NCBI GenBank assembly: GCA_963575745.1
Contig: CAUYUJ010018327.1
Coordinates: forward strand, 643,931 to 707,930
Reading direction: 5' to 3'
Source: Prorocentrum cordatum
Lineage: Eukaryota > Sar > Dinophyceae > Prorocentrales > Prorocentraceae
Length of the DNA: 64,000 nt
Under the pieces are notes generated by a model. The model saw nothing but the letters and a program-made list of their open reading frames with translations, did not search any database and was not told where the DNA came from. Shown here piece by piece: positions 1 through 64,000 of the stretch. Position 1 is the first letter of the stretch. Every line of letters starts with the position of its first letter. The position numbers and the translations under genes were made by a program.

Positions 1-228
1 CAGTTCGCCGACCCCCGGGCGATCTAGCTCACCGACTCCCGCACCAGCCAGCTCGCTGATGTCGCCCTGCCCAGCTCGCCGACGCCCGAGGTAGTCAGTT
101 CGCCGACTCCAGCGCCGACCAGCTCGCCGACTCCCGCGCCAACTAGCTAAGTGACTCCAACGCCGACCGGCTTGGCGACTCCCGCAACGACCAGCTCTCC
201 AAGCCCCGGGCCGATCAGTGTGCGGACG
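1..228. repeat. 24-bp degenerate minisatellite
   Basis: About nine head-to-tail copies of a 24-bp unit close to AGCTCGCCGACTCCCGCGCC plus GACC. In the best frame each unit would read SSPTPAPT, but 23-bp units and in-frame stops break the frame, so it is treated as a non-coding minisatellite. It is cut by the window edge. Confidence 0.7.
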
Positions 229-1095
229 TCGATGCCGATGTCGATGGGCCTCGGGCGGTTGCACCGCGACGTCATGCTGCACTACGGGCTCAGCAGCAGC
301 GGGTCTACCCACAGCCGGAAGAGATGACGTCCTCGCAGGGTGAGCCTCGACGAGTGAACATGGTAGGTAGGGCGCATGTATGTTATTATCTCCCCTAGTT
401 CCTCCTCGTTTTGTTTGTTTTGTGTCTCTTTTGTTTTGTTCCTCTCTCTCTCTGTTTCCCCTCTCTTCGTTGCACTTGATTGTATCTAGCTCAGCTGCGC
501 TGTTTTTAACGGGGGGGGGGTCTCTTCGGCGTCCGTCGCCACTCTCGCTATGAGCCGCCCTGGGCTTACACGTCTGGCGTTGGTCACCCATCCGGGCACC
601 CGATCAATCAGATCGGCCGTTTTGCGTGGTTTTGGGCCATCGCCTCTTTATCTTCAAGTTGTTTCCTTTCACCTCCGCGCATCTTGGCACATTTGTCCCG
701 ATGGTGTGCTAGGTACTGCAGTTCAAACTTGTTTCCAAAGCTTGCTGGACTCGAGGACTCGGGGGGCCAGATGGCTGTGAACGTGTCTTCGCCTTCGTGT
801 TTTGTTCTCCTTTCCACCTCTCCTTCCTTCTCCTCTCACTCCATGTCCCTCTTCTCCTCTCGATTTTTGGCGTGCCAGCCTTCCTTGATTTGGGGCCCTG
901 TCTTATTCGTTTTGCCTCTGGCGTTAACGCTGTAGGGAAATCCGCAGCATCCGCCGCCTCAGTCAGTTTGTGTTGCTGCCCTATGTCTCGCGCAGTGGCG
1001 GACATTGATTTGGCAGTGAGAAGGTAGAGACTTCACTGCTCTGGTTTTGCGCAGATTTCTTTATATGGAAATAACGCACTGGGGGGGAGTGCCGG
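229..1095. other. No gene recognised
   Basis: Ordinary mixed-composition sequence with short pyrimidine tracts (415-470, 800-870) and a G run near 511-520. Short ORFs on both strands show no recognisable motif and no codon bias consistent with the GC-ending genes elsewhere. Confidence 0.5.
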
Positions 1096-1404
1096 ATGAG
1101 GACCGGCGTGGGGGAGGGGAGGAATACCCCCAGGGACGGATGCGTATCTGACCCCCCCCCCCCCCCGGGGACCCCCCCCCACGTGGGGAGGAGGACCCCG
1201 AGGAGGACCGGCGCGCCCGAGGAGGACTGGCGCGGGAGAGGAGGACCCCCAGAGGCGATGCGAATCTGGCCCCCCCCCCCGCCGCCCCCGGGACCGCCCC
1301 CCCCGCCAGGGAAGGGGCCAAGGGAAGGGGCTTCTTTTTGACGCGATGAGGACGTGGATGGAATCCCCTCAAGCTGCGAACCTTTTCCCCGAACGAGGAA
1401 GGGT

Positions 1405-1440
<36 letters not shown>
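1096..1440. repeat. Duplicated GGAGGACC/poly-C segment and CT tract
   Basis: Two copies of a segment of roughly 120 bp built of GAGGAGGACC, a run of 10-16 C and a CAGGGACGGATGCG-like block, followed by (CT)n at 1410-1438. ORFs predicted here encode only proline/glycine or serine/leucine runs and are not real genes. Confidence 0.6.
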
Positions 1441-1528
1441 GACGGGAGGGGGCGAAAGAAAGCCCCCCATCGACTGGGCCGGGCAGACACCCCGCATACG
1501 CCGACAGGGTCGGCGGATATTCTTTCCT

Positions 1529-2433
1529 GGGTTCGTGGTGAGCTGCTATAAGCATCTTGGCGTCAAGGTCGCAGCTGACAGAAACGATGTCCAGGATGCC
1601 CAGCGCGAGGCTTCGAGTGCCCTGCATGCGTTTGTGCCGCTTGCGACTAAGGTTTTTGGTTGTCCTCGAGTCTCGGTGCATTTGAAGCTCGCGCGCTCGG
1701 CCTTGTTCTGGTGCTTAGCCGCTTATGATATAATGTATGCATGCGCGTCCTATCCCCAGCCTTCCTGAAGTGTTTGAATGGCGTGCACATGAGACTGCAC
1801 CGTCGGATTTTCGATGCCCCAAGGTATGGCAAGGACATCGCCGATTTAGAGTTCAGGCGGAAGTTTTCGACCCCGAACCTTGATTGTATAGTTGTAAGGA
1901 AGAGGCTGACGTATCTGAAGCGTTTACTTGCTCATGGTGCCCCTGTCCTGCTAGCACTGCTAGCGCAGAAAAGTGCGAAAGGACAGTGCATGCCCTGGAC
2001 TGCGCAGATACTGCATGACATGCGCCTGCTGAGAGAGCGCGTGCTGTATGATATGAACGATCCTGTCAAGGACTGGCAGTGTTGGTGCAGGGCGATTGCC
2101 TCCCCGAAGTGGGAGCCTGCGGTAGATGCATTGTTTTTCACAGACTCGGTGCTTGATTATGCTGCGTCCGGCGAGCCCGTTGTCCAGTTGTATATGTGTT
2201 CGCAGTGTGAGGCGACGTTCTGCAGCGAGAAAGCCAAAGAGCAGCTTGAACGCATCAAGCACCAGATGCGGGGCCCGATGCGTGCAGATGCGCTCGGCGA
2301 TGGAAGGTGCCGCGCATGCAATACTCAGTTTTCGTGCAGGTGGATGTTCTTGCGACGCTTGTGCGACAAGCGGAGGACTACGTGCCGTGACGAACTGTTG
2401 GCATCGACGGTCGAGCCGTTGAGTTTTCGATAG
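1529..2433 (+). pseudogene. LINE reverse transcriptase, C-terminal end
   Basis: Coding remnant of a non-LTR retrotransposon polymerase. Positions 1529-1768 (frame 2) read SCYKHLGVKV near 1541-1570, the conserved segment that follows the catalytic palm in LINE reverse transcriptases. The sequence continues from about 1741 in frame 1 to a stop at 2433, so one frameshift separates the halves. The C-terminal part (about 2190-2390) has two cysteine pairs, CSQC and CRACNTQF, spaced like the zinc fingers that close many dinoflagellate LINE ORFs. No catalytic palm motif is present, so it is 5'-truncated. The family assignment rests on motif order seen by eye. Confidence 0.6.
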
Positions 2434-2595
2434 TTACAGCATTCCTTGAGACATCCTGCGGATATCCTCGGTGCAAGAAATTTGGGTTCGTGGTTTCGTG
2501 AGTCGTTCATGTTGGGAATATCTGTCTTGTCGCAGACAAGTATCATATTGCATGACGTCAAACGTGCTACCCGAGTTTCAACCGTCGGTGTGTGT

Positions 2596-2606
2596 GTGGG
2601 TGTGTC

Positions 2607-2678
<72 letters not shown>

Positions 2679-2684
2679 TGTGTG

Positions 2685-2764
<80 letters not shown>

Positions 2765-2772
2765 TGTTTGTG
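2596..2772. repeat. (TG)n / (TGCG)n microsatellite
   Basis: Pure TG dinucleotides pass into TGCG tetranucleotides, then TG, then TGCG again. It lies 160 bp after the first LINE fragment and directly abuts the second LINE remnant. Valine/cysteine ORFs across it are artefacts. Confidence 0.95.
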
Positions 2773-5130
2773 TGATGCTGCCCGGCTGCGCGCTGGCCGT
2801 GTTCTTCCTGAGCGTCTTCACGCTGCCGTGGCAGCGGCGCACGGGGGAGCTGGACGACCGGCTCCGGCGGCGCATCTACGTGGACGAGTTCACGCTTTGG
2901 GCGCGTCGCGGCCGAGACGAGTCCGGTGAGCTGGCCGAGTCGGTCGCCGGCGCGCTGGCCATCACCGCCGAGTGAGCTCGCCATGGGCTGGAGGCTCAAT
3001 CGCGATAAGAGCCGGCAATTCGCCAATAACGCTGCGCTCCGCCGATGGCTGGCGGCCCAGACCCCTCTGATTCCTGCTGGGCGCCAGTTCCGCGACCTCG
3101 GGGCGGTCGCGGCCGCCGGCCAGGTGCCCCGCTGCGCCGTCGCAGGCACCAGGGCGCGCGCCGCTGGGGCGCGGTTCGCCCGGGTCGGGCGCCCCCGTTG
3201 GAGCTCCGTTCCGCCATCGGTGCATGCTGGGCGCTTCTGCTGGCGCCGCGGCCGGGCTGCGCGGCGCGTCGTGCGGCCGCCCCCCCGCGAGGGAATTGGC
3301 CGGGCTGCGTGCGGCGGCGCGGCAGGCTGTCTGCCGCGGCGGATTCCGGGCAGCCGCCGAAGTGGTGTTCGGGGTCTTGAGTTCGACTTGGCGGTTGGGC
3401 CCGGCGGCCGTCGTCGCCCTCGCGCCCCTGTGGCAGGCGGCGAAGGCGCTCCGCAGATGGCGCTTTCCCCCGGCGCTCTGGCGGGCAACGGAGGGGGCCC
3501 GAGCAGCCGGGCGCGGCCGCGGAGCTGGGCTGGTCGCCGCGGCCGCCTGGAGCCTTGCGCAGCTCCGCCCCGGCGCCGACGTGGAGCACTGGACCGGCGT
3601 CCCAGCTAGCCCCGACGGACGGGCGGCGCCCGGCTGACCAACCGCTCCAGGCCTGGAGGCACGGGCGCGCCGGGAGGCGGCTGCTTTGGCAGGCAGACGG
3701 GTTGACTTCGCGCATGTCGCGCGCGGAATGGACCGCTGGGCGACGAGGCGGCTGCTGGAGTCGGGGGCCCTCGCGCCAGACGCGGCTGGGGCCTTGCGCG
3801 CAATGCTGTCTGGGAACGTCGTCACGGAGTCGGTGGCGGCGAAGTGGGGCAAGCCGGCCAGATGCCCGCACTGCGGCGCAGCTTGCGAGGACCGCGAGCA
3901 CCGTTTCTGGGTCTGCCCAGCCTGGAGCGCCGACAGGGCCGCCGCCTTGGCAACGGCGGGGGCCTCGAAGGCCGCGCTGCGCGCCCGGCTGCCGCCTGGC
4001 GTGGCGAACGCAGGCGTACTGCCGACGGACGTCCGGCTCGCCGCGCTCGCCGAGGGGGCCGCCAGGGCCCTGCCGCCAGCGCCGCTGCCCGCCGCCCAGT
4101 TGCCAGCGCCGCCGCAGCTGCGCCTCAGGGCGTGGACCGACGGGGCATGCGTGCGACCGAAAGACCCGCTGATGGCCCGGGCGGCCTGGGGGCTCCAGCT
4201 GGAAGGGGGGGACGCGGCACGAGCGACCACAGCGGGCCAGTGGACGTGGCGCAGACTGCGCAGCGCGCCGAGCCGTCCAGACCGTCAGCCATGCGGGGGC
4301 GCCGGTCGAGGTTATCACAGACTCCCGCTTCGTCCGCAGATGGCGTGGTGGCCCTGCGCGCCGGCGCGTGCTACCTCGATTGGGCGCATTCCGACCTCTG
4401 GGAGCGCGTCGCAGAGCACTGCCGGAGCGGCTTCCTGGCGGCGCGCTGGATCAAGGGCCACGCGGTCGCCGAGGTCGCGCGCGCCCGGGGCATGTCCGAG
4501 GAGGACAGGGCGGGCAATGCGGCCGCCGACCGCTTGGCAGGCGCGGCGGCCAGGGCCCGTTTCCCCCCGCCAGCGCTTTGCTTGGAACGCGTTTTCCAGC
4601 TGACGGCGCTGGCCACAGCGCAGCGCGTGCTCGCCGCGGTCGAGTTGGCGGCCTTGCGAGCCAATCACGAGAGCCGTGGGCCCGAGGGCCCGCGCGTGCG
4701 CCGCCTCTGGACTGCTGCGCGAGGGCCCCGCGCCGCCGGGAGGAGAGCTCGGCCGCCGCCTGCGGCGCCGGCGGCGCCAGCTCCCCCTCCTCCGCCGCCG
4801 CGCCGGCGGACCCGGGCAGCGATTGAGGCCAGCGGGGCCGTCGCGCCTCCTGCGCGAGCCGAGGCTGCGCGCGCCCTCTTCGCAGGCACCGCGTGGCACG
4901 CGCACGCCGCGGCGCAGGGCCCGGGCTGGGTAGCGTGCCTGCGCTGCGGCGCCTCGGCGGCGCGCTGGGCGCAGCTGTCGGCAAGGCCGTGTCCAGGGTG
5001 GGCGCCGGCGCTGCCCCCGCGGGCGGCTATGCTGCTGCTGACGCCGGCGGTGCGAGCTGGCGGTGGCACCGAGGCTTGGCGCGCCACCCTGGAGGCGCGG
5101 CTGCGGGCCCGGCCGGGGCCGCCAGACTAA
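2773..5130 (+). pseudogene. LINE RT palm, zinc finger and RNase H
   Basis: A decayed retrotransposon polymerase read across all three frames. Frame 3 at 2773-2975 carries the palm start (GCALAVFF) and YVDE at 2877-2888, where LINEs normally have YxDD. Frame 1 at about 2983-3100 gives GWRLNRDKSRQFANN and FRDLG. Frame 2 at 3224-3637 gives a thumb-like stretch, and frame 2 at 3686-4210 gives a zinc-binding motif (CPHCG, then H and C in EHRFWVCP near 3865-3920) and the RNase H start WTDGAC (about 4132). Frame 1 from about 4350 supplies the rest of RNase H (WIKGHA, AGNAAADRLAG). It ends with CLRCG-type cysteines and a stop at 5130. At least four frameshifts and the YVDE change make it non-functional. 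The 5' half is missing beyond the microsatellite. Confidence 0.75.
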
Positions 5131-5207
5131 TGACGTGCACGGTGCATGCCCTTCCCCCCACTCCCTCCCCCCTCTGCCGCGGGGCGCTTGTTCGTATGGT
5201 AAAAAAG

Positions 5208-5232
5208 GTGTGCGCGTTTGTGTGTGATGTGT

Positions 5233-5282
<50 letters not shown>
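5208..5282. repeat. (TG)n microsatellite
   Basis: TG repeats with a few GA/TT interruptions, 78 bp after the LINE stop codon. With the array at 2596 this makes two LINE 3' ends each followed within 165 bp by TG repeats. Confidence 0.95.
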
Positions 5283-5284
<2 letters not shown>

Positions 5285-6115
5285 GCCCCTCGGCCGCGCG
5301 GGTGGGCGCTTGCACCCCATGCATTCGCTGATCTGCCTATACGCTGTCGCGTGGCCTACTTCGCCTTCACCTTGGCCATACTTTCCTCCCCTACTGCCCT
5401 GCTTGTTTTGGGTCGTCTGGTTTTCTGCCCTGCCCTGGTTTCGCGTGTGCGACTGCTGGGGGTTTCCGTCTTGGCGCGCGCTTTACATGTGGGCTTTACG
5501 CCCACAAGGGTGCGAGAAACCTGCAGCATCCCTGCCTGGGCCGCCCTGGAGAGCACGGGAGGCGGGCCTTTGGCAGGCTTCAGAAAAGGTGAAGTGCCAG
5601 CTGTCACGTCAAAGGAGACTGACAGGATTACAGAGCAGATGAGGTAAACAGTTGAGGAGCCAATGGCAGGAACACGCAACACATTGGCGCGCTTTACAAG
5701 GAAGAGACTTCTAGTTGCTGGCAGCCCTACAGTTGATACCCCTGGCTCGACCACGCTGTCGTGTCGGAGGAAGCAATCTTGCGCGCTGTGTGTCAAAGTG
5801 TAACGTGCAGAATTGCCTTCTCCGAAGTTGGTTGGCTCCAGCTATGGGTGAGGGGCTTCGCAATTACAGGGGGCAGGTGTAAAATATGGCTCGATGGCTA
5901 CTTAATGCCCGCGATTTCGATGGTCAGTTTGATTTGCTACCGCTTGAGATCTAGAGTACGTTTACCGCTTTACTCTCGTCGCTGTGTTTGTGTTGCGACG
6001 GTTCTGTCCTTCTGACTGTCTGTAGCAGAGCACTCATGTCACGCCGTTCTGATTCTTTCCATCCCCACCCCCGCCACTCCCTCTCACCCTCCCTTCTGCG
6101 TCTGTTCCACCCCAG
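5283..6115. other. Spacer upstream of the ATP synthase exons
   Basis: No recognisable gene. It may hold LINE 3' untranslated sequence (5283-5650) and the missing plastid-targeting leader exons of the downstream gene, but I could not identify a signal or transit peptide with compatible splice sites. The 3' end (about 6050-6115) is pyrimidine-rich and ends in CCCCAG, as expected for an intron 3' end. Confidence 0.45.
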
Positions 6116-7010
6116 TCCACCTGCAATCAGCCGAGGCCTCACCCTCCCCTTCGTGGCCATCACGTTTCTCACCATGATGGCCACCCTCAACGCTCTGTGG
6201 TACCGGGCGCATTCCACTGGGCGCATTCCACCACACCATCCAACTGGGATTTGTTCCCCATGAGCGAGGGGAAGAGAGGAGGGGTACAGGAGAGAGAGGG
6301 AGAGAGAAAAGGGAGGACCGACGAGTAAGAGAACACGATGTGTGAGAATAACGCGGAGAAAGGAGGGACAGAAGCGAAGTGGGAAGAACAATGAGAAAAA
6401 AGGGGGTCCTCCCTTGAGCCCCCACCCCTGCAAGAGCTAGGGTAGGCAGGGGGGAGGAATGGCTGGTAGGCGCAGCAAGCGTCTCCCAGGTATGCACCTG
6501 TCGGTGACGAGATGGAGGACAGGAACGCCAAGTTGCTGGAGACACTGTCACAGGCGACAGACAAGCTGACCAAGGTCTTTGGCAGCATTATCCAACTCCT
6601 GCTTATCCTCCTCCTGCTCCTTTATCTGGTCCTTCTCCGCCTCATCCCCACGGCTCGCCTTTGTTTGACCCTTTTTTCTCCAGGGAGGAGTATTGGGGAA
6701 GGGCTGCGATGCGTGGGCGTGGCTGTTGGCCCTGCCCAAGGCAGACGCGATCCAGGTGGAGTACACCGAGAAGATCCGCGAGGCGCGCGAGAAGGCCTCG
6801 GCGGCGGTCTCGGATTACCGCAAAGAGATCGAGAAGGGCATCAAGGCGAAGCTCGCCGCCGCGACGTCCCAGAGGGCGGCCCAGGCCGCCGCGCTGCAGG
6901 CTAAGCTGGAGGCCGAGGTGAAGGCGAAGATGGATGCCGCCGAGCCAGAGATCGAGAAGCGCAAGTCGACCTTCGTGAAGGAGACCTTGGCCTCTTGCTC
7001 GCTGGCGTGA
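6116..7010 (+). CDS. atpG: ATP synthase CF0 subunit b' (nuclear, plastid-targeted), three exons
   Basis: Peripheral-stalk subunit of the chloroplast F-type ATP synthase. Exon 6116-6199 encodes one membrane helix, GLTLPFVAITFLTMMATL followed by NAL. Exon 6490-6574 continues YAPVGDEMEDRNAKLL, the loop that follows the helix in b/b' subunits (compare TPVGxxMDERD). Exon 6741-7010 is a charged, alanine-rich coiled coil (KIREAREKASAAVSDYRKEI onward) matching the stalk dimerisation region. The introns are GT-AG, and joining the exons restores a TGG codon at the first junction and phase 0 at the second, which strongly supports the model. The N-terminal leader is not found. The 3' end may not be the TGA at 7008, because GTGAGG at 7007 could be another donor and the protein looks a little short. 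A mitochondrial or bacterial b subunit is less likely given the GDEMEDRN loop. Confidence 0.72.
6200..6489 (+). other. Intron 1 of the b' gene
   Basis: 290 bp, begins GTACCG after CTGTG and ends CCCAG before G-TAT. Splicing joins TG to G to make TGG (Trp). Unspliced reading meets a TAG at 6467 in the downstream frame, so the intron is needed. Confidence 0.7.
6575..6740 (+). other. Intron 2 of the b' gene
   Basis: 166 bp, phase 0, begins GTCTTTGG after ACCAAG and ends CCCAAG before GCAGAC. The acceptor is followed by G, common in dinoflagellate introns. It contains a pyrimidine-rich CTCCTGCTC stretch. Confidence 0.72.
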
Positions 7011-7789
7011 GGTGGCTCGGCCACAGCGTATTTTGAGCAAGCTCCCCCGCCCCCCTTCTGCATCCCGGGCGCTGCGCGGTGGTGCCACAAGGATGTAGAA
7101 GGCGGCCGAGGAAGAGAGGTCTCCTCTTATGCCCTCCTCCCCGCCCCCCCGTCGAACCTCCGAGCGCCTCGTTGCTTCCTTGGTGACTTGATCGCGTGGG
7201 CAGGCGCCGCGTCACTGGCGCGCCACATCCTCTTGCTCCTCCTGCAGCTCAACCACCTCCACCTCCTCCACCTCACTCGTCTTCACCACGTCCACAAGTA
7301 CACATTGTAAATACTACTCCCCTCTCTCCCCTGACCCTGTCCGGAAGATGCCGGGCCCTCCCCTCGTGTGCTTGTATCACCTGGTTGTTAGGCCATGTTG
7401 TTCGTTCAGCTGTTTTTTGTTATCCGATTGTTGTCGGAGTTTCAAATTGGTGTTCCGCTCCAGCGTGGGCCTCATATTCAGGCGCTCTGCTCCCGTCGTT
7501 CAGACTGGCGTTCTCGCCCAAGCGCGGGCCACGCTTCTGGATCCGAGTCCTTTTTTCATCATTGCCGCCCCCCTCATTTCCCTTCTTCCGCCTACCCCTG
7601 GTCCTGCTGCTCCTCCCGCTGCTTCCACTCCAGTTCCTCCTCCTCCTCCTCCTCCTCCTCATCCTCCTCCTCATCCTCATCCTCATCCTCATCCTCATCA
7701 TCATGATATGATTCCTCCTCCTCCTCAGCCTTATTGGATCAGGTCCCTCGCCGCTGGGCCGCGCGCCGCCTCGGCCTCGCGCGGTCGCC
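7011..7789. other. Spacer with (TCC/TCA)n microsatellite
   Basis: Non-coding as far as can be seen. It contains CCACCT tracts (7240-7290) and a (TCC)n to (TCATCC)n microsatellite at about 7635-7705. If the b' gene has a further exon it should lie here, but none was recognised. Confidence 0.5.
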
Positions 7790-8464
7790 ATGCGCCCGAT
7801 GCCAGGGGCGACAAACGGAAGCCCCGCCGCCCTGGAGGCGGTCCGCGGCGCGCTCCTCGCCTCGCACGCGGCCTCTGGGCTGGCTGCCGCGCACGCCCCT
7901 GCGGGCGCGCGGCTGTTGCGAGCGGCCGATGGGCTCCCCCGCATTGCAGTGGCCGTGCTCGGCGCCCCCAAGGCGGTGCCTCCGCCTGCACCCGGCGCCG
8001 CCAAGGCCACGGGCCGCCCTCGGTGGCGCCGACGGTCGCGCGGGCGCGGCGGCGCTTGCGGCACTCATGGCGGGCCCGTGCAGGGCACTGGAGACGCGAC
8101 GGCGGTCGAGGTGGTGGATATGGCAGCGGCGACGGACGCGGCGATGGCGGTGGCTGCGCCTGCCCCGTCCGTGCTGGCGGTCGACGACAGGGTCGCGGAG
8201 GGCGCGGGCGCGGTCGCCGCGCTTTCGTGTCTGGAGGACGACGCCTGGGCGGACGAGCTTCCCGCGCTGCATGGTGGGCGGATGGCGGCGGACGCGGTTG
8301 ACGCGGGCGGGCTGGTGCCCTCGGCGCGGTTGAGGGCGGAGTTTGCTGCAGCGACGGCGGCGCACGACACGCGCCGCATCGCCGCCATCATCAAGGAGGC
8401 CGTCGGCTCGGCGTGCGGTGGTGGCCGTGGTGGACGGCAGGGACCTGGGCCGTTTTGCGGCTAG
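7790..8464 (+). CDS. Hypothetical Ala/Gly-rich ORF
   Basis: A 224-codon GC-rich open frame. The C-terminal half (roughly codons 130-205) looks most protein-like, with acidic LEDDAWADELPAL followed by a basic-helical AAHDTRRIAAIIKEA segment. There is no recognisable domain. High GC keeps all frames open, so the reading frame and start are uncertain. It is bounded by pyrimidine microsatellites on both sides. Confidence 0.25.
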   Translation: MRPMPGATNGSPAALEAVRGALLASHAASGLAAAHAPAGARLLRAADGLPRIAVAVLGAPKAVPPPAPGAAKATGRPRWRRRSRGRGGACGTHGGPVQGTGDATAVEVVDMAAATDAAMAVAAPAPSVLAVDDRVAEGAGAVAALSCLEDDAWADELPALHGGRMAADAVDAGGLVPSARLRAEFAAATAAHDTRRIAAIIKEAVGSACGGGRGGRQGPGPFCG

Positions 8465-8609
8465 GATGTCGTGGCGCCGTGCGCCCCCACCCCGCGTTCA
8501 TGGTGCTCGTCTTCGGCGTGCACCCGATGGCGCCTCTCTGGGGCGCCGCCCTCCATGTTCTTCCTGCCGGGGGCCGTCCGTCACCTCGGACGTCCCTCTC
8601 ATCGCGCGT

Positions 8610-8702
8610 GGCCTCCTCCTCCGCCTCCGCCTCCTTCTCCTCCTCTGCCTCCAAGGGCTCCTCCTCCTCCTCCTCCTTCTCCTCCTGCCCCCGTCCTCCT
8701 GG
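8610..8702. repeat. (CTC)n pyrimidine tract
   Basis: CTC/CCT trinucleotides with interruptions, on the plus strand. No gene. Confidence 0.8.
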
Positions 8703-8754
8703 CTGTTGGCTTGGCGCGTCGAAATTCAGCGCGGCATAGTACAGCGCAGACCTT

Positions 8755-8965
8755 GACCCGTATCGCATCCCCCAAGGATTCTATACGACTCCCGAGGGAC
8801 TCTATGTGATCCCCGAGGGATTCTATAGCATCCCCTAAGGATTATGTAAGATCTCCTAGGTACTCGTATCATCCCCTAAGGGTTCTATAGCATCCCCTCA
8901 GGATTCTACAGTAGCCCCAAGGGAGTCGACAGGATTCTCTATACGATTCCGGAGGAGTCTGCAGG
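8755..8965. repeat. Degenerate TCTATAG / CCCCTAAGG array
   Basis: Six to seven diverged units of about 28-35 bp containing GATTCTATAGCATCCCC and CCGAGGGA. It resembles the CCTATAGGAT arrays at 47576-48569 and 56007-56575 and is probably an older relative. Confidence 0.6.
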
Positions 8966-9223
8966 TCCGATGTCGGCTCGGTGGAACGCGCATAGGTTGA
9001 GTTCGTGGGAATACGTGGGCTGCCTTAGGGATCTCCAAGATTTCCAACGGCCCCTTGTGGTTTCCTATGCTGGCCGTATTGGGCGTAGCATAGCGTTGCG
9101 TTGCGTTGCGCGGGGGTGCGGGGGGGGGGGGGGGCGCAGGGTACACCAGCTGGCAGTTTCACCACATGGAGCGAAACAATCAGATGGTGTACCTGGTCCG
9201 GGTACACCAGCTGGTTGTTTTGC

Positions 9224-9512
9224 CTTGTTGTTGTTGCTTGTTTGTTTGTTTGCTTGTTTGTTTGCTTGTTTGTTTGCTTGTTTGTTTCCTTGTTTGTTTG
9301 TTTGTTGTTGTCGTCGTCCCATCCGCGACCCTGCCCGCGACCCGCCCGCGACCCGCCCGCGATCCATTCGCAACCCACCCGCGACCCGCCCGCGACCCAC
9401 CCGCGACCCGCTCGCGATCCATTCGCGATACCCGCGACCCACCTGCGACCCACCCGCGACACACCCGCGACCCGCCCGCAGACCACCCGCGACCCACCCG
9501 CGCCCGCTCCCT
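9224..9512. repeat. (TTG/TTTG)n plus 11-bp GCGACCCACCC array
   Basis: TTG/TTTGC repeats (9224-9307) run through GTCGTCGTCCC into about 17 copies of an 11-bp unit near GCGACCCACCC. The same two-part structure recurs at 60683-61130 and 63791-64000. Just upstream are a G run (9119-9134) and repeated GTACACCAGCTGG words (9141, 9200). Confidence 0.85.
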
Positions 9513-11795
9513 CACTCTTATCCGCAATTGCGGGGTGCCACAAACATCCGAGGTTCGCTGTACAAGCAGCCATCCTCGCGCCCCCTGCTGCGTGGAGAAG
9601 GCCGCCAGCAGGTTGCACATGTGCCCTCTCATCCCAACTCTTGTTCGCTCCTGCCCGGTACTGTGCTTCCTTGAATTCCCGCAAGACTTTGCATTCAGTG
9701 GCTGCCGCAAGCACGACCAAACGCGTTGCCAGATGCGCGTCGAGATGATGGGGCACGCTCCACCTGTCAGTGGTTAAGGGGTCAAGGAGGCGACCAGAGC
9801 CCACAGGAAGCAGTCGACGGGTCCCTCTGTCACAAGTAGGGCACGTCCGGAAGCGCCTTCCTGTATTGTCTCAGCGTCCATAGCAGCTACTTGGGGTGAA
9901 GTTGATCTTGGCTTGCGCCGTCAGCGCTCTGGCGAGACACGCGGGGCAGGGCCAGCCGCGTGAGGTGCGACAGCGTGGCAACGTTGAACTCCGCGCCCGT
10001 CCACTGGCAGGGGCGCTGCTACTATTGCTGCCGCGGACGTTTGAGCCACACCGGTTACCACTTCTCTATGAGGATCAATTTCGCTGTAAAGGAACGGTCT
10101 CCTGTAAGTTGTTTGTCGGGCTCCCGGGGACCTCCCCGAGCCCTACGGCAGGCGGAAGAAACGATTCAGAATGAAAAGTTGGTCCTGGAGAAAGCTCGCG
10201 TATTACAGGACCCATCTCCACCAAGACCCTTCTTCGTCATGCCATAGCATGGTGTCCTCGCCGCCGAGAGGCACCACGTCCTCCCAGCCTTTGTCCAGCA
10301 CCACGATGGGTGATCGCCAGCGCTTGGCCGTTGACGCTTCTTGCTTCCGCGTCAGTCCACCGTCTGCCCGCGCTGAAGGGGAGGGGAGGGGGGGAGGAGA
10401 CAGCTGGGTGATGGTAGGAGGAGGGTGAGGAGGGTCGAGGGCGGGCGCTGTGGATGGGAGGGGGAAGGGGAAGGCCAGACCAGGCGGGTAAATGCGTGTC
10501 GAGGGGTAGAGTGGTTGAAGGTGTGGTGTGGAGGGTGGAGATGGAGCGCTGGCTGGGGGCCCTGGAGGAAGAGAGGGATGGGATATGATGCTACAGGTAG
10601 ATTGGTATCAGGCACCAGCCTGTCACAGATCTGTCAGTGTTGGGCTGCCTGGGATTCTACACCAGCCCTGCAGAAAAGCAAACTGTAGAGGAGGGGTGTG
10701 CGATAGAAAAGGTGGTACTAGAACAGTGGACTGGCAGTGGTCATTGTTGACCCGGACATCATTAGTGATCCTCCCGGTCGGTCTCCTCAGCGGCGTCGCT
10801 TGGGTCCTCTCGTGCGGCCAGGCTCCTGGTAGCTGCAATATTCGGCAATATGCGCTGGAAATCGCCGGGTGTAGCGCAGTGCGGCATCTTGGTGCCGCGC
10901 TGACGTGGCGACGACCCCAGCGCGGGCGTGCAAAATGGTTTCTGCCAGTGCCCCGGAATCGGCCGTTATATACTGGAGGGCCGCGACCGTTAAAGGTTGA
11001 ACCAGCCACGCGGTCTTAGAAACCAACGAACAGGTCTTCATCACACGGACCAGCCGTATCATATATGACCCTGCGCATTTCGCGTTCTGCGTAACATGTC
11101 GTTCGCTGGAGGTGCAAGCTTCATGGGCCCTCGTATTGTAGAAACCAACGGGCAGCGGGCCCGAAGACGGGGTGCTGTAAACGATGCAAACAAGCATGCG
11201 TCGGCAGAATGTAGATCGCAGGGACAGCTGGTGAGAACTTGCATTCAAGTCCGTTCGCAGAAGGGGTAGTAGGATGGGAAGGGGAGGGGAGGGGAGAGCG
11301 CGGAGGGACGTGATATGTTTCACCGCTTGCCCACTCTGCGCGTCTGAGCCCCGTCCCTCTTGCCCCACCGCAGGCAGCCTGAGCCCAGCAGATTCGCCTC
11401 ATGGGCGCGGCGTAGAGTGGTGCTACCTGGCGTCGGCGGCGTGCGCAGGAGGAAGATCGGAAATGACGCGCTCGATAAGACACCATGCACGGGGTCAGCC
11501 GCAACGTAGCCATGGGCAGGTTGACAAATCATAAACGCACCAGGGGCCAGGAAATCAGTAAGGAGTGGGGCAATAGGTCGAGGTTTGGATGGGGTTGCTC
11601 CAGTTGTATTACCACAACGTAAAATAGAAACCGTCCTCTTTTGCCCAGCTTTTCGGGCACGGGCCCGGATGCCCAGAGAGGTAGACGAGCTGTCGCGGGG
11701 TGGGGGGTCGGAGGAGACGGCTGCCCCAGCCTAAGATATGACATACTGGCTGTCTTTAGGGCGGGTTTGAATTGAGTCAATTGAGTGTTTTGTGT
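9513..11795. other. 2.3 kb without a recognised gene
   Basis: Mostly unique sequence. ORFs on both strands are short and lack known motifs. Purine-rich GGAGGGTGAGG-type stretches occur at 10375-10580 and 11275-11310. No promoter, tRNA or leader signal was found. Confidence 0.5.
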
Positions 11796-12029
11796 TTTGA
11801 TGCTAATGACGATGATGATGATGATGGTGATTATCCTATCGTAGTGCTGATGGTGATGACGATGGTGATGGTGATGATGATGGTGGGGATCATCTCATAC
11901 ACAATCACCATCATCATCACCATCATCACCATCACAATCACCCTCACCATACCATCATCACCATCACCATCATCATCATCACCCTCCGTACCATCGGCAT
12001 CACCATCACCATCACCATCATCACCATTG
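11796..12029. repeat. Inverted (GATGAT)n ... (CATCAC)n microsatellite
   Basis: GATGAT-type repeats at 11806-11888 face CATCAT/CATCAC-type repeats at 11905-12026, so a single strand could fold into a long imperfect hairpin. It ends four bases before the leader relic at 12033. Confidence 0.85.
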
Positions 12030-12032
12030 TGG

Positions 12033-12052
12033 TCCGTAGGACTTGGCTCAAG
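12033..12052 (+). other. Relic dinoflagellate spliced leader
   Basis: TCCGTAGGACTTGGCTCAAG aligns with the 22-nt DinoSL (TCCGTAG ... TTGGCTCAAG) with a 2-base deletion and two or three changes in the middle. An ATG follows three bases later (12056) and opens a 1.4-kb frame. The position at the exact 5' end of an ORF indicates a trans-spliced mRNA copied back into the genome. Confidence 0.75.
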
Positions 12053-12055
12053 GCA

Positions 12056-15000
12056 ATGTCGTCGTCTGCTGCTGCCCCCCCGAGCCCTGCGGCCTCGTCG
12101 AGAGCGGCCTCGTCGAGCCCTGCGGCCTCGTCGAGAGCTGCCTCTGCCTCGTCGAAAGGCGCCCCCTCGAGCCGTGCGGCCTCGTCGGCCTCGCCGAGAG
12201 CGGCCTCGTCGAGCCGCGGCTGCAACAGCTCGGACGCCGACGCCGACGTAGCGGCTGACGCCGCCGACGCCGACGGAGTTGCCGACGACAGGCCGGGCTG
12301 TGACAGCAAAGCCTCGTTTTCCGAAAGCTCGTCTTCGGATAACGACTCCAACAACGGTTCCGAAGAGGACCGCGGCTTCAGCAGCGAGGCAACTGTGGCT
12401 GCAAAAGCGAAAGCGAAGGCCGCCCCGAGCAAAGTAGTCGAGAAGTTCAAACCGCTGTTGCACATGACCCTGGAGGAGCATGTCGCCAGCCACGATCACC
12501 CAGAGAACATCGCGACGTGCGGCGCTTTCAGAATTTGGAAGAACAAGGAGAATTTGAGCGCCTCTCTGTCTGCGTCGAATCCAGTCACCCAGAGGCCTAA
12601 AACTTGGATGGGCTGCGTAGGTGGTAGATTTGCAGTCTGCTTGTTCTGCTCCGCGTTCAAGGGCGCCCGTTGCAAATCCGTTTCAGGCCAGGGAGCTGGG
12701 AGTTTCCAACGCAAGGGAAACCTCTTGCGCCATGAGCAGTGCGGTGGGCACCAGGCAGCAGAAGCGGCGTGGAAAGAGCGGATTCGAGCGGAAGGTGCGC
12801 ACCAGGGTCGCCCCGTGTCTGCGTTCCCCACAACGGCCACATCAGCTGCAACAGCTGCAACAGCCGCGGCGCATGCGCCCGTCGTCGTCCGCGCCGCCGG
12901 CCTGCGCCCTGGCTGCCGCGCAGCGGTCAGTTCCTTCACAAGTTTCGATGCGTGGCGGGATGCGCTCTTCGGGGGCGGCCGCGGAGTTTTGGGGCCCAGT
13001 CAGCAGCACCGAAGGGCGGTAGTCGCAATGGCTCAGTGCGAGAAGCTCGTGGCGCAGAGGATTCTCAAACTGGGTGTTGTTTTTCGTTTGGCTGCGGACG
13101 GCCTCGACCGCGCGTGCCAGGTCGAAATTGGCACCGCGTTTCGGTCGATCCCGAAGGCTTTGGAGTTCCTCCAAAGCTACGGTCTCAAGGAAGGCTGGCT
13201 GGAACAGCTGGGCCCCGAAGAGCCCTGGATCGGGGCGCGGGAGTTTCCACGGGCCATGGACTGCGACGGCAAGGCTTCCATGCTGGAGGACTGCGTCCGT
13301 CGCGCGCGCCAGGCGGCGGGCGGGGAGCTGGGCGGGGACTTGCGCAGGCATGTGCGAGAGGAAATGCGGGCATGGCGCAGCGATGGGGCGGATCTAGTGC
13401 ACCCCTGGCTGCAAGAGCTAGGTTCCCTCGGCTGGCGTTCCACGCGTGGGGCGAGTCGCGCTCGCCCCAGAAGGTTCTCGCCAATTCGATGAAAGGAGAC
13501 AGCGAAATCACGATCGCGGACGAGCTGCTGGCAACAGGTAGGAAGCCGCCAAGTCTGGCCAGGTTCCTGACTAACTCCACCGTGTTCCGCGCCACACTGG
13601 GGGGGGGGGGCAGCAGCTGGTGGAAGACGACATGGCGTTCGCCAAAAACTTCGGCTGGGCCCCCCCCCCCAGCGTTTCAACAGTCGGGCGAGGCCCTTCG
13701 CGCGGGAGAGTCGGCGTTGGGAAGTCATTTTCAACGCGCTCGGAGTGGAGTCCCAGGGTAGTGACAAAGATCGGCGCATTCTCGCCCGATGTGTCCTGGA
13801 AGGGCTCGGGGGCGAGAACAGCTCGCGCCTGCTCCTGGGGGGGGGGGGGGGCTGGCCGGCTTGCGCGCGGAGCACTGGCCCTGGGTCGCCACCGGGGGCA
13901 AGAGCAACCCTGGCGCTGCAAGCGTTCAATTACGGGCAGCCGATTTCCTCTCCAGGCTGGAAACGTTGCTCGTCCAGGGGATTGTTTGGGCATCCCCGAC
14001 ACGTACGCTGGCGTCGCCCTCAGGTTTCTGAGGGGCGCGAAGCGGTTCGCCTGCGGCAGCGGCGCCCAGACGGTTGGCATCGGCGATTGGAATGCGGAGC
14101 CCCGAGCCCGCGAAGCCATCAAGGCGGCTCTTCGACGGGCGCAGGGGGTCGTTGCCAACGCGAAGGAGAACATGGAGCTGTGCCGGCCATATCATTCTTG
14201 GTTGCACGCGTTCGCTGCCTTTCGTCTGCCCCCCTCCCTGTCTGCAACGGGCGCAGGCGCAACGGGGCATGCAGCCGAAGCCGAGGCCTGTTTGAGGCGC
14301 GTCTGCCAGGCGGCAGACCTCCCCGAGCAGCGGGCAATCCCCCAGCTGCGGCACATGTTGCCGCGTGCCGAGGTGCATCGTCGAGACGGGGGCACCGCGC
14401 GGCAGGCTTGGGGCCGCGCGGCGGCGGAGTGGCCCGAGCTCCACAGCGGCCGTCGTCTCGTGGAGCTCTTCCCAGTATGGAAAACGAGCGCGGGCAACGT
14501 GGGGGGGCGATTCCGCCGTTTCTCGGAGGTGCATTGCCCCGAGAGGGCTAGAATGCTGGACGTTTCCGTTGAGGAGTGCGCGCTCGTGGACCAGGCTCCC
14601 CTCAGCGGGTTGCCGCGCGCGTGGCTGGACCAGCCGCGGGGCGCGAGGTCTGCCGCCGGTCGTTGGCGCAGGCATGTGCTCCAGCTACATGAGCGCGCCC
14701 GCGGGAAGATCGCAGTGTCGCTGAGGAGGGCCGAGAGGCGCGACAAGGGAAGCACGCGGGAGCCTCGGGCAGAACGTCGGATAGAGGTAGGCTTCGGCCG
14801 CAAGCGAGCAGCTGCCGTCGACGCCATGGCGGCCGCTTCCCCGAGCAAGCGCGCTCGCCTTCTCGCGGAGGGCGCCCCCGATCTCGCTGCGGTGGCTCAG
14901 GGGGCGGCCCGGGCGAGCGGCGCAGATCCAGTCGGGCCGGCCGCAACAGTCGTCGCCGTCGTTGCCAAGCGGGAGGCCAAGATCCGAGAGCGCGATCTGG

Positions 15001-15270
15001 GAGGGGCGAAGGCCGCCGCCAAGGCCAGGATTCCGCGGGAGAAGAAAGTCCCGCGCGCTGCCATGCCAGCTGCGGGCCGCGACGCTTGCCTGCTGCCCCC
15101 CCTCGCGCCCCCCTGGCCTCATGCTGGCTCGCATGGGAGATGCGGAAGCTCGCTGCAAGGCGCAGCGCTTGCGTTTCCAGCCGTTTCACGACCCAGTGGA
15201 CTTTATGGCCCGCCTGGCCAATCAGGCCAAGGGGAAGGGGAACGCATTTAGTTTTGGCTGCAACACCTGA
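12056..15270 (+). pseudogene. Retroposed zinc-finger, transposase-like gene
   Basis: Large protein preceded by a leader relic. Frame 2 (12056 to about 13435) has a Ser/Ala-rich N-terminus, an acidic Ser stretch, and a CLFC ... RHEQCGGH finger (about 12637-12765; C-x2-C, H-x5-H) of the kind found at the start of hAT/BED-type transposases. The following ADGLDRACQVEIGTAF region looks like a conserved core. Reading then moves to frame 1 (FHAWGESRSPQKVLANSMKG, about 13437-13500) and switches again at G or C runs near 13601, 13663 and 13841. Frame 3 to about 15110 holds RRFSEVHCPERARMLDVSVE (about 14510-14575). Frame 1 ends at TGA 15268. Several frameshifts lie at homopolymers, so some may be assembly errors. 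The transposase identity is inference. Similar multicopy proteins are, as far as I recall, common in dinoflagellates. Confidence 0.5.
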
Positions 15271-15341
15271 CGCAGGCCATGGCATCGCCGCCCAGATTGT
15301 AGCAGCGTTCACGGGAGCCTTTTTAAAATTATTGTTTATTT

Positions 15342-15440
15342 ATCAGCGAAGATTGATAGGTTTCTAGTCGTGTCAAAAGAGAAAGCATCATGACGCCCCA
15401 GGGGGGTCTAGGCGCGATCCGGGGGAGGATGCCGGGGATT
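15342..15440. repeat. Composite repeat head, copy 1
   Basis: AGCGAAGATTGATAGGTTTC and the following 80 bp, ending GCCGGGGATTTTTTT, match 18821-18930 at about 85 percent by eye. This is the start of the composite block that is duplicated in tandem. Confidence 0.8.
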
Positions 15441-17470
15441 TTTTTCCCAACCATCCTGTGGTGTTGGGTCCTCGTATTGAAGAGACGGTGGCCCGCGTCT
15501 CCTCTCCTCCTCTCCTCCTCCTCCTCCTCCTCCTCCTCCTCCTTGCGTTTCACCCACCCAGCACAGCGTTTCGTAGCCCCATAGGGAGCTCCACCGAAGG
15601 CCCCGGTGGCAGGGTTCGCATGGCGGCCTCGGGCCATTTCGGCACACCCCTCACGAGGATCGTGGCCCCATAGGGAGCTCCACCGAAGGCTCCAGTGGCA
15701 GGGTTTGCATGGCGGCCTCGGGCCATTTCGGCACACCCCTCACGAGGATCGTGGCCCCATAGGGAGCTCCACCGAATGCGCCAGTGGCAGGGTTCGCATG
15801 GCGGCCTCGGGCCATTTCGGCACACCCCTCACGACGATCGTAGACCCATAGGGAGCTCCACCGAAGGCGCCAGTGGCAGGGTTCGCATGGCGGCCTCGGG
15901 CCATTTCGGCACACCCCTCACGAGGATCGTGGCCCCATAGGGAGCTCCACCGAAGGCGCCAGTGGCAGGGTTTGCATGGCGGCCTCGGGCCATTTCGGCA
16001 CACCCCTCACGAGGATCGTGGCCCCATAGGGAGCTCCACCGAAGGCGCCAGTGGCAGGGTTCGCATGGCGGCCTCGGGCCATTTCGGCACACCCCTCACG
16101 AGGATCGTGGCCCCATAGGGAGCTCCACCGAAGGCGCCAGTGGCAGGGTTCGCATGGCGGCCTCGGGCCATTTCGGCACACCCCTCACGAGGATCGTGGC
16201 CCCATAGGGAGCTCCACCGAAGGCGCCAGTGGCAGGGTTCGCATGGCGGCCTCGGGCCATTTCGGCACACCCCTCACGACGATCGTGGCCCCATAGGGAG
16301 CTCCACCGAAGGCGCCAGTGGCAGGGTTCGCATGGCGGCCTCGGGCCATTTCGGCACACCCCTCACGAGGATCGTGGCCCCATAGGGAGCTCCACCGAAG
16401 GCCCCAGTGGCAGGGTTCGCATGGCGGCCTCGGGCCATTTCGGCACACCCCTCACGAGGATCGTGGCCCCATAGGGAGCTCCACCGAAGGCGCCAGTGGC
16501 AGGGTTCGCATGGCGGCCTCGGGCCATTTCGGCACACCCCTCACGACGATCGTAGACCCATAAGGGAGCTCCACCGAAGGCGCCAGTGGCAGGGTTTGCA
16601 TGGCGGCTCGGGCCATTTCGGCACACCCCTCATGAGGATCGTGGCCCCCATAGGAGCTCCAACGAAGGCTCCAGTGGCTGCGTTCGCATAGCGGCCTCGG
16701 GCCATTTCGGCACACCCCTCACGAGGATCGTGGCCCCATAGGGAGCTCCACCGAAGGCTCCAGTGGCAGTGTTCGCATGGCGGCCTCGGGCCATTTCGGC
16801 ACACCCCTCACGAGGATCGTGGCCCCATAATGGGAGCTCCACCGAAGGCTCCAGCGGCTGCGTTCGCATGGCGGCCTCGGGCCATTTCGGCACACCCCTC
16901 ACGAGGGTCGTGGCCCCATAGGGAGCTTCACCGAAGGCCCAATTGGCAGCGTTCGCATGGCGGCCTCGGGCCATGTCGGCACACCCCTCACGAGGATCGT
17001 GGCCTCCACCGAAGGCGCCAGTGGCAGGGTTCGCATGGCGGCCTCGGGCCATTTCGGCACACCCCTTACAAAGAACGTGGCCCCATACGGAGCTCCACCG
17101 AAGGCGCCAGTGGCAGGGTTCGCATGGCGGCTCGGGCCATTTCGGCACACCCCTCTCGAGGATCGTGGCCCCCACAGGAGCTCCACCGAAGGCTCCAGTG
17201 GCTGCGTTCGCATGGCGGCCTCGGGCCATTTCGGTACACCCCTCACGAGGATCGTGGCCCCATAGGAGCTCCACCGAAGGCCCCAATGGCAGCCTCCCTC
17301 ATGGCTCTTAGAGCCCGCTCCAGCTTCTGCTCCTCGGTCAGGGGTGCGCCGTCCTCGTCGTCGTCGGCGCCCGCGAAGACGGCCACGAACGTGTCCCTGA
17401 GCATGTCGGGCTCCGGCGGGAAGTTGTGGCCACATCGGGAGATGGTTGGGTCTTTCGCCAGGCTAATTTT
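15441..17470 (-). mobile_element. Satellite-bearing unit A (89-bp repeats)
   Basis: About 19 head-to-tail copies of an 89-bp unit (core GGGAGCTCCACCGAAGGC ... TTTCGGCACACCCCTCACGA). The unit is bounded by CCCAACCAT at 15446-15454 and ATGGTTGGG at 17442-17450, an inverted pair. Reverse-complemented it is related to units B1 and B2, sharing GCCTTCGGTGGAGCTCCC and the same end sequences. The paralogous site in copy 2 of the composite (about 18930-18945) lacks it, so it behaves as a discrete insertion. Because 89 is not a multiple of 3, open frames appear in several phases; none is a gene. Confidence 0.7.
17292..17445 (-). pseudogene. Coding-like fragment captured inside unit A
   Basis: On the minus strand, between the terminal ATGGTTGGG and the first 89-bp repeat, lies a 50-codon stretch reading NFPPEPDMLRDTFVAVFAGA, then DDDEDGAPLTEEQKLERALR. 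It has GC-ending codons and an acidic then helical composition typical of a real exon, and the equivalent interval of B1 and B2 lacks it. Function unknown. It has no start or stop of its own. Confidence 0.35.
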
Positions 17471-17815
17471 TGCCAAACAGTAACGCACTTCGCGGTCTTC
17501 GAGTTCCCAGAACTCTATTCCTGGGCATGATTTTGAATACCCGGAGCCAAATGTAGGCCACTTCGTGTTCTTCGAGTTCCCAGAAATATATTCCTGGGCA
17601 TGATTTTGAATGCCCGGGGCCAACTGTAGGCCACTTCGTGGTCTTCGAGTTCCCCGAACTCCATTCCTGGGCATGATTTTGAATGCCCGGAGCCAGCCTA
17701 CTTCGTGGTCTTCGAGTTCCCAGACCATTCCTGGGCATGATTTTGAATGGCTGGAACCAACTGTAGGCCACTTCGTGTTCTTCAAGTTCCCAGAACTCCA
17801 CTCCCGGGCCACAGT
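17471..17815. repeat. 73-bp tandem repeat, copy 1
   Basis: Four to five units of about 73 bp containing TCCTGGGCATGATTTTGAAT, CACTTCGTGGTCTTCGAG and TTCCCAGAAC. A homologous five-unit array lies at 18941-19290. Confidence 0.85.
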
Positions 17816-17821
17816 TTGAAT

Positions 17822-18655
17822 GCTGAGGCAGGCTGGTGCTGAGGCTGAGGCAGGCTGAGGCTGAGACAGGCTGGGGCTGAGGCAGGCTGATGCTGAAGCC
17901 GAGGCTGAAGGCAGACTGAGGCTAAGGCTGAAGCAAGCTGAGGCCGAGGCTGAGGCAGGCTGAGGCTGAGGCTGAGGCAGGCTGATGCTGAGGCAGGCTG
18001 AGGCTGAGGCTGAGGCTGGCTGAGGCTGAGGCCGAGGCTGAAGGCAGACTGAGGCTGAGGCTGAAGCAGGCTGAGGCTGAGGCTGAGGCAGGCTGAGGCT
18101 GAGGCTGAGGCAGGCTGATGCTGAGGCAGGCTGAGGCTGAGGCTGATGCAGGCTGAGGCTGAGGCAGGCTGAGGCCGAGGTTGAAGGCAGACTGAGGCTG
18201 AGGCTGAAGGCTGAGGCTGAGGCAGGCTGAGGCTGAGGCTGAGGCAGGCTGATGCGGAGGCTGGCTGAGGCTGAGGCTGCAGGCTGAGGCTGAGGCAGGC
18301 TGAGGCTGAGGCTGAAGGCAGACTGAGGCTGAGGCAGGCTGAGGCTGAGGCAGGCTGAGGCTGAGGCTGAGGCTGAGGCTGAGGCTGAGGCTGAGGAGGC
18401 TGAGGCTGAGGCCGAGGCTGAAGGCAGACTGAGGCTGAGGCTGAGCAGGCTGGAGGCTGAGGCTGAGGCAGGCTGGCTGGTGCTGAGGCGGCAGGCTGAG
18501 GCTGAGGCTGAGGCTGAGGTTGATGCAGGGTGAGGCTGAGGCAGGCTGAGGCTGAGGCCGAGGCTGAAGGCAGACTGAGGCTGAGGCTGAAGCAGGCTGA
18601 GGCTGAGGCAGGCTGAGGCTGAGGCTGAGGCAGGCTGAGGCTGAGGCTGAGTCTG
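17822..18655. repeat. (GAGGCT)n hexamer array, copy 1
   Basis: Hexamer GAGGCT interspersed with GAGGCAGGCT 10-mers and GAAGGCAGACT. The minus strand stays open as a Ser/Leu/Ala/Pro/Gln frame of 287 codons, which follows from the 6-bp periodicity and is not a gene. Confidence 0.9.
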
Positions 18656-18815
18656 TGACTGCGACTGCCGTTGCCACTGCGACTGTCATCGCGAATGCGA
18701 CTACGACTGCGAGAACAGCAGAATTGTACAACTGGATTCTCATATGAATCTTAAGGGGAATGCTTCCAGATATGCTCCTACACATCGCTGTTAGGTTGCT
18801 TTGCCGGGTTAATTT
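18656..18815. repeat. Composite tail, copy 1
   Basis: Unique-looking tail (GTGACTGCGACTGCCGTTGC ... GAATGCTTCCAGATATGCTC) almost identical to 20728-20885. It marks the end of each composite block. Confidence 0.85.
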
Positions 18816-18940
18816 TTACTTAACAGCGAAGACTGATAGGTTTCTAGTCGTGTCAAAAGAGAGCATCATGACTCCAGAAGGGGGTCTGGGCGGGATCTGG
18901 ACAGGGTGCCCCGGGAAACCGGGGATTCTTTTTTTAGCTA
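18816..18940. repeat. Composite repeat head, copy 2
   Basis: Second copy of the 15342-15440 sequence, beginning AGCGAAGACTGATAGGTTTC. It passes straight into CAGTAACACACTTCGTGG, without a satellite unit in between. Confidence 0.8.
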
Positions 18941-19290
18941 ACAGTAACACACTTCGTGGTCTTCGAGTTCCCAGAATTCCATTCCTGGGCATGATTTTGA
19001 ATGCCCGGAGCCAAATGTAGGCCACTTCGTGTTCTTCGAGTTCCCAGAAATCCATTCCTAGGCATGATTTTGAATGCCCGGGGCCAACTGTAGGCCACTT
19101 CGTGGTATTCGAGTTCCCAGAACTCCATTCCTGGGCATGATTTTGAATGCCCGGAGCCAGCTGTAGGCCACTTCGTGGTCTTCGAGTTCCCAGAACTCCA
19201 TTCCTGGGCATGATTTTCAATACCCGGAGCCAACTGTAGGCCACTTCGTGTTCTTCAAGTTCCCAGAACTCCATTCCCGGGCCACATTTT
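18941..19290. repeat. 73-bp tandem repeat, copy 2
   Basis: Five units of the same 73-bp repeat as 17471-17815. Confidence 0.85.
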
Positions 19291-19292
19291 GA

Positions 19293-20727
19293 ATGCTGAG
19301 GCAGGCTGAGGCTGAGGCTGAAGCAGGCTGAGGCTGAGGCAGGCTGAGGCTGAGGCCGAGGCTGAAGGCAGACTGAGGCTGAGGCTGAAGCAGGCTGAGG
19401 CTGAGGCAGGCTGAGGCTGAGGCTGAGGCTGAGGCAGGCTGAGGCTGAGGCTGAGCAGGCTCAGGCTGAGGCAGGCTGAGGCGAGGCTGAGGTAGACTGA
19501 GGCTCAGGCTGAGGCTGAGGCTGCTGAGGCTGAGGCTGAGGCTGCAGGCTGCAGGCTGAGGCTGAGGCAGGCTGAGGCTGAGGCTGAAGCAGGCTGATGC
19601 TGAGGCAGGCTGAGGCTGAGGCTGAGGCTGATGCAGGCTGAGGCTGAGGCAGGCTGAGGCTGAGGCCGAGGCTGAAGGCAGACTGAGGCTGAGGCTGAAG
19701 CAGGCTGAGGCTGAGGCTGAGGAGGCTGAGGCTGAGGCAGGCTGAGGCTGCTGAGGCAGGCTGAGGCTGAGGCTGAGGCTGATGCAGGCTGAGGCTGAGG
19801 CTGAGGCAGGCTGAGGCTGAGGCCGAGGCTGAAGGCAGACTGAGGCTGAGGCTGAGCAGGCTGAGGCTGAGGCTGAGGCAGGCTGAGGCTGAGGCTGAGG
19901 CAGGCTGATGCTGAGGCAGGCTGAGGCTGAGGCTGAGGCTGATGCAGGCTGAGGCTGAGGCAGGCTGAGGCTGAGGCCGAGGCTGAAGGCAGGCTGAGGC
20001 TGAGGCTGAAGCAGGCTGAGGCTGAGGCTGAGGCAGGCTGAGGCTGAGGCTGAGGCAGGCTGAGGCTGAGGCTGATGCAGGCTGAGGCTGAGGCTGAGGC
20101 TGAGGCTGAGGCTGAGGCTGAGGCAGGCTGAGGCTGAGGCTGAGGCTGAGGCAAGGCTGAGGCAGGCTGAGGCTGAGGCAGGCTGAGGGCTGAGGCTGAG
20201 GCTGAAGCTGGCTGAGGCTGAGGCTGAGGCAGGCTGAGGCTGAGGCTGAGGCAGGCTGATGCGGAGGCTGGCTGAGGCTGAGGCTGAGGCTGATGCAGGC
20301 TGAGGCTGAGGCAGGCTGAGGCTAAGGCCGAGGCTGAAGGCAGACTGAGGCTGAAGCAGGCTGAGGCTGAGGCTGAGGCAGGCTGAGGCTGAGGCTGAGG
20401 CTGAGGCAGGCTGATGCTGAGGCAGGCTGAGGCTGAGGCTGAGGCCGAGGCCGAGGCCGAGGCCGACGGCAGACTGAGGCTGAGGCTGAAGCAGGCTGAG
20501 GCTGAGGCAGGCTGAGGCTGAGGCTGAGGCAGGTTGAGGCTGAGGCAGGCTGAGGCTGAGGCTGAGGCTGAGGTTGATGCAGGGTGAGGCTGAGGCAGGC
20601 TGAGGCTGAGGCCGAGGCTGAAGGCAGACTCAGGCTGAGGCTGAAGTAGACTGAGGCTGAGGCTGAGGCTGGCTGAGGCTGAGGCTGAGGCAGGCTGAGG
20701 CTGAGGCAGGCTGAGGCTGAGGCTGTG
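19293..20727. repeat. (GAGGCT)n hexamer array, copy 2
   Basis: 1.4 kb of the same GAGGCT / GAGGCAGGCT array as copy 1, with higher-order sub-blocks marked by GAAGGCAGACTGAGGC. Confidence 0.9.
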
Positions 20728-20885
20728 ACTGCGACTACCGTTGCCGCTGCGACTGTCATCGCGAATGCGACTGCGACTGCGAGAACAGTAGAATTCTACA
20801 ACTGGGTTCCCATCTGAATCTTAAGAGGAATGCTTCCAGATATGCTCCTACACATCGCTGTCAGGTTGCTTTGCATGGTTATGTT
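20728..20885. repeat. Composite tail, copy 2
   Basis: Second copy of the tail, ending CACATCGCTGTCAGGTTGCT. The composite duplication ends here. Confidence 0.85.
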
Positions 20886-20975
20886 TCTCACAACGCCGAC
20901 TGAATTTGCACGGGGGGTTCTCCAAAATGCACCCAGTGCACCGAGAAGCCTCGGAACTCCAACAAAAGCTACCAC

Positions 20976-21284
20976 GTGGCTGTAACAGCGGCTATCCAGG
21001 AAGACCTGCCTGCACTGCCCCACGTTTTGCGAGCGCTTGCCCAGGCGCTGAGTGGGTGTGCGATATATTACAAGACCCCCAAGAAGTTCTGCAAGTTCTT
21101 CCAGAAGCACGCCACATCCACGGCCCGCCTGGTGCAGCGGGCTTGCGTACTGCGCCGCTCAGGAGAAGAAGCGGGTGTCGACAAAGCCGCCAAACAGCTC
21201 TACAACAGTCCAAGGAATTGGGCACTGCGTTTCGCCGCGTCGGTTGAAGCGCTGCGCCCAGGCACCGAGGCCGTAACAGCGTGA
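20976..21284 (+). CDS. Hypothetical exon, unknown protein
   Basis: A 102-codon frame reading ALPHVLRALAQALSGCAIYY, then KTPKKFCKFFQKHA, with a basic amphipathic character, ending in TGA at 21282. It contains the CTGTAACAG word (20980-20988) and a CCGTAACAG variant near its end, like the coding blocks at 27-44 kb. There is no known domain. It probably extends upstream, where the frame is unclear. Confidence 0.3.
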   Translation: MAVTAAIQEDLPALPHVLRALAQALSGCAIYYKTPKKFCKFFQKHATSTARLVQRACVLRRSGEEAGVDKAAKQLYNSPRNWALRFAASVEALRPGTEAVTA

Positions 21285-21323
21285 GTGGCCCGTCGCATAG
21301 ATTGCGATCGTGCTGGCCTTGCT

Positions 21324-23170
21324 GAAAAATTATCTTGGCGAAGGACCCGACCATAATCACTTGTTCGTAACGCGTTGTGGGTGCCGCTTTCGGTGGTGCC
21401 CCCTATGGGGCCACGAGACGCTGCCTTGTGTGGGGGGAACCGCATGCGAACTGCGCCACGGGGGCGGGCTTTCGGTGGAGCTCCCTATGGGGCCACGAAA
21501 CGCTGCCTTGGGCGGGGGAACCGCACGCGAACTGCGCCACGGGGGCCTTCGGTGGAGCTCCCTATGGGGCCACGAAGCGCTGCCCTGGGTGCGGGAGCCG
21601 CATGCGAACTGCGCCGCGGGAGCCTTCCGTGGAGCTCCCCATGAGGCCACGAAGCGCTGCCCTGGGTGGGGGAACCGCATGCGAGAGCAGCCACTGGGGC
21701 CTTCGGTGGAGCTCCCTATGGGGCCAGGAAGCGCTGCCCTGGGCACGGGAACTGCATGCGAACTGCGCCACTGGGGCGGGCCTTCGGTGGAGCTCCCTAT
21801 GGGGCCACGAAGCGCTGCCCTGGGTTGGGGAACCGCATGCGAACTGCGCCGCTGGTGCCTTCGGTGGAGCTCCCTATGGGGCCACGAAGCGCTGCCTTGG
21901 GCGGGGGGGCCACATGCGAGAGCAGCCACTGGGGCCTTCGGTTGAGCCCCCTTTATGGGGCCACGAAGCGCTGCCCTGGGCGGGGGAACCGCCTGCGAGA
22001 GCAGCCGCTGGGGCCTTCGGTGGAGCCCCCCATAGGGGCCACGAAGCGCTGCCCTGGGTGGGGGAACCGCATGCGAGAGCAGCCAGTGGGGAAACCGCAT
22101 GCGAGAGCAGCCACTGGGGCCTTCGGTGGAGCTCCCCATGGGGCCAGGAAGCGCTGTCTTGGGTGGGGGGACCGCATGCGAGAGCAGCCATTGGGGCCTT
22201 CGGTGGAGCTCCCTTTGGGGCCACGAAGCGATGCCCTGGGTGGGGGAACCGCACGCGAGAGCAGCCACTGGGGCCTTCGGTGGAGCCCCCTTATGGGGCC
22301 ACGACACGCCCTGGGTAGGGAAACCGCATGCGAGAGCAGCCACTGAGGCCTTCGGAGGAGCTCCTTGTGGGGCCACGAAGCGCTGCCGTGGGTGAGGGGG
22401 CAGCATGCGAGGGCAGCCATTGGGGCCTTCGGTGGAGCTCCCTATGAGGCCACGAAGCGCTGCCCCGGGCTGGTTGGTGAACCGCATGCGAACTGCGCCA
22501 CTTGGGCCTTCGGTGGGGCTCCCTATAGGGCCACGAAGCGCTGCCCTGGGTGGGGGGACCGCATGGGCAAGCAGCCACTGAGGCCTTCGGTGGAGCTCCC
22601 TATGTGGCCACGAAGCGCTGCCCTGAGCGGGGGAACCGCGTGCGAACTGCGCCACGGGTGCCTTCTGTGGAGCTCCCTATGGGGCCACGAAGCGCTGCCC
22701 TAGGCACGGGAACCGCATGCGAACTGCGCCACGGGAGCCTTCCGTGGAGCTCCCCATGAGGCCACGAAGCGCTGCCCTGGGTGGGTGAACCGCATGCGAG
22801 AGCAGCCGCTGGGGCCTTCGGTGGAGCTCCCTTTGGGGCCACGAAGCGCTGCCCTGGGCACGGGAACCGCATGCGAGCGCAGCCGCTGGGGGCCTTCTGT
22901 GGAGCTCCCTATGGGGCCACGAAACGTTGCCCTGGGTGGGGAAGCAGCATGCGAGAGGAGCCACTGCGGCCTTCGGTGGAGCACCCTATGAGGCCACGAA
23001 GCGCTGCCCTGGGCGGGGGACCGCATGCGAGAGCAACCAGTGGTGCCTTCGGTGGAGCTCCTTATGGGGCTACGAAGCGCGCGAGAGGTGCGCCGAGAGC
23101 GGGAGGAGAAGGAGACGCGGGGCACCGTCTCTTCGAAACGAGGACCCAACACCACAGGATGGTTGGGGGA
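21324..23170 (+). mobile_element. Satellite-bearing unit B1 (77-bp repeats)
   Basis: Starts AAAAATTATCTTGGCGAAGG, then CCCGACCAT (21346-21354), a 40-bp unique segment (TTGTTCGTAACGCGTTGTGG) and about 22 units of a 77-bp repeat (GCCTTCGGTGGAGCTCCCTA ... GCGCTGCCCTGGG ... CCGCATGCGAG). The right end carries CGCGCGAGAGGTGCGCCGAG, GGAGACGCGGGGCACCGTCT and closes at ATGGTTGGG (23159-23167). Length, ends and internal unit are related to A in opposite orientation. Confidence 0.7.
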
Positions 23171-25490
23171 ACAAACTTGGCGAAGGTCCCAACCAGAAGC
23201 AATTGTTCGTAACGAGTTGTGGGTGCCGCTTTCGGTGGTGCTCCTTATTTGGCCACGAAGCGTTGCCTTGGGTGGTGGAGCCGCATGCGAACTGCGCCAC
23301 TGGGCCCGGCCTTCGGTGGAGCTCCCTATGGGGCCACGAAACGTTGCCCTGGGCGGGGGAACTGCACGCGAACTGCGACACTGGTGCCTTCGGTAGCGCT
23401 GCCCTGGGCGGGGGGGGGCGCATGCGAACTGCGCCGCGGATGCCTTCGGTGGAGCTCCCTGGGGGGGCACAAAACGCTGCCCTGGGTGGGGGAACCGCGG
23501 AGCAGCCACTGGGGCCTTCAGTGGGGCTCCCTAGGGGGCCACGAAACGCTGCCCTGGGTGGGGGAACCGCATGCGAACTGCGCCACTGGGGCCTTCGGTG
23601 GAGCTCCCTACGGGGCACCGAAACGTTGCCCAGGGCGGGGGAACAGCGTGCGAACTGCGCAACTGGGGCCTTCGGCGGGGCTCCCTTTGGGGCTACGAAG
23701 CGTTGCCCTGGGCGGGGGGGCCGCATGCGAACTGCGCCACTGGGGCGGGCCTTCGGAGGAGCTCCTTATGGGGCCACGAAGCGCTGCCTTCTGCGGAGAA
23801 ACAGCATGCAGCAGTAGCCACTCGGGCCTTCGGTGGAGCTCTCCATGTGGCCTGGGGCCACGAAGCGCTGCCCTGGGCGGGGGTGTGCGTGGGGGGGAGG
23901 GGGGGGGGGGGAAGGGGGGGGGGGGGCGCATGCGAGAGCCGCTGGGCCTTCGTGGACCTCCCCATGGGGCCACGACGCGCTGCCCTGGGCGGGGGAACCG
24001 CATGCGAAGCAGCCACTGGGGCCTTCGGTGGAGCTCCCTATGGGGCACCGAAACGCTGCCCAGGGCGGGGGAACCGCATGCGAGAGCAGCCACTGGGGCC
24101 TTCGGTGGAGCTCCCTAGGGGGCCACGAAGCGTTGCCCTGGGTGGGGGAACAGCATGCGAGAGCAGCCACTGGGGCCTTCGGTGGAGCTCTCAATGGGGC
24201 ACCGAAACGTTGCCCAGGGTGGGGGAACCGAATGCGAGAGCAGCCACTGGGGCCTTCGGTGGAGCCCCCTATGGGGCCACGAAGCGCTGCCCTGGGTCGG
24301 AGATCGCATGCGAGAGCAGCCTCTGTGGGCTTCGGTGGAACTCCCTTATGGGGCCACGAAGCGCTGCCCTGGGCGGGGGAACCGCATGCGAGCGCAGCCA
24401 CTGGGGCCTTCGGTGGAGCCCCCTATGTGGCCACGAAAATGTGTCCTGGGTGGGGGAACCGCATGCGAGAGCAGTCACTGGGGCCCTCGGTGGGGCTCCC
24501 TATGGGGCCACGAAGCGCTGCCCTAGGCACGGGAACCGCATGCGAGCGCAGCCGCTGGGTGCCTTCGGTGGAGCTTCCCAGAGGCAACGAAACGCTGCCC
24601 TGGGTAGGGGGATCGCATGCGAGAGCAGCCGCTGGTGCCTTCGGTGGAGCTCCTGTGGGGCCACGAAGCGCTGCCCTGGGTGGGGGAACCGCATGCGAGA
24701 GCAGCCACCAGTGCAGCTCTCTATGTGGCCACGAAACGCTGCCCTGGGCGGGGGAACCGCGTGCGAGAGCAGCCGCTGGGGCCTTCGGTAGAGCTCCCTA
24801 TGGGGCCACGAAGCGCTGCCCTGGGTGGGGGGACCGCATGCGAGAGCAGCCACTGGGGCCTTCGATGGGGCCCCCTGTGGGGCCACGAAGCGTTGCCCTG
24901 GGCGGGGGAACGCATGCGGAGAGCAGCCGCTGGGGCCTTCGGTGGATCCCCCTTATGGTGCCACGAAGCGCTGCCCTGGGTGGGTGAACCGCATGCGAGA
25001 GCAGCCATTGTGGCCTCCGGTGGAGCTCCGTATTGGGCCCACAACAAGTTTTCTTGGGTGGGGGAACCGCGTGCGAGAGCAGCCACTGGAGCTTTCGGTG
25101 GAGCTCCCTATGGGGCCACGAAAAGGTGTCCTGGGTGGGGGAACCGCATGCGAGAGCAACCAGTGGTGCCTTCGGTGGAGCTCCCGATGGGGCTACGAAG
25201 CGATGCCCTGGGTGGGGGAACCGCATGCGAACTGCGCCACTGGGGCCTTCGGCTGAGCCTTCATATAGGGCCGCGAAACGCTGCCCTGGGTGGGGGAACC
25301 GCGCGCGAGAGCAACCACTGGGGGGCCTTCGGTGGAGCTCGCTAGGGGGCTACGAAGCGCGCGAGGGGCGCGCCGAGAGCAGAGGCAAGGAGGGGGGGGG
25401 AGGAGGGAGGGGGAAGCGGAAGGAGGAGACGCGGGGCACCGTCACTTCAAAAGGAGGACCCCACGCCGCAGAATGGTTGGGGGAAAAAAA
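23171..25490 (+). mobile_element. Satellite-bearing unit B2 (77-bp repeats)
   Basis: Tandem neighbour of B1 with the same left end (ACTTGGCGAAGGTCCCAACC, inverted-repeat part at 23188-23195), the same 40-bp unique segment, about 27 copies of the 77-bp unit, and the same right end closing at ATGGTTGGG (25473-25481). Long ORFs on both strands are periodic artefacts. Confidence 0.7.
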
Positions 25491-26162
<672 letters not shown>

Positions 26163-26373
26163 TCGATGTCTCCCTCGTCTCCGCAGCTGTCGGCCGGGCC
26201 CCCGAGCCTGCCCGCGCGCGCGCCGCCCCCAGATCGCCGCGCGCTCCAGCTGCGACAGCGCAGATGGACCGCAAGGGCGGCAAGGGCGGCAAGGGCGGCC
26301 AGCGTCGCGAGGTCAGACCAGCCAAATCTGCGCCAGCTGCGGCCCCCCCCCCCCCCCTGTTTGTGATTTCGAT

Positions 26374-26633
26374 GAGAGCTCCAACATAATTTGTTAGAGC
26401 TCGATATAACATCTAACAACCTTTAAGATATTAGAACTCCCGGGGACCTCTAACATGCCATGTTAAAGCTCGATGTGTGCGTCGTGAAAGCTGACGTGCC
26501 ATGCAAGAGCCCCCATGGAGCTCTAACGTGGCATGTTAGAGCTCCATTGGAGCTCTAACATAGCATGCTAGAGCTCCGTGGGAGCTCTAACACAGCATGT
26601 TAGAGCTCCCAGGGAGCTCTAACATAGCATGTG
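26374..26633. repeat. Palindromic GAGCTCTAACATG array, P1
   Basis: Six to seven units whose consensus reads GGAGCTCTAACAT-AGC-ATGTTAGAGCTCC, an inverted repeat with 13-bp arms. It abuts the coding block that begins near 26650. Confidence 0.85.
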
Positions 26634-26649
26634 AGACGTCGACTTCTAC

Positions 26650-28879
26650 GGGAACTCCTACAGTTTTGGCGAGTCTCCAGGCCGGCGACTGCGAGTTCTT
26701 GGCCAACCACCGCAAGGGCTCGCGCGGGCAGATGGAGCGGAGCCTGTTGGCAGCGCAGTTCGCGCAGAGGAATGACATTGACGATGGGGCGTTGGAAGAT
26801 CAGCGCCGCGCGCTGGGTCGAGTTCAAGCAGCGGAAGTTGGACAACGAGGGCCCCATGATCGAGGACCTGCCAGGAGCCTGGGAGGATTAGGCGGGGCCC
26901 TACGGACTCCTGGACCCGCCAGCCTCTCGGCGGCTGACCGAGGGCGAGGTGCACTGGAACGGGGGCATGATAGAGCGCGAGCGCCGGCACTCGCCAGGGC
27001 AGACTGGGGTCGAAGAGTCGGCGCGGAAGACTTCGGAGAAGCGTCGCAGGCAGCGGGGGCAGAGCCGTGAAAACGCAGAGAAGCGCCAGAGAGAGGCGTC
27101 GCGCGGGCGCCAATGGGCTGCAACAGCTCGCGAAGCGTCGCGCGGGCGCCAGTCGGCAGCAACAGCTCGCGAGGGCGCGGGCGCCAGTGCTTATTATTCC
27201 AGCCGCCCCGAGGCGCCACGCGATGTCATCGTCATTGGCGATCCAGATGACCGAGAGCCCGAAGATGGAGCGAGCCTCAGACAGCGCACCCGCAGCAAGG
27301 AATAGCAACGAATGACGGGCAGCTGGGAGCTCGTGGACGTCGATGCGTTGCCGCGCCCGCTTCCGAAACGGATGCCTTCGGCTGCAACAGCTGCAACAGC
27401 ACCTGCTCGCACTTCTGGATCCGCCTCGCATGCGCCAGCACCTGCTCCCTGGCCCCTGGCGGAGCAGCGCGCGATGCTGCGCCCTGCAGCGGTGCGTCGT
27501 GCTCCAGTAGCGCGCCCCAATCCGCAGGAGGATGCCGAGTGGAAAACAAAGTTCCGTGGAGGGACACTCCGAAGAGGGCCCGGGACACGCCCGCGGAGGG
27601 AGAGACGCCTGCGACGAAGAGCAAAACGCTTGAGCCGCCTGACCAACTGGCTCCGTCCGCGAAGTCGCCGATTGCGTCGCCTGCTCACGCTCCCCCGAAG
27701 AAGTGGGGCGGGCCGCCTCTTCCGAAACGACCGCCCAGCCGACCGCCAGCCTAGGCGGCGTCGTCGCCATCTGCAACAGGTGTGGCTCCACCAATGGCGC
27801 GGCAAGTACCCTCGGCCGCGCCGGCGCCGGTGCCGCGAGAGCAGGTTCAGCGAGAGGTGGAGCGCGACATCTCCGAGACAGAGCGACTGCGGCAGGTGCG
27901 CCTGCAGGCTGAGCGGGCCCGCCTGAGGACGCGCGGGTCAGCTACACGGGGAACGACGGTTTTCTGCCACCGCGAAAGCCGCCGAGGAGAATGCCGAGCG
28001 CCAGAAACATCGGCTGCGGGAGGCGCACGATGCCCTGGCTGCGCGCAGAGCTGCAACGGCCAGAACATCTCCGTCAGACGGCGGAGGAGTGAGTCGACCA
28101 AGCACAAGACCATCGCCAAGTTGCCCCTGGAGGTGGCCAGACTCATCCAGGAGAGCAAGCCGTCGCGCCTTCCACCCTTAGTATTGCCGAGCCCTCACGA
28201 GGCCATTCAGTCGCTCCACCAGAACTGGACGCCGGTCGAGAACGCGCGGGGCGACCCCGAGGCGCGGGAGAGGGAGACGAGACTTCGGGACCAGAGGAAC
28301 AGGCTCATACATGAGCACCTCGTTAAGAGCCGCCCCGTGTTCTACTCGAGCTCGGGGAACAGCGCGTGGCCCTTGGCGCAGGCGCGCGATTTCTGCACCT
28401 TTCACCCCGTCCAAGCTGTAACAGCGGATGCGGGGCTCGGCTCCTTCGTCAAGGAGGAGTCCACCGTGAAGATCGGAGACGTCGTGTTCTGCCTCGTCCA
28501 GCCACGGGACCAGTACTACGCCCACATCGTCCTCGAGATGGAGGTGCGCCGCTACCGCAACGAGTACAAGTACTGGATCGGCGGCATCAAGCGGAACTTC
28601 AACGGCTACGTCTACAAGGAGCGCATCTCCGGGATCTTCGTGGCCGTGCAGCGGGAGTACCACGGCAGGTACTGCCATCGCCCGCGCCCGCAAACGCTCT
28701 ACGCTACGGTTCAGCCGATGCTCAAGCACGACAGCGACAACGCCGCGAAGCTCTGTGAGCCTCTCTGGGACGAGCCCGAGCCTGGGAGCAGCGGACAGCT
28801 TGACGCCGCTGCAACAGCGCAGGCTGCAACATCATCGTCTAGGCAGCGTTTGTTTCAGCGCCACTTTGGACCGGGCTGA
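26650..28879 (+). CDS. Unidentified multi-segment protein with in-frame TAGs
   Basis: A plus-strand coding block. Frame 2 to about 26800, frame 3 to about 27545, then frame 2 to TGA 28877-28879. Single TAG codons interrupt the frame at 26889, 27303 and 27752, while the reading on both sides stays protein-like (WVEFKQRKLDNEGPMIEDLP before, GPYGLLDPPASRRLTEGEVH after the first). The best-conserved-looking part is 28440-28760: VKIGDVVFCLVQPRDQYYAH, then a tyrosine-rich segment (YKYWIGGIKRNFNGYVYKER). Seven CTGNAACAG words lie inside the frame. It is flanked by palindromic arrays P1 and P2. Similar QP-x-YYAH proteins are, as far as I recall, multicopy in dinoflagellates. Function unknown; it could be a pseudogene or a mobile-element protein. 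Confidence 0.45.
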
Positions 28880-29382
28880 AACAGCTGCCTGTCGGACGGG
28901 CCAGCCAGCTGGGGCACGACAGGCGACCGCGGCCAGGGCAGCGGGCACGCCCGCGCCCATTTCGATAATCGCTGTTAGGCTCCGCGAGCTCCCCAATGCG
29001 TGCTCACTGAGAGTCCTTCGCTGGCCTCGACGGTCAGCGCGCCGCGCGCAGTGCTTGCCGACGGTCCACGTGCTTGCTTGCGTGTCCAAAACGTTGTGCG
29101 GCTGCTTCACAACGCCCGCCTTGCACGCAGTCGACTGTTCAACACACGCCATGCTGCTCTCTGATCCCTTTGCCTCCTGGCTGCAACAGCTGCTCATGAC
29201 GTTCCTATCAAATTCCCCTGCTGCTGACGCATCCCTTTGCCTCCTGGCTGCAACAGCTGCTCACGGCGCTCTTCACCTCCCGCCCCTGCCACCCCCCGCC
29301 CTCCGCCTTCTCTTGCCTCTGGTCACTCTCTTCATTCCCCTGTCAGTAATGAGATCGATTGGGACATCGAATTATGTCACAG
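28880..29382. other. Downstream region with 67-bp direct repeat
   Basis: After the TGA no gene is recognised. A direct duplication (CCCTTTGCCTCCTGGCTGCA at about 29166 and 29233) carries one CTGCAACAG in each copy. Confidence 0.6.
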
Positions 29383-29578
29383 CTTCCTGTGAGCTGTAAC
29401 ATGATTGGTGAGAGCTCCCCGGGAACTCTAACATGCTTCGTGAGAGCTCCATGGGAGCTCTAACATATCATGCTCGAGCTCCATGGGAGATATACCATGC
29501 GATGTGAGAGCCCCTGGGAGCTATACTATACGATGTTAGAGCTCCGTGGGAACTCTAACATGCTATGTAAAGATCGAC
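29383..29578. repeat. Palindromic GAGCTCTAACATG array, P2
   Basis: Five diverged units of the same palindrome as P1, on the 3' side of the 26.6-29.4 kb block. Confidence 0.8.
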
Positions 29579-29734
29579 TGTTATACTTCGAGGTGAGCTC
29601 ACCTTTACAGCTTCTCATCACCCTCTTCCGGTTCCTCTTCCGCCTTATGCTCACCTCTACCTGCCCTGCCTCGCCGCCTCCTGATCCTCCTCCGCCTTCT
29701 GCGCATTCGCGCGCTCCCGCGGCTTCTCCGCCTC

Positions 29735-30271
29735 GTGCCCCCTCGCCGTCTGCTTCGCCTCCGCTGCAACAGCTCCTCCGCCCCCCCGCCGCCCAGGTCG
29801 GGCGGCGCCGCCGCGGGCGGCCGCGGCGCCCCCGCAGCCCCACGGAGCGGAAACAGGATGACGACGAAGAGGAGGACGAGGCGAGGAGGAGGAGCAGGAG
29901 GAGGAGTCCAGGTGGGAGGATGGGGGTGGAGCGCGCCAGGCGCCGGACAGCTCTCGGCTCAAGCTGCAGGTACCTGCAGGAGCTGGAGCCCTGCACCGCC
30001 GCCGGGGGTGTTGTTCCGCTTAGACCCGGTGGATGGCCGCCCACGCGCGCTGCCTGAGATGCGGCCGACGTACAAGGGATCGCGGTCCAGGTGGCAGATG
30101 CAGGCCCACTGGCGGCAGCGCCCCCTCTTACCACGCCCGCCAAATGACGAGCGCAGGCGGGGCCCAGCTGATGGCGCGTGGCCCACGAGGGCAGCGCTGA
30201 CGGCGCTACTGGAACAGTACTACGGCCCTGGTGGGATGGAGGTGCACTGGTGGATATGCGATCCTGCGTGA
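29735..30271 (+). CDS. Hypothetical ORF
   Basis: A 178-codon frame. The N-terminal half is Gly/Arg-rich and low complexity. The C-terminal part (GRPRALPEMRPTYKGSRSRW, then ALTALLEQYYGPGGMEVHWW) looks like real protein and ends at TGA 30269. It contains CTGCAACAG at 29764 and CTGGAACAG at 30209. No known domain. The start is uncertain. Confidence 0.3.
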   Translation: MPPRRLLRLRCNSSSAPPPPRSGGAAAGGRGAPAAPRSGNRMTTKRRTRRGGGAGGGVQVGGWGWSAPGAGQLSAQAAGTCRSWSPAPPPGVLFRLDPVDGRPRALPEMRPTYKGSRSRWQMQAHWRQRPLLPRPPNDERRRGPADGAWPTRAALTALLEQYYGPGGMEVHWWICDPA

Positions 30272-30416
30272 AGGGGCTCGAAGGTACGATGGCCAAGGGC
30301 ACGGGCCAGGGCCCGTCCTCCGCTGCGGCAGCGCCGCGCAGTATGTCGAACAGTAGTGCGACGAGATCTGCGTGCATCGATGTCGACTTGGCGATGCACT
30401 GCGCGCGCTCCCTTTC

Positions 30417-30830
30417 TTAACCCGAGAAACGACAGGCCTCGCGCTTCGCAGCCAGCCCGCGCTTCCGCCCCCGGAGCCACGCACGGGGAGGAAGAAGGTG
30501 GAACGACGAGGAATCGGAGGAAGAGCCGGGGAAAGAGAGCGAATGCGCTTCGGGCGCTCCGTTCTTCTTAACCAGAGGGGGGCGGCAGGCCGCGAATTTC
30601 GCGGCGGGCCTGCGTTTCCGCTCTCGGAACCAAGCGCGGGAAGGAAGGAGGCGGCAACGGAACAGGGGGGATCGGAGGAAGAGGGGGGGGAAGAGAGAAA
30701 TGACACTTCCGGCGCCCCGCTCATTTAACCAGAGAGAAACGACAGGCCGCGCACTTCGCGGCAGGCCTGCGCCCCCCCCCCCCCCCCCCCCCTCTCGGAG
30801 CCAAGCGATGAAGGGCCGGGGGGAGGGGGG
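30417..30830. repeat. 150-bp tandem repeat, block 1
   Basis: Three copies (starts about 30418, 30570, 30727) of a 150-bp unit with AACCAGAGAGAAACGACAGG, GCAGGCCTGCGCTTCCG, CGGGAAGGAAGAAGG and ATCGGAGGAAGAG. More copies lie at 33330-34330. Confidence 0.8.
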
Positions 30831-30839
30831 GGCAACGCG

Positions 30840-31380
30840 TCGTGGCATTCGACATTGCATTTTTTGCACTTCCGCCCTCCGGGCCTAAGCGCCCTCCGAG
30901 CTCCCCCCCAGCGGCGCCCGCGCGCCCTCCGAGCTCTGCGCCCAGGAGCGGTGGCAGGCCGTCGCGAGGGCGACGGCGTGGATCTCATCTCGCACATGCC
31001 ATCGTCGGGAAAAAAATCATGTCTTTCCTGCCCCCCCCCTCTTCCTGCGCGCGCGAACGCGCCCCGTGGCCCCCCGCGCCGGCGCGCCCCTCGCGCGCGC
31101 GCATCGGATGAGGAGGGCAGTTATTATAGTCAGTGCGTCTGGCGCCGCCGCCGCCCTGCGTTTGCTGTTTGTTTCGCCCGCAGCGCGGGAGATGCGACGC
31201 TGCCAGTGCAGCGTCGCGCTGCCAGTGCGGCGCTTTGCCCTTGCCCCTTCGGCGTCGTGCGTGCGCGCCTGGGGAAAGCCTCTTGGGGCTGGCCGCTCGG
31301 TGGAGGAGGAGCTCGCGCGCGGGCTGCTCGCGGAGGGAGCGCGCGTCGACGCTCTGGACCCTGAGTCGGAAATGTCGATC
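30840..31380. repeat. Segmental duplication, copy 1
   Basis: GC-rich segment homologous to 34370-34860: GTCGCGAGGGCGAC, GCGTGGATCTCATCTCGC, CTGCCAGTGCAGCGTCGCGC in the same order. Its end (31300-31385) also matches 35975-36070 and reads RGLLAEGARVDALDPESEMS in one frame, a possible exon fragment. Confidence 0.7.
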
Positions 31381-31381
31381 T

Positions 31382-31910
31382 CAACATGTTATGTTAGAGC
31401 TCCCATGGAGCTCTATCATAGCATGTTTAGAGCTCCCTGGGGGCTCTAATGCGCTCTACTGCGATGCTTTACAGCTCCCTGGGAGCTGCGCCACGAGATG
31501 TTGCAGCTCCCCTGGGGGGGGGGGGGGGGGGGGCTCTAACATTGGATGTTCGAGCTCCCGTTGCGGGCCCCCGCGCGCCACTGGGAGCTCTAACCTCGCA
31601 TGTTAGAGCTCCCAGGGAGCTCGAACATATCATGTTCGAGTTCCCTGGAGCTCTAACATGCTATGTTCGAGCTCCCTTGGAGCTCTAACATGCGATGTTA
31701 GAGCTCCGTGGGGGATCTAACATGCCGTGTTAGAGCTCCCATGGAGTCTAACATCTCAGGTGAGAGCTCCCCGGCAGTTCTAACATGGCATGTTAGAGCT
31801 CCCTGGGAGCTCTCACATAGCATGTTAGAGCTCCAGGGAGCTCTAACATAGAATGTTAGAGCTCCCAGGAACCCCTAACATGGCACGCTAGAGCTACCAG
31901 GGAGCTGCGA
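31382..31910. repeat. Palindromic GAGCTCTAACATG array, P3
   Basis: About 13 units of CATGTTAGAGCTCC / GGAGCTCTAACATG in alternating arms, with a G run near 31516-31533. It is continuous with P4 except for the inserted element at 31911. Confidence 0.85.
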
Positions 31911-32421
31911 GGGATATCCGACGCCGCCAGCCCCCAGGTGGCCTGGGGGCTTAACAGGTTCAACATTAGTTTGAGCTTGCTAAGCCCCCCCCCCCCCCCC
32001 CCCCCCCCCCTCCCCCCATGCGCGCGCGCTCCGCCAGGAGGGGGGCCTTTGCAGGTTCAAGATCGATTCTCGATTTGTCAAGGGGGGGGTGTCTTAACGG
32101 GGGAGGGGGGCCTTTGCAGGTTCAAGATCGATTCTCGATTTGTTAAGGGGGGGGGGTCTTAACGGGTTCAAAATCTATTTTGGATTGGCGAAGACCCCCC
32201 TCCCCGCCAGGGGGGCCTCAACCAGTTCAAGATCGATTTTGGATTGGTTAAGACCCTCCCTGGCGGGGGCGGGGGGGGGGTCTTAACCAGTCCAAAATTG
32301 ATGTTGAACCTCTTGAGGCTCCCCTCCTGGCGGAGTGGGGGTCTTCGACAGGCTCAAAATCGATGTTGAACCTGTTAAGCCGCCCCGAGGCCCCCTGGGG
32401 GCTGGCGGAGTCGGATCTCCC
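31911..32421. mobile_element. MITE-like element with ~55-bp terminal inverted repeats
   Basis: The left end GGGATATCCGACGCCGCCAG (31911) and the right end, reverse-complemented from 32421, GGGAGATCCGACTCCGCCAG, match at 18 of 20 bases. The pairing continues through CCCCCAGG ... GCTTAACAGGTTCAACAT to about 31967 and 32365. The 511-bp interior has four or five TTCAAGATCGATTxTxGATT copies and no ORF. It sits inside the palindromic array. Short size, long inverted ends and lack of coding are MITE features; the superfamily is unknown and no clear target duplication is visible. Confidence 0.7.
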
Positions 32422-33262
32422 TTAGAGCTCACGCGGGGCGCTAGCGTGCCATGTTAGAGGCCCCATGGGGGCTCCAACATGCCATGTTAGAGCTCCCTGC
32501 AGCTCTAACATGCTATGTTAGAGCTCCCAGGGGGCTGTAATATTCCATGCCAGAACCACCTGGGAGCTCTAGCATCGTCTGTTCGAGCCCCCTGGGAGCT
32601 ATAACGTAGCATGTTAGAGCCCCAGGGAACTCCAACATGAGATGTTAGAGCTGGTGGATCTCTAACATGAGATGTTACAGCTCACATGCAGCCCTAACAT
32701 GCGCTATTAGAGCTGCCTGGGATCCCTAGCACGAGTTGCTGGAGCTCCCTGGGAGTCGAACCTGCCATGTTGGAGCCCCCTGGGATATCTAACATGCCAC
32801 GTTACTGCGCCAGGCGCGCCATGGCGCCAGAAGGGGGCAGGAGGGGCGGGGGGGGGGGAGGAGCAGGAGGATGCGTCACCCATTCTCGACGTAGAGCTGA
32901 CGCTCCCGCCCGTCGCCGCCCGCTGCCGCCCGTCACCGCCCGTTGCTTCTCCCTGGGGGCTCTCGCATAGCATGTTAGATTTCCCTGGGAGCTCTAACCT
33001 GGCATGTTAGAGTTCCCAGGGTTAGAGCTCCCTGGGAGCCCCAGGCACGCGTACTGGGCTAGAGCCCACTTCGCTCCCAGGAGCTCTAACGTCCTAGGTT
33101 GGAGCTCCCAGTGCGGTCTCCCAGGTGCCACCGGGAGCACTGACATGTCATGTTAGAGCCCCCTGGGGGCTTAACATCCCATGTTAGAGCTCCCTGGGGG
33201 CCTCAACATGGCATGTTCGAGCTTTCATGGAAGCTCTAACATGCTAGGTTAGAGCCTTCTTT
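32422..33262. repeat. Palindromic GAGCTCTAACATG array, P4
   Basis: About 17 diverged units of the same palindrome, interrupted by a G-run-rich insert at about 32815-32960. Confidence 0.8.
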
Positions 33263-33329
33263 ATTATCCTATCCTTCCTCCTCCCTCTCGCCCTCTGCCT
33301 TGCCCCCATCAGTTCGAGATCTCTTTCTC

Positions 33330-34330
<1,001 letters not shown>

Positions 34331-34369
34331 GCGATAAAGGAGGGGGGGGGGGGGGGGGCGGCGCACCGC

Positions 34370-34860
34370 GGCATTCGGAATTTTAATGTTTCGCGCGCCT
34401 CCCCCCCCCCCCCCCGAGCCTGAGCGCCTTCCGAGCCCCCCCCCCCGCCCCCCGCGCGCCTGCGCGCCCTCCGAGCACTGCGCCCAGGAGCGGTAGCAGG
34501 CCGTCGCGAGGGCGACAGCGTGGATCTCATCTCGCGCACGCCATTGTCGGGGCAAGAATGCACTTCTCCCCTGCCCCCCCCCCCCCACTTCCTGCGCGCG
34601 CGAACGCGTTCCACGGTTCCGCGCGTCGGCGCGCCCTCGCACGTGCGCGTCGGACGAGGGGGGTGACAGTTGCCATAGTCAGCGCGTCTGGCACCACCGC
34701 CGCCCCGCGTTTGCTGATTTTTCTCGCCCGCGGCGCGGGGGGGGGGGGGGGCGGCGCTGCCAGTGCAGCGTCGCGCTGCCAGTGCAGCGCTTTGCCCTTG
34801 CCCCATCGGCACCGCGCGCACGCCTGGGGGGGGCCCTCTCGGGGCGTTGAGGAGGAGCTA
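34370..34860. repeat. Segmental duplication, copy 2
   Basis: Second copy of 30840-31330, interrupted by longer C and G runs (34402-34414, 34738-34750). Confidence 0.7.
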
Positions 34861-35160
34861 TCTATATATACATACATACATATAACTCGATGTATGTCGA
34901 CTTACATATAGTTGCACATAGACATATATATATATATATATATATGCATAAATACATATACAAGTGGCACGTGCGTGCCCAGGCTCATACAAAAAACTGA
35001 AGGAGGGGCGTCTGAAGCAGAAGTGAAATGCAACATCGAAGTCGCACTCGAGCGCAAGTGGGGTTGCCACACCTTGCGATGTGTGTACCAGGGCCCCCCA
35101 GGAAGCCTCAGGAGGCCCGACTTGTATACCAGAAGAGGCTCCAGGAGGCCCCAGGATTGT
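34861..35160. repeat. TA-rich stretch and short spacer
   Basis: TATATACATACATA repeats (34861-34960) followed by 200 bp without a recognised gene, ending in CAGGAGGCCC words that foreshadow the array at 35395. Confidence 0.7.
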
Positions 35161-35164
35161 GAGT

Positions 35165-35335
<171 letters not shown>

Positions 35336-35394
35336 ATGTTTGTCTAGCGTGCGATGTGTTGGGCGTGATTTGTGTCTCTGTGCGCATGTAGTTC

Positions 35395-35625
35395 TGAGGC
35401 CCCAGGAGGCCCCAGGCGGCCTCAGAAGGCCCCAGGAGACCCCAGGAGGCTCCAGGAGGCCCCAAGAGGCCCCAGGAGGCCCCAGGAGGCCCCAGGAGGC
35501 CCCAGGAGGCCCCAGGAGACCCCCAGGAGGCTCCAAGGCGGGGTCTGGGGTGCCAGAAGGTTCAGAAAGCCCCAGGAGGCCCCAGGAGGTTCCAGGAAGC
35601 CCCCATGAGGCTCCGAGGCGGGGTC
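35395..35625. repeat. 10-bp CCCCAGGAGG array
   Basis: About 20 copies of CCCCAGGAGG with scattered changes. Pro/Gly/Arg frames are artefacts. Confidence 0.9.
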
Positions 35626-35894
35626 TGGGGCTCGAGTTTGGAAGGATTTTTCAAGCGAAACCGCCATTCCCTGAGAATCGGGGTCGCAGTTATTGAAATT
35701 ACCATGTGTTTTTGGAGGGTTTTATGTTAAAATGGTTGAAATTCCCATGTGTGTTTGGACCCTGACGTCACGACCTGCGCGAGGGGTGCCACAGATTTTC
35801 AGAATTTCGAGGCTGTCCCGAGCGAAGCGCCTTGAAAAATCGCGGACGCGTGCGCATTAATCGCCTCTGAGCTCCACTCCCTCGGAGAGGTGCG

Positions 35895-35925
<31 letters not shown>

Positions 35926-36106
35926 GATATATATATATATATATATCGATCACTCTCTCCTCGCGTCGCGGTCGCCCTCCTGGCCGACGCGCAGGCGCGC
36001 GGGCTGCTCGCGGAGGGGGCGCCCGTCGACGCTCTGGGCCCTGAGTCGGAAATGTCGATCAAAACATGTTCTATATTTTCTTGCAGGCCATGGGGTATAT
36101 AATATA

Positions 36107-36150
<44 letters not shown>
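35626..36150. other. Spacer with orphan repeat units and (TA)n tracts
   Basis: One or two orphan units of the 73-bp repeat of 61283-62352 (GGACCCTGAC ... GAGGGGTGCCAC, 35753-35800), (TA)n at 35893-35945 and 36108-36150, and between them (35975-36070) a copy of 31300-31385. Confidence 0.7.
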
Positions 36151-36153
<3 letters not shown>

Positions 36154-37153
36154 GTTCTTCGGAAAATCGCCGGAAGATAGAGCGAGCGAGCGTTGTCCAG
36201 GCGACGGCGCGCCTGCTTTTGTTTTCCGCTTCTCGCAGCTTGCACTGCCCCCGTTGCCCCGGCAAAAACACACGCACACACGCACGCACGCACGCACGCA
36301 CGCGCAAAAAAAACACGCAGGCCCCCGCGCGTGGCTCGCGAGCCGCGAATGGATGTCGGACATCGCAACAGGCATTGGTTTCGCTTCAAACGCCGCGGGC
36401 CCGGGGCCGAGGCGGAGGGGGCGATGCACAGGAAATTGATGGGAATGACGGGCGCCACGAGAGAGAGGCACTGAGAGCACTCGGGATGACGACGAGGGGC
36501 GACGGCGACGGCGACGACGAGGACGACTGGAGCGACAATGTCTTGGATAACGCTGGATCCCATTAGAGCACCCAGCGAGTTCGTCTCTCAAGATTTTGTT
36601 CCCTGGGACTGGGTATCCATGTAGATTATGGGTTCAAGATGTCGGCGATCAGTGATCTCGACCATGAAAGATTTTGCAGGATTTCTTGCGTTGACCTTCG
36701 CAGTGCTTCGGGGGAATGGGCTACTTCCGAGATCTCTGGCTTCGTCTATAACTGGTTGCGGCCATTTTCGAGCCGCTTCCTATCCACCCTCTGGACGTTC
36801 GATCGGCTCCAACCCTCGGAAGCTACCGTTGCCCTTGTTGGGGCTTCCCGCGGCCGCGATCGTTGGGGCCGCTGGGGGCGGAAGCCTGGGCGCGCGCTGA
36901 TTCGGGCGCCCCCATCCGCCGACGCCGTCGTGGAGCAATCGCGCCAGAGATTGCGGGCGCGCCCCCTGAGCCACCTCGGCCGTCGACGCCTCGCCCTCCA
37001 TGTGCTGCTCCCCCCTTTCCCCGCCGCCTGCGTCCGCTTCCTCCTCGATTGCTGGCCCTCCTCTTCCATGGCCGCCTCGGATCCAGGGCGACCTGCAACT
37101 GGCGCGCTCGTTGTGGCGAACGGCCCGCAGCTGTAGTAGACCGCCCGAGCGCG
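36151..37153. other. Region upstream of the 37-40 kb coding block
   Basis: No gene recognised. (CGCA)n at 36272-36303. Open but featureless frames at 36630-37140, rich in Pro/Arg, may include 5' untranslated sequence. No spliced-leader relic precedes the ATG at 37154. Confidence 0.45.
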
Positions 37154-40100
37154 ATGAACGAAGCCGAGAAGCAGTTCAATGACTTTTGGGCCGACAAGAT
37201 CCCCCCCCCCCCCCTCCCCCTCCCCCATCCAGCAAGGGCGACTTCGAGAGACTTGCGGGATCCACTCCGAAGCGCATCGCCGAGCGGGCGCAGAAGGAGA
37301 ATACGGACGAGGCGAAGAAGGACAAGGACAAGGACAAGTCGCTGGAGGAGCAGCAGAAGTTCAAGAAGAAGGACAAGGAGAGGAATCAAGATCAGGAGAT
37401 GCTCGCCAGGACCATCGAAGAGAAGAGCGAGAAGGGCGAGCGCAGGGAAGTCCATCTCAATTTGGCGCGGACGGGGCCCATCGACAACGCGTGCCTTGAG
37501 GATGAGATTGCGTTGGGCAAGGTGGGGAACGCGGCTGCGGACACGTTCCCGCGGAACGCGGCGACGGACGGGGCGGCTGAAACAGCGAACGAGTCTCAGG
37601 AGGGCGCTGGTGACGTCGAGGCCGCAATGACAGCGCAGGGTAAGCCGCAGCGGCGTGCCGTGGAGACTTCAACCCAGCAGGGTCGGAGGCTGTGGGGCAT
37701 CCCGAATGCGGTTGAGAAAGGTTTCGAGATCCCCATCATGATCACCAGCGTGAACGGAGTCGGTGTGCCCGACCCCGGCAAGTTCAAGCGGTTGGGCATG
37801 GGCGTCGCGGTGAACGCCGTTTGGTTGGCTCACTATTGGGCGAAAGAGGAAGGCCCCAGAGCGGCTGTAACAGCGCCCGAGGGGTCGATTCTGGATTGGC
37901 CCTTCGATTTCGTTCGCATCGAGGGGGGCGCGAAGGAAGAGGTCGAGGAGAACTTGCTCAAGTGGGCTGTGAACCAGGGAGCGCGCCACGAACGCCTGCG
38001 CGACTTCATCGGGCTCTAGAACTCGTACCTCTCGCGCATCATGGCACGCGCGGCGGATATCGCGAGAGGCAGCGGGCCGGGGGGCGGGGGGCCCTCGCCA
38101 GAGAAGGTGCAGGAGTGGACACAGGCAAACATAAAGTGGGGATTCCTGCGCTGCCCAGACGTGAAGACAGCGCAGAGGCACATGTCCAACTGGGTCGCTC
38201 TCCAAAAGTCGCAGGTGGCAATGCAGCTGAGGCCTCCGTGAAACGGTGGGGGCGAGACAATCTGCTCGACTGGCCCACCAAGATTGGGGCCATCGTCTCG
38301 AAGACGGACGCTGCCTCGCTGGGCTGCGTCGTGGAAATCCTGCACACGCGGATGTGGCGGAAGAACAACAAGGACCCGTACGCCGCCAGCGCCATCGGCC
38401 AGGCAGTCACCGAGATCTTGTGGGGGAGGACCACGTGTTGAACTTTCTGAAGCAGTGCCCAGACTTGTTCAAACCCAGCGCTGGCTGCAACAGCACTGGT
38501 GCCAGAACCACCTTGCAGTGTGTCGCCGAGAGTCAAGTCATGGCCACGGCGAGGTCATATCTCGACTCGCCGCTCAAGTTCTTCCTGCAGACTGAGGGGC
38601 CTGACAAGGGCCCGGCCTGGCTGCAGGCGCTGCCGACCAATTCGCTGCGCCTGGCGATGAAGCACTTCCTCGACATAGCCCTGGACTTCTACGTGCCAGA
38701 GATCTCTGGCGCTCTCACGCAGCCGAAGAGCGAGCGGTACAACACTGACATGTTCCACAAGAGGCAGCGAGTGACGAAGCGTTTCTTCGAGAAGTTCTAG
38801 ATCGCGCACGATTCCCTCGCGGGGACCCCCGCGGGCACGTCAGAGGAAAAGCCAGCCGACAGCGACGCGGCGGCTGCAACAGCGGACGGCGCCAAAGGGG
38901 TCTGGCAGGAGGCGGCCTCCGAGGGCCAGAAGAAAGCCGACGTCTCGCCAAGCGACGTGACTACCTTCAGGGGGCAGTGCGAGCAGACGTGCGCTAAGGA
39001 GCTCGAGGAGCGGGTGCTTATGATCGCGGTGGAGGGTACCGCCGCGGATATCCACGCAACGCTTACGAAGACTCGCTTATGCCAGAACCTCACAGACGCT
39101 GCAACAGTGATGGGTTTCTACGACGTGAAATATGCGAGGTTGTGCAACGTCTTCGAGGGGCATGGCCTCGCCCACCGTGAGCCCGCGCTGGGCGAGGCAG
39201 ATTTCGAACGCTATCTCAAGTCTCTCGATCCGCTGGTGGTCCCTGGACGGGACGTGTTGTGGGTGCTCACTGGCCGCTCGACTACGAACCCCCCGAAGAT
39301 CCAGAATATCCTCGCCACGCACAAATTCCGCTGGCGTGCATGCCACCTGTGCTACAACACGAAGCAGATGCAGCAGTTCGGGCATTTTAAGAGGCAGAGA
39401 GGCCTCTCGAACTCCCGCAGCCACGAGGTCATGTTGCTCTGCTACAAGGGCAACAGGCTGAAGCAACTGGCCAAGGTCAGGGCGCGCGTGGACGCGGGCA
39501 CACCTCTCTTCATCGAAGTGGTGAGGAATATGCCGGTCCTCCCGCAGAAGAGCCATGCCCTCGTGTCCAAGCAGGTTCGGGAGATCAGCTTGCAGTCCAT
39601 GGGTCGGCACGTGCGTCACCGAGGTGGAGGCCGCCGAGCGCGAGAAGCTGGGCATCCAGCAGCCGCCCCAGGATGACGAGGGCCCTGATGGCGGCGCGGA
39701 TGCGGGCAACGACGCTGCAGCAGCTGTCCCCCCCGAGAAGGCCCTCGTGACTGCGGCCGTCAGGAAGCGGAAGCTCTACCGGCAGCTCGCTGGCACGGAG
39801 GCGCCGTGGTTCCCCCGCGACAACGACGCCGAGCTCCTCAAGGGGGTGCGCCACGAGGCGGGGAAGCCCAGGTGGGTGTCCTTTGGGGCGCCTGCGGGCG
39901 GAGCGGGCATGCACGGTTGCCTTGGGAGTGCCTACAGCGTCTTGGCATTGATTTTCGACGACCAACACAGGGTGCACCTCCGCCCGTTACTCTTGATGCG
40001 CGCCGTCGAGGCCATGCTCGGGGGCAACGCCGTGGCATTCCTGAACGAGGCTCTGCTGGCACGCTCCGCGCACTTGCGCCTGGCGAAGGAGGGCGCGAAG

Positions 40101-40328
40101 GAGGGCCCGAATGATGACGAAAAGGATGGGAAGAAGGATGAGAAGAAGGAGGGCAAGAAGGATGATAAGAAGAAGGGCAAGCACGCGGAGAAGACGAAGA
40201 GGAAGAGGAAGCCGAATAAGAAGGCCGACGCCGACTCGCCCTCGACCTCGGACCCCAACCCCACCTTTTCGGGCGACGACGCGCCGAAGAAGAAGAAGAA
40301 GAAGAAGCAGAAGACGGAGAAGGCTTGA
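37154..40328 (+). CDS. Large unidentified protein with frameshifts and in-frame TAGs
   Basis: Likely start ATG 37154 (MNEAEKQFNDFWADKIPPPP). A C run at 37201-37212 shifts the frame from 2 to 1. A lysine-rich coiled-coil-like part (37260-37450) is followed by RLWGIPNAVEKGFEIPIMIT, then TAG at 38017 with the frame still protein-like beyond it. The frame moves to 3 (about 38240, DNLLDWPTKIGAIVSK), then to 2 at a G run (38424; EDHVLNFLKQCPDLF). A TAG at 38798 is followed by about 800 more open bases (WRACHLCYNTKQMQQFGHFK near 39330). It then moves to frame 3 (about 39610), where APWFPRDNDAELLKG and PRWVSFGAPAGGAGMHGCLG occur, and ends in a Lys-rich nuclear-type tail at TGA 40326. Five CTGNAACAG words lie inside. 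No domain is assigned; related multicopy proteins are, as far as I recall, found in dinoflagellates. It could be one decayed mobile-element ORF. Confidence 0.45.
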
Positions 40329-41257
40329 GTGCAGGCTGAAACAGCGCCCACCAGCTCCGACGCAGGATCCAGCCCGCCTCTGCTGGAACAGATTTTGGCG
40401 ACGACCGCGTCGCACTCTGCTGTCTCGGCGGATGTGCACGACGGGCCCCCCGCTGAGTTTTGGATTGCAACAGGCGCGCGTGCTGGCGGCGTGGCCCCCG
40501 TGACCTCGCGAGGGCGCCCGCCGCATTTTGCTGCGCGCAGCCCTCGCTGGGCTGATAGCGAGGCAGTGGCCTTTGCAGCTCCACGGCGCTCTGCGCTCAT
40601 ATAGAAACAGAGTCCTCCGTTTTCCCTCCGTCGCCACTCAGCCACCCTTGTCCCGCGGCACAGGCAGCGCGCAGAGTCAGGGTGCTTATCTCTCCAAAGG
40701 GCACCCCTGCACCCTCCGCTTTTTTGTTTTGGTTTTCTGCTCTAAAGCTTGGGGGCTTGCTAAACAGCCGCTGCGATGCCGCCGAGGCCCATGCACCCTT
40801 GCGGCGCTGTCTAGGGGCGGGCCAGGATGGGGGCAGGGGGGCGGGGGAAGGGCCCGCAGCCGTCTCGGTTCAACGGCGCTGTAACCAGAGGGGCGCTTCG
40901 GGGCGAGACTGCCCTCGGCGGGCCTCCGTGGCGATGGCCCCCAAGAGCCTCGGTGGTCGCTGCAGGAGCAAGACGATGTTCTCGAAGTGGGCTTTTACCT
41001 CGACGGTGACGGCCAGAAGAACAACAAGACGATGAGGAAGCTGAGGGAAACCTGCGACACCACCATGGCAAGGGTGCAAGGAGGGGGGCCGCCCCAAAAG
41101 TGGCGCTGGAGAAGGTAACGAGTCGCAGAGTGGAGGTGACGTGGCCAAAGCCAATCGCGCGCGACACCTGCAGCCGGGCCCTCAAGACGGCGCCGGGCAG
41201 GAACTGGAAGACAGCGCGCGACCAAGCCCGCGGGGGCGCAGGGGTTCGCGCAAGAGG
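40329..41257 (+). other. Interval between two coding blocks
   Basis: The frame stays open for 90 codons after TGA 40326 (to 40604) and contains two CTGNAACAG words. The rest has no clear gene. A short protein-like run (QDDVLEVGFYLDGDGQKNNK) at about 40970-41030 may be an exon fragment of the downstream kinase-like gene. Confidence 0.35.
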
Positions 41258-43140
41258 CTGCAACAGCTGAGGGTGCGCAAGATGAGGACGCTGCCGCCGA
41301 GGGTGGCCCTGCAGCTCGCCTTGAGGAGGCGATTGGGGAGGCGCTGTTTCCCGCCGCGGGGGCGCTGTCACCCGCCGCGGAGACAGCTGGTCCGAGGGCG
41401 GTGCCCAGCCAGGGTGGTTGCCATCTACTTCCAATGAAGCTCGCAGCGGTCGGTGAGGCGCACAGCGCCAGAGGCAAGGGCAGGCGCGATGACTTGGCAT
41501 GCGAGTGCGACGCGGAGCGGGCGGCAGGGGAGCTCGGCAAGGGCGCCCGCGGCAAGGTCTACTAGGGCACGCGACGGGGCGACAAGCGCGGCCGCGCGAT
41601 CAAGATGCTGCGGGGCGACCCCCGTGACGCGGACAAGGGGTCCAATGCGGATGCCCGCGGAGCGGTTGATGATGAGGTCAGACGCCGCGTTGCTCTGGGC
41701 GTGCACCCGCGTCTCGCTGGCTTACTCGAAGCGGGCCTTTTTCAGGCAGTGGTCCGCCTCAGGGGCGGAAGAACAGGAGTCACGTCCACGAGCGTTGCAA
41801 CAGTCGCAGGGGCCCCGTCCAGGGTGGAAATGGAGGAACCACATCGGCCTCGCGCCCGACCTGCACGAGATCGACACGTGCCAACTCCTCCAGAACCCTT
41901 CCTTCACGCAGTCGGGGGTGCGCCACGTCCTGATCAGCGTTCTCGACTGGCTCCAGTACATGCGCGACGAAGTTTGCGTTCACTGCGACATCAAGCCCGC
42001 GAACATCCTGATGCGAGGATCGGCGCAGTCGCGCGGCTGCTTCGAGAAGGAGCCACTGACAGCGCGGGAGCTTGGCGATTGGGATCCCGTCGCTCCTGGC
42101 CCCAAGAGCAAGCTGGAGCTCGAGTGCCAGATCCCGGGATCCTTCGAGGCGCTCGGGCCCAGCGCCCGAAAGTTAGAACTAACATCGGCTTTTCTCGAGG
42201 TCTAACGTAGCATGTGCACGCGCGCTGAAGTAGAGCTCTAACGTAGCATGTTAGAACTCCCAGTGAGATCTAACCTAACATGTGAGAGCTCCCAGGGAGC
42301 TATAACATAGCATGTTCGAGTGCCCATGGACCTCTAACATAGCAAGTCAGAGCTCCATGGGATATCAAACATGTTGGGTAATAGCTCACTAGCATAGCAT
42401 GTTAGAACTCAACTCGCGCTCTGACACCCCATGATAGATCTCACACCGAGTTCGAACAAGGTAGTATCCAGCCTTCCCCCGAGAGGCCGTCGTCGCGCCT
42501 ACGATCCCGCCCTTCCCCCCAGACGGAGCTCGGTCGCCGTCGCTCCCCTCTCCTCCACCCGCCCCTCTCCGCAGGCGGTGATCGGCGACCTCGGCTGTGC
42601 GGAGGCGGCGAGCCCCCTGGCCAGGTTTGCGAAGAAGCTGCGATCCACCGAATGCGACCTCGGAGCGCGCGCGCGCCCAATTACAGACCGCCAGGCGTCT
42701 ACCTGGGGAACCAGCGCTTCCAAGAAGACCTGGACATGTGGTCCTTCGGGCGCACGGCCGTGGAGATGTGGGCGCGCCAGCCGTTCTTCGTCGTCGCAGG
42801 AGAGCCTGCGCCCGGGCCCGAGCGGCCAGCGACGCACCCGAAAGCGTTCGTGGATCGCACCAGGGAGGTCTTGGGGGTCCCAGACCTGGAGCCGGGGCCC
42901 CGACGCTGCAGGCCGCCGGAGGATCCCGCCACGCGCAGGAGGATCCCGCCACGGGCAGTCGGGCGAGGATTGGCCAAAGGTTGAAACAGCAAGGGAACTC
43001 GACGGCCGAGGAGAGCGGCCCGTTCCAGGACTCGAAGGCCGCCCCCCCAGACTTCAAAGAGATCGCCGAGATCTGCCTGAACTGGCACCCGGGTGCCAGA
43101 CCGACAATCAGCCGTGTAAGAGCGCGTCTCTTCCTGCAGC
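41258..43140 (+). pseudogene. Protein kinase-like sequence, interrupted
   Basis: Kinase subdomains occur in order. Frame 1: glycine loop ELGKGARGKVY at about 41530-41562, TAG at 41563 where K, R or Q is usual, then GTRRGDKRGRAIKML with the VAIK-type lysine. Frame 2 (about 41820-42205): HIGLAPDLHEIDTCQLLQNP and the catalytic loop VHCDIKPANILM (about 41980; HRD is HCD). Palindromic array P5 interrupts at 42180-42445. Frame 2 then gives the metal-binding motif as DLG (about 42587), frame 1 gives NYRPPGVYLG and DLDMWSFGRTAVEMW (about 42680-42775), and frame 3 gives EICLNWHPGARPTISRVRAR (about 43070-43125). The order supports a Ser/Thr kinase fold. Frame changes, HCD, the TAG and the inserted repeat argue for a pseudogene, unless the repeat lies in an intron. 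The upstream Ala/Glu-rich stretch starts near 41258. Confidence 0.6.
42175..42445. repeat. Palindromic GAGCTCTAACATG array, P5
   Basis: Six or seven units of the palindrome located between kinase subdomains VI and VII. Either an intronic repeat or an insertion that split the gene. Confidence 0.8.
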
Positions 43141-44110
43141 CGCCTGGCGCCCAGCTGCACGTCCGCGCGGCCCCGCAGCGGGGCAAGAACGGCGCGGGAA
43201 CGATGGCGGAGGCAGACCTCGACCCATACTTTCTCCGCCACTTGCAGACACGCCCCTGCTGGGGCACATTGGCCAAGGAGCGCCTGGACACGGGGGCAAC
43301 CATCTCCAAATGCGCCCGAATGGGCGAGGCGACAACGGGCTTCAAAACCGTGGTGCCAGGTATCGTGGGCGACGAAAGCCCCCCGAAGTGCCGCAGCCTA
43401 AACGGGGACAGGGCCTTGGAGCTCATCCCCTCGGACCGCTTCGCCGCCTTCGTGCGAGCGACGCGGAGGGCGCGGCGCCCGCGGCTGCAACAGCTGGGAG
43501 ACAAAATGCGCCAGGCGGTCGCCGCCGACAATATGCCAGAGGCCATCAGCGAGAATAGCGAAACGCCCATCCTGAAAGAGAGTTTCGCCGACAACGCGTT
43601 CGCGCGCGCGTCGATCCAGCTCGTGCGACCAGACGCGCGGGGCGATGGTTGGCACGCAGATTGCGGCTGCTCCTTGCCGCGCGCGTCCGCGACGCCTTTC
43701 GGGGCGCGCTCCGTCGAAGTGAAGATCCCAGGCAAGACGCAAGTCACCCTCGAGCAAAAGCATGGGCCCTTCTACGCGGGGAACCTTTTCCGCCCTGGAG
43801 CACAACGCGCGCCACCGCGCCTCCGAGGACTGCAAGCACACCTTCGAGACCGACCACGAGCTGAAACAGCTCAAACGTAGGAGACCGCAGGCCGCAGATC
43901 GCCGCGATGATCCGCTCCGACGTGTTTCGGGGCCTCAGGGCGCGCAGGCTCGACGCCGCGCCTGGCCCGAAGGAGTTCTTCGCCGTCATGAACCGCGCCG
44001 TGGCCGAGCACTTGGCCCATGTCCCCGCGGCGCTCCCTGACCTTGCGGAGGTGCTGGACGAAGTGAGGGTCTGGCCCGCTTCCACTGAGGGTGATGGCCT
44101 TACCGGTTAG
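43141..44110 (+). pseudogene. Domain with HxD...H pattern downstream of the kinase
   Basis: Continues in frame 3 from the kinase-like block: LELIPSDRFAAFVRATRRAR, then ARASIQLVRPDARGDGWHAD (about 43600-43660) and GARSVEVKIPG, HGPFYAGN. Frame 1 supplies ALEHNARHRASEDCKHTF (about 43790-43845). Frame 3 resumes with MIRSDVFRGLRARRLDAAPG (from 43907) and stops at TAG 44108. WHAD followed some 45 residues later by EHNARH resembles the HxD...H metal ligands of 2-oxoglutarate/Fe(II) oxygenases, but this is a weak motif match. Two frameshifts. It may be the C-terminal part of the kinase-like protein. Confidence 0.35.
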
Positions 44111-44224
44111 ACTGTAACAGTCCGAGACATTCTGGACCGACAGCTCGACCCTCGGTGACGCTTGGTTGAAAACTGTTTTGCCATCTGCCTCCCCCCGTCC
44201 TCCCCCGTCTGCCTCTGCCTCCTC

Positions 44225-44425
44225 CCGCCGTCCTCCTCGTCATCATCGCCATCATAGCCATCATCTTCATCTGCCTCCACACGGTGATGACGATGACGAG
44301 GAGGTGACAGGGATATTATGATGATGGCGATGATGAGGAGGTGATGGCGTCGATGATGATGGCGGTGACGAGGGCGATGATGATGATCATGCCGACGGTG
44401 ATGATGATGACGATGATGATGATTA
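44225..44425. repeat. Inverted (CATCAT)n ... (GATGAT)n microsatellite
   Basis: CATCATC-type repeats (44235-44275) face GATGATG-type repeats (44284-44422), a mirror of 11796-12029. It begins about 115 bp after the end of the coding block. Confidence 0.8.
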
Positions 44426-44699
44426 AAAAACGAGTGAGTCAGTTGAGGTTCAAAAGCCCGCCCTAAAGACACCCAGCATAGGTCCGCATGCAATCGCTGT
44501 GAGCCTAGGGGGGGGGGGGGTAGTCATTTACTCGTGCCGGAGTGGCTGGAGGGTGGAAGTTGGAGCAGAGCCTGGGGAAAATTAGCCAGGCCGGGCGAGT
44601 CGGCGTGCCCCCATTCCCATAGTCCCTCCCGCAGCAGAAGAAACAGTGCTAACACATTTTGATTTCGGGATTGGTACATCTTCCCACTCAGCAAGAGGA
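44426..44699. other. Spacer
   Basis: No gene. A G run at 44509-44520. Confidence 0.4.
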
Positions 44700-46060
44700 G
44701 CGAGCGCGCACGCACGGTCCCGCTTTCGACGGCTTGGCAAGGGGAGGAAACGCAGGCAGCGCACGGGCGGCAGCGGGACCTGAGAAGATTTTTGCGTGGC
44801 GTTGCGGCGAGAGCACCACTTCGATTTCTCCCGGGCGGCCGAATTTCCCGATGATCGCGGCGAAGTCGAAACATGCGCCGCGCCGAGACAGCCGTGCCGT
44901 TTTTACACGCATGTTGCGCGGCGCTTGGAAGAGGGCGGCGTTTCGCCGGGCCCCGCTGCCGCGTGGATGTGAAGCGGTACGCGGAACATGCGCCGCGCTT
45001 GTGCGGAAACGTTTTTTCGAGGTAGTATTTGCACGGATCGCGGAGCTTCATCCATTCGCGCGCGGCCCCGCCTTCGCCTCCAGCGACTTGGCGAGTGACA
45101 TGCTCCGCGCCGAGGCGCAAGTGCGACAATCAGACAAAACGTGCACGGCACCGACGCGAGAGCGACAGTTTTTTCCGCTCGCGCGTCGACGAGTGCAATT
45201 GGTGCCACGCCGCGTTGGAGCGGGAATTCCATTTTCTTGGAAATCTTGTGCGGTGCAATAACGAAAATTATGTTTCGCATTTTCGCGCGCGATGTGTGCC
45301 CCGCCCCATTGTGTCGCAAGGGAAGGCGTCGACGTTCCATTGCATTGATTGGTAGGAAAGAAGGTTCCGGATTGACGTGCGCAAAATGATATTGAGATTG
45401 GAACGCGTTCCCACCTAGCGAACGGAAGGCGCTCGCGCGCGACCCCGCTTCCGACGACCTGGCGGGGGGGAAAGCGCAGGCCGCGCTCGGGTGGGAGCAC
45501 GACTTAGATTTCTTCTGGGCGGCCGAATTTCCGATGAGCGCGGCGAAGGTGCAGCATGCGCCGCGCCGAAATACGATTGCCACTCTAGACCAACATTTGC
45601 TCGGTGTTTGGACGAAAAGTGCATTTCGACCTGTCGCGCGGTCCCGCCGCCGTTGCCGTTGCATTGCGACTCGGCGAGCGAAGGACATACGCCGCGCCGG
45701 GGCGGGAACGCCACCTCCATGCGAGATCTGTATGGAGCCTGCGCAAGGGCCACTATTCGCCCGCTCGCGCGCGGTCCCGTCCCCAGCGACTTGGCGTGGC
45801 GATTGAAAATGCTGCACCTCGCCCCAGCGTAAGCACCATTTCCATACAGAAATTTGAGCGGCGCCGATACCTTGCGTGCAACCCCGGTGTCAACGAAGTA
45901 GTGGGTGACACCAAGCGGGATTTCAATGATGAGGGATAGTGAGCGGGGCGGAACGACATTTCGCCCTTGCGCGCGAGATGCCCGACCCGCCCCACTTCCG
46001 CCACGGATTTTGCACCGTCGACGACGGAACATCCCCGATAGGTTTTTTCGGTGGGTAGGG
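44700..46060. repeat. Degenerate ~110-bp tandem array
   Basis: Diverged repeats recognised by ACATGCGCCGCGCCGA-type words (44871, 44988, 45099, 45554, 45686), CGCGCGGxCCCGCCxCC and GACTTGGCGxG. It produces long Ala/Arg frames on the minus strand that are not genes. Confidence 0.55.
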
Positions 46061-46455
46061 GAGAACATCCCGATGCGGTGGCGATGGGTGTACGTGGGTT
46101 GCTTGCAGGAGGGCGAGTGGGAGCAGTTGCAGGATCATACGGGCATGAGCAGCAGGAAGGGGAGGGGTCTGGAAGGGCCCGATCTCTTTCTCGAATCGCA
46201 AGTATTGTTTTTCATCGTTAAGAGTGGAGGGAGGGACGTACCAGGGTGGCGACCCTGTCGAGGCATATTGATGCGAAGTGGTTTGTCCATCTCGCCCTGC
46301 GGTGATATCTCTGTTTTCGCTCGCCTGTCCTGCCGCTAATGCATGGCGGCAGATCCATGCCATCATCCGACTGAAGGGGGCGAGCGGTCATTCATTGTCC
46401 CTGGGTGCGTAACTGAACTGGGAATCCGTGGTGCGGATTCTGCTTGCTGCGTCGT
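46061..46455. other. Spacer
   Basis: No recognised gene, RNA or repeat. Confidence 0.4.
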
Positions 46456-46535
46456 CGTTTTTGTTGTTGGTGTTGTTGTTGCTGCTGTTGTTGTTGTTGA
46501 TGGACACGTGACCCAGTCGCCCAGGCCAGCAACCA
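46456..46535. repeat. (TTG)n with GGACACGTGACCCAGTCGCC
   Basis: TTG/CTG repeats followed by a 20-bp word whose reverse complement recurs at about 56771-56790, again next to (TTG)n. Confidence 0.8.
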
Positions 46536-47575
46536 GCGACCGAAGTTTCATTTCGGCGCACCCGTCTCGAGGACCGTAGCCCTGGCGCCACAGGGAGCTC
46601 CACCGAAGCTTCATTTCGGCGCACCCCTCTCGAGGACCGTGGCCTTGGCTTCACAGGGAGCTCAACCGAAGGTTCATTTCGGCATACCCTTCTCCAGGAT
46701 CTTGGCCCTGGCCCCACAGGGAGCTCCACCGCAGTTTCATTTCTGCACGCCCCTCTCAAGGATCGTGGCCCTGGCCCCGCAGGGAGCTCCACACCCCTCT
46801 CGAGGATCGTGGCCCTGGCCCTACAGAGAGCTCCACCGAAGGTTCATTTCAGCACACCCCTCTCGAGGATCGTGACCTTGGCCTCACAGGGAGATCCACC
46901 GAAGGTTCATTTCGGCACACCCCTCTCGATGATCGTGGCCCTGGCCCCACAGGGAGCTCCACTGCAGTTTCATTTCTGCACGCCCCTCTCGAGGACCGTG
47001 GCCCTGGACCGAAGGTTCATTTCGGCACACCCCTCTCGGGGATCGTGATCCTGGCCCTGCAGAGAGCTCCACCGAAGGTTCATTCCAGCACACCCCTCTC
47101 GAGGATAGTGGCCTTGGCCCCACAGGGAGCTTCACCGAAGGTGCATTTCGGCACACCCCTCTCGAGGATCGTGGCCTTGGCCGCACAGAGGGTTCCTCCG
47201 AAGGTTCATTTCGACACAACCCGCAAGGAGGACCGTGGCCCTGGCCCCACAGGGGGCCCCACCGAATCGTCGTTTCGACACACCCCTCTCCAGGATCATG
47301 GCATTGGCCCTACAGGGAGCTCCACCGAAGGTTCATTTCGGCACACCACTCTCGAGGATCGTGGCCCTTGCCGCACAGGGAGTTCCATCGAAGGTTCATT
47401 TCGGCACACCCCTCCTGAGGATTGTGGCCTTGGCCGCACAGAGAGTTCCACACCCCTCTAGAGGATCTTGGCCCTGGCCACACAGGGAGTTCCGCCAACG
47501 TTTTTGTTCAACACACCCCTTTTCGAGCATCGTGATATTGGCCTCACAGGGAGTTCCACCGAAGGTTCATTTCGG
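46536..47575. repeat. Satellite array C (63-bp repeats)
   Basis: About 16 copies of a 63-bp unit (AGGTTCATTTCGGCACACCC, CTCTCGAGGATCGTGGCCCT, GGCCCCACAGGGAGCTCCAC). It shares TTTCGGCACACCCCTC, GAGGATCGTGGCC and GGGAGCTCCACCGAAG with unit A, so it belongs to the same superfamily, but no CCCAACCAT end was found. Confidence 0.85.
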
Positions 47576-48569
47576 CTACACGATTCCTTCACAACCCTTA
47601 TTCGATGTCCATAGGACCTTGCAGGACCGCATGGGAATCCTCAACAACCCTTATACGATTCCCATCGGACCCGATGGGATCGCATGGGATTCTTATACAA
47701 GCCCTATACGATTCTTATAGGACGGTCAACAGTTTCTATAGGACCCTATAGGATCGCACGGGCTTCCTATACAATCCCCATACGACTCATATAGGGAATC
47801 TATGCGTTGCCCACAGGGTCGTATAGGATCGCATGGGATTCCTAAACAATCCTCATCTTATTCATATAGGGTCCTACAGGATCGCATGGAATGCCTATCA
47901 ACTTCCTATAGTATTCCTATGGGGTTCTACAGGATCGCATGGGATTTCTGAGCAAATTTGGTGCGACCCCTTTAGGGTCGTACAGGATCGCATGAGACCC
48001 TTTTTATACAACCCCTATATGATCCCACAAGATCCGTATAGGATCCTATAGGATCGCGTAGGCTCCCTATAGGAACCCCAGCATGGGGTTGGGATACAAT
48101 CGCTTTAGGATTCTGAGAGGACCCTGTAGGATCGCAGGGGCTTCCCACGCAATCCTCACATTATGCCTATAAGGCCCTATAGGATCGGACGGGGGGCCGA
48201 TACAACTCCTATAGTACCCCAAGAGGATCCGATAGGATCGCCTTGGATTTCTGTGCAATCCTTGTACGACTCCTATAGGGCCCTATAGGACCGCATGGGA
48301 TTCCGATGCAATCCCGGTACGATTCCCATCGGATCCTAAAGTATCGCATGGGATCCGCATACAATCCCTATAGGATTCCCATAGGAGCATATAGGATCGC
48401 ACGGGGCCCAGATAGGATCGCATGGGGATCCTGTACAATCCCTTTACGATTCCGATCGGATCCTGCAGGGTCGCATGGGATTCTTATACGACCCTTATAC
48501 GACTCCTATAGGATCCTGCAGGATCGCATGGGATTCCGATAGGATCCCCATAGGATCCTTATAGGATCC
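47576..48569. repeat. CCTATAGGATCGCATGGG array, upstream part
   Basis: Degenerate units of about 50-75 bp built of the palindrome TCCTATAGGA, GGATCGCATGGGATTCC and CAATCCCTATACGATTCC. It stops exactly one base before the spliced leader at 48571 and resumes after 56007. Confidence 0.9.
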
Positions 48570-48570
48570 G

Positions 48571-48607
48571 TCCGTAGCCATTTTGGCTCAAGCCGTTTCG
48601 GCTCGAG
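48571..48607 (+). other. Perfect DinoSL followed by a truncated relic SL
   Basis: 48571-48592 matches all 22 positions of the published dinoflagellate spliced leader (starts TCCGTAGCCATTTTGG). 48593-48607, CCGTTTCGGCTCGAG, matches leader positions 8-22 with three transitions. This head-to-tail pattern is the hallmark of repeated trans-splicing and retroposition. It is not an SL RNA gene, because no GT donor follows the leader. Confidence 0.95.
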
Positions 48608-48899
48608 CTAGATTGTGCGAAGCTCGTGCGTGCAGCAGCGTGCCCTTTCGAAACGGCCAGGTGCCGTTGCGGGCCAGATTGGCTCCGTTCCCTTGCGTTG
48701 CTGGGTTCACCAGCGGGCAGTGCCATCATTCTCTCGACGCGGCTTCAGTTGAGCGACGTCGAAAATCGGCAAAGGCACGTCGGGCCACGGCGACGGAGGC
48801 AAGTGGTCTGCCCCAGCTCCGCGGGCGCAGGATCGTGCGAGTCTTGTTCAGCGGCCTCCTCTCGCCCCTGGCCCTCAGCGGCCTGGTCTTCCTTCTCAG

Positions 48900-50100
48900 G
48901 CCAAAGGTCGTTGGCAGTGCGAGATGTGCGGCTGCAGATGCAACGCCGGCTGCTTCGCGCGGCGCAAGCGTCGCGGATCTACGAGGGCGCCGCCAAACAG
49001 TGCGTGGCAAGGTCCGCGCGTCGGCAAGGGCTCTCAGCAGCCTGCTGGAGGGTTCAGAGGTTTCAAAGGCTGGCGCGCTGATCCCTCAGGTGCCCCGTCA
49101 GGTCATGGACCGCAGGCAGAGCCCAAGTCGCCCTTGCAAGAGCGCGAGCAAATGGCCACGTTGCGAGACAAGTTCGGGGATGCAGAAGGGGCCAAGCGCG
49201 CGCATTGCTGCTGAAGCCTTGGCCCCCCGTCCAAAGCATCAAGAGCCCTTGCAGGTCCAGCTCTCTCGCGCGCGCGGCCAGGCTCGAGCCGTTGAAAAGA
49301 GGCCGGGGGCAGCAGTGCTCAAGTTCGAGGCCATGGGGGAGCAGTTGGCTTCTCAGAAGGCTCGCGTCTCATCATTGCGCGAGGGGCTTGCGGCCGCGGA
49401 GAAGGAGCACAGCGCCCTTTTCCATCGCCTGCGCTCAGAGTGCTCTGAGGCGTCGGGTGTTCGGGCCAAGCTCGCCATCGATTATATTCTGGGCGACCCC
49501 AAGCTGGACTCATGGCTCGACCTGTCTGCGGGGCCCCCCTTCCACGTGGACAAGCTGGAGTTCGAGCTCAGCGAGGCTGACCAGAAGGAACTTGAGTCCA
49601 GGGCGGCTCAGCTCCGCGAGGGCATCGCGACCATGGCAGCCAGGTTGCTCAAGGATTCTCGAGCCAAGGTCGACGCCATCAAGTCTCAGCACTAAGCTCA
49701 CCTTCAGCGGCTTAAGGAGGAGCAGAAGAAGAGGAAGCGCAACGGTGGTGGTGCGGTGCCAGGAGCTGCCCCCTCGGTCAGCCTCGGTCAGGCAGCTGCG
49801 GCAGGGTCGGCTGGCGCGGCCGGCGCTGCGCCCGCGGCAGCGCGCAGCCCAGCGCGCGCTGCGGCCGGCGCTGGCGATGCGGACGCTGCAGGGGCCGGCG
49901 CGGATCAACGCAAGCGCGCCGGCAGGATTGCCCAGGCTGCGCCGTCGCAGGCCGCCCTCCCCGGAAGGGGCAGATCGCGTGGAGTCATGGAGCTCGTTTT
50001 CTGCGCTGCAGGCCTGTCGGCTTCCAGGGTGGGGGGGTCCCTGTTGCATTTTGCCGGTTTGTCCCCTAGCCTGCCCCCAGAGCGGCGCCCCGATGATTAG
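48900..50100 (+). pseudogene. LINE ORF1 (gag-like)
   Basis: A cysteine-rich start (CEMCGCRCNAGC, about 48918-48953, another frame) is followed in frame 1 by a coiled coil (VSSLREGLAAAEKEHSALFH, about 49365-49425) and FHVDKLEFELSEADQKELES. TAA at 49693 is followed in frame by LQRLKEEQKKRKRNGGG and an Ala-rich tail to TAG 50098. Probably an RNA-binding ORF1 protein. Start unclear because of frameshifts. A poly-T/TA-rich island (50159-50217) follows. Confidence 0.5.
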
Positions 50101-50585
50101 GCAGCCTCAGACTGCCGCATGTAGCTCGCATCTGTCTCTGGAGAAGGAGAGGCCCGCCGTTTTTTTTTTCTGTTTTTTTTTTGAAATAAAATAAATATAT
50201 ATTTTTCTTTTTTAAAAATGCCCTGGTGTCCTGACAAAGGAATGATCGGTTCGGTCGCGACGGTCGTCGCTGCTTGCTCGCGCCGATGCGGTTGCGTCGC
50301 CCTTTTCGCGTCATCTGGGCACCAGGCCAGGCAATGCCTGTTCCACAGCTGCCTGCAATTTTCGCAGCCTTCCCTGCTCTATCCGGTTGTGCAGCTCGGA
50401 GCAGGAGGAGGCAAGTCGGTCCCCGCTGTCATTGTGGTTCAGCCTTCTCTGGCAGATGTGGACGACAGGTTTGAATCCCGTCTCCGCGAGCGAAGGCTGC
50501 GCGTCTTTAGGCAGGATGAGCTAGGACAGGAGGGGGCGTTGGCACGGCCTCCTCTTCCGATCCGCCATCCTGGCTGCCCCCGCCT

Positions 50586-51540
50586 GTGCCAGATTGTCTC
50601 GACTTCAGGTTTCAGAACGTGGATGTTAGCAGCGCGGCGCATCCGCAGCCTGCGCAGACCAGACCCTCTGCCAAGCTGGTTTGTGACAAGGTTGGAGGGG
50701 TGAGACCTGATCCTAACAGCGTTGAGTTGTGTGTCATGACCATCAACTGCAACTCCTGGGGCACGATTATAGGTCTTTTAGAGAGTATCTCACACGCCCA
50801 CGTCGTTGTCTGTCAGGAGCACCGCTTGAGAGGTGAAGATACGCAGGCTGCCAGCGCGCGGCGCATCGAGAGGGGCTGGAAGTCCCTTGGGTCAGACGCG
50901 GAGAAGACTGAGGCCCACGCGTCGGCTGGAGTTGCGATCTTCGTCAAGGATTGGACTGGCGTTCGGGCGCTGCAGGGAGGAGAGATTATTCCTGGTAGAT
51001 GTCTTGCGGGGCCCATCCATCTTCCTGGCACCTCCCCTTTCGTTGTCGTATCCTCTTATCTTTACCATTCCGAAGATCTTTCAGATCGCAGCCTTGGCAC
51101 TCTGTCTCGGCTCGGCACTTTTTTCCTATATGTATTCATATATATATACACATGTATATATATATGTATGTATATATATATAAGTTGCGAGTTGCCCTTC
51201 GTGGCTGGACGGGGCCGCAAGTTCGAGCCCCCGCTCCTTGAGGATTCGGAATTTGTCAAAGAGTTGAGGGGTGTTCTTGCGGCCCCTGCCACGCGCGCCC
51301 TTTTCCCTGCAGGGGGGGCCCCCGCGTTTGATCACTTTGTCTGCTCGGGGGGGCTGGCCAAAGGAGTGAGAGAGTGCGCGGTTGATTTCCCGACGTCTCT
51401 GGCTCCCCGTAGACCTGTCGGTCTGACCTTCTACCCTCAGCCTGCCGTTTTGCAAGTTTTGGCGCTTCGCAAACCTCCGCCCCTGCGGGTCCTCGCGGGC
51501 TCGGGAACTCGACCTTGCCAGGGAGGCCCTGGACAAAGTG
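50586..51540 (+). pseudogene. LINE AP-type endonuclease domain
   Basis: Frame 3 reads LCVMTINCNSWGTI and VVVCQEHRLRGEDT (about 50728-50840; conserved Asn and Glu of the exonuclease-endonuclease-phosphatase fold), then SAGVAIFVKDWTGV and SPFVVVSSYLYHSEDLS. At 51125-51185 a (TA)n microsatellite replaces the segment that should hold the GDWN/GDFN motif. The C-terminal part follows, with APRRPVGLTF (about 51400-51430) where a catalytic His is expected. It cuts target DNA in active LINEs; here it is dead. Confidence 0.7.
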
Positions 51541-53640
51541 GCCGACCGTGATTTCTGAGGGGCACACAAGCTCTTGGGCCCTCTGTATCCGGCCTGGGCG
51601 GGCCGCGCCGAGCTGCCCAAGAAGGGTTGCGGAGGGTCGGGGCCTCAGTTGGTCCAGCGCTCAATCCTCACTGCGGGCGGCCGCTGCAAGTGCCCCGAGC
51701 AGAGAGCCAGTCGTTGGCCGGCGGCGCAGCGGCATGCCTTAGCCCTGGCTCGCCGCGAGGGCGACCAGCAGATGTCGGGTAACCTGGGTCTCTTACTGAG
51801 CAAGCCGCCGGTGCACGTCGCGCAGCGCATGGGAGCCAGGGCCCACTTTTTTTTCGAGCTGCTCGCATAGCTGGCGCCCCCAACCAGCCGGTCGATGATC
51901 TTATCGAGTTCGAGCAAGAAGTCAAGGGGGAGCTCGAGGCCGCCAGTGATTTTTTGTCGCCAAGCGGTCGCGCATGGACTGGTCTGCTTGGTGGCACGTG
52001 GGCATCGCTTCGGGGTCGAAACGGGTTCACCAGATCACCGGAGACCCCGCCCCCTGGACCAGAACCACCACGCTCCGTGCTAAAGGGAGCACCGTGGCCG
52101 ACCCCCTCTCGCTCCTTAATGCTGAAGGTGTTCGCTTCAGTGCGGCGTGGGGTCGGGGTACTGGGGCTTGAGCCTCTGGTCAGTTACTTGAGCCCCTCCC
52201 CCGTCTCAGCGCTGACGACGTCAGATCCGCCTCCAAGCGGTGCAAGCCTGGTTCCGCGGTGTCCCTCGGCGGTTTCCACTGTCGCCATTTTGCGCCCCTG
52301 GGTGATCCAGCGCTCGAATGTCTGAGCATGATGTGCGCTCCCATCGAGGCGGTGGGTTGTTTGCCGTTTCAGATTTCTGTGGTGCCCCTCGCCCTGCTCT
52401 CCAAGCTTGCTGGCGGCTACAGGCCGATTGTGGTGTTCTGCTCCTGGCACAAGGTTTTGGGCCGTCTCAGACGGCCCCTCGCTCTGCACTGGGAGCAGCA
52501 GCACCCCGGGAGGCACTGGGCCGCGGGCGAGCATCGAGGGGCGGCTGACGCTGTCTGGAGACAGGCTGTTCGGTCGGAAGCTGGTGTCAAGAGGGGGGAA
52601 GCGCCGTGCAGCGTTCTCTTCGATCTGAGGAAGTTGTATGAGCACATCTCCTTGTCTGCCTTTAAGAGAGATGCGAGCGACACCGATCCCCGTCTGTCAT
52701 TGCTCGAGTAGCCCTCTTTGCTTATCGTTGCGGGCGGTTTCTCAGCCTGGGCGGCATAGTGGAAGGCCCATGTTTTGCTTCCAGTGGGGTGGTGGCTGGA
52801 TGCAGCTTCGCTACCACTTTCATCCGAGTTCGCGGCATGGAGGGATGTGACAGTATCATTCGCCAGCCCATCCTTGAGCTGGACGTCTAAATTGACGATC
52901 TCGGCCCGTCTGCCGCTGGCCCCCCCTCGCAGGTTGTCGCCGCCATGGGGAGCTGTGCGCGGCAGTTGAAGGGTGTTGTGGAAGAAGTCTTGGGGTGCAG
53001 CGCCGCCAGGGACAAGACTTGCACCGTCGCCTCGGCTCGCTTCTTTGGTGAGCAGGTGTCTTTCCTGTTGGCCGAGCTGTCGACCCACCCTGTCCCTTCG
53101 GCTGTCAACGTAGGCGTTGACTACACGGCTGGTCGGGCGCCCAGGTCTGGAGGCAGGGGTGCCGAGCTCAAGTCTAGGCTAGCTGCTGCCGGCAGACGCA
53201 CCAAGCGTTTGCGCAGACAGAAAAAGGTGCTCAAGAGGAGCGCCATCATCAGCGCGTTCTCGGCAGGCCCTCTTGCTGGGGCGAGTTACGGGAGTGAGAT
53301 CACTGGGACCTCAGATCATGACATCCTCCTCCTTCGTCGTAAGCTGTTCAGCACCGTTCGCCTGTTTCGAAGCTTCGTTCCCTCCCCGCCTCGGCGATTC
53401 TCGGATCTGGTCCGCGTTGGAGGACCGCCTGCTCGCCCACCATCAGGTGGTCTAAAGAGATTTGGCTATGCCGGTCTGGCGCGTTTCCTTGGGCCATCGG
53501 TCTTCCTGAGCTCAGGCGGGCGCGGGCGGTTGTTTCTAGCTCGGCCTCCTGTTTGTGGCGCACCGCGGCTGGCCCTCTCACCGCCCTGCGCATGTCTCTT
53601 TCCAGGGTCGGCTGGGTTATGTCGGATTTCATGACCACCA
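51541..53640 (+). pseudogene. LINE reverse transcriptase domain
   Basis: 51541-52250 is degenerate across frames. Frame 2 from 52259 carries LLSKLAGGYRPIVVFCSWHK and the first catalytic Asp in VLFDLRKLYEHIS (about 52612-52650). Frame 1 from 52711 reads ALFAYRCGRFLSLGGI, VVAGCSFATTFIRVRG and then V-stop-IDD: the Tyr of the YIDD motif is TAA (52888-52890). Downstream (52945-53340) is thumb and connection sequence rich in basic residues. Confidence 0.7.
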
Positions 53641-53656
53641 GGGATGACAGGGGGTT

Positions 53657-54803
53657 TTGAGACCCCCTCGACCTGTTCCCCACCGCCCTTGCCAACAAAA
53701 ACCTTGCAATTATGCTTACTTCCGCATGCTTGAGAGGGATTCTGCCAGCAAAAGGGAGGTTAAGCATCGCCTGTGCTATGATATTGTTAAGGACGCCCTT
53801 TCGAGTAAAAAATTAGCGCCCTGGAGAAAGGTGGGAATCGCGCCTTCGCCGCCGAAGCTTACTTACTACGGAGCGAGCGCTCCAGCTGGGGACGCCGGCT
53901 GCCAGTTCTGCGGGGAGCCAGACAGCATTGTCCACAGGCTTTGGAAGTGTCAGGCGGATTGCATTGTGTCTATGCGCAATTCCCCGGTGGTGCCAGAAGA
54001 CATTGCGGCGGCGCTCGAGGTTGCAGGTGGCGATCGCGCGACCCTCCTTCCCTTGATCTCGGGGGCTTTCGCCCATCCCGCCGACGCCTACTCGAGGCCC
54101 TCTACTGATGCGGATGACGGTCCTGTCATTGCGTGGCACGACACTGATCAGGTTTCCCCTCTTGGAGGCCCCCTCCCCTGGACAGGCAGTTTTGGGTGAC
54201 CTCTTCATTGGCGGCTCGTGCACGAGGCGCCCCATTCGCGAGTTGAGCAGAGCCGCTTCGCGTGTGGTTATGGTAGACAAGACTGGTAGGTGTGTTACCG
54301 AATTCAGAGCTCCCGTCTGGGCCCCCTATCCCTAGACTCCACAGAGCGCGGAGCTCTCGGCCTACACGTGGGCCCACATGCTCAGAATTCCAGGACGCAC
54401 ACGTGCCTGGTCTGACAGTAACACTGTAGTCAAGCTAGCCTGCCTGCCGAAAGATGTGCGCCTCTCGGACAAGCGGGTGTATGCTGGCGCTTTCCTCAAA
54501 TTTTATCATACCTCCGCCCCCCTCCTTCCTGCGTCTAAGGTTGCTGCGCACAAGGGCATGGATGAGCAGGGCATCTCCAGTGAAGAGAGTTCGCTTGGGC
54601 AGGGCAACTCCCGGGCCGACGCGCGAGCTAAACGCGCCGTTGGATTGCATGCCAGCTCGGCTGCTGCCAATGAGGCCGTCGATCAGCTTATCCTGCCGCT
54701 GTGGGGCCCCATCGACTTGTCAGGAGTTGAGTTGGTCAAGGCCCCCTCTGCCGCCTCCTTCACCTCATGCCTGGAGACCGTGGTCTGGAGCGTGGAGGTG
54801 TGA
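53657..54803 (+). pseudogene. LINE zinc finger and RNase H
   Basis: Frame 2 gives CQFCGEPDSIVHRLWKC (about 53909-53960), the C-x2-C...H-x4-C finger between RT and RNase H. Frame 3 gives GDLFIGGSCTRRPIRELSRA (about 54195-54255), where the expected DGSC is GGSC, so the first catalytic Asp is lost. TAG at 54333 interrupts, followed by TPQSAELSAYTWAHML, AWSDSNTVVKLACLPKDVRL and GNSRADARAKRAVGL. Stop TGA 54801. Confidence 0.7.
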
Positions 54804-55324
54804 GGTTTGTTTGAGGGGCACCAGGGCCTTGTTGGAGCCCCCCTCCTGGTTCGCGCATTGGTCGCAGCAGGCTGGATGAGGGCCGCCTCGCGGCGCTTCA
54901 GCATCGGGCCATAGCTTTCGACTGTTCGGGCCGCAGTGTAATTTTTTTATGCGCGCGGTGCATTTGTTATTCCTCGGGGCAGAGGTTCGAGATCTTTCTA
55001 TCCGATGCGTTGGCCAGCCGACGAGAACCGCCAGGTCAGGCTGGTAAATCTCGCGCAATCGAGGCCTCCACCCACAGTATAGCAAGCGAAAGGTGCGAGT
55101 TCACGCCGGCAATCTCACGGGACTTTTCGGCCCCGCGGACGGAGTCCGAGCCGGGCAGCAGGAAGTGGAGGTGGAGGAGGCCCCCGCCCCCTCGGTCGAG
55201 CCCCCCCCCCTGTCCTCGGAGGCGGCGCCAGGCAGCGCTAGCTCTGCGCCTGCCTGCCGCGGCCCAGGGCACGGGGGGGGCCCGACCTCCCTGACAGTCG
55301 CCCAGCGTCGCGCCGCCCTTCCTT
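54804..55324. other. LINE 3' region
   Basis: Non-coding as far as can be seen, between the RNase H stop and the tandem duplication. Confidence 0.5.
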
Positions 55325-55965
55325 GTCTCTTGGCTTGAGCTCATGTGGCAGGTTCGATTTGTTTTTTTTTGTTTGTGGCGCCTGCGCGGCGGTGCTGGTT
55401 GCGCTGCCGGCCCTGGAACTCGGGCCTTGGAGTCCCGCCGCGCAGGCGTTGCTGGCCGTCCTTTTCATTGCCTCGCGCTGCATTCGCCCTTGGTTGCACG
55501 GCTGCGGGGTTTCTAGCCCCCGCGGCGACAGTTGCTCGATGGCTCAGGCATTGCCCCCGCGCCCCTGGTTGCACGGATGCGGGGAGTTGTTCCTGCGGTG
55601 GCAGTTGCTCAGGGGCTGAGGTGCTGGATCTCCAGTCGCCTGCCCTACTCGCTTGGAGTCTGTGGTTCGCGCGGCAGGCTCGATCTGGGGCCAGCTGCGT
55701 TCTGCGCGGCGGTGCTGGTTACGCAGCCAGCCCTGAAACTCGGGCCATGGAGTTTCGTCGTGCAGGTGCTTCTGGCCGTCCTTTTCATTGCCCTGAGCTG
55801 CTTCCGACCCTCTTGGCACGGCCGTGGGGCGATGTCTCCCCTGCGGTGACCGTTGCTCAGGGGCGCCCTCTCTTTTGCATTGTTTTTGCGCCCCCTTTGG
55901 CCCTGGCGCGCGCCGTGGCGGAATTTTCCGTTTACTGGCGCGCTTCCCCAGGCGCGGGGTGCCTC
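55325..55965. repeat. ~325-bp tandem duplication in the LINE 3' region
   Basis: Two copies (about 55325-55645 and 55655-55960) sharing TGCGCGGCGGTGCTGGTT, CTGGCCGTCCTTTTCATTGC and GGTTGCACGG/GGCACGGCCG words in order. Similar to tandemly repeated 3' ends of other LINEs. Confidence 0.7.
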
Positions 55966-56006
55966 GCTAAACGCGGCGGACAGAGCGTGGAGCTGAAGAA
56001 AGATCA

Positions 56007-56575
56007 TTATAGGACCCTACAGGATCGCATGGGCCCCCTATACAATCCCCGCGTGCGATTCCCATAAGGTTCTACTGGACGGCATGGGAGCCCCATGCAA
56101 TCCCTATACGATTCCTATCGGATCCTACAGGAATCACATGGGATCCCTACAGAATCCCCGCAGGATCCTATAGGATCCCGATCGGATCTTATAGGATCGC
56201 ATGGGATCCCCACAGAATCCTTGTAGAATCCTATATGTTCGCATGGGATTTCTACAGAATCGGTATAGGACCCATAGGTTCCTATAGGATCGCATGGGAT
56301 TCCTATACAATCCTTGTTACGTTTTCTATCGGGTCCTTCAGGGTCGCATGGGGTTCCCATACAATCCCTATACGATTCCTACAGGATCCTACAATCTCGC
56401 ATGCGATCAGTATAGAACCCCGCAGGATCCGATAGGATCCGAAAAGGATCCTGTAGGATCGCATCGGATCCCCATCGGACCCCATAGGATCCCCAAAGGA
56501 TCCCATAGGATCCCAACCGGATCCCTATAGGATTTTGATAGGATTCTTCAGGATTCCGATCGGACCGATAGATTC
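56007..56575. repeat. CCTATAGGATCGCATGGG array, downstream part
   Basis: Same repeat family as 47576-48569, resuming after the LINE. Confidence 0.9.
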
Positions 56576-56869
56576 TGGAGCGTCGCTGGTGCAGACATGG
56601 AAACATCGCACGAAGGAGGAATGCACACCCTTAAGCAAGCGAAGTTACAGCGGAGCGAGGAATGGAACCCCAGGTTGTTGGCTGCTGGTTGCCAGGGGGG
56701 GGGTGCTTACCCCGGGGGGCAAGGTCGCGGGTTGTCCTTGAAGGACCAGCGTTGACCAAGTTTCCTGGTGAACGGGCGACTGGGTCACGTGTCAACCTTG
56801 TTGTTGTCGTTGTTGTTGTTGGTGTTGTTGGTGTTGTTGTTGTTGAATTCTCACAGCTGAAGAATATTT
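56576..56869. repeat. Spacer with (TTG)n
   Basis: Short spacer, GGCGACTGGGTCACGTGTC (about 56771) and (TTG)n at 56800-56845, followed by GAATTCTCAC, the start of block F1. Confidence 0.7.
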
Positions 56870-57510
56870 ATGCTTGATCCCCCCTCACCGTTGCAAATTG
56901 TATTTTCTCAATCAAAGTGTGCCCCTCGACGCTCGCACCCTGGTTTTTGACAGGGAAAGTCTTGATGCTCAAACTGCGCCCCTGGCCACCCGGATTACAA
57001 CAACAACGGCTCCCGCTTAATACTTCCTCCAAATTTACTCAGGACCCCCGCTCCCGCCTGAGAATTCCTTACAATATATTCAGGATCGGTGCTCCCGCTG
57101 GTGACTTCCTCGCAACTTAGTCAGGACCCACGCTTACATTTGAGACTTCCTCACAAAGTACTCAGCAACGGCGCTCCCGCTTGAGACTTCCTCGCAATTG
57201 AGTCAAGACGCCCTCGCAATTTAATCCAGAGCTCCGCTCCCACCAGAGAACCCCGCACATTTTATTCAGGAATTGCGCTCTCGCCTGTGACTTCCATGCA
57301 ATGTATTCCGAAAGCGCGCTTTCGACACTCAGGAAACACGCTGCGCCAAGGACGCCGTCACACTTTACTTTGGAATCGCGCTCTCACCGTACTCATGCAT
57401 CCCGTTTGAATGTCCCACCAGCTCAACCCGCCCGTCAGGGGATCGCCCGCCCGTCGTGGGCTCCCGCTTGAGATTTCCTTCAGGAACGGCGCTTTCGCTT
57501 AGGACTTCCT
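56870..57510. repeat. Block F, copy 1
   Basis: Starts with a segment shared with 59175-59310 (TCAATCAAAGTGTGCCCCTC, GACGCTCGCACCCTG) and continues as about 12 degenerate 45-bp units (GGCTCCCGCTTGAGACTTCC, TCACAATTTACTCAGGAxCG). No gene. Confidence 0.8.
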
Positions 57511-57529
57511 CGAACGTTCACGCTCTCAC

Positions 57530-57758
57530 CTTCCTGCTCCTCCTCCCTCTCCCTCCTCCCTCCTCCCTCCTCTCCTCCCTTCTCTCTCCCCCCTCTCTTC
57601 CCTTATCCTTATGCCTCTCTGCCCTCTCCCCTCTCCATCCTTTCCCTCCTCCCTTATCCCTCCCCTCTCCTGCCTCCTCACTCCCTCTTTCTTTTTGTTG
57701 TTTTGTTCTCTATCTCTCTCTCTCTATCCCTCTTTCTCTTTCTCTCTCTCTTTCTCGT

Positions 57759-57797
<39 letters not shown>

Positions 57798-57840
57798 TAT
57801 CTGTCTCTTTTTTTTTTTGTTTTCCTCTCTCTCTCTCTCG
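57530..57840. repeat. Pyrimidine-rich tract
   Basis: CTCC and TCTC repeats over 300 bp with a T run at 57811-57819. Confidence 0.85.
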
Positions 57841-58029
57841 AAAAAGACCCACGGGCGCCAGAGTTGGTCCTCCTCCCCCATCACCAAAGGAACCAGTGGG
57901 GACGCAGGGGGGCTTCGAATTTGAACGCACGAATCACACCTAGGCCCAGCGAAGAACAATTCAGCACAACGTTAGCTGAGAGGAGGAGGAGGAAGAGGAG
58001 GCCGCTCACGGTGCACTCAGCAGCATCTC
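57841..58029. other. Spacer
   Basis: No gene or repeat recognised. Confidence 0.4.
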
Positions 58030-58560
58030 AGCATTGCCGAACGCGAGGTACCGCTGAATCTTTTTCCACGTGGTAGAGATCTAAGCAGACCGGTCGGCGT
58101 CCGGCAAGTCCCGGCCGTAGGAGCGCACGAAAGCGACCAGCGCGTCCGCCGGCCAGCCCCCAGACTCCAAGACGGCCGGGATGAGTTCCCTTCCGGCCGG
58201 AGGGTAGCGCGCCCGCCTTTTGTCGACTGCTTGAGCCGCCGCCATCCCGTCCGCGCGGGCCCTGGCCTGCCTGCGAGCGTTGTTGTCGCTGTGTTCGCAG
58301 GTAACAGACCAGTCCACGTTGATCAGGGAGTTGATGGCTGGGTCTCGCGTGGCCACGTCGAGGGTGGCCTCCTCCCAGGCCCCGGTGTCGGGGTGCTGGC
58401 GGTCCCAAGCGGGGACTCGTTGTTCGGTCTCGCGCCGTGACCCGTCTGAGCATTGTGCCAAGGCGCGTTCCAGTCGCGCAAGGAGTTGTGCCTGTAGTCC
58501 CTGCTGCCGCCGAACCCGCACTTCCGGGCGTGCCAGCCCTTGGTGTCCAGCGGCTCCCCG
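58030..58560 (-). pseudogene. Retroelement C-terminal domain (minus strand)
   Basis: Minus strand: GWHARKCGFGGSRDYRHNSL (about 58540-58480) in one frame, then after a frameshift near 58435 EQRVPAWDRQHPDTGAWEEA, TLDVATRDP and INVDWSVTCEHSDNNARRQA to a stop near 58081. The C...RHN.LRD signature plus LDV(x10-13)VDxSV is the pattern that closes a class of dinoflagellate reverse-transcriptase ORFs and looks like a PD-(D/E)XK-type nuclease core. The fold is inference. No RT palm is adjacent, so it is a 3' fragment. Confidence 0.5.
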
Positions 58561-58834
58561 CAGAGCGAGCCGTCCTCCTTGCGGTGTTGGCCAGCCTCTC
58601 TCTCTCTCTCTGCCTCTAATCAACCGCCCCCCTCTTCGCTCCTTCTCTCCTGGCGTTTTCCCTCTTCCTTCGTCCCTCCCCCTCCCTTCCTCCCGCTCTC
58701 CCTCGTCCTGCCCCTCCTTTTTGCAGGGCCCACACCAGTTCCAATGGCGGGCACATGCACGCCCACGAAGGATTGTCCGCCCGTTCAGGTTTGCCCGCCT
58801 GTCTAAGCCCGCCGCCCCCCGCAAAGTGAAATAA
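58561..58834. other. Spacer
   Basis: CT-rich; no recognised gene. Confidence 0.4.
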
Positions 58835-59017
58835 TCCCCCCAAAGGGGGTGTGTTCGAAGACAAAAAGGGCGGGTATCGAGGATGTGGGGAATTCGTTTT
58901 GAATGACACACGGGCAAGTAAGAGCGAACAGTCTTAGAATGATTGTTGATGTTGCTGTTGTTGTTGTTGTTGCTGTTGTTGCTGCTGTTGCTGTTGATGT
59001 TGATGTTGTTGTTGTGT

Positions 59018-59061
<44 letters not shown>

Positions 59062-59157
59062 CGTTGTTGTGGTTGTGGTTGTTGTTGTTGTGGTTGTGGT
59101 TGTGGTTGTTGTTGTTGTTGTTGTTGTCGTCGTTGTGTTGTTGTTGTCGGTGTTGTT
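58835..59157. repeat. Module L plus (TTG)n, copy 1
   Basis: 58835-58942 (TTCGAAGACAAAAAGGGCGG, GCGAACAGTCTTAGAATGAT) is homologous to 60575-60690, and both run directly into (TTG)n. Confidence 0.85.
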
Positions 59158-59625
59158 GTTGAGTTCTCATTTCTGATGAATAATTAATGTTGACCCCCCC
59201 ACCGGTGCATATGGTTTTTCTCAACCAAAGTGCGCCCCTCGACGCTCGCACCCTGTTTTTTAGCACGGAAGCTCGTCCTGCTCAAACTGGCCCCCTTTCG
59301 CCCAGGTTACAATAACAACGGCTCCCGCCTGAGACTCCCTCACAATTTAGTCAGGACCCCTGCTCCGGCCCGAGACTTCCTTGCATTTTATTCAGGAGTC
59401 GCCCTCTCGCTTGGGACTTCCTTACAATTTATTCAGGAATCGCTCTCCCGGCGCTCTGGAGTCGCGCTCTCGCTGGAGACTCGCTTGCAATTTACGAACG
59501 AATAGCGCCCTTGCGTTGGAATTACATACAATTTACTCAGGCGCCGCGCCCCCGACACCCAGGCACCCAGGAGTCGCGCTCGCGCTTAGGACTCCCTCGC
59601 AGATTACCTGGGAATCGGGATCTCG
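59158..59625. repeat. Block F, copy 2
   Basis: Homologous to 56845-57500: AGTTCTCATTTCTGATGAAT, AAAGTGCGCCCCTCGACGCT, then 45-bp GGCTCCCGCCTGAGACTCCC units. Confidence 0.8.
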
Positions 59626-59629
59626 CCGC

Positions 59630-60365
59630 CCTTCGTGGCCCCTTTGCAGCCTTTCGTGGCCCCCTCGCTTTGTTTCGTTGCCCCGTTGCAGCCTTTCGTG
59701 GCCCCCTCGCTTTGTTTCGTGGCCCCGTTGCAGCCCTTCGTGGCCCCCTCGCTTTGTTTTGGTCCCGTTGCAGCCCTTCGTGGCCCCCTCGCTGCCCTTC
59801 GTGGCCCCGCTGCAGCCCTTCGTGGCCCCGTTGCAGCCCTTCGTAGCCCCCTCGCTGCCCTTCGTGGCCCCGTGGCAGCCCTTCGTGGCCCCCTCGCTGC
59901 CCTTGGTGGCCCCATATATGTATGCCTTTCGTGGCCCCCGCTCGTTCGCGCTCGTGGTGGCCACATATGCATGCTCTTCGTGGCCGCGCTGTCGCCCTTC
60001 GTGGCCCCCTCGCTGCCCTTCGTGGCCCCGTTGCTGTCCTCAGTGGCCCCGTCCTTGCCCTCCGCGGCCCAACATACGTATGCCCTTCGTGGCCCCCGCT
60101 CGTTCGCGCCCGTTGTGGCCCCATGTGCATGCCCTTCGTGGCCCCGTTGTCGCCGTTTGTGGCCCCCTCACTGTCCTACTTGGCCGAGTTGCTACCCTCA
60201 GTGGCCCCATCGTTGCCTTCTGTGGCACCGCATTATATGCCCTTCGTGGCCCCCGCTCGTTCGCGCTCTCCGTGGCCCCAGACGCATTCCCTTCGTGTCC
60301 CCGCTGTCGCCCTTCGTGGCATACTTCGTGTCCTTCGTGGCCCTGCTCTCGCTCTCTCTCGCTCT
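59630..60365. repeat. ~21-bp CCTTCGTGGCCCCGTTGCAG array
   Basis: About 30 degenerate 18-27 bp units. The periodicity leaves three plus-strand frames open (Pro/Phe/Val/Ala), the reason for a spurious 433-codon ORF. Confidence 0.85.
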
Positions 60366-60574
60366 CGCTTTCGCTCGTCGTCGTCGCCGTCGTCGTCGTC
60401 GCCGTCGTCGTCGTCGACGTCGTCGTCGTTGTCGTCGTGGTCGATCCCCTGTCCGTCCCTGTTGGGGTCGGGTCGACGGTCCGCGGCCGCCCCGCCGATC
60501 AGCGCTGCCACTGGCCAGGCCGACGGTCCGCGGCCGCCCCGCCGCTTGCCAGGGCCCAGCCTGCAGGGAAGAAA
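60366..60574. repeat. (CGT/CGC)n and 46-bp duplication
   Basis: CGTCGTCGC repeats (60376-60440), then GACGGTCCGCGGCCGCCCCG twice (about 60474 and 60521). Confidence 0.8.
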
Positions 60575-60686
60575 GGTATACCCACCAAAAGGGGTTCGAT
60601 CGAAGACGAAGAGGACGGGTATCGAAGGTTTGGGAAATACGCGTTATTGGACATCCGAGCAGATAAAGGCGAACAGTCTTAAAATG

Positions 60687-60759
<73 letters not shown>

Positions 60760-60770
60760 TTGTTGTTTGT
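60575..60770. repeat. Module L plus (TTG)n, copy 2
   Basis: GGTTCGATCGAAGACGAAGA, GCGAACAGTCTTAAAATGAT, then pure (TTG)n from 60687. Confidence 0.85.
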
Positions 60771-61130
60771 TGCTGTCGTCGTCCCGCCCGCGCCCCACCC
60801 GCGACCCACCCCGCGACCCACCCGCGACCCACCCCGCGACCCACCCGCGACCCACCCCGCGACCCACCCGCGACCCACTTGCGACCCACCTGCGACCCAT
60901 TTGCGACCCATCCGCGAACCACCCCGCGACCCATCCGCGAACCACCCCGCGACCCACCCGCGACCGACCCCACGACCCACCCACGACCCATTTGCGAACC
61001 ACCCCGCGACCAACCCGCGACCCACTTGCGACCCACCCGCGACCCAACAGCAACCGAACCGCGACCCACCCGCGACCCAGCCGCGACCCATTTGCGATTC
61101 ACCCGGCACCCACCCGCGACCTACCCACAG
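60771..61130. repeat. 11-bp GCGACCCACCC array, copy 2
   Basis: About 30 copies with 1-base length variants, entered through TGTCGTCGTCCC exactly as at 9308. Confidence 0.9.
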
Positions 61131-61282
61131 TGGTTAAACCTAATAATCGGCGATTGCGGCGGGCTCGTTGTATAATCCGTAAGGGTTTCGCCCGCTGCCG
61201 CGCCGCCGGCCCCCTCTCTCGGAGAATTGGCCATGGAAGAGTTAAATCATAAGGTCTGGGCGCCGCCGTGAAGCAGTGTCGG

Positions 61283-62352
61283 GACATGTGTGTTTTTCGA
61301 CCCTGACCCTACGGATTGCGTCACGGGTGCCACCGGATTTCAGAAATGTGACAAATCCTTTGTTTTTTTTTGGACCCTGACCCTACGGATCTGCGTGAGG
61401 GGTGCCGCCGAATTTCAGAAATGCCATGTGTTTTTTGGACCCTGACACTTCCGATCTGCATGAAAGGTGCCGTTGAATTTCAACAATGTGGCAAATCCCC
61501 TGTGTTTTGGGACCCTGACCCCGCCGATCTGCGTGAGGGGTGCCACCAAATTTCAGAAATGTTGCGAATCCTTGTTGCTAATCTTTGTGTTTTTGGACCC
61601 TGACCCCGCCGATCTGCGAGAGGGGCGCTACCGAGTATCAAAAGTGTAGCAAATCCTTTGTGTGTTTGCACCCTGACCCCGCCGATCTGCGTGAGGGGTG
61701 TCACCGAATTTCAGACATGTGGCAAATCACATGTGTTTTTGGACCCTGACCCCGCCGATCTGCGTGAGGGGTGCCACCGAATGTCAGAAATGTTACAACT
61801 GTCACTTGTTTTTGGACCCTTACCCCGCCGATCTGCGAGAGGGGTGCCACCGAATGTCAGAAATGTGACAAATCCGCTGATTGGACCCTGACCCAGCCGA
61901 TCTGCGTGAGGGGTGCCACCGAATGTCAGAAATGTTACAAATGTCAATTGTTTTTGGACCCTGACCCCGCCGATCTGCGAGAGGGGTGCCACCGAATGTC
62001 AGAAATGTGACACATCCGCTGTGTTATTGGACCCTGACCCCGCCGATCTGCGTGAGGGGTGCCACCGAATCTCAGACATGTTGCAAATCTCATATGTTTT
62101 TGGACCCTGACCCCGCCGATCTGCGTGAGGGGCGCCAGCAAATTTAAGAAATGTGGCAAATCCCATGTGTTTTTAGACCCTGACCCCGCCGATCTGCATG
62201 AGGGATGCTACCGATTTCCAAAGCTGTTGCAAATCTCATGTGTTTTTGGACCCTGACCCCGCCGATCTGCGTGAGGGGCGCTACCGGATTTCCAGAAATG
62301 TTGCAAATCCTTGTGTTTTTGCACCCTGACCCAGCCGATCTGCGTGAGGGGT
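61283..62352. repeat. 73-bp tandem array (GGACCCTGACCCCGCCGATC)
   Basis: About 15 copies of a 73-bp unit: TTTGGACCCTGACCCCGCCG, ATCTGCGTGAGGGGTGCCAC, CGAATTTCAGAAATGT, GCAAATC. Orphan units lie at 35753-35800. Confidence 0.9.
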
Positions 62353-63790
62353 GTCAATTTTTACCCACACCAGCAATTCAGACAATACGATTTGGGCGTG
62401 GTAAAAATGCCGGTTTTGGGCCTCCCCCCCTCGCGCGGTCCATCAACAAGGAACAGTAAGCAGCAAGAAGACAACAAGGAACAGTAAGCAGCAAGAAGCA
62501 GAACTGTAACAGTGGAAACTGGAAGCTGAAACTGGCACAGGAAACTGCGAACCTTCGCCCTACAGCTGGTGGCCCCACAAGGGGGCCGGCGGATTTGTGA
62601 AACTTTGGCGCCTGCGGCGGGCTTCTCCAGAGTCTCGCAGACTGCCGACGTCCCCACCGCCCCCCCCACCGTCCCCACCGCCCCCCCCACACACTTATCC
62701 GCATCTGCAGGGTGCTGCGTTATTCTAGCTTGCACTGCCTTCAGATTCTGCCAAGGAATCGCTGCCCTCCATAAGTCAATTGAGTGGTGTCCATTGTGGT
62801 CGTCATGCGTGGGCTGGTCACGGTGTCCCCTCTTTTACGTCGCAGCGCGTCAGGGGCAGTCCGCACGCGCGCTCAGGCGGGCCTGGAAACGGCAGACGCT
62901 AATTGTCCGACGGTGAGAGGGGAGTGAGAAAGGCGAAGGCGGCCGCGGAGGAGGGAAAAGGGGGAGGGAGGACACTTAAACGGGCGATGTGCATCGCCTT
63001 GGAGCGGCCGGTGCGGCCAGCCAGTGCTTCATAACCTTGACAGTATCCCCTCATGAGATGGTAACGAATCCGCGGATCTCTGAGAGGATGATTGCTCTGG
63101 CATGGTTTTAGTTTTTGGCAAAAGTTGATTGCGTGGTGAAGCCGCTCGTAAGATTGCATGCTCGCATGCCGCATGCTGGATGGGAGCAGGAAGCTTTAGA
63201 CCTCAGCCACGCCAGGCTCTACGAGTTTCTGATGCGCTTTCGAAGTGAATGCGTTTGTATGGATTCGCTATGTATTATTGATTGTGGATTCGCTTCAATA
63301 GGGAAGGATGTATTTCTTCTCGACGTTTCTGTCGTTCGCCTCCTTTCCCCTCCTCCTCTTCGCTTTCTTTTCCTGGGCGTCATCTACTGCGCTGAACCTG
63401 GTGCGTGCGAATGCAGAGGCAGCGACAGCAGCGACAGTGAAAGCTGAAGTTCGAGCCATTTGTGTCAGGTGTATTGCTAGGACCAGGCCGTGCTAAAGTG
63501 GTTGCAGCAATTGCAGGCGCTGTGTTCAGTCGGCGTACCGTGTTGGGCGAAATTGGACCAGACGTCATCAGTCACAGCGCTAATAGCATCGTTTGCGAGA
63601 GTACAGACGTTGGCGTCAGTGACAACATTGAGCCAGTGCCATCAGCCTTTTCTGTCGTGACCACGGCGTTCCAGAATAGTGAATGTTGGTTGCAGACATG
63701 GTTCTTTGCCAAAGTCAAGTTGAGGGGACTGAACCGTGTTACACCGACCCGAGGTTGATCCCTGAAGAGGGATTCTGCGGTGCGGATGTT
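62353..63790. other. Mostly unique region, no recognised gene
   Basis: Contains a 26-bp repeat (ACAAGGAACAGTAAGCAGCA, 62446-62500), a solitary CTGTAACAG (62504) and a CACCGCCCCCCCCAC duplication (62655-62690). ORFs at 63115-63760 have no recognisable motif. Confidence 0.5.
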
Positions 63791-64000
63791 TGTTGTGTTT
63801 TGTTGTGTTGTTGTCGTCGTCGCCCCGCGACCCACCCACGACCCACCTGCGACCCACCCTCGACGCACTTCGCTATCCACCCGCGACCCATCCCGCGACC
63901 CACCTCGCGACCCGCGCGCGACCCACCCCACAACACACCCCGCGACCCACCTCCCTCTGACTCACCCGTGACCCGCCCCGCGACGTTGCCGCGATTCAGT
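63791..64000. repeat. (TTG)n plus 11-bp GCGACCCACCC array, copy 3
   Basis: TGTTGTGTTGTTGTCGTCGTC leads into the 11-bp array, which runs off the window end. Third instance of the same module pair. Confidence 0.85.

Follow-up and report, generated by a model that had tools for sequence, protein, structure and literature searches.

DinoSL-DinoRL tagged retrogenes of dinoflagellates were reportedly described by Slamovits and Keeling in 2008. In the accessible parts of published reports, dinoflagellate mRNAs are described as leader-bearing in general (PMC6050394, PMC10235124), and leader recovery in transcript data is given as 13.5% and 50.4% for Polarella (PMC7245778) and as 4.95% for P. cordatum. 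The relic is the leader minus its first seven nucleotides, and a 37-nt DinoSL-DinoRL tandem marks a retrogene (PMC12014239). According to the available text of one review, two Symbiodinium genomes have 22.3% and 23.2% of their genes in this class, EST sets about 25%, and the TTT(G) of the integrated leader is proposed as a promoter (PMC6050394). Here we describe a LINE that begins with a leader-plus-relic tandem, found in a window of 64,000 nucleotides from Prorocentrum cordatum (contig CAUYUJ010018327.1, positions 643,931 to 707,930, forward strand). The tandem is the known retrogene mark, carried here by a mobile element rather than by a host gene. Our literature search, which covered mostly papers open without subscription and the accessible parts of their text, found no report of DinoSL forming the 5' end of a LINE in a dinoflagellate.

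The DinoSL-DinoRL retrogenes (Song et al. 2018, PMC6050394; PMC12014239) resemble the locus in the 22-nt leader followed by a 15-nt relic, in re-splicing at GTAG and, as far as the accessible text goes, in that the number of leaders counts rounds of retroposition. They differ in that the sequence concerned here is a LINE in satellite DNA rather than a host gene, and in that our tandem is seen in genomic DNA. Leaders joined to genomic retrotransposons are also reported from flatworms (PMC12582326, PMC5832876). A flatworm survey discarded 597 candidate SL loci linked to mobile elements, for the most part of the LTR and LINE types; its authors suggested integration of trans-spliced retrotransposon RNA (PMC12582326); the authors of the S. 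mansoni study allow chimeric assembly as an alternative (PMC5832876). These loci come from another phylum, involve an unrelated leader and consist of partial leaders or merged annotations, and the available portions of both reports do not mention nested relics, unlike what is found at the LINE in the window (PMC12582326, PMC5832876).

Three further systems are instructive, each as presented in the accessible part of its report. Of 26 endogenous viral RdRp ORFs in Symbiodinium, 6 have DinoSL no more than 500 bp away, and the proximity of DinoSL to non-host sequence in endogenous dinoRNAV is read as retroposition; there, however, viral sequence was copied, and LINEs are suggested as agents and not as the copied RNA (PMC10235124). 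In Hydra, host trans-splicing likewise acts on transposon RNA, but the evidence consists of RNA reads and not of integrated 5' ends (PMC12220107). The L1Tc element of T. cruzi is a LINE whose host lineage generally uses SL trans-splicing and transcribes polycistronically, yet the element makes its 5' end through the Pr77 promoter and ribozyme, and its transcripts are unspliced (PMC8190864).

The features of the locus are collected in the table.

Features of the satellite-LINE-satellite block, with positions in the window and the basis of each assignment
Feature	Position	Strand	Basis
Left satellite, TRF period 53, AGGATCC-rich, start approximate	47591-48569	.	TRF
Possible left target-site duplication GATCCTTATAGGATCC	48554-48569	+	14/16 to 56002-56017
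Single G, array/leader junction	48570	+	sequence
Perfect DinoSL, 22 nt, 5' end of insertion	48571-48592	+	match 22/22
GTAG acceptor within leader	48574-48577	+	sequence; seven-nt rule in the accessible text of PMC12014239
DinoSL relic (DinoRL), 15 nt	48593-48607	+	12/15 in published register
Possible third, older relic CTAGATTGTGCGAAG	48608-48622	+	8/15 in register, ends AAG; weak
ORF1-like region, charged	48753-50097	+	assigned by position
AT-rich spacer, 6.9% GC, between ORF1 and ORF2 regions	50160-50217	+	composition
ORF2, APE-type endonuclease remains	50700-51467	+	tblastn with P0001, pairwise alignment
ORF2, reverse transcriptase remains	51962-53326	+	tblastn with P0001, motifs
ORF2, Cys/His zinc-finger-like region CQFCGEPDSIVHRLWKC	53648-54190	+	P0001 alignment; motif by eye
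ORF2, probable RNase H remains	54198-54800	+	alignment with Pfam-assigned RNase H of P0001
3' untranslated part, internal direct repeats	54804-56001	+	blastn; end approximate
Right satellite, end approximate	56002-56580	.	blastn-alignable to left array

The DinoSL consensus DCCGTAGCCATTTTGGCTCAAG is present in genomic DNA 5' of the LINE body, where positions 48571-48592 of the plus strand read TCCGTAGCCATTTTGGCTCAAG and agree with it at 22 of 22 positions, the degenerate D being a T. The last 21 nt of the leader match the 64 kb only once on both strands at up to three mismatches, and 100 shuffles of the window gave a mean of 0.00 matches. A leader shared with the surrounding array had been named as a way in which the sequence-only reading could fail; no second leader was found in the window at up to three mismatches. 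The same reading had claimed a perfect 22-nt DinoSL, a LINE that starts one base past the satellite and a 15-nt relic that carries three transitions, and each of these was borne out: TRF ends the satellite at 48569, the leader starts at 48571, and the relic follows at 48593-48607 in the published register. The boundary is thus observed directly. The intervening G at 48570 may be an extra base derived from a cap, or may belong to the array, and is ambiguous because the array holds GATCCG elsewhere. The AAG that ends the leader is followed by CC without a GT donor, and therefore the stretch is not an SL RNA gene.

The 15 nucleotides that directly abut the leader, CCGTTTCGGCTCGAG, agree with the relic CCATTTTGGCTCAAG at 12 positions, and the differences are an A>G, a T>C and a second A>G transition; the box of the relic reads TTTC. 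Like the leader itself, the register is an observation, and it is the one that splicing at GTAG leaves. At up to three mismatches 1.81 relic matches are expected per window, with three or more in 26 of 100 shuffles, so the match itself is not rare and the unlikely part is its place directly behind the leader. Three matches at 12/15 or better occur in the window (the leader itself, 48593-48607 and 45306-45320); that score is reached at 2.3e-5 of positions on both strands, those three included. A chance relic was rejected, since position and register are exact and so few positions score as well. The leader carries 0 differences in 22 positions and the relic 3 in 15, a split with a probability of 0.059 if the two were of equal age; at about 0.06, this argument weakly suggests that the relic is older than the leader. 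Behind it, the score of the possible third relic (8/15) is equalled at 2.1% of element positions, and a 10/15 leader-like match lies out of register about 80 nt downstream, at 48674. For Alexandrium ESTs, the accessible part of PMC3229502 accepts third relics with identities of 50-63%.

Satellite resumes at about 56002, which gives an inserted body of about 7.43 kb with the leader as its 5' terminus. TRF found a period of 53 in the left array and periods of 10, 11, 21 and 63 in the right one, and blastn between the arrays returned 27 alignments (24 in direct and 3 in inverse orientation) at 65-83% identity. An element extent of 48610-54803 had been proposed earlier; the LINE does lie there, but the insertion appears to continue beyond 54803, up to about 56001. 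The best pair that abuts the leader as a candidate target-site duplication, 48554-48569 with 56002-56017, agrees at 14 of 16 bp. This score was equalled or beaten by 7.8% of 3000 random satellite placements, and the candidate is therefore not relied on. At its 3' end, the border of which is approximate, the insertion reads GAGCTGAAGAAA, and no poly(A) tail or clear LINE tail was found there.

The body itself was characterized through protein and nucleotide comparisons. When the ORF2 pieces were joined with X at the breaks and used as the query, a single homologue was found among 8000 scored candidates, a 2021-aa protein from ENA (P0001), at E 1.1e-22 and with 25% identity over 29% of the query. 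The RT pieces alone found no homologue among 8000 scored candidates, and one homologue was returned by one of three protein searches of 8000 candidates each. In Pfam, P0001 matches RNase H at E 5.3e-9 and RVT_1 only at E 0.053, below the cut-off; none of nine translated window pieces had a Pfam match at E 0.1, and no solved structure was found for P0001 at E 0.1. The protein resembles the window's element in having APE-like, RT and RNase H regions in the same order, and differs in being distant and in forming one long protein.

Three regions of ORF2 were compared with P0001 individually. Reverse transcriptase remains at 51962-52654 align by tblastn with 26% identity (E 3e-18), and by eye we take an LFDL motif, and a stop followed by IDDL at the YxDD position, to be RT motifs. 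For the endonuclease region, tblastn aligned 50805-51368 at E 0.016. A (TA)n stretch (51127-51182, TRF) interrupts this region just upstream of the site that aligns to GLDAQ of P0001, where the Asp is absent from the window, and Pfam matched neither the window's endonuclease pieces nor the corresponding part of P0001. The RNase H region shows SAEL, SDSN, KVAAH and GNSRADA, has Gly at the position of the first Asp and ends at a stop at 54801-54803; tblastn of P0001 gave no match in this region, and a MAFFT alignment with the Pfam-assigned RNase H of P0001 has motifs in common. In the pairwise alignment, the window and P0001 have APE, zinc-finger and RNase H motifs in common. Among viral contigs, 24 stretches fit the pattern of the window's APE piece and one fits that of P0001, and tblastn confirmed none of them.

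The ORF1-like region is broken by at least one frameshift near 49200 and by one stop at 49693-49695. No homologue of it was found at E 0.001 among 8000 scored protein candidates, and the ORF1 label is consequently by position only. The spacer that follows contains long T runs in an element of 62% GC; it may be a pyrimidine tract that serves the separate processing of ORF2, or it may be an old poly(A/T) junction. Long terminal repeats are absent: a blastn search of the window with the element as query (E 1e-3) returned the element itself and three internal repeat pairs in the 3' untranslated part, and no second LINE copy. The best of these pairs (55382-55537 and 55702-55858) is direct, 79% identical and 320 bp apart, and the two weaker pairs lie near 55382-55858.

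Together, these comparisons indicate a degenerate LINE. The assignment of the reverse transcriptase is solid at the level of sequence homology, and the element probably also encodes remains of an APE endonuclease and of an RNase H; this grading follows from the P0001 comparisons, with E 3e-18 for the RT, E 0.016 for the endonuclease and shared motifs in place of a tblastn match for the RNase H. Judged by its coding sequence the copy is dead, since ORF2 lies in 11 pieces with borders chosen by hand, (TA)n sits in the endonuclease, a stop precedes IDDL and the RNase H has Asp replaced by Gly.

Based on these results, we consider it very probable that this one copy is a retrocopy of a trans-spliced LINE RNA that was given a new leader through the GTAG of an earlier one, over at least two rounds. 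The leader is unique in the window, the relic is in register, the leader starts one base after the array, the satellite resumes beyond the body and the body has RT homology, and on these points the explanation rests. A full-length dinoflagellate LINE RNA would receive DinoSL through host trans-splicing, would be reverse-transcribed to its very 5' end and inserted into the satellite array, and the leader would stay as the 5' end of the new copy. We infer the RNA, its cap and the mechanism of insertion, and re-splicing at the old GTAG would account for the relic. The source copy would have been transcribed from upstream of its old leader, and the spliceosome would take the GTAG in that leader as a 3' acceptor, drop the first seven nucleotides and add a fresh 22-nt leader. 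Such an acceptor would be portable, travelling with any leader-bearing copy, and the 5' end should grow by 15 nt with each such round.

The 15-nt relic implies that the source copy of the template itself began with DinoSL, hence the minimum of two rounds; for at least one of these, the tandem suggests that transcription began upstream of the older leader. Differences confined to the relic fit this explanation, as they are expected if the relic is older than the leader. Copying from a trans-spliced RNA at least twice had been proposed by the sequence-only reading, and the published DinoSL-DinoRL tandem of 22 plus 15 nt lends it support. Two published observations count against this explanation, as far as the accessible text of each source goes: few retrogenes carry multiple DinoSLs (PMC6050394), and among Polarella full-length transcripts a single relic was seen in just 0.68% and 2.31% (PMC7245778). 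Among our own results, the nine window pieces that Pfam left unmatched, the homologue returned by one protein search out of three, the missing poly(A) or LINE tail, the candidate duplication that does not exceed the satellite background and the weak age argument also weigh against it.

Within the retrocopy explanation two readings of how the RNA acquired its leader can be separated, and as both are parts of that explanation their probabilities overlap. It is quite possible, if somewhat short of probable, that host transcription produced an RNA from a long-inactive LINE as it would from a host gene, that trans-splicing acted on this RNA at the old leader, and that the machinery of another element then copied it in trans. 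Dinoflagellate mRNAs are described as leader-bearing in general, and a host-transcribed LINE RNA could thus gain a leader passively. The leader matches at 22 of 22 positions but the relic at only 12 of 15, and the ORFs are broken, so that body and relic could predate the last copying; a dead LINE RNA copied in trans would give the same picture of a pristine leader, a worn relic and a broken body, and fits as well. The accessible parts of the literature provide a setting for such an event. Host retrogenes account for 22-23% of genes in the two Symbiodinium genomes (PMC6050394), LINEs of Symbiodiniaceae and Suessiales are described as non-active remnants (PMC10235124), and LTR Ty1/copia elements are the review's preferred agents of retroposition (PMC6050394). 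However, a poly(A) tail, maybe expected of an mRNA copied in trans, is absent, and a perfect 22-mer survives modest post-insertion decay with a probability of 0.32 at 5% divergence and of 0.098 at 10%. If the copied LINE was already dead, the leader is uninformative on how live LINEs replicate.

Alternatively, and more tentatively, the LINE family may regularly make its 5' end through host trans-splicing, which we regard as rather unlikely. The sequence-only reading had likewise suggested that the LINE uses trans-splicing for capping or translation, which from one dead copy is no more than a possibility. Read-through transcripts would be trimmed to the start of the element and capped by leader addition, and an internal promoter would be unneeded; in a variant, the TTTT box of the leader would act as the promoter once integrated, as has been proposed for retrogenes (PMC6050394 and PMC12014239, in their available text). 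The leader at the exact 5' end, together with a second, older leader, is what such regular use would leave, and GTAG makes the acceptor portable according to the accessible text of PMC12014239. Partial reports from animals point the same way: in Hydra the leader is found on 30.9% and 29.7% of TE Iso-Seq reads, compared with 48.1% of the non-TE reads (PMC12220107), and flatworm partial leaders are mainly associated with LTR and LINE elements (PMC12582326). Yet if every cycle added a leader at the old GTAG, several relics would be stacked, and a single clear one is present. The promoter variant meets the further difficulty, following an argument in the accessible part of PMC6050394, that a start inside the old leader leaves no tandem, whereas a tandem is present here. 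The L1Tc precedent from T. cruzi also speaks against regular use, since this LINE makes unspliced RNA from its own 5' promoter and ribozyme (PMC8190864, available portion). We regard as doubtful the family-wide rule in which 5' ends are made by trans-splicing, the portable GTAG replaces an internal promoter and the stack of relics counts rounds.

The distinction matters for how these elements persist. A LINE promoter must sit inside the transcribed region or else be lost with each copy, and where mRNAs generally share one leader an element could leave the making of its 5' end to the host. A LINE that starts with a leader and a nested older leader makes a host-made 5' end testable, as leaders can be counted on full-length copies. 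The locus is relevant, too, to the question of which RNAs are copied by the retroposition machinery of dinoflagellates. Furthermore, retrogenes are counted by their DinoSL relics, and transposon copies that have not been masked could inflate those counts.

Outside the retrocopy explanation, it is improbable that the relic is no relic and that the native 5' end of the LINE merely resembles the leader at 12 of 15 positions, with one leader addition. The stretch is only 15 nt long with three differences, a similarity of which 1.81 instances are expected per window, and an out-of-register 10/15 match lies nearby at 48674; even so, the place and register are exactly those left by GTAG splicing, 2.3e-5 of window positions are as good and the published signature is identical. 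Less credible still is a leader that belongs to the satellite or to an SL RNA gene adjoining the LINE and is unlinked to it: DinoSL and DinoSL-5S tandem arrays are reported in the available part of PMC8045281, but a satellite origin was rejected because the window holds no other leader within three mismatches, and an SL RNA gene was rejected because AAG lacks a GT donor (the SL-gene-like leader on contig JAKUNN010000063.1 does have GT after it, in GTACGC), no snRNA body was seen downstream and the window has no Rfam match, Rfam coverage of dinoflagellate SL RNA being assumed.

DinoSL was also sought on other contigs through an exact 21-nt scan of viral and genome contigs, a set that may omit close relatives of the window's genome. 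One viral contig, with two matches, and two genome contigs were found (L001, L002 and L003 below). By eye, no LINE was seen in the whole of L001, in the first 600 of the 3011 bases of L002 or in positions 3400-4500 of the 5151 of L003. L001 (IMGVR_UViG_3300045993_001077), an AT-rich contig filed as viral, carries DinoSL at 2746-2766 and 2893-2913 on the minus strand. It encodes a 975-aa glycosyltransferase-like ORF, and one DinoSL lies about 45 nt upstream of a 254-aa ORF (1936-2700) that is GC-richer by eye. Pfam was run on the four ORFs of at least 150 aa, and the best match of the 254-aa ORF was RcsC at E 0.001, below the cut-off. The latter ORF looks like a captured dinoflagellate cDNA with its leader, or else a chimeric assembly.

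The two genome contigs are filed under different Dehalococcoidia MAGs. L003 (JAKUNN010000063.1) has DinoSL at 4334-4354 on the minus strand, followed by GTACGC, and sequence that resembles eukaryotic 18S rDNA by eye lies about 600 nt downstream of it; the contig is apparently dinoflagellate contamination with an SL RNA gene in an rDNA spacer. L002 (CAJXDJ010000191.1) begins with an (ATC)n run, which DinoSL follows immediately at 32-52 on the plus strand; CC comes next. This arrangement looks like a leader-bearing retrocopy inserted in a microsatellite.

Finally, the satellite-LINE-satellite block of the window lies between the two copies of a perfect 20-nt inverted repeat, GACACGTGACCCAGTCGCCC, at 46503-46522 and 56774-56793. 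These copies are 10.25 kb apart, each beside a GTT/TTG microsatellite, and the arrangement occurred in 0 of 100 shuffles, for a pattern chosen after it had been seen. The two copies may be the ends of a larger unit.
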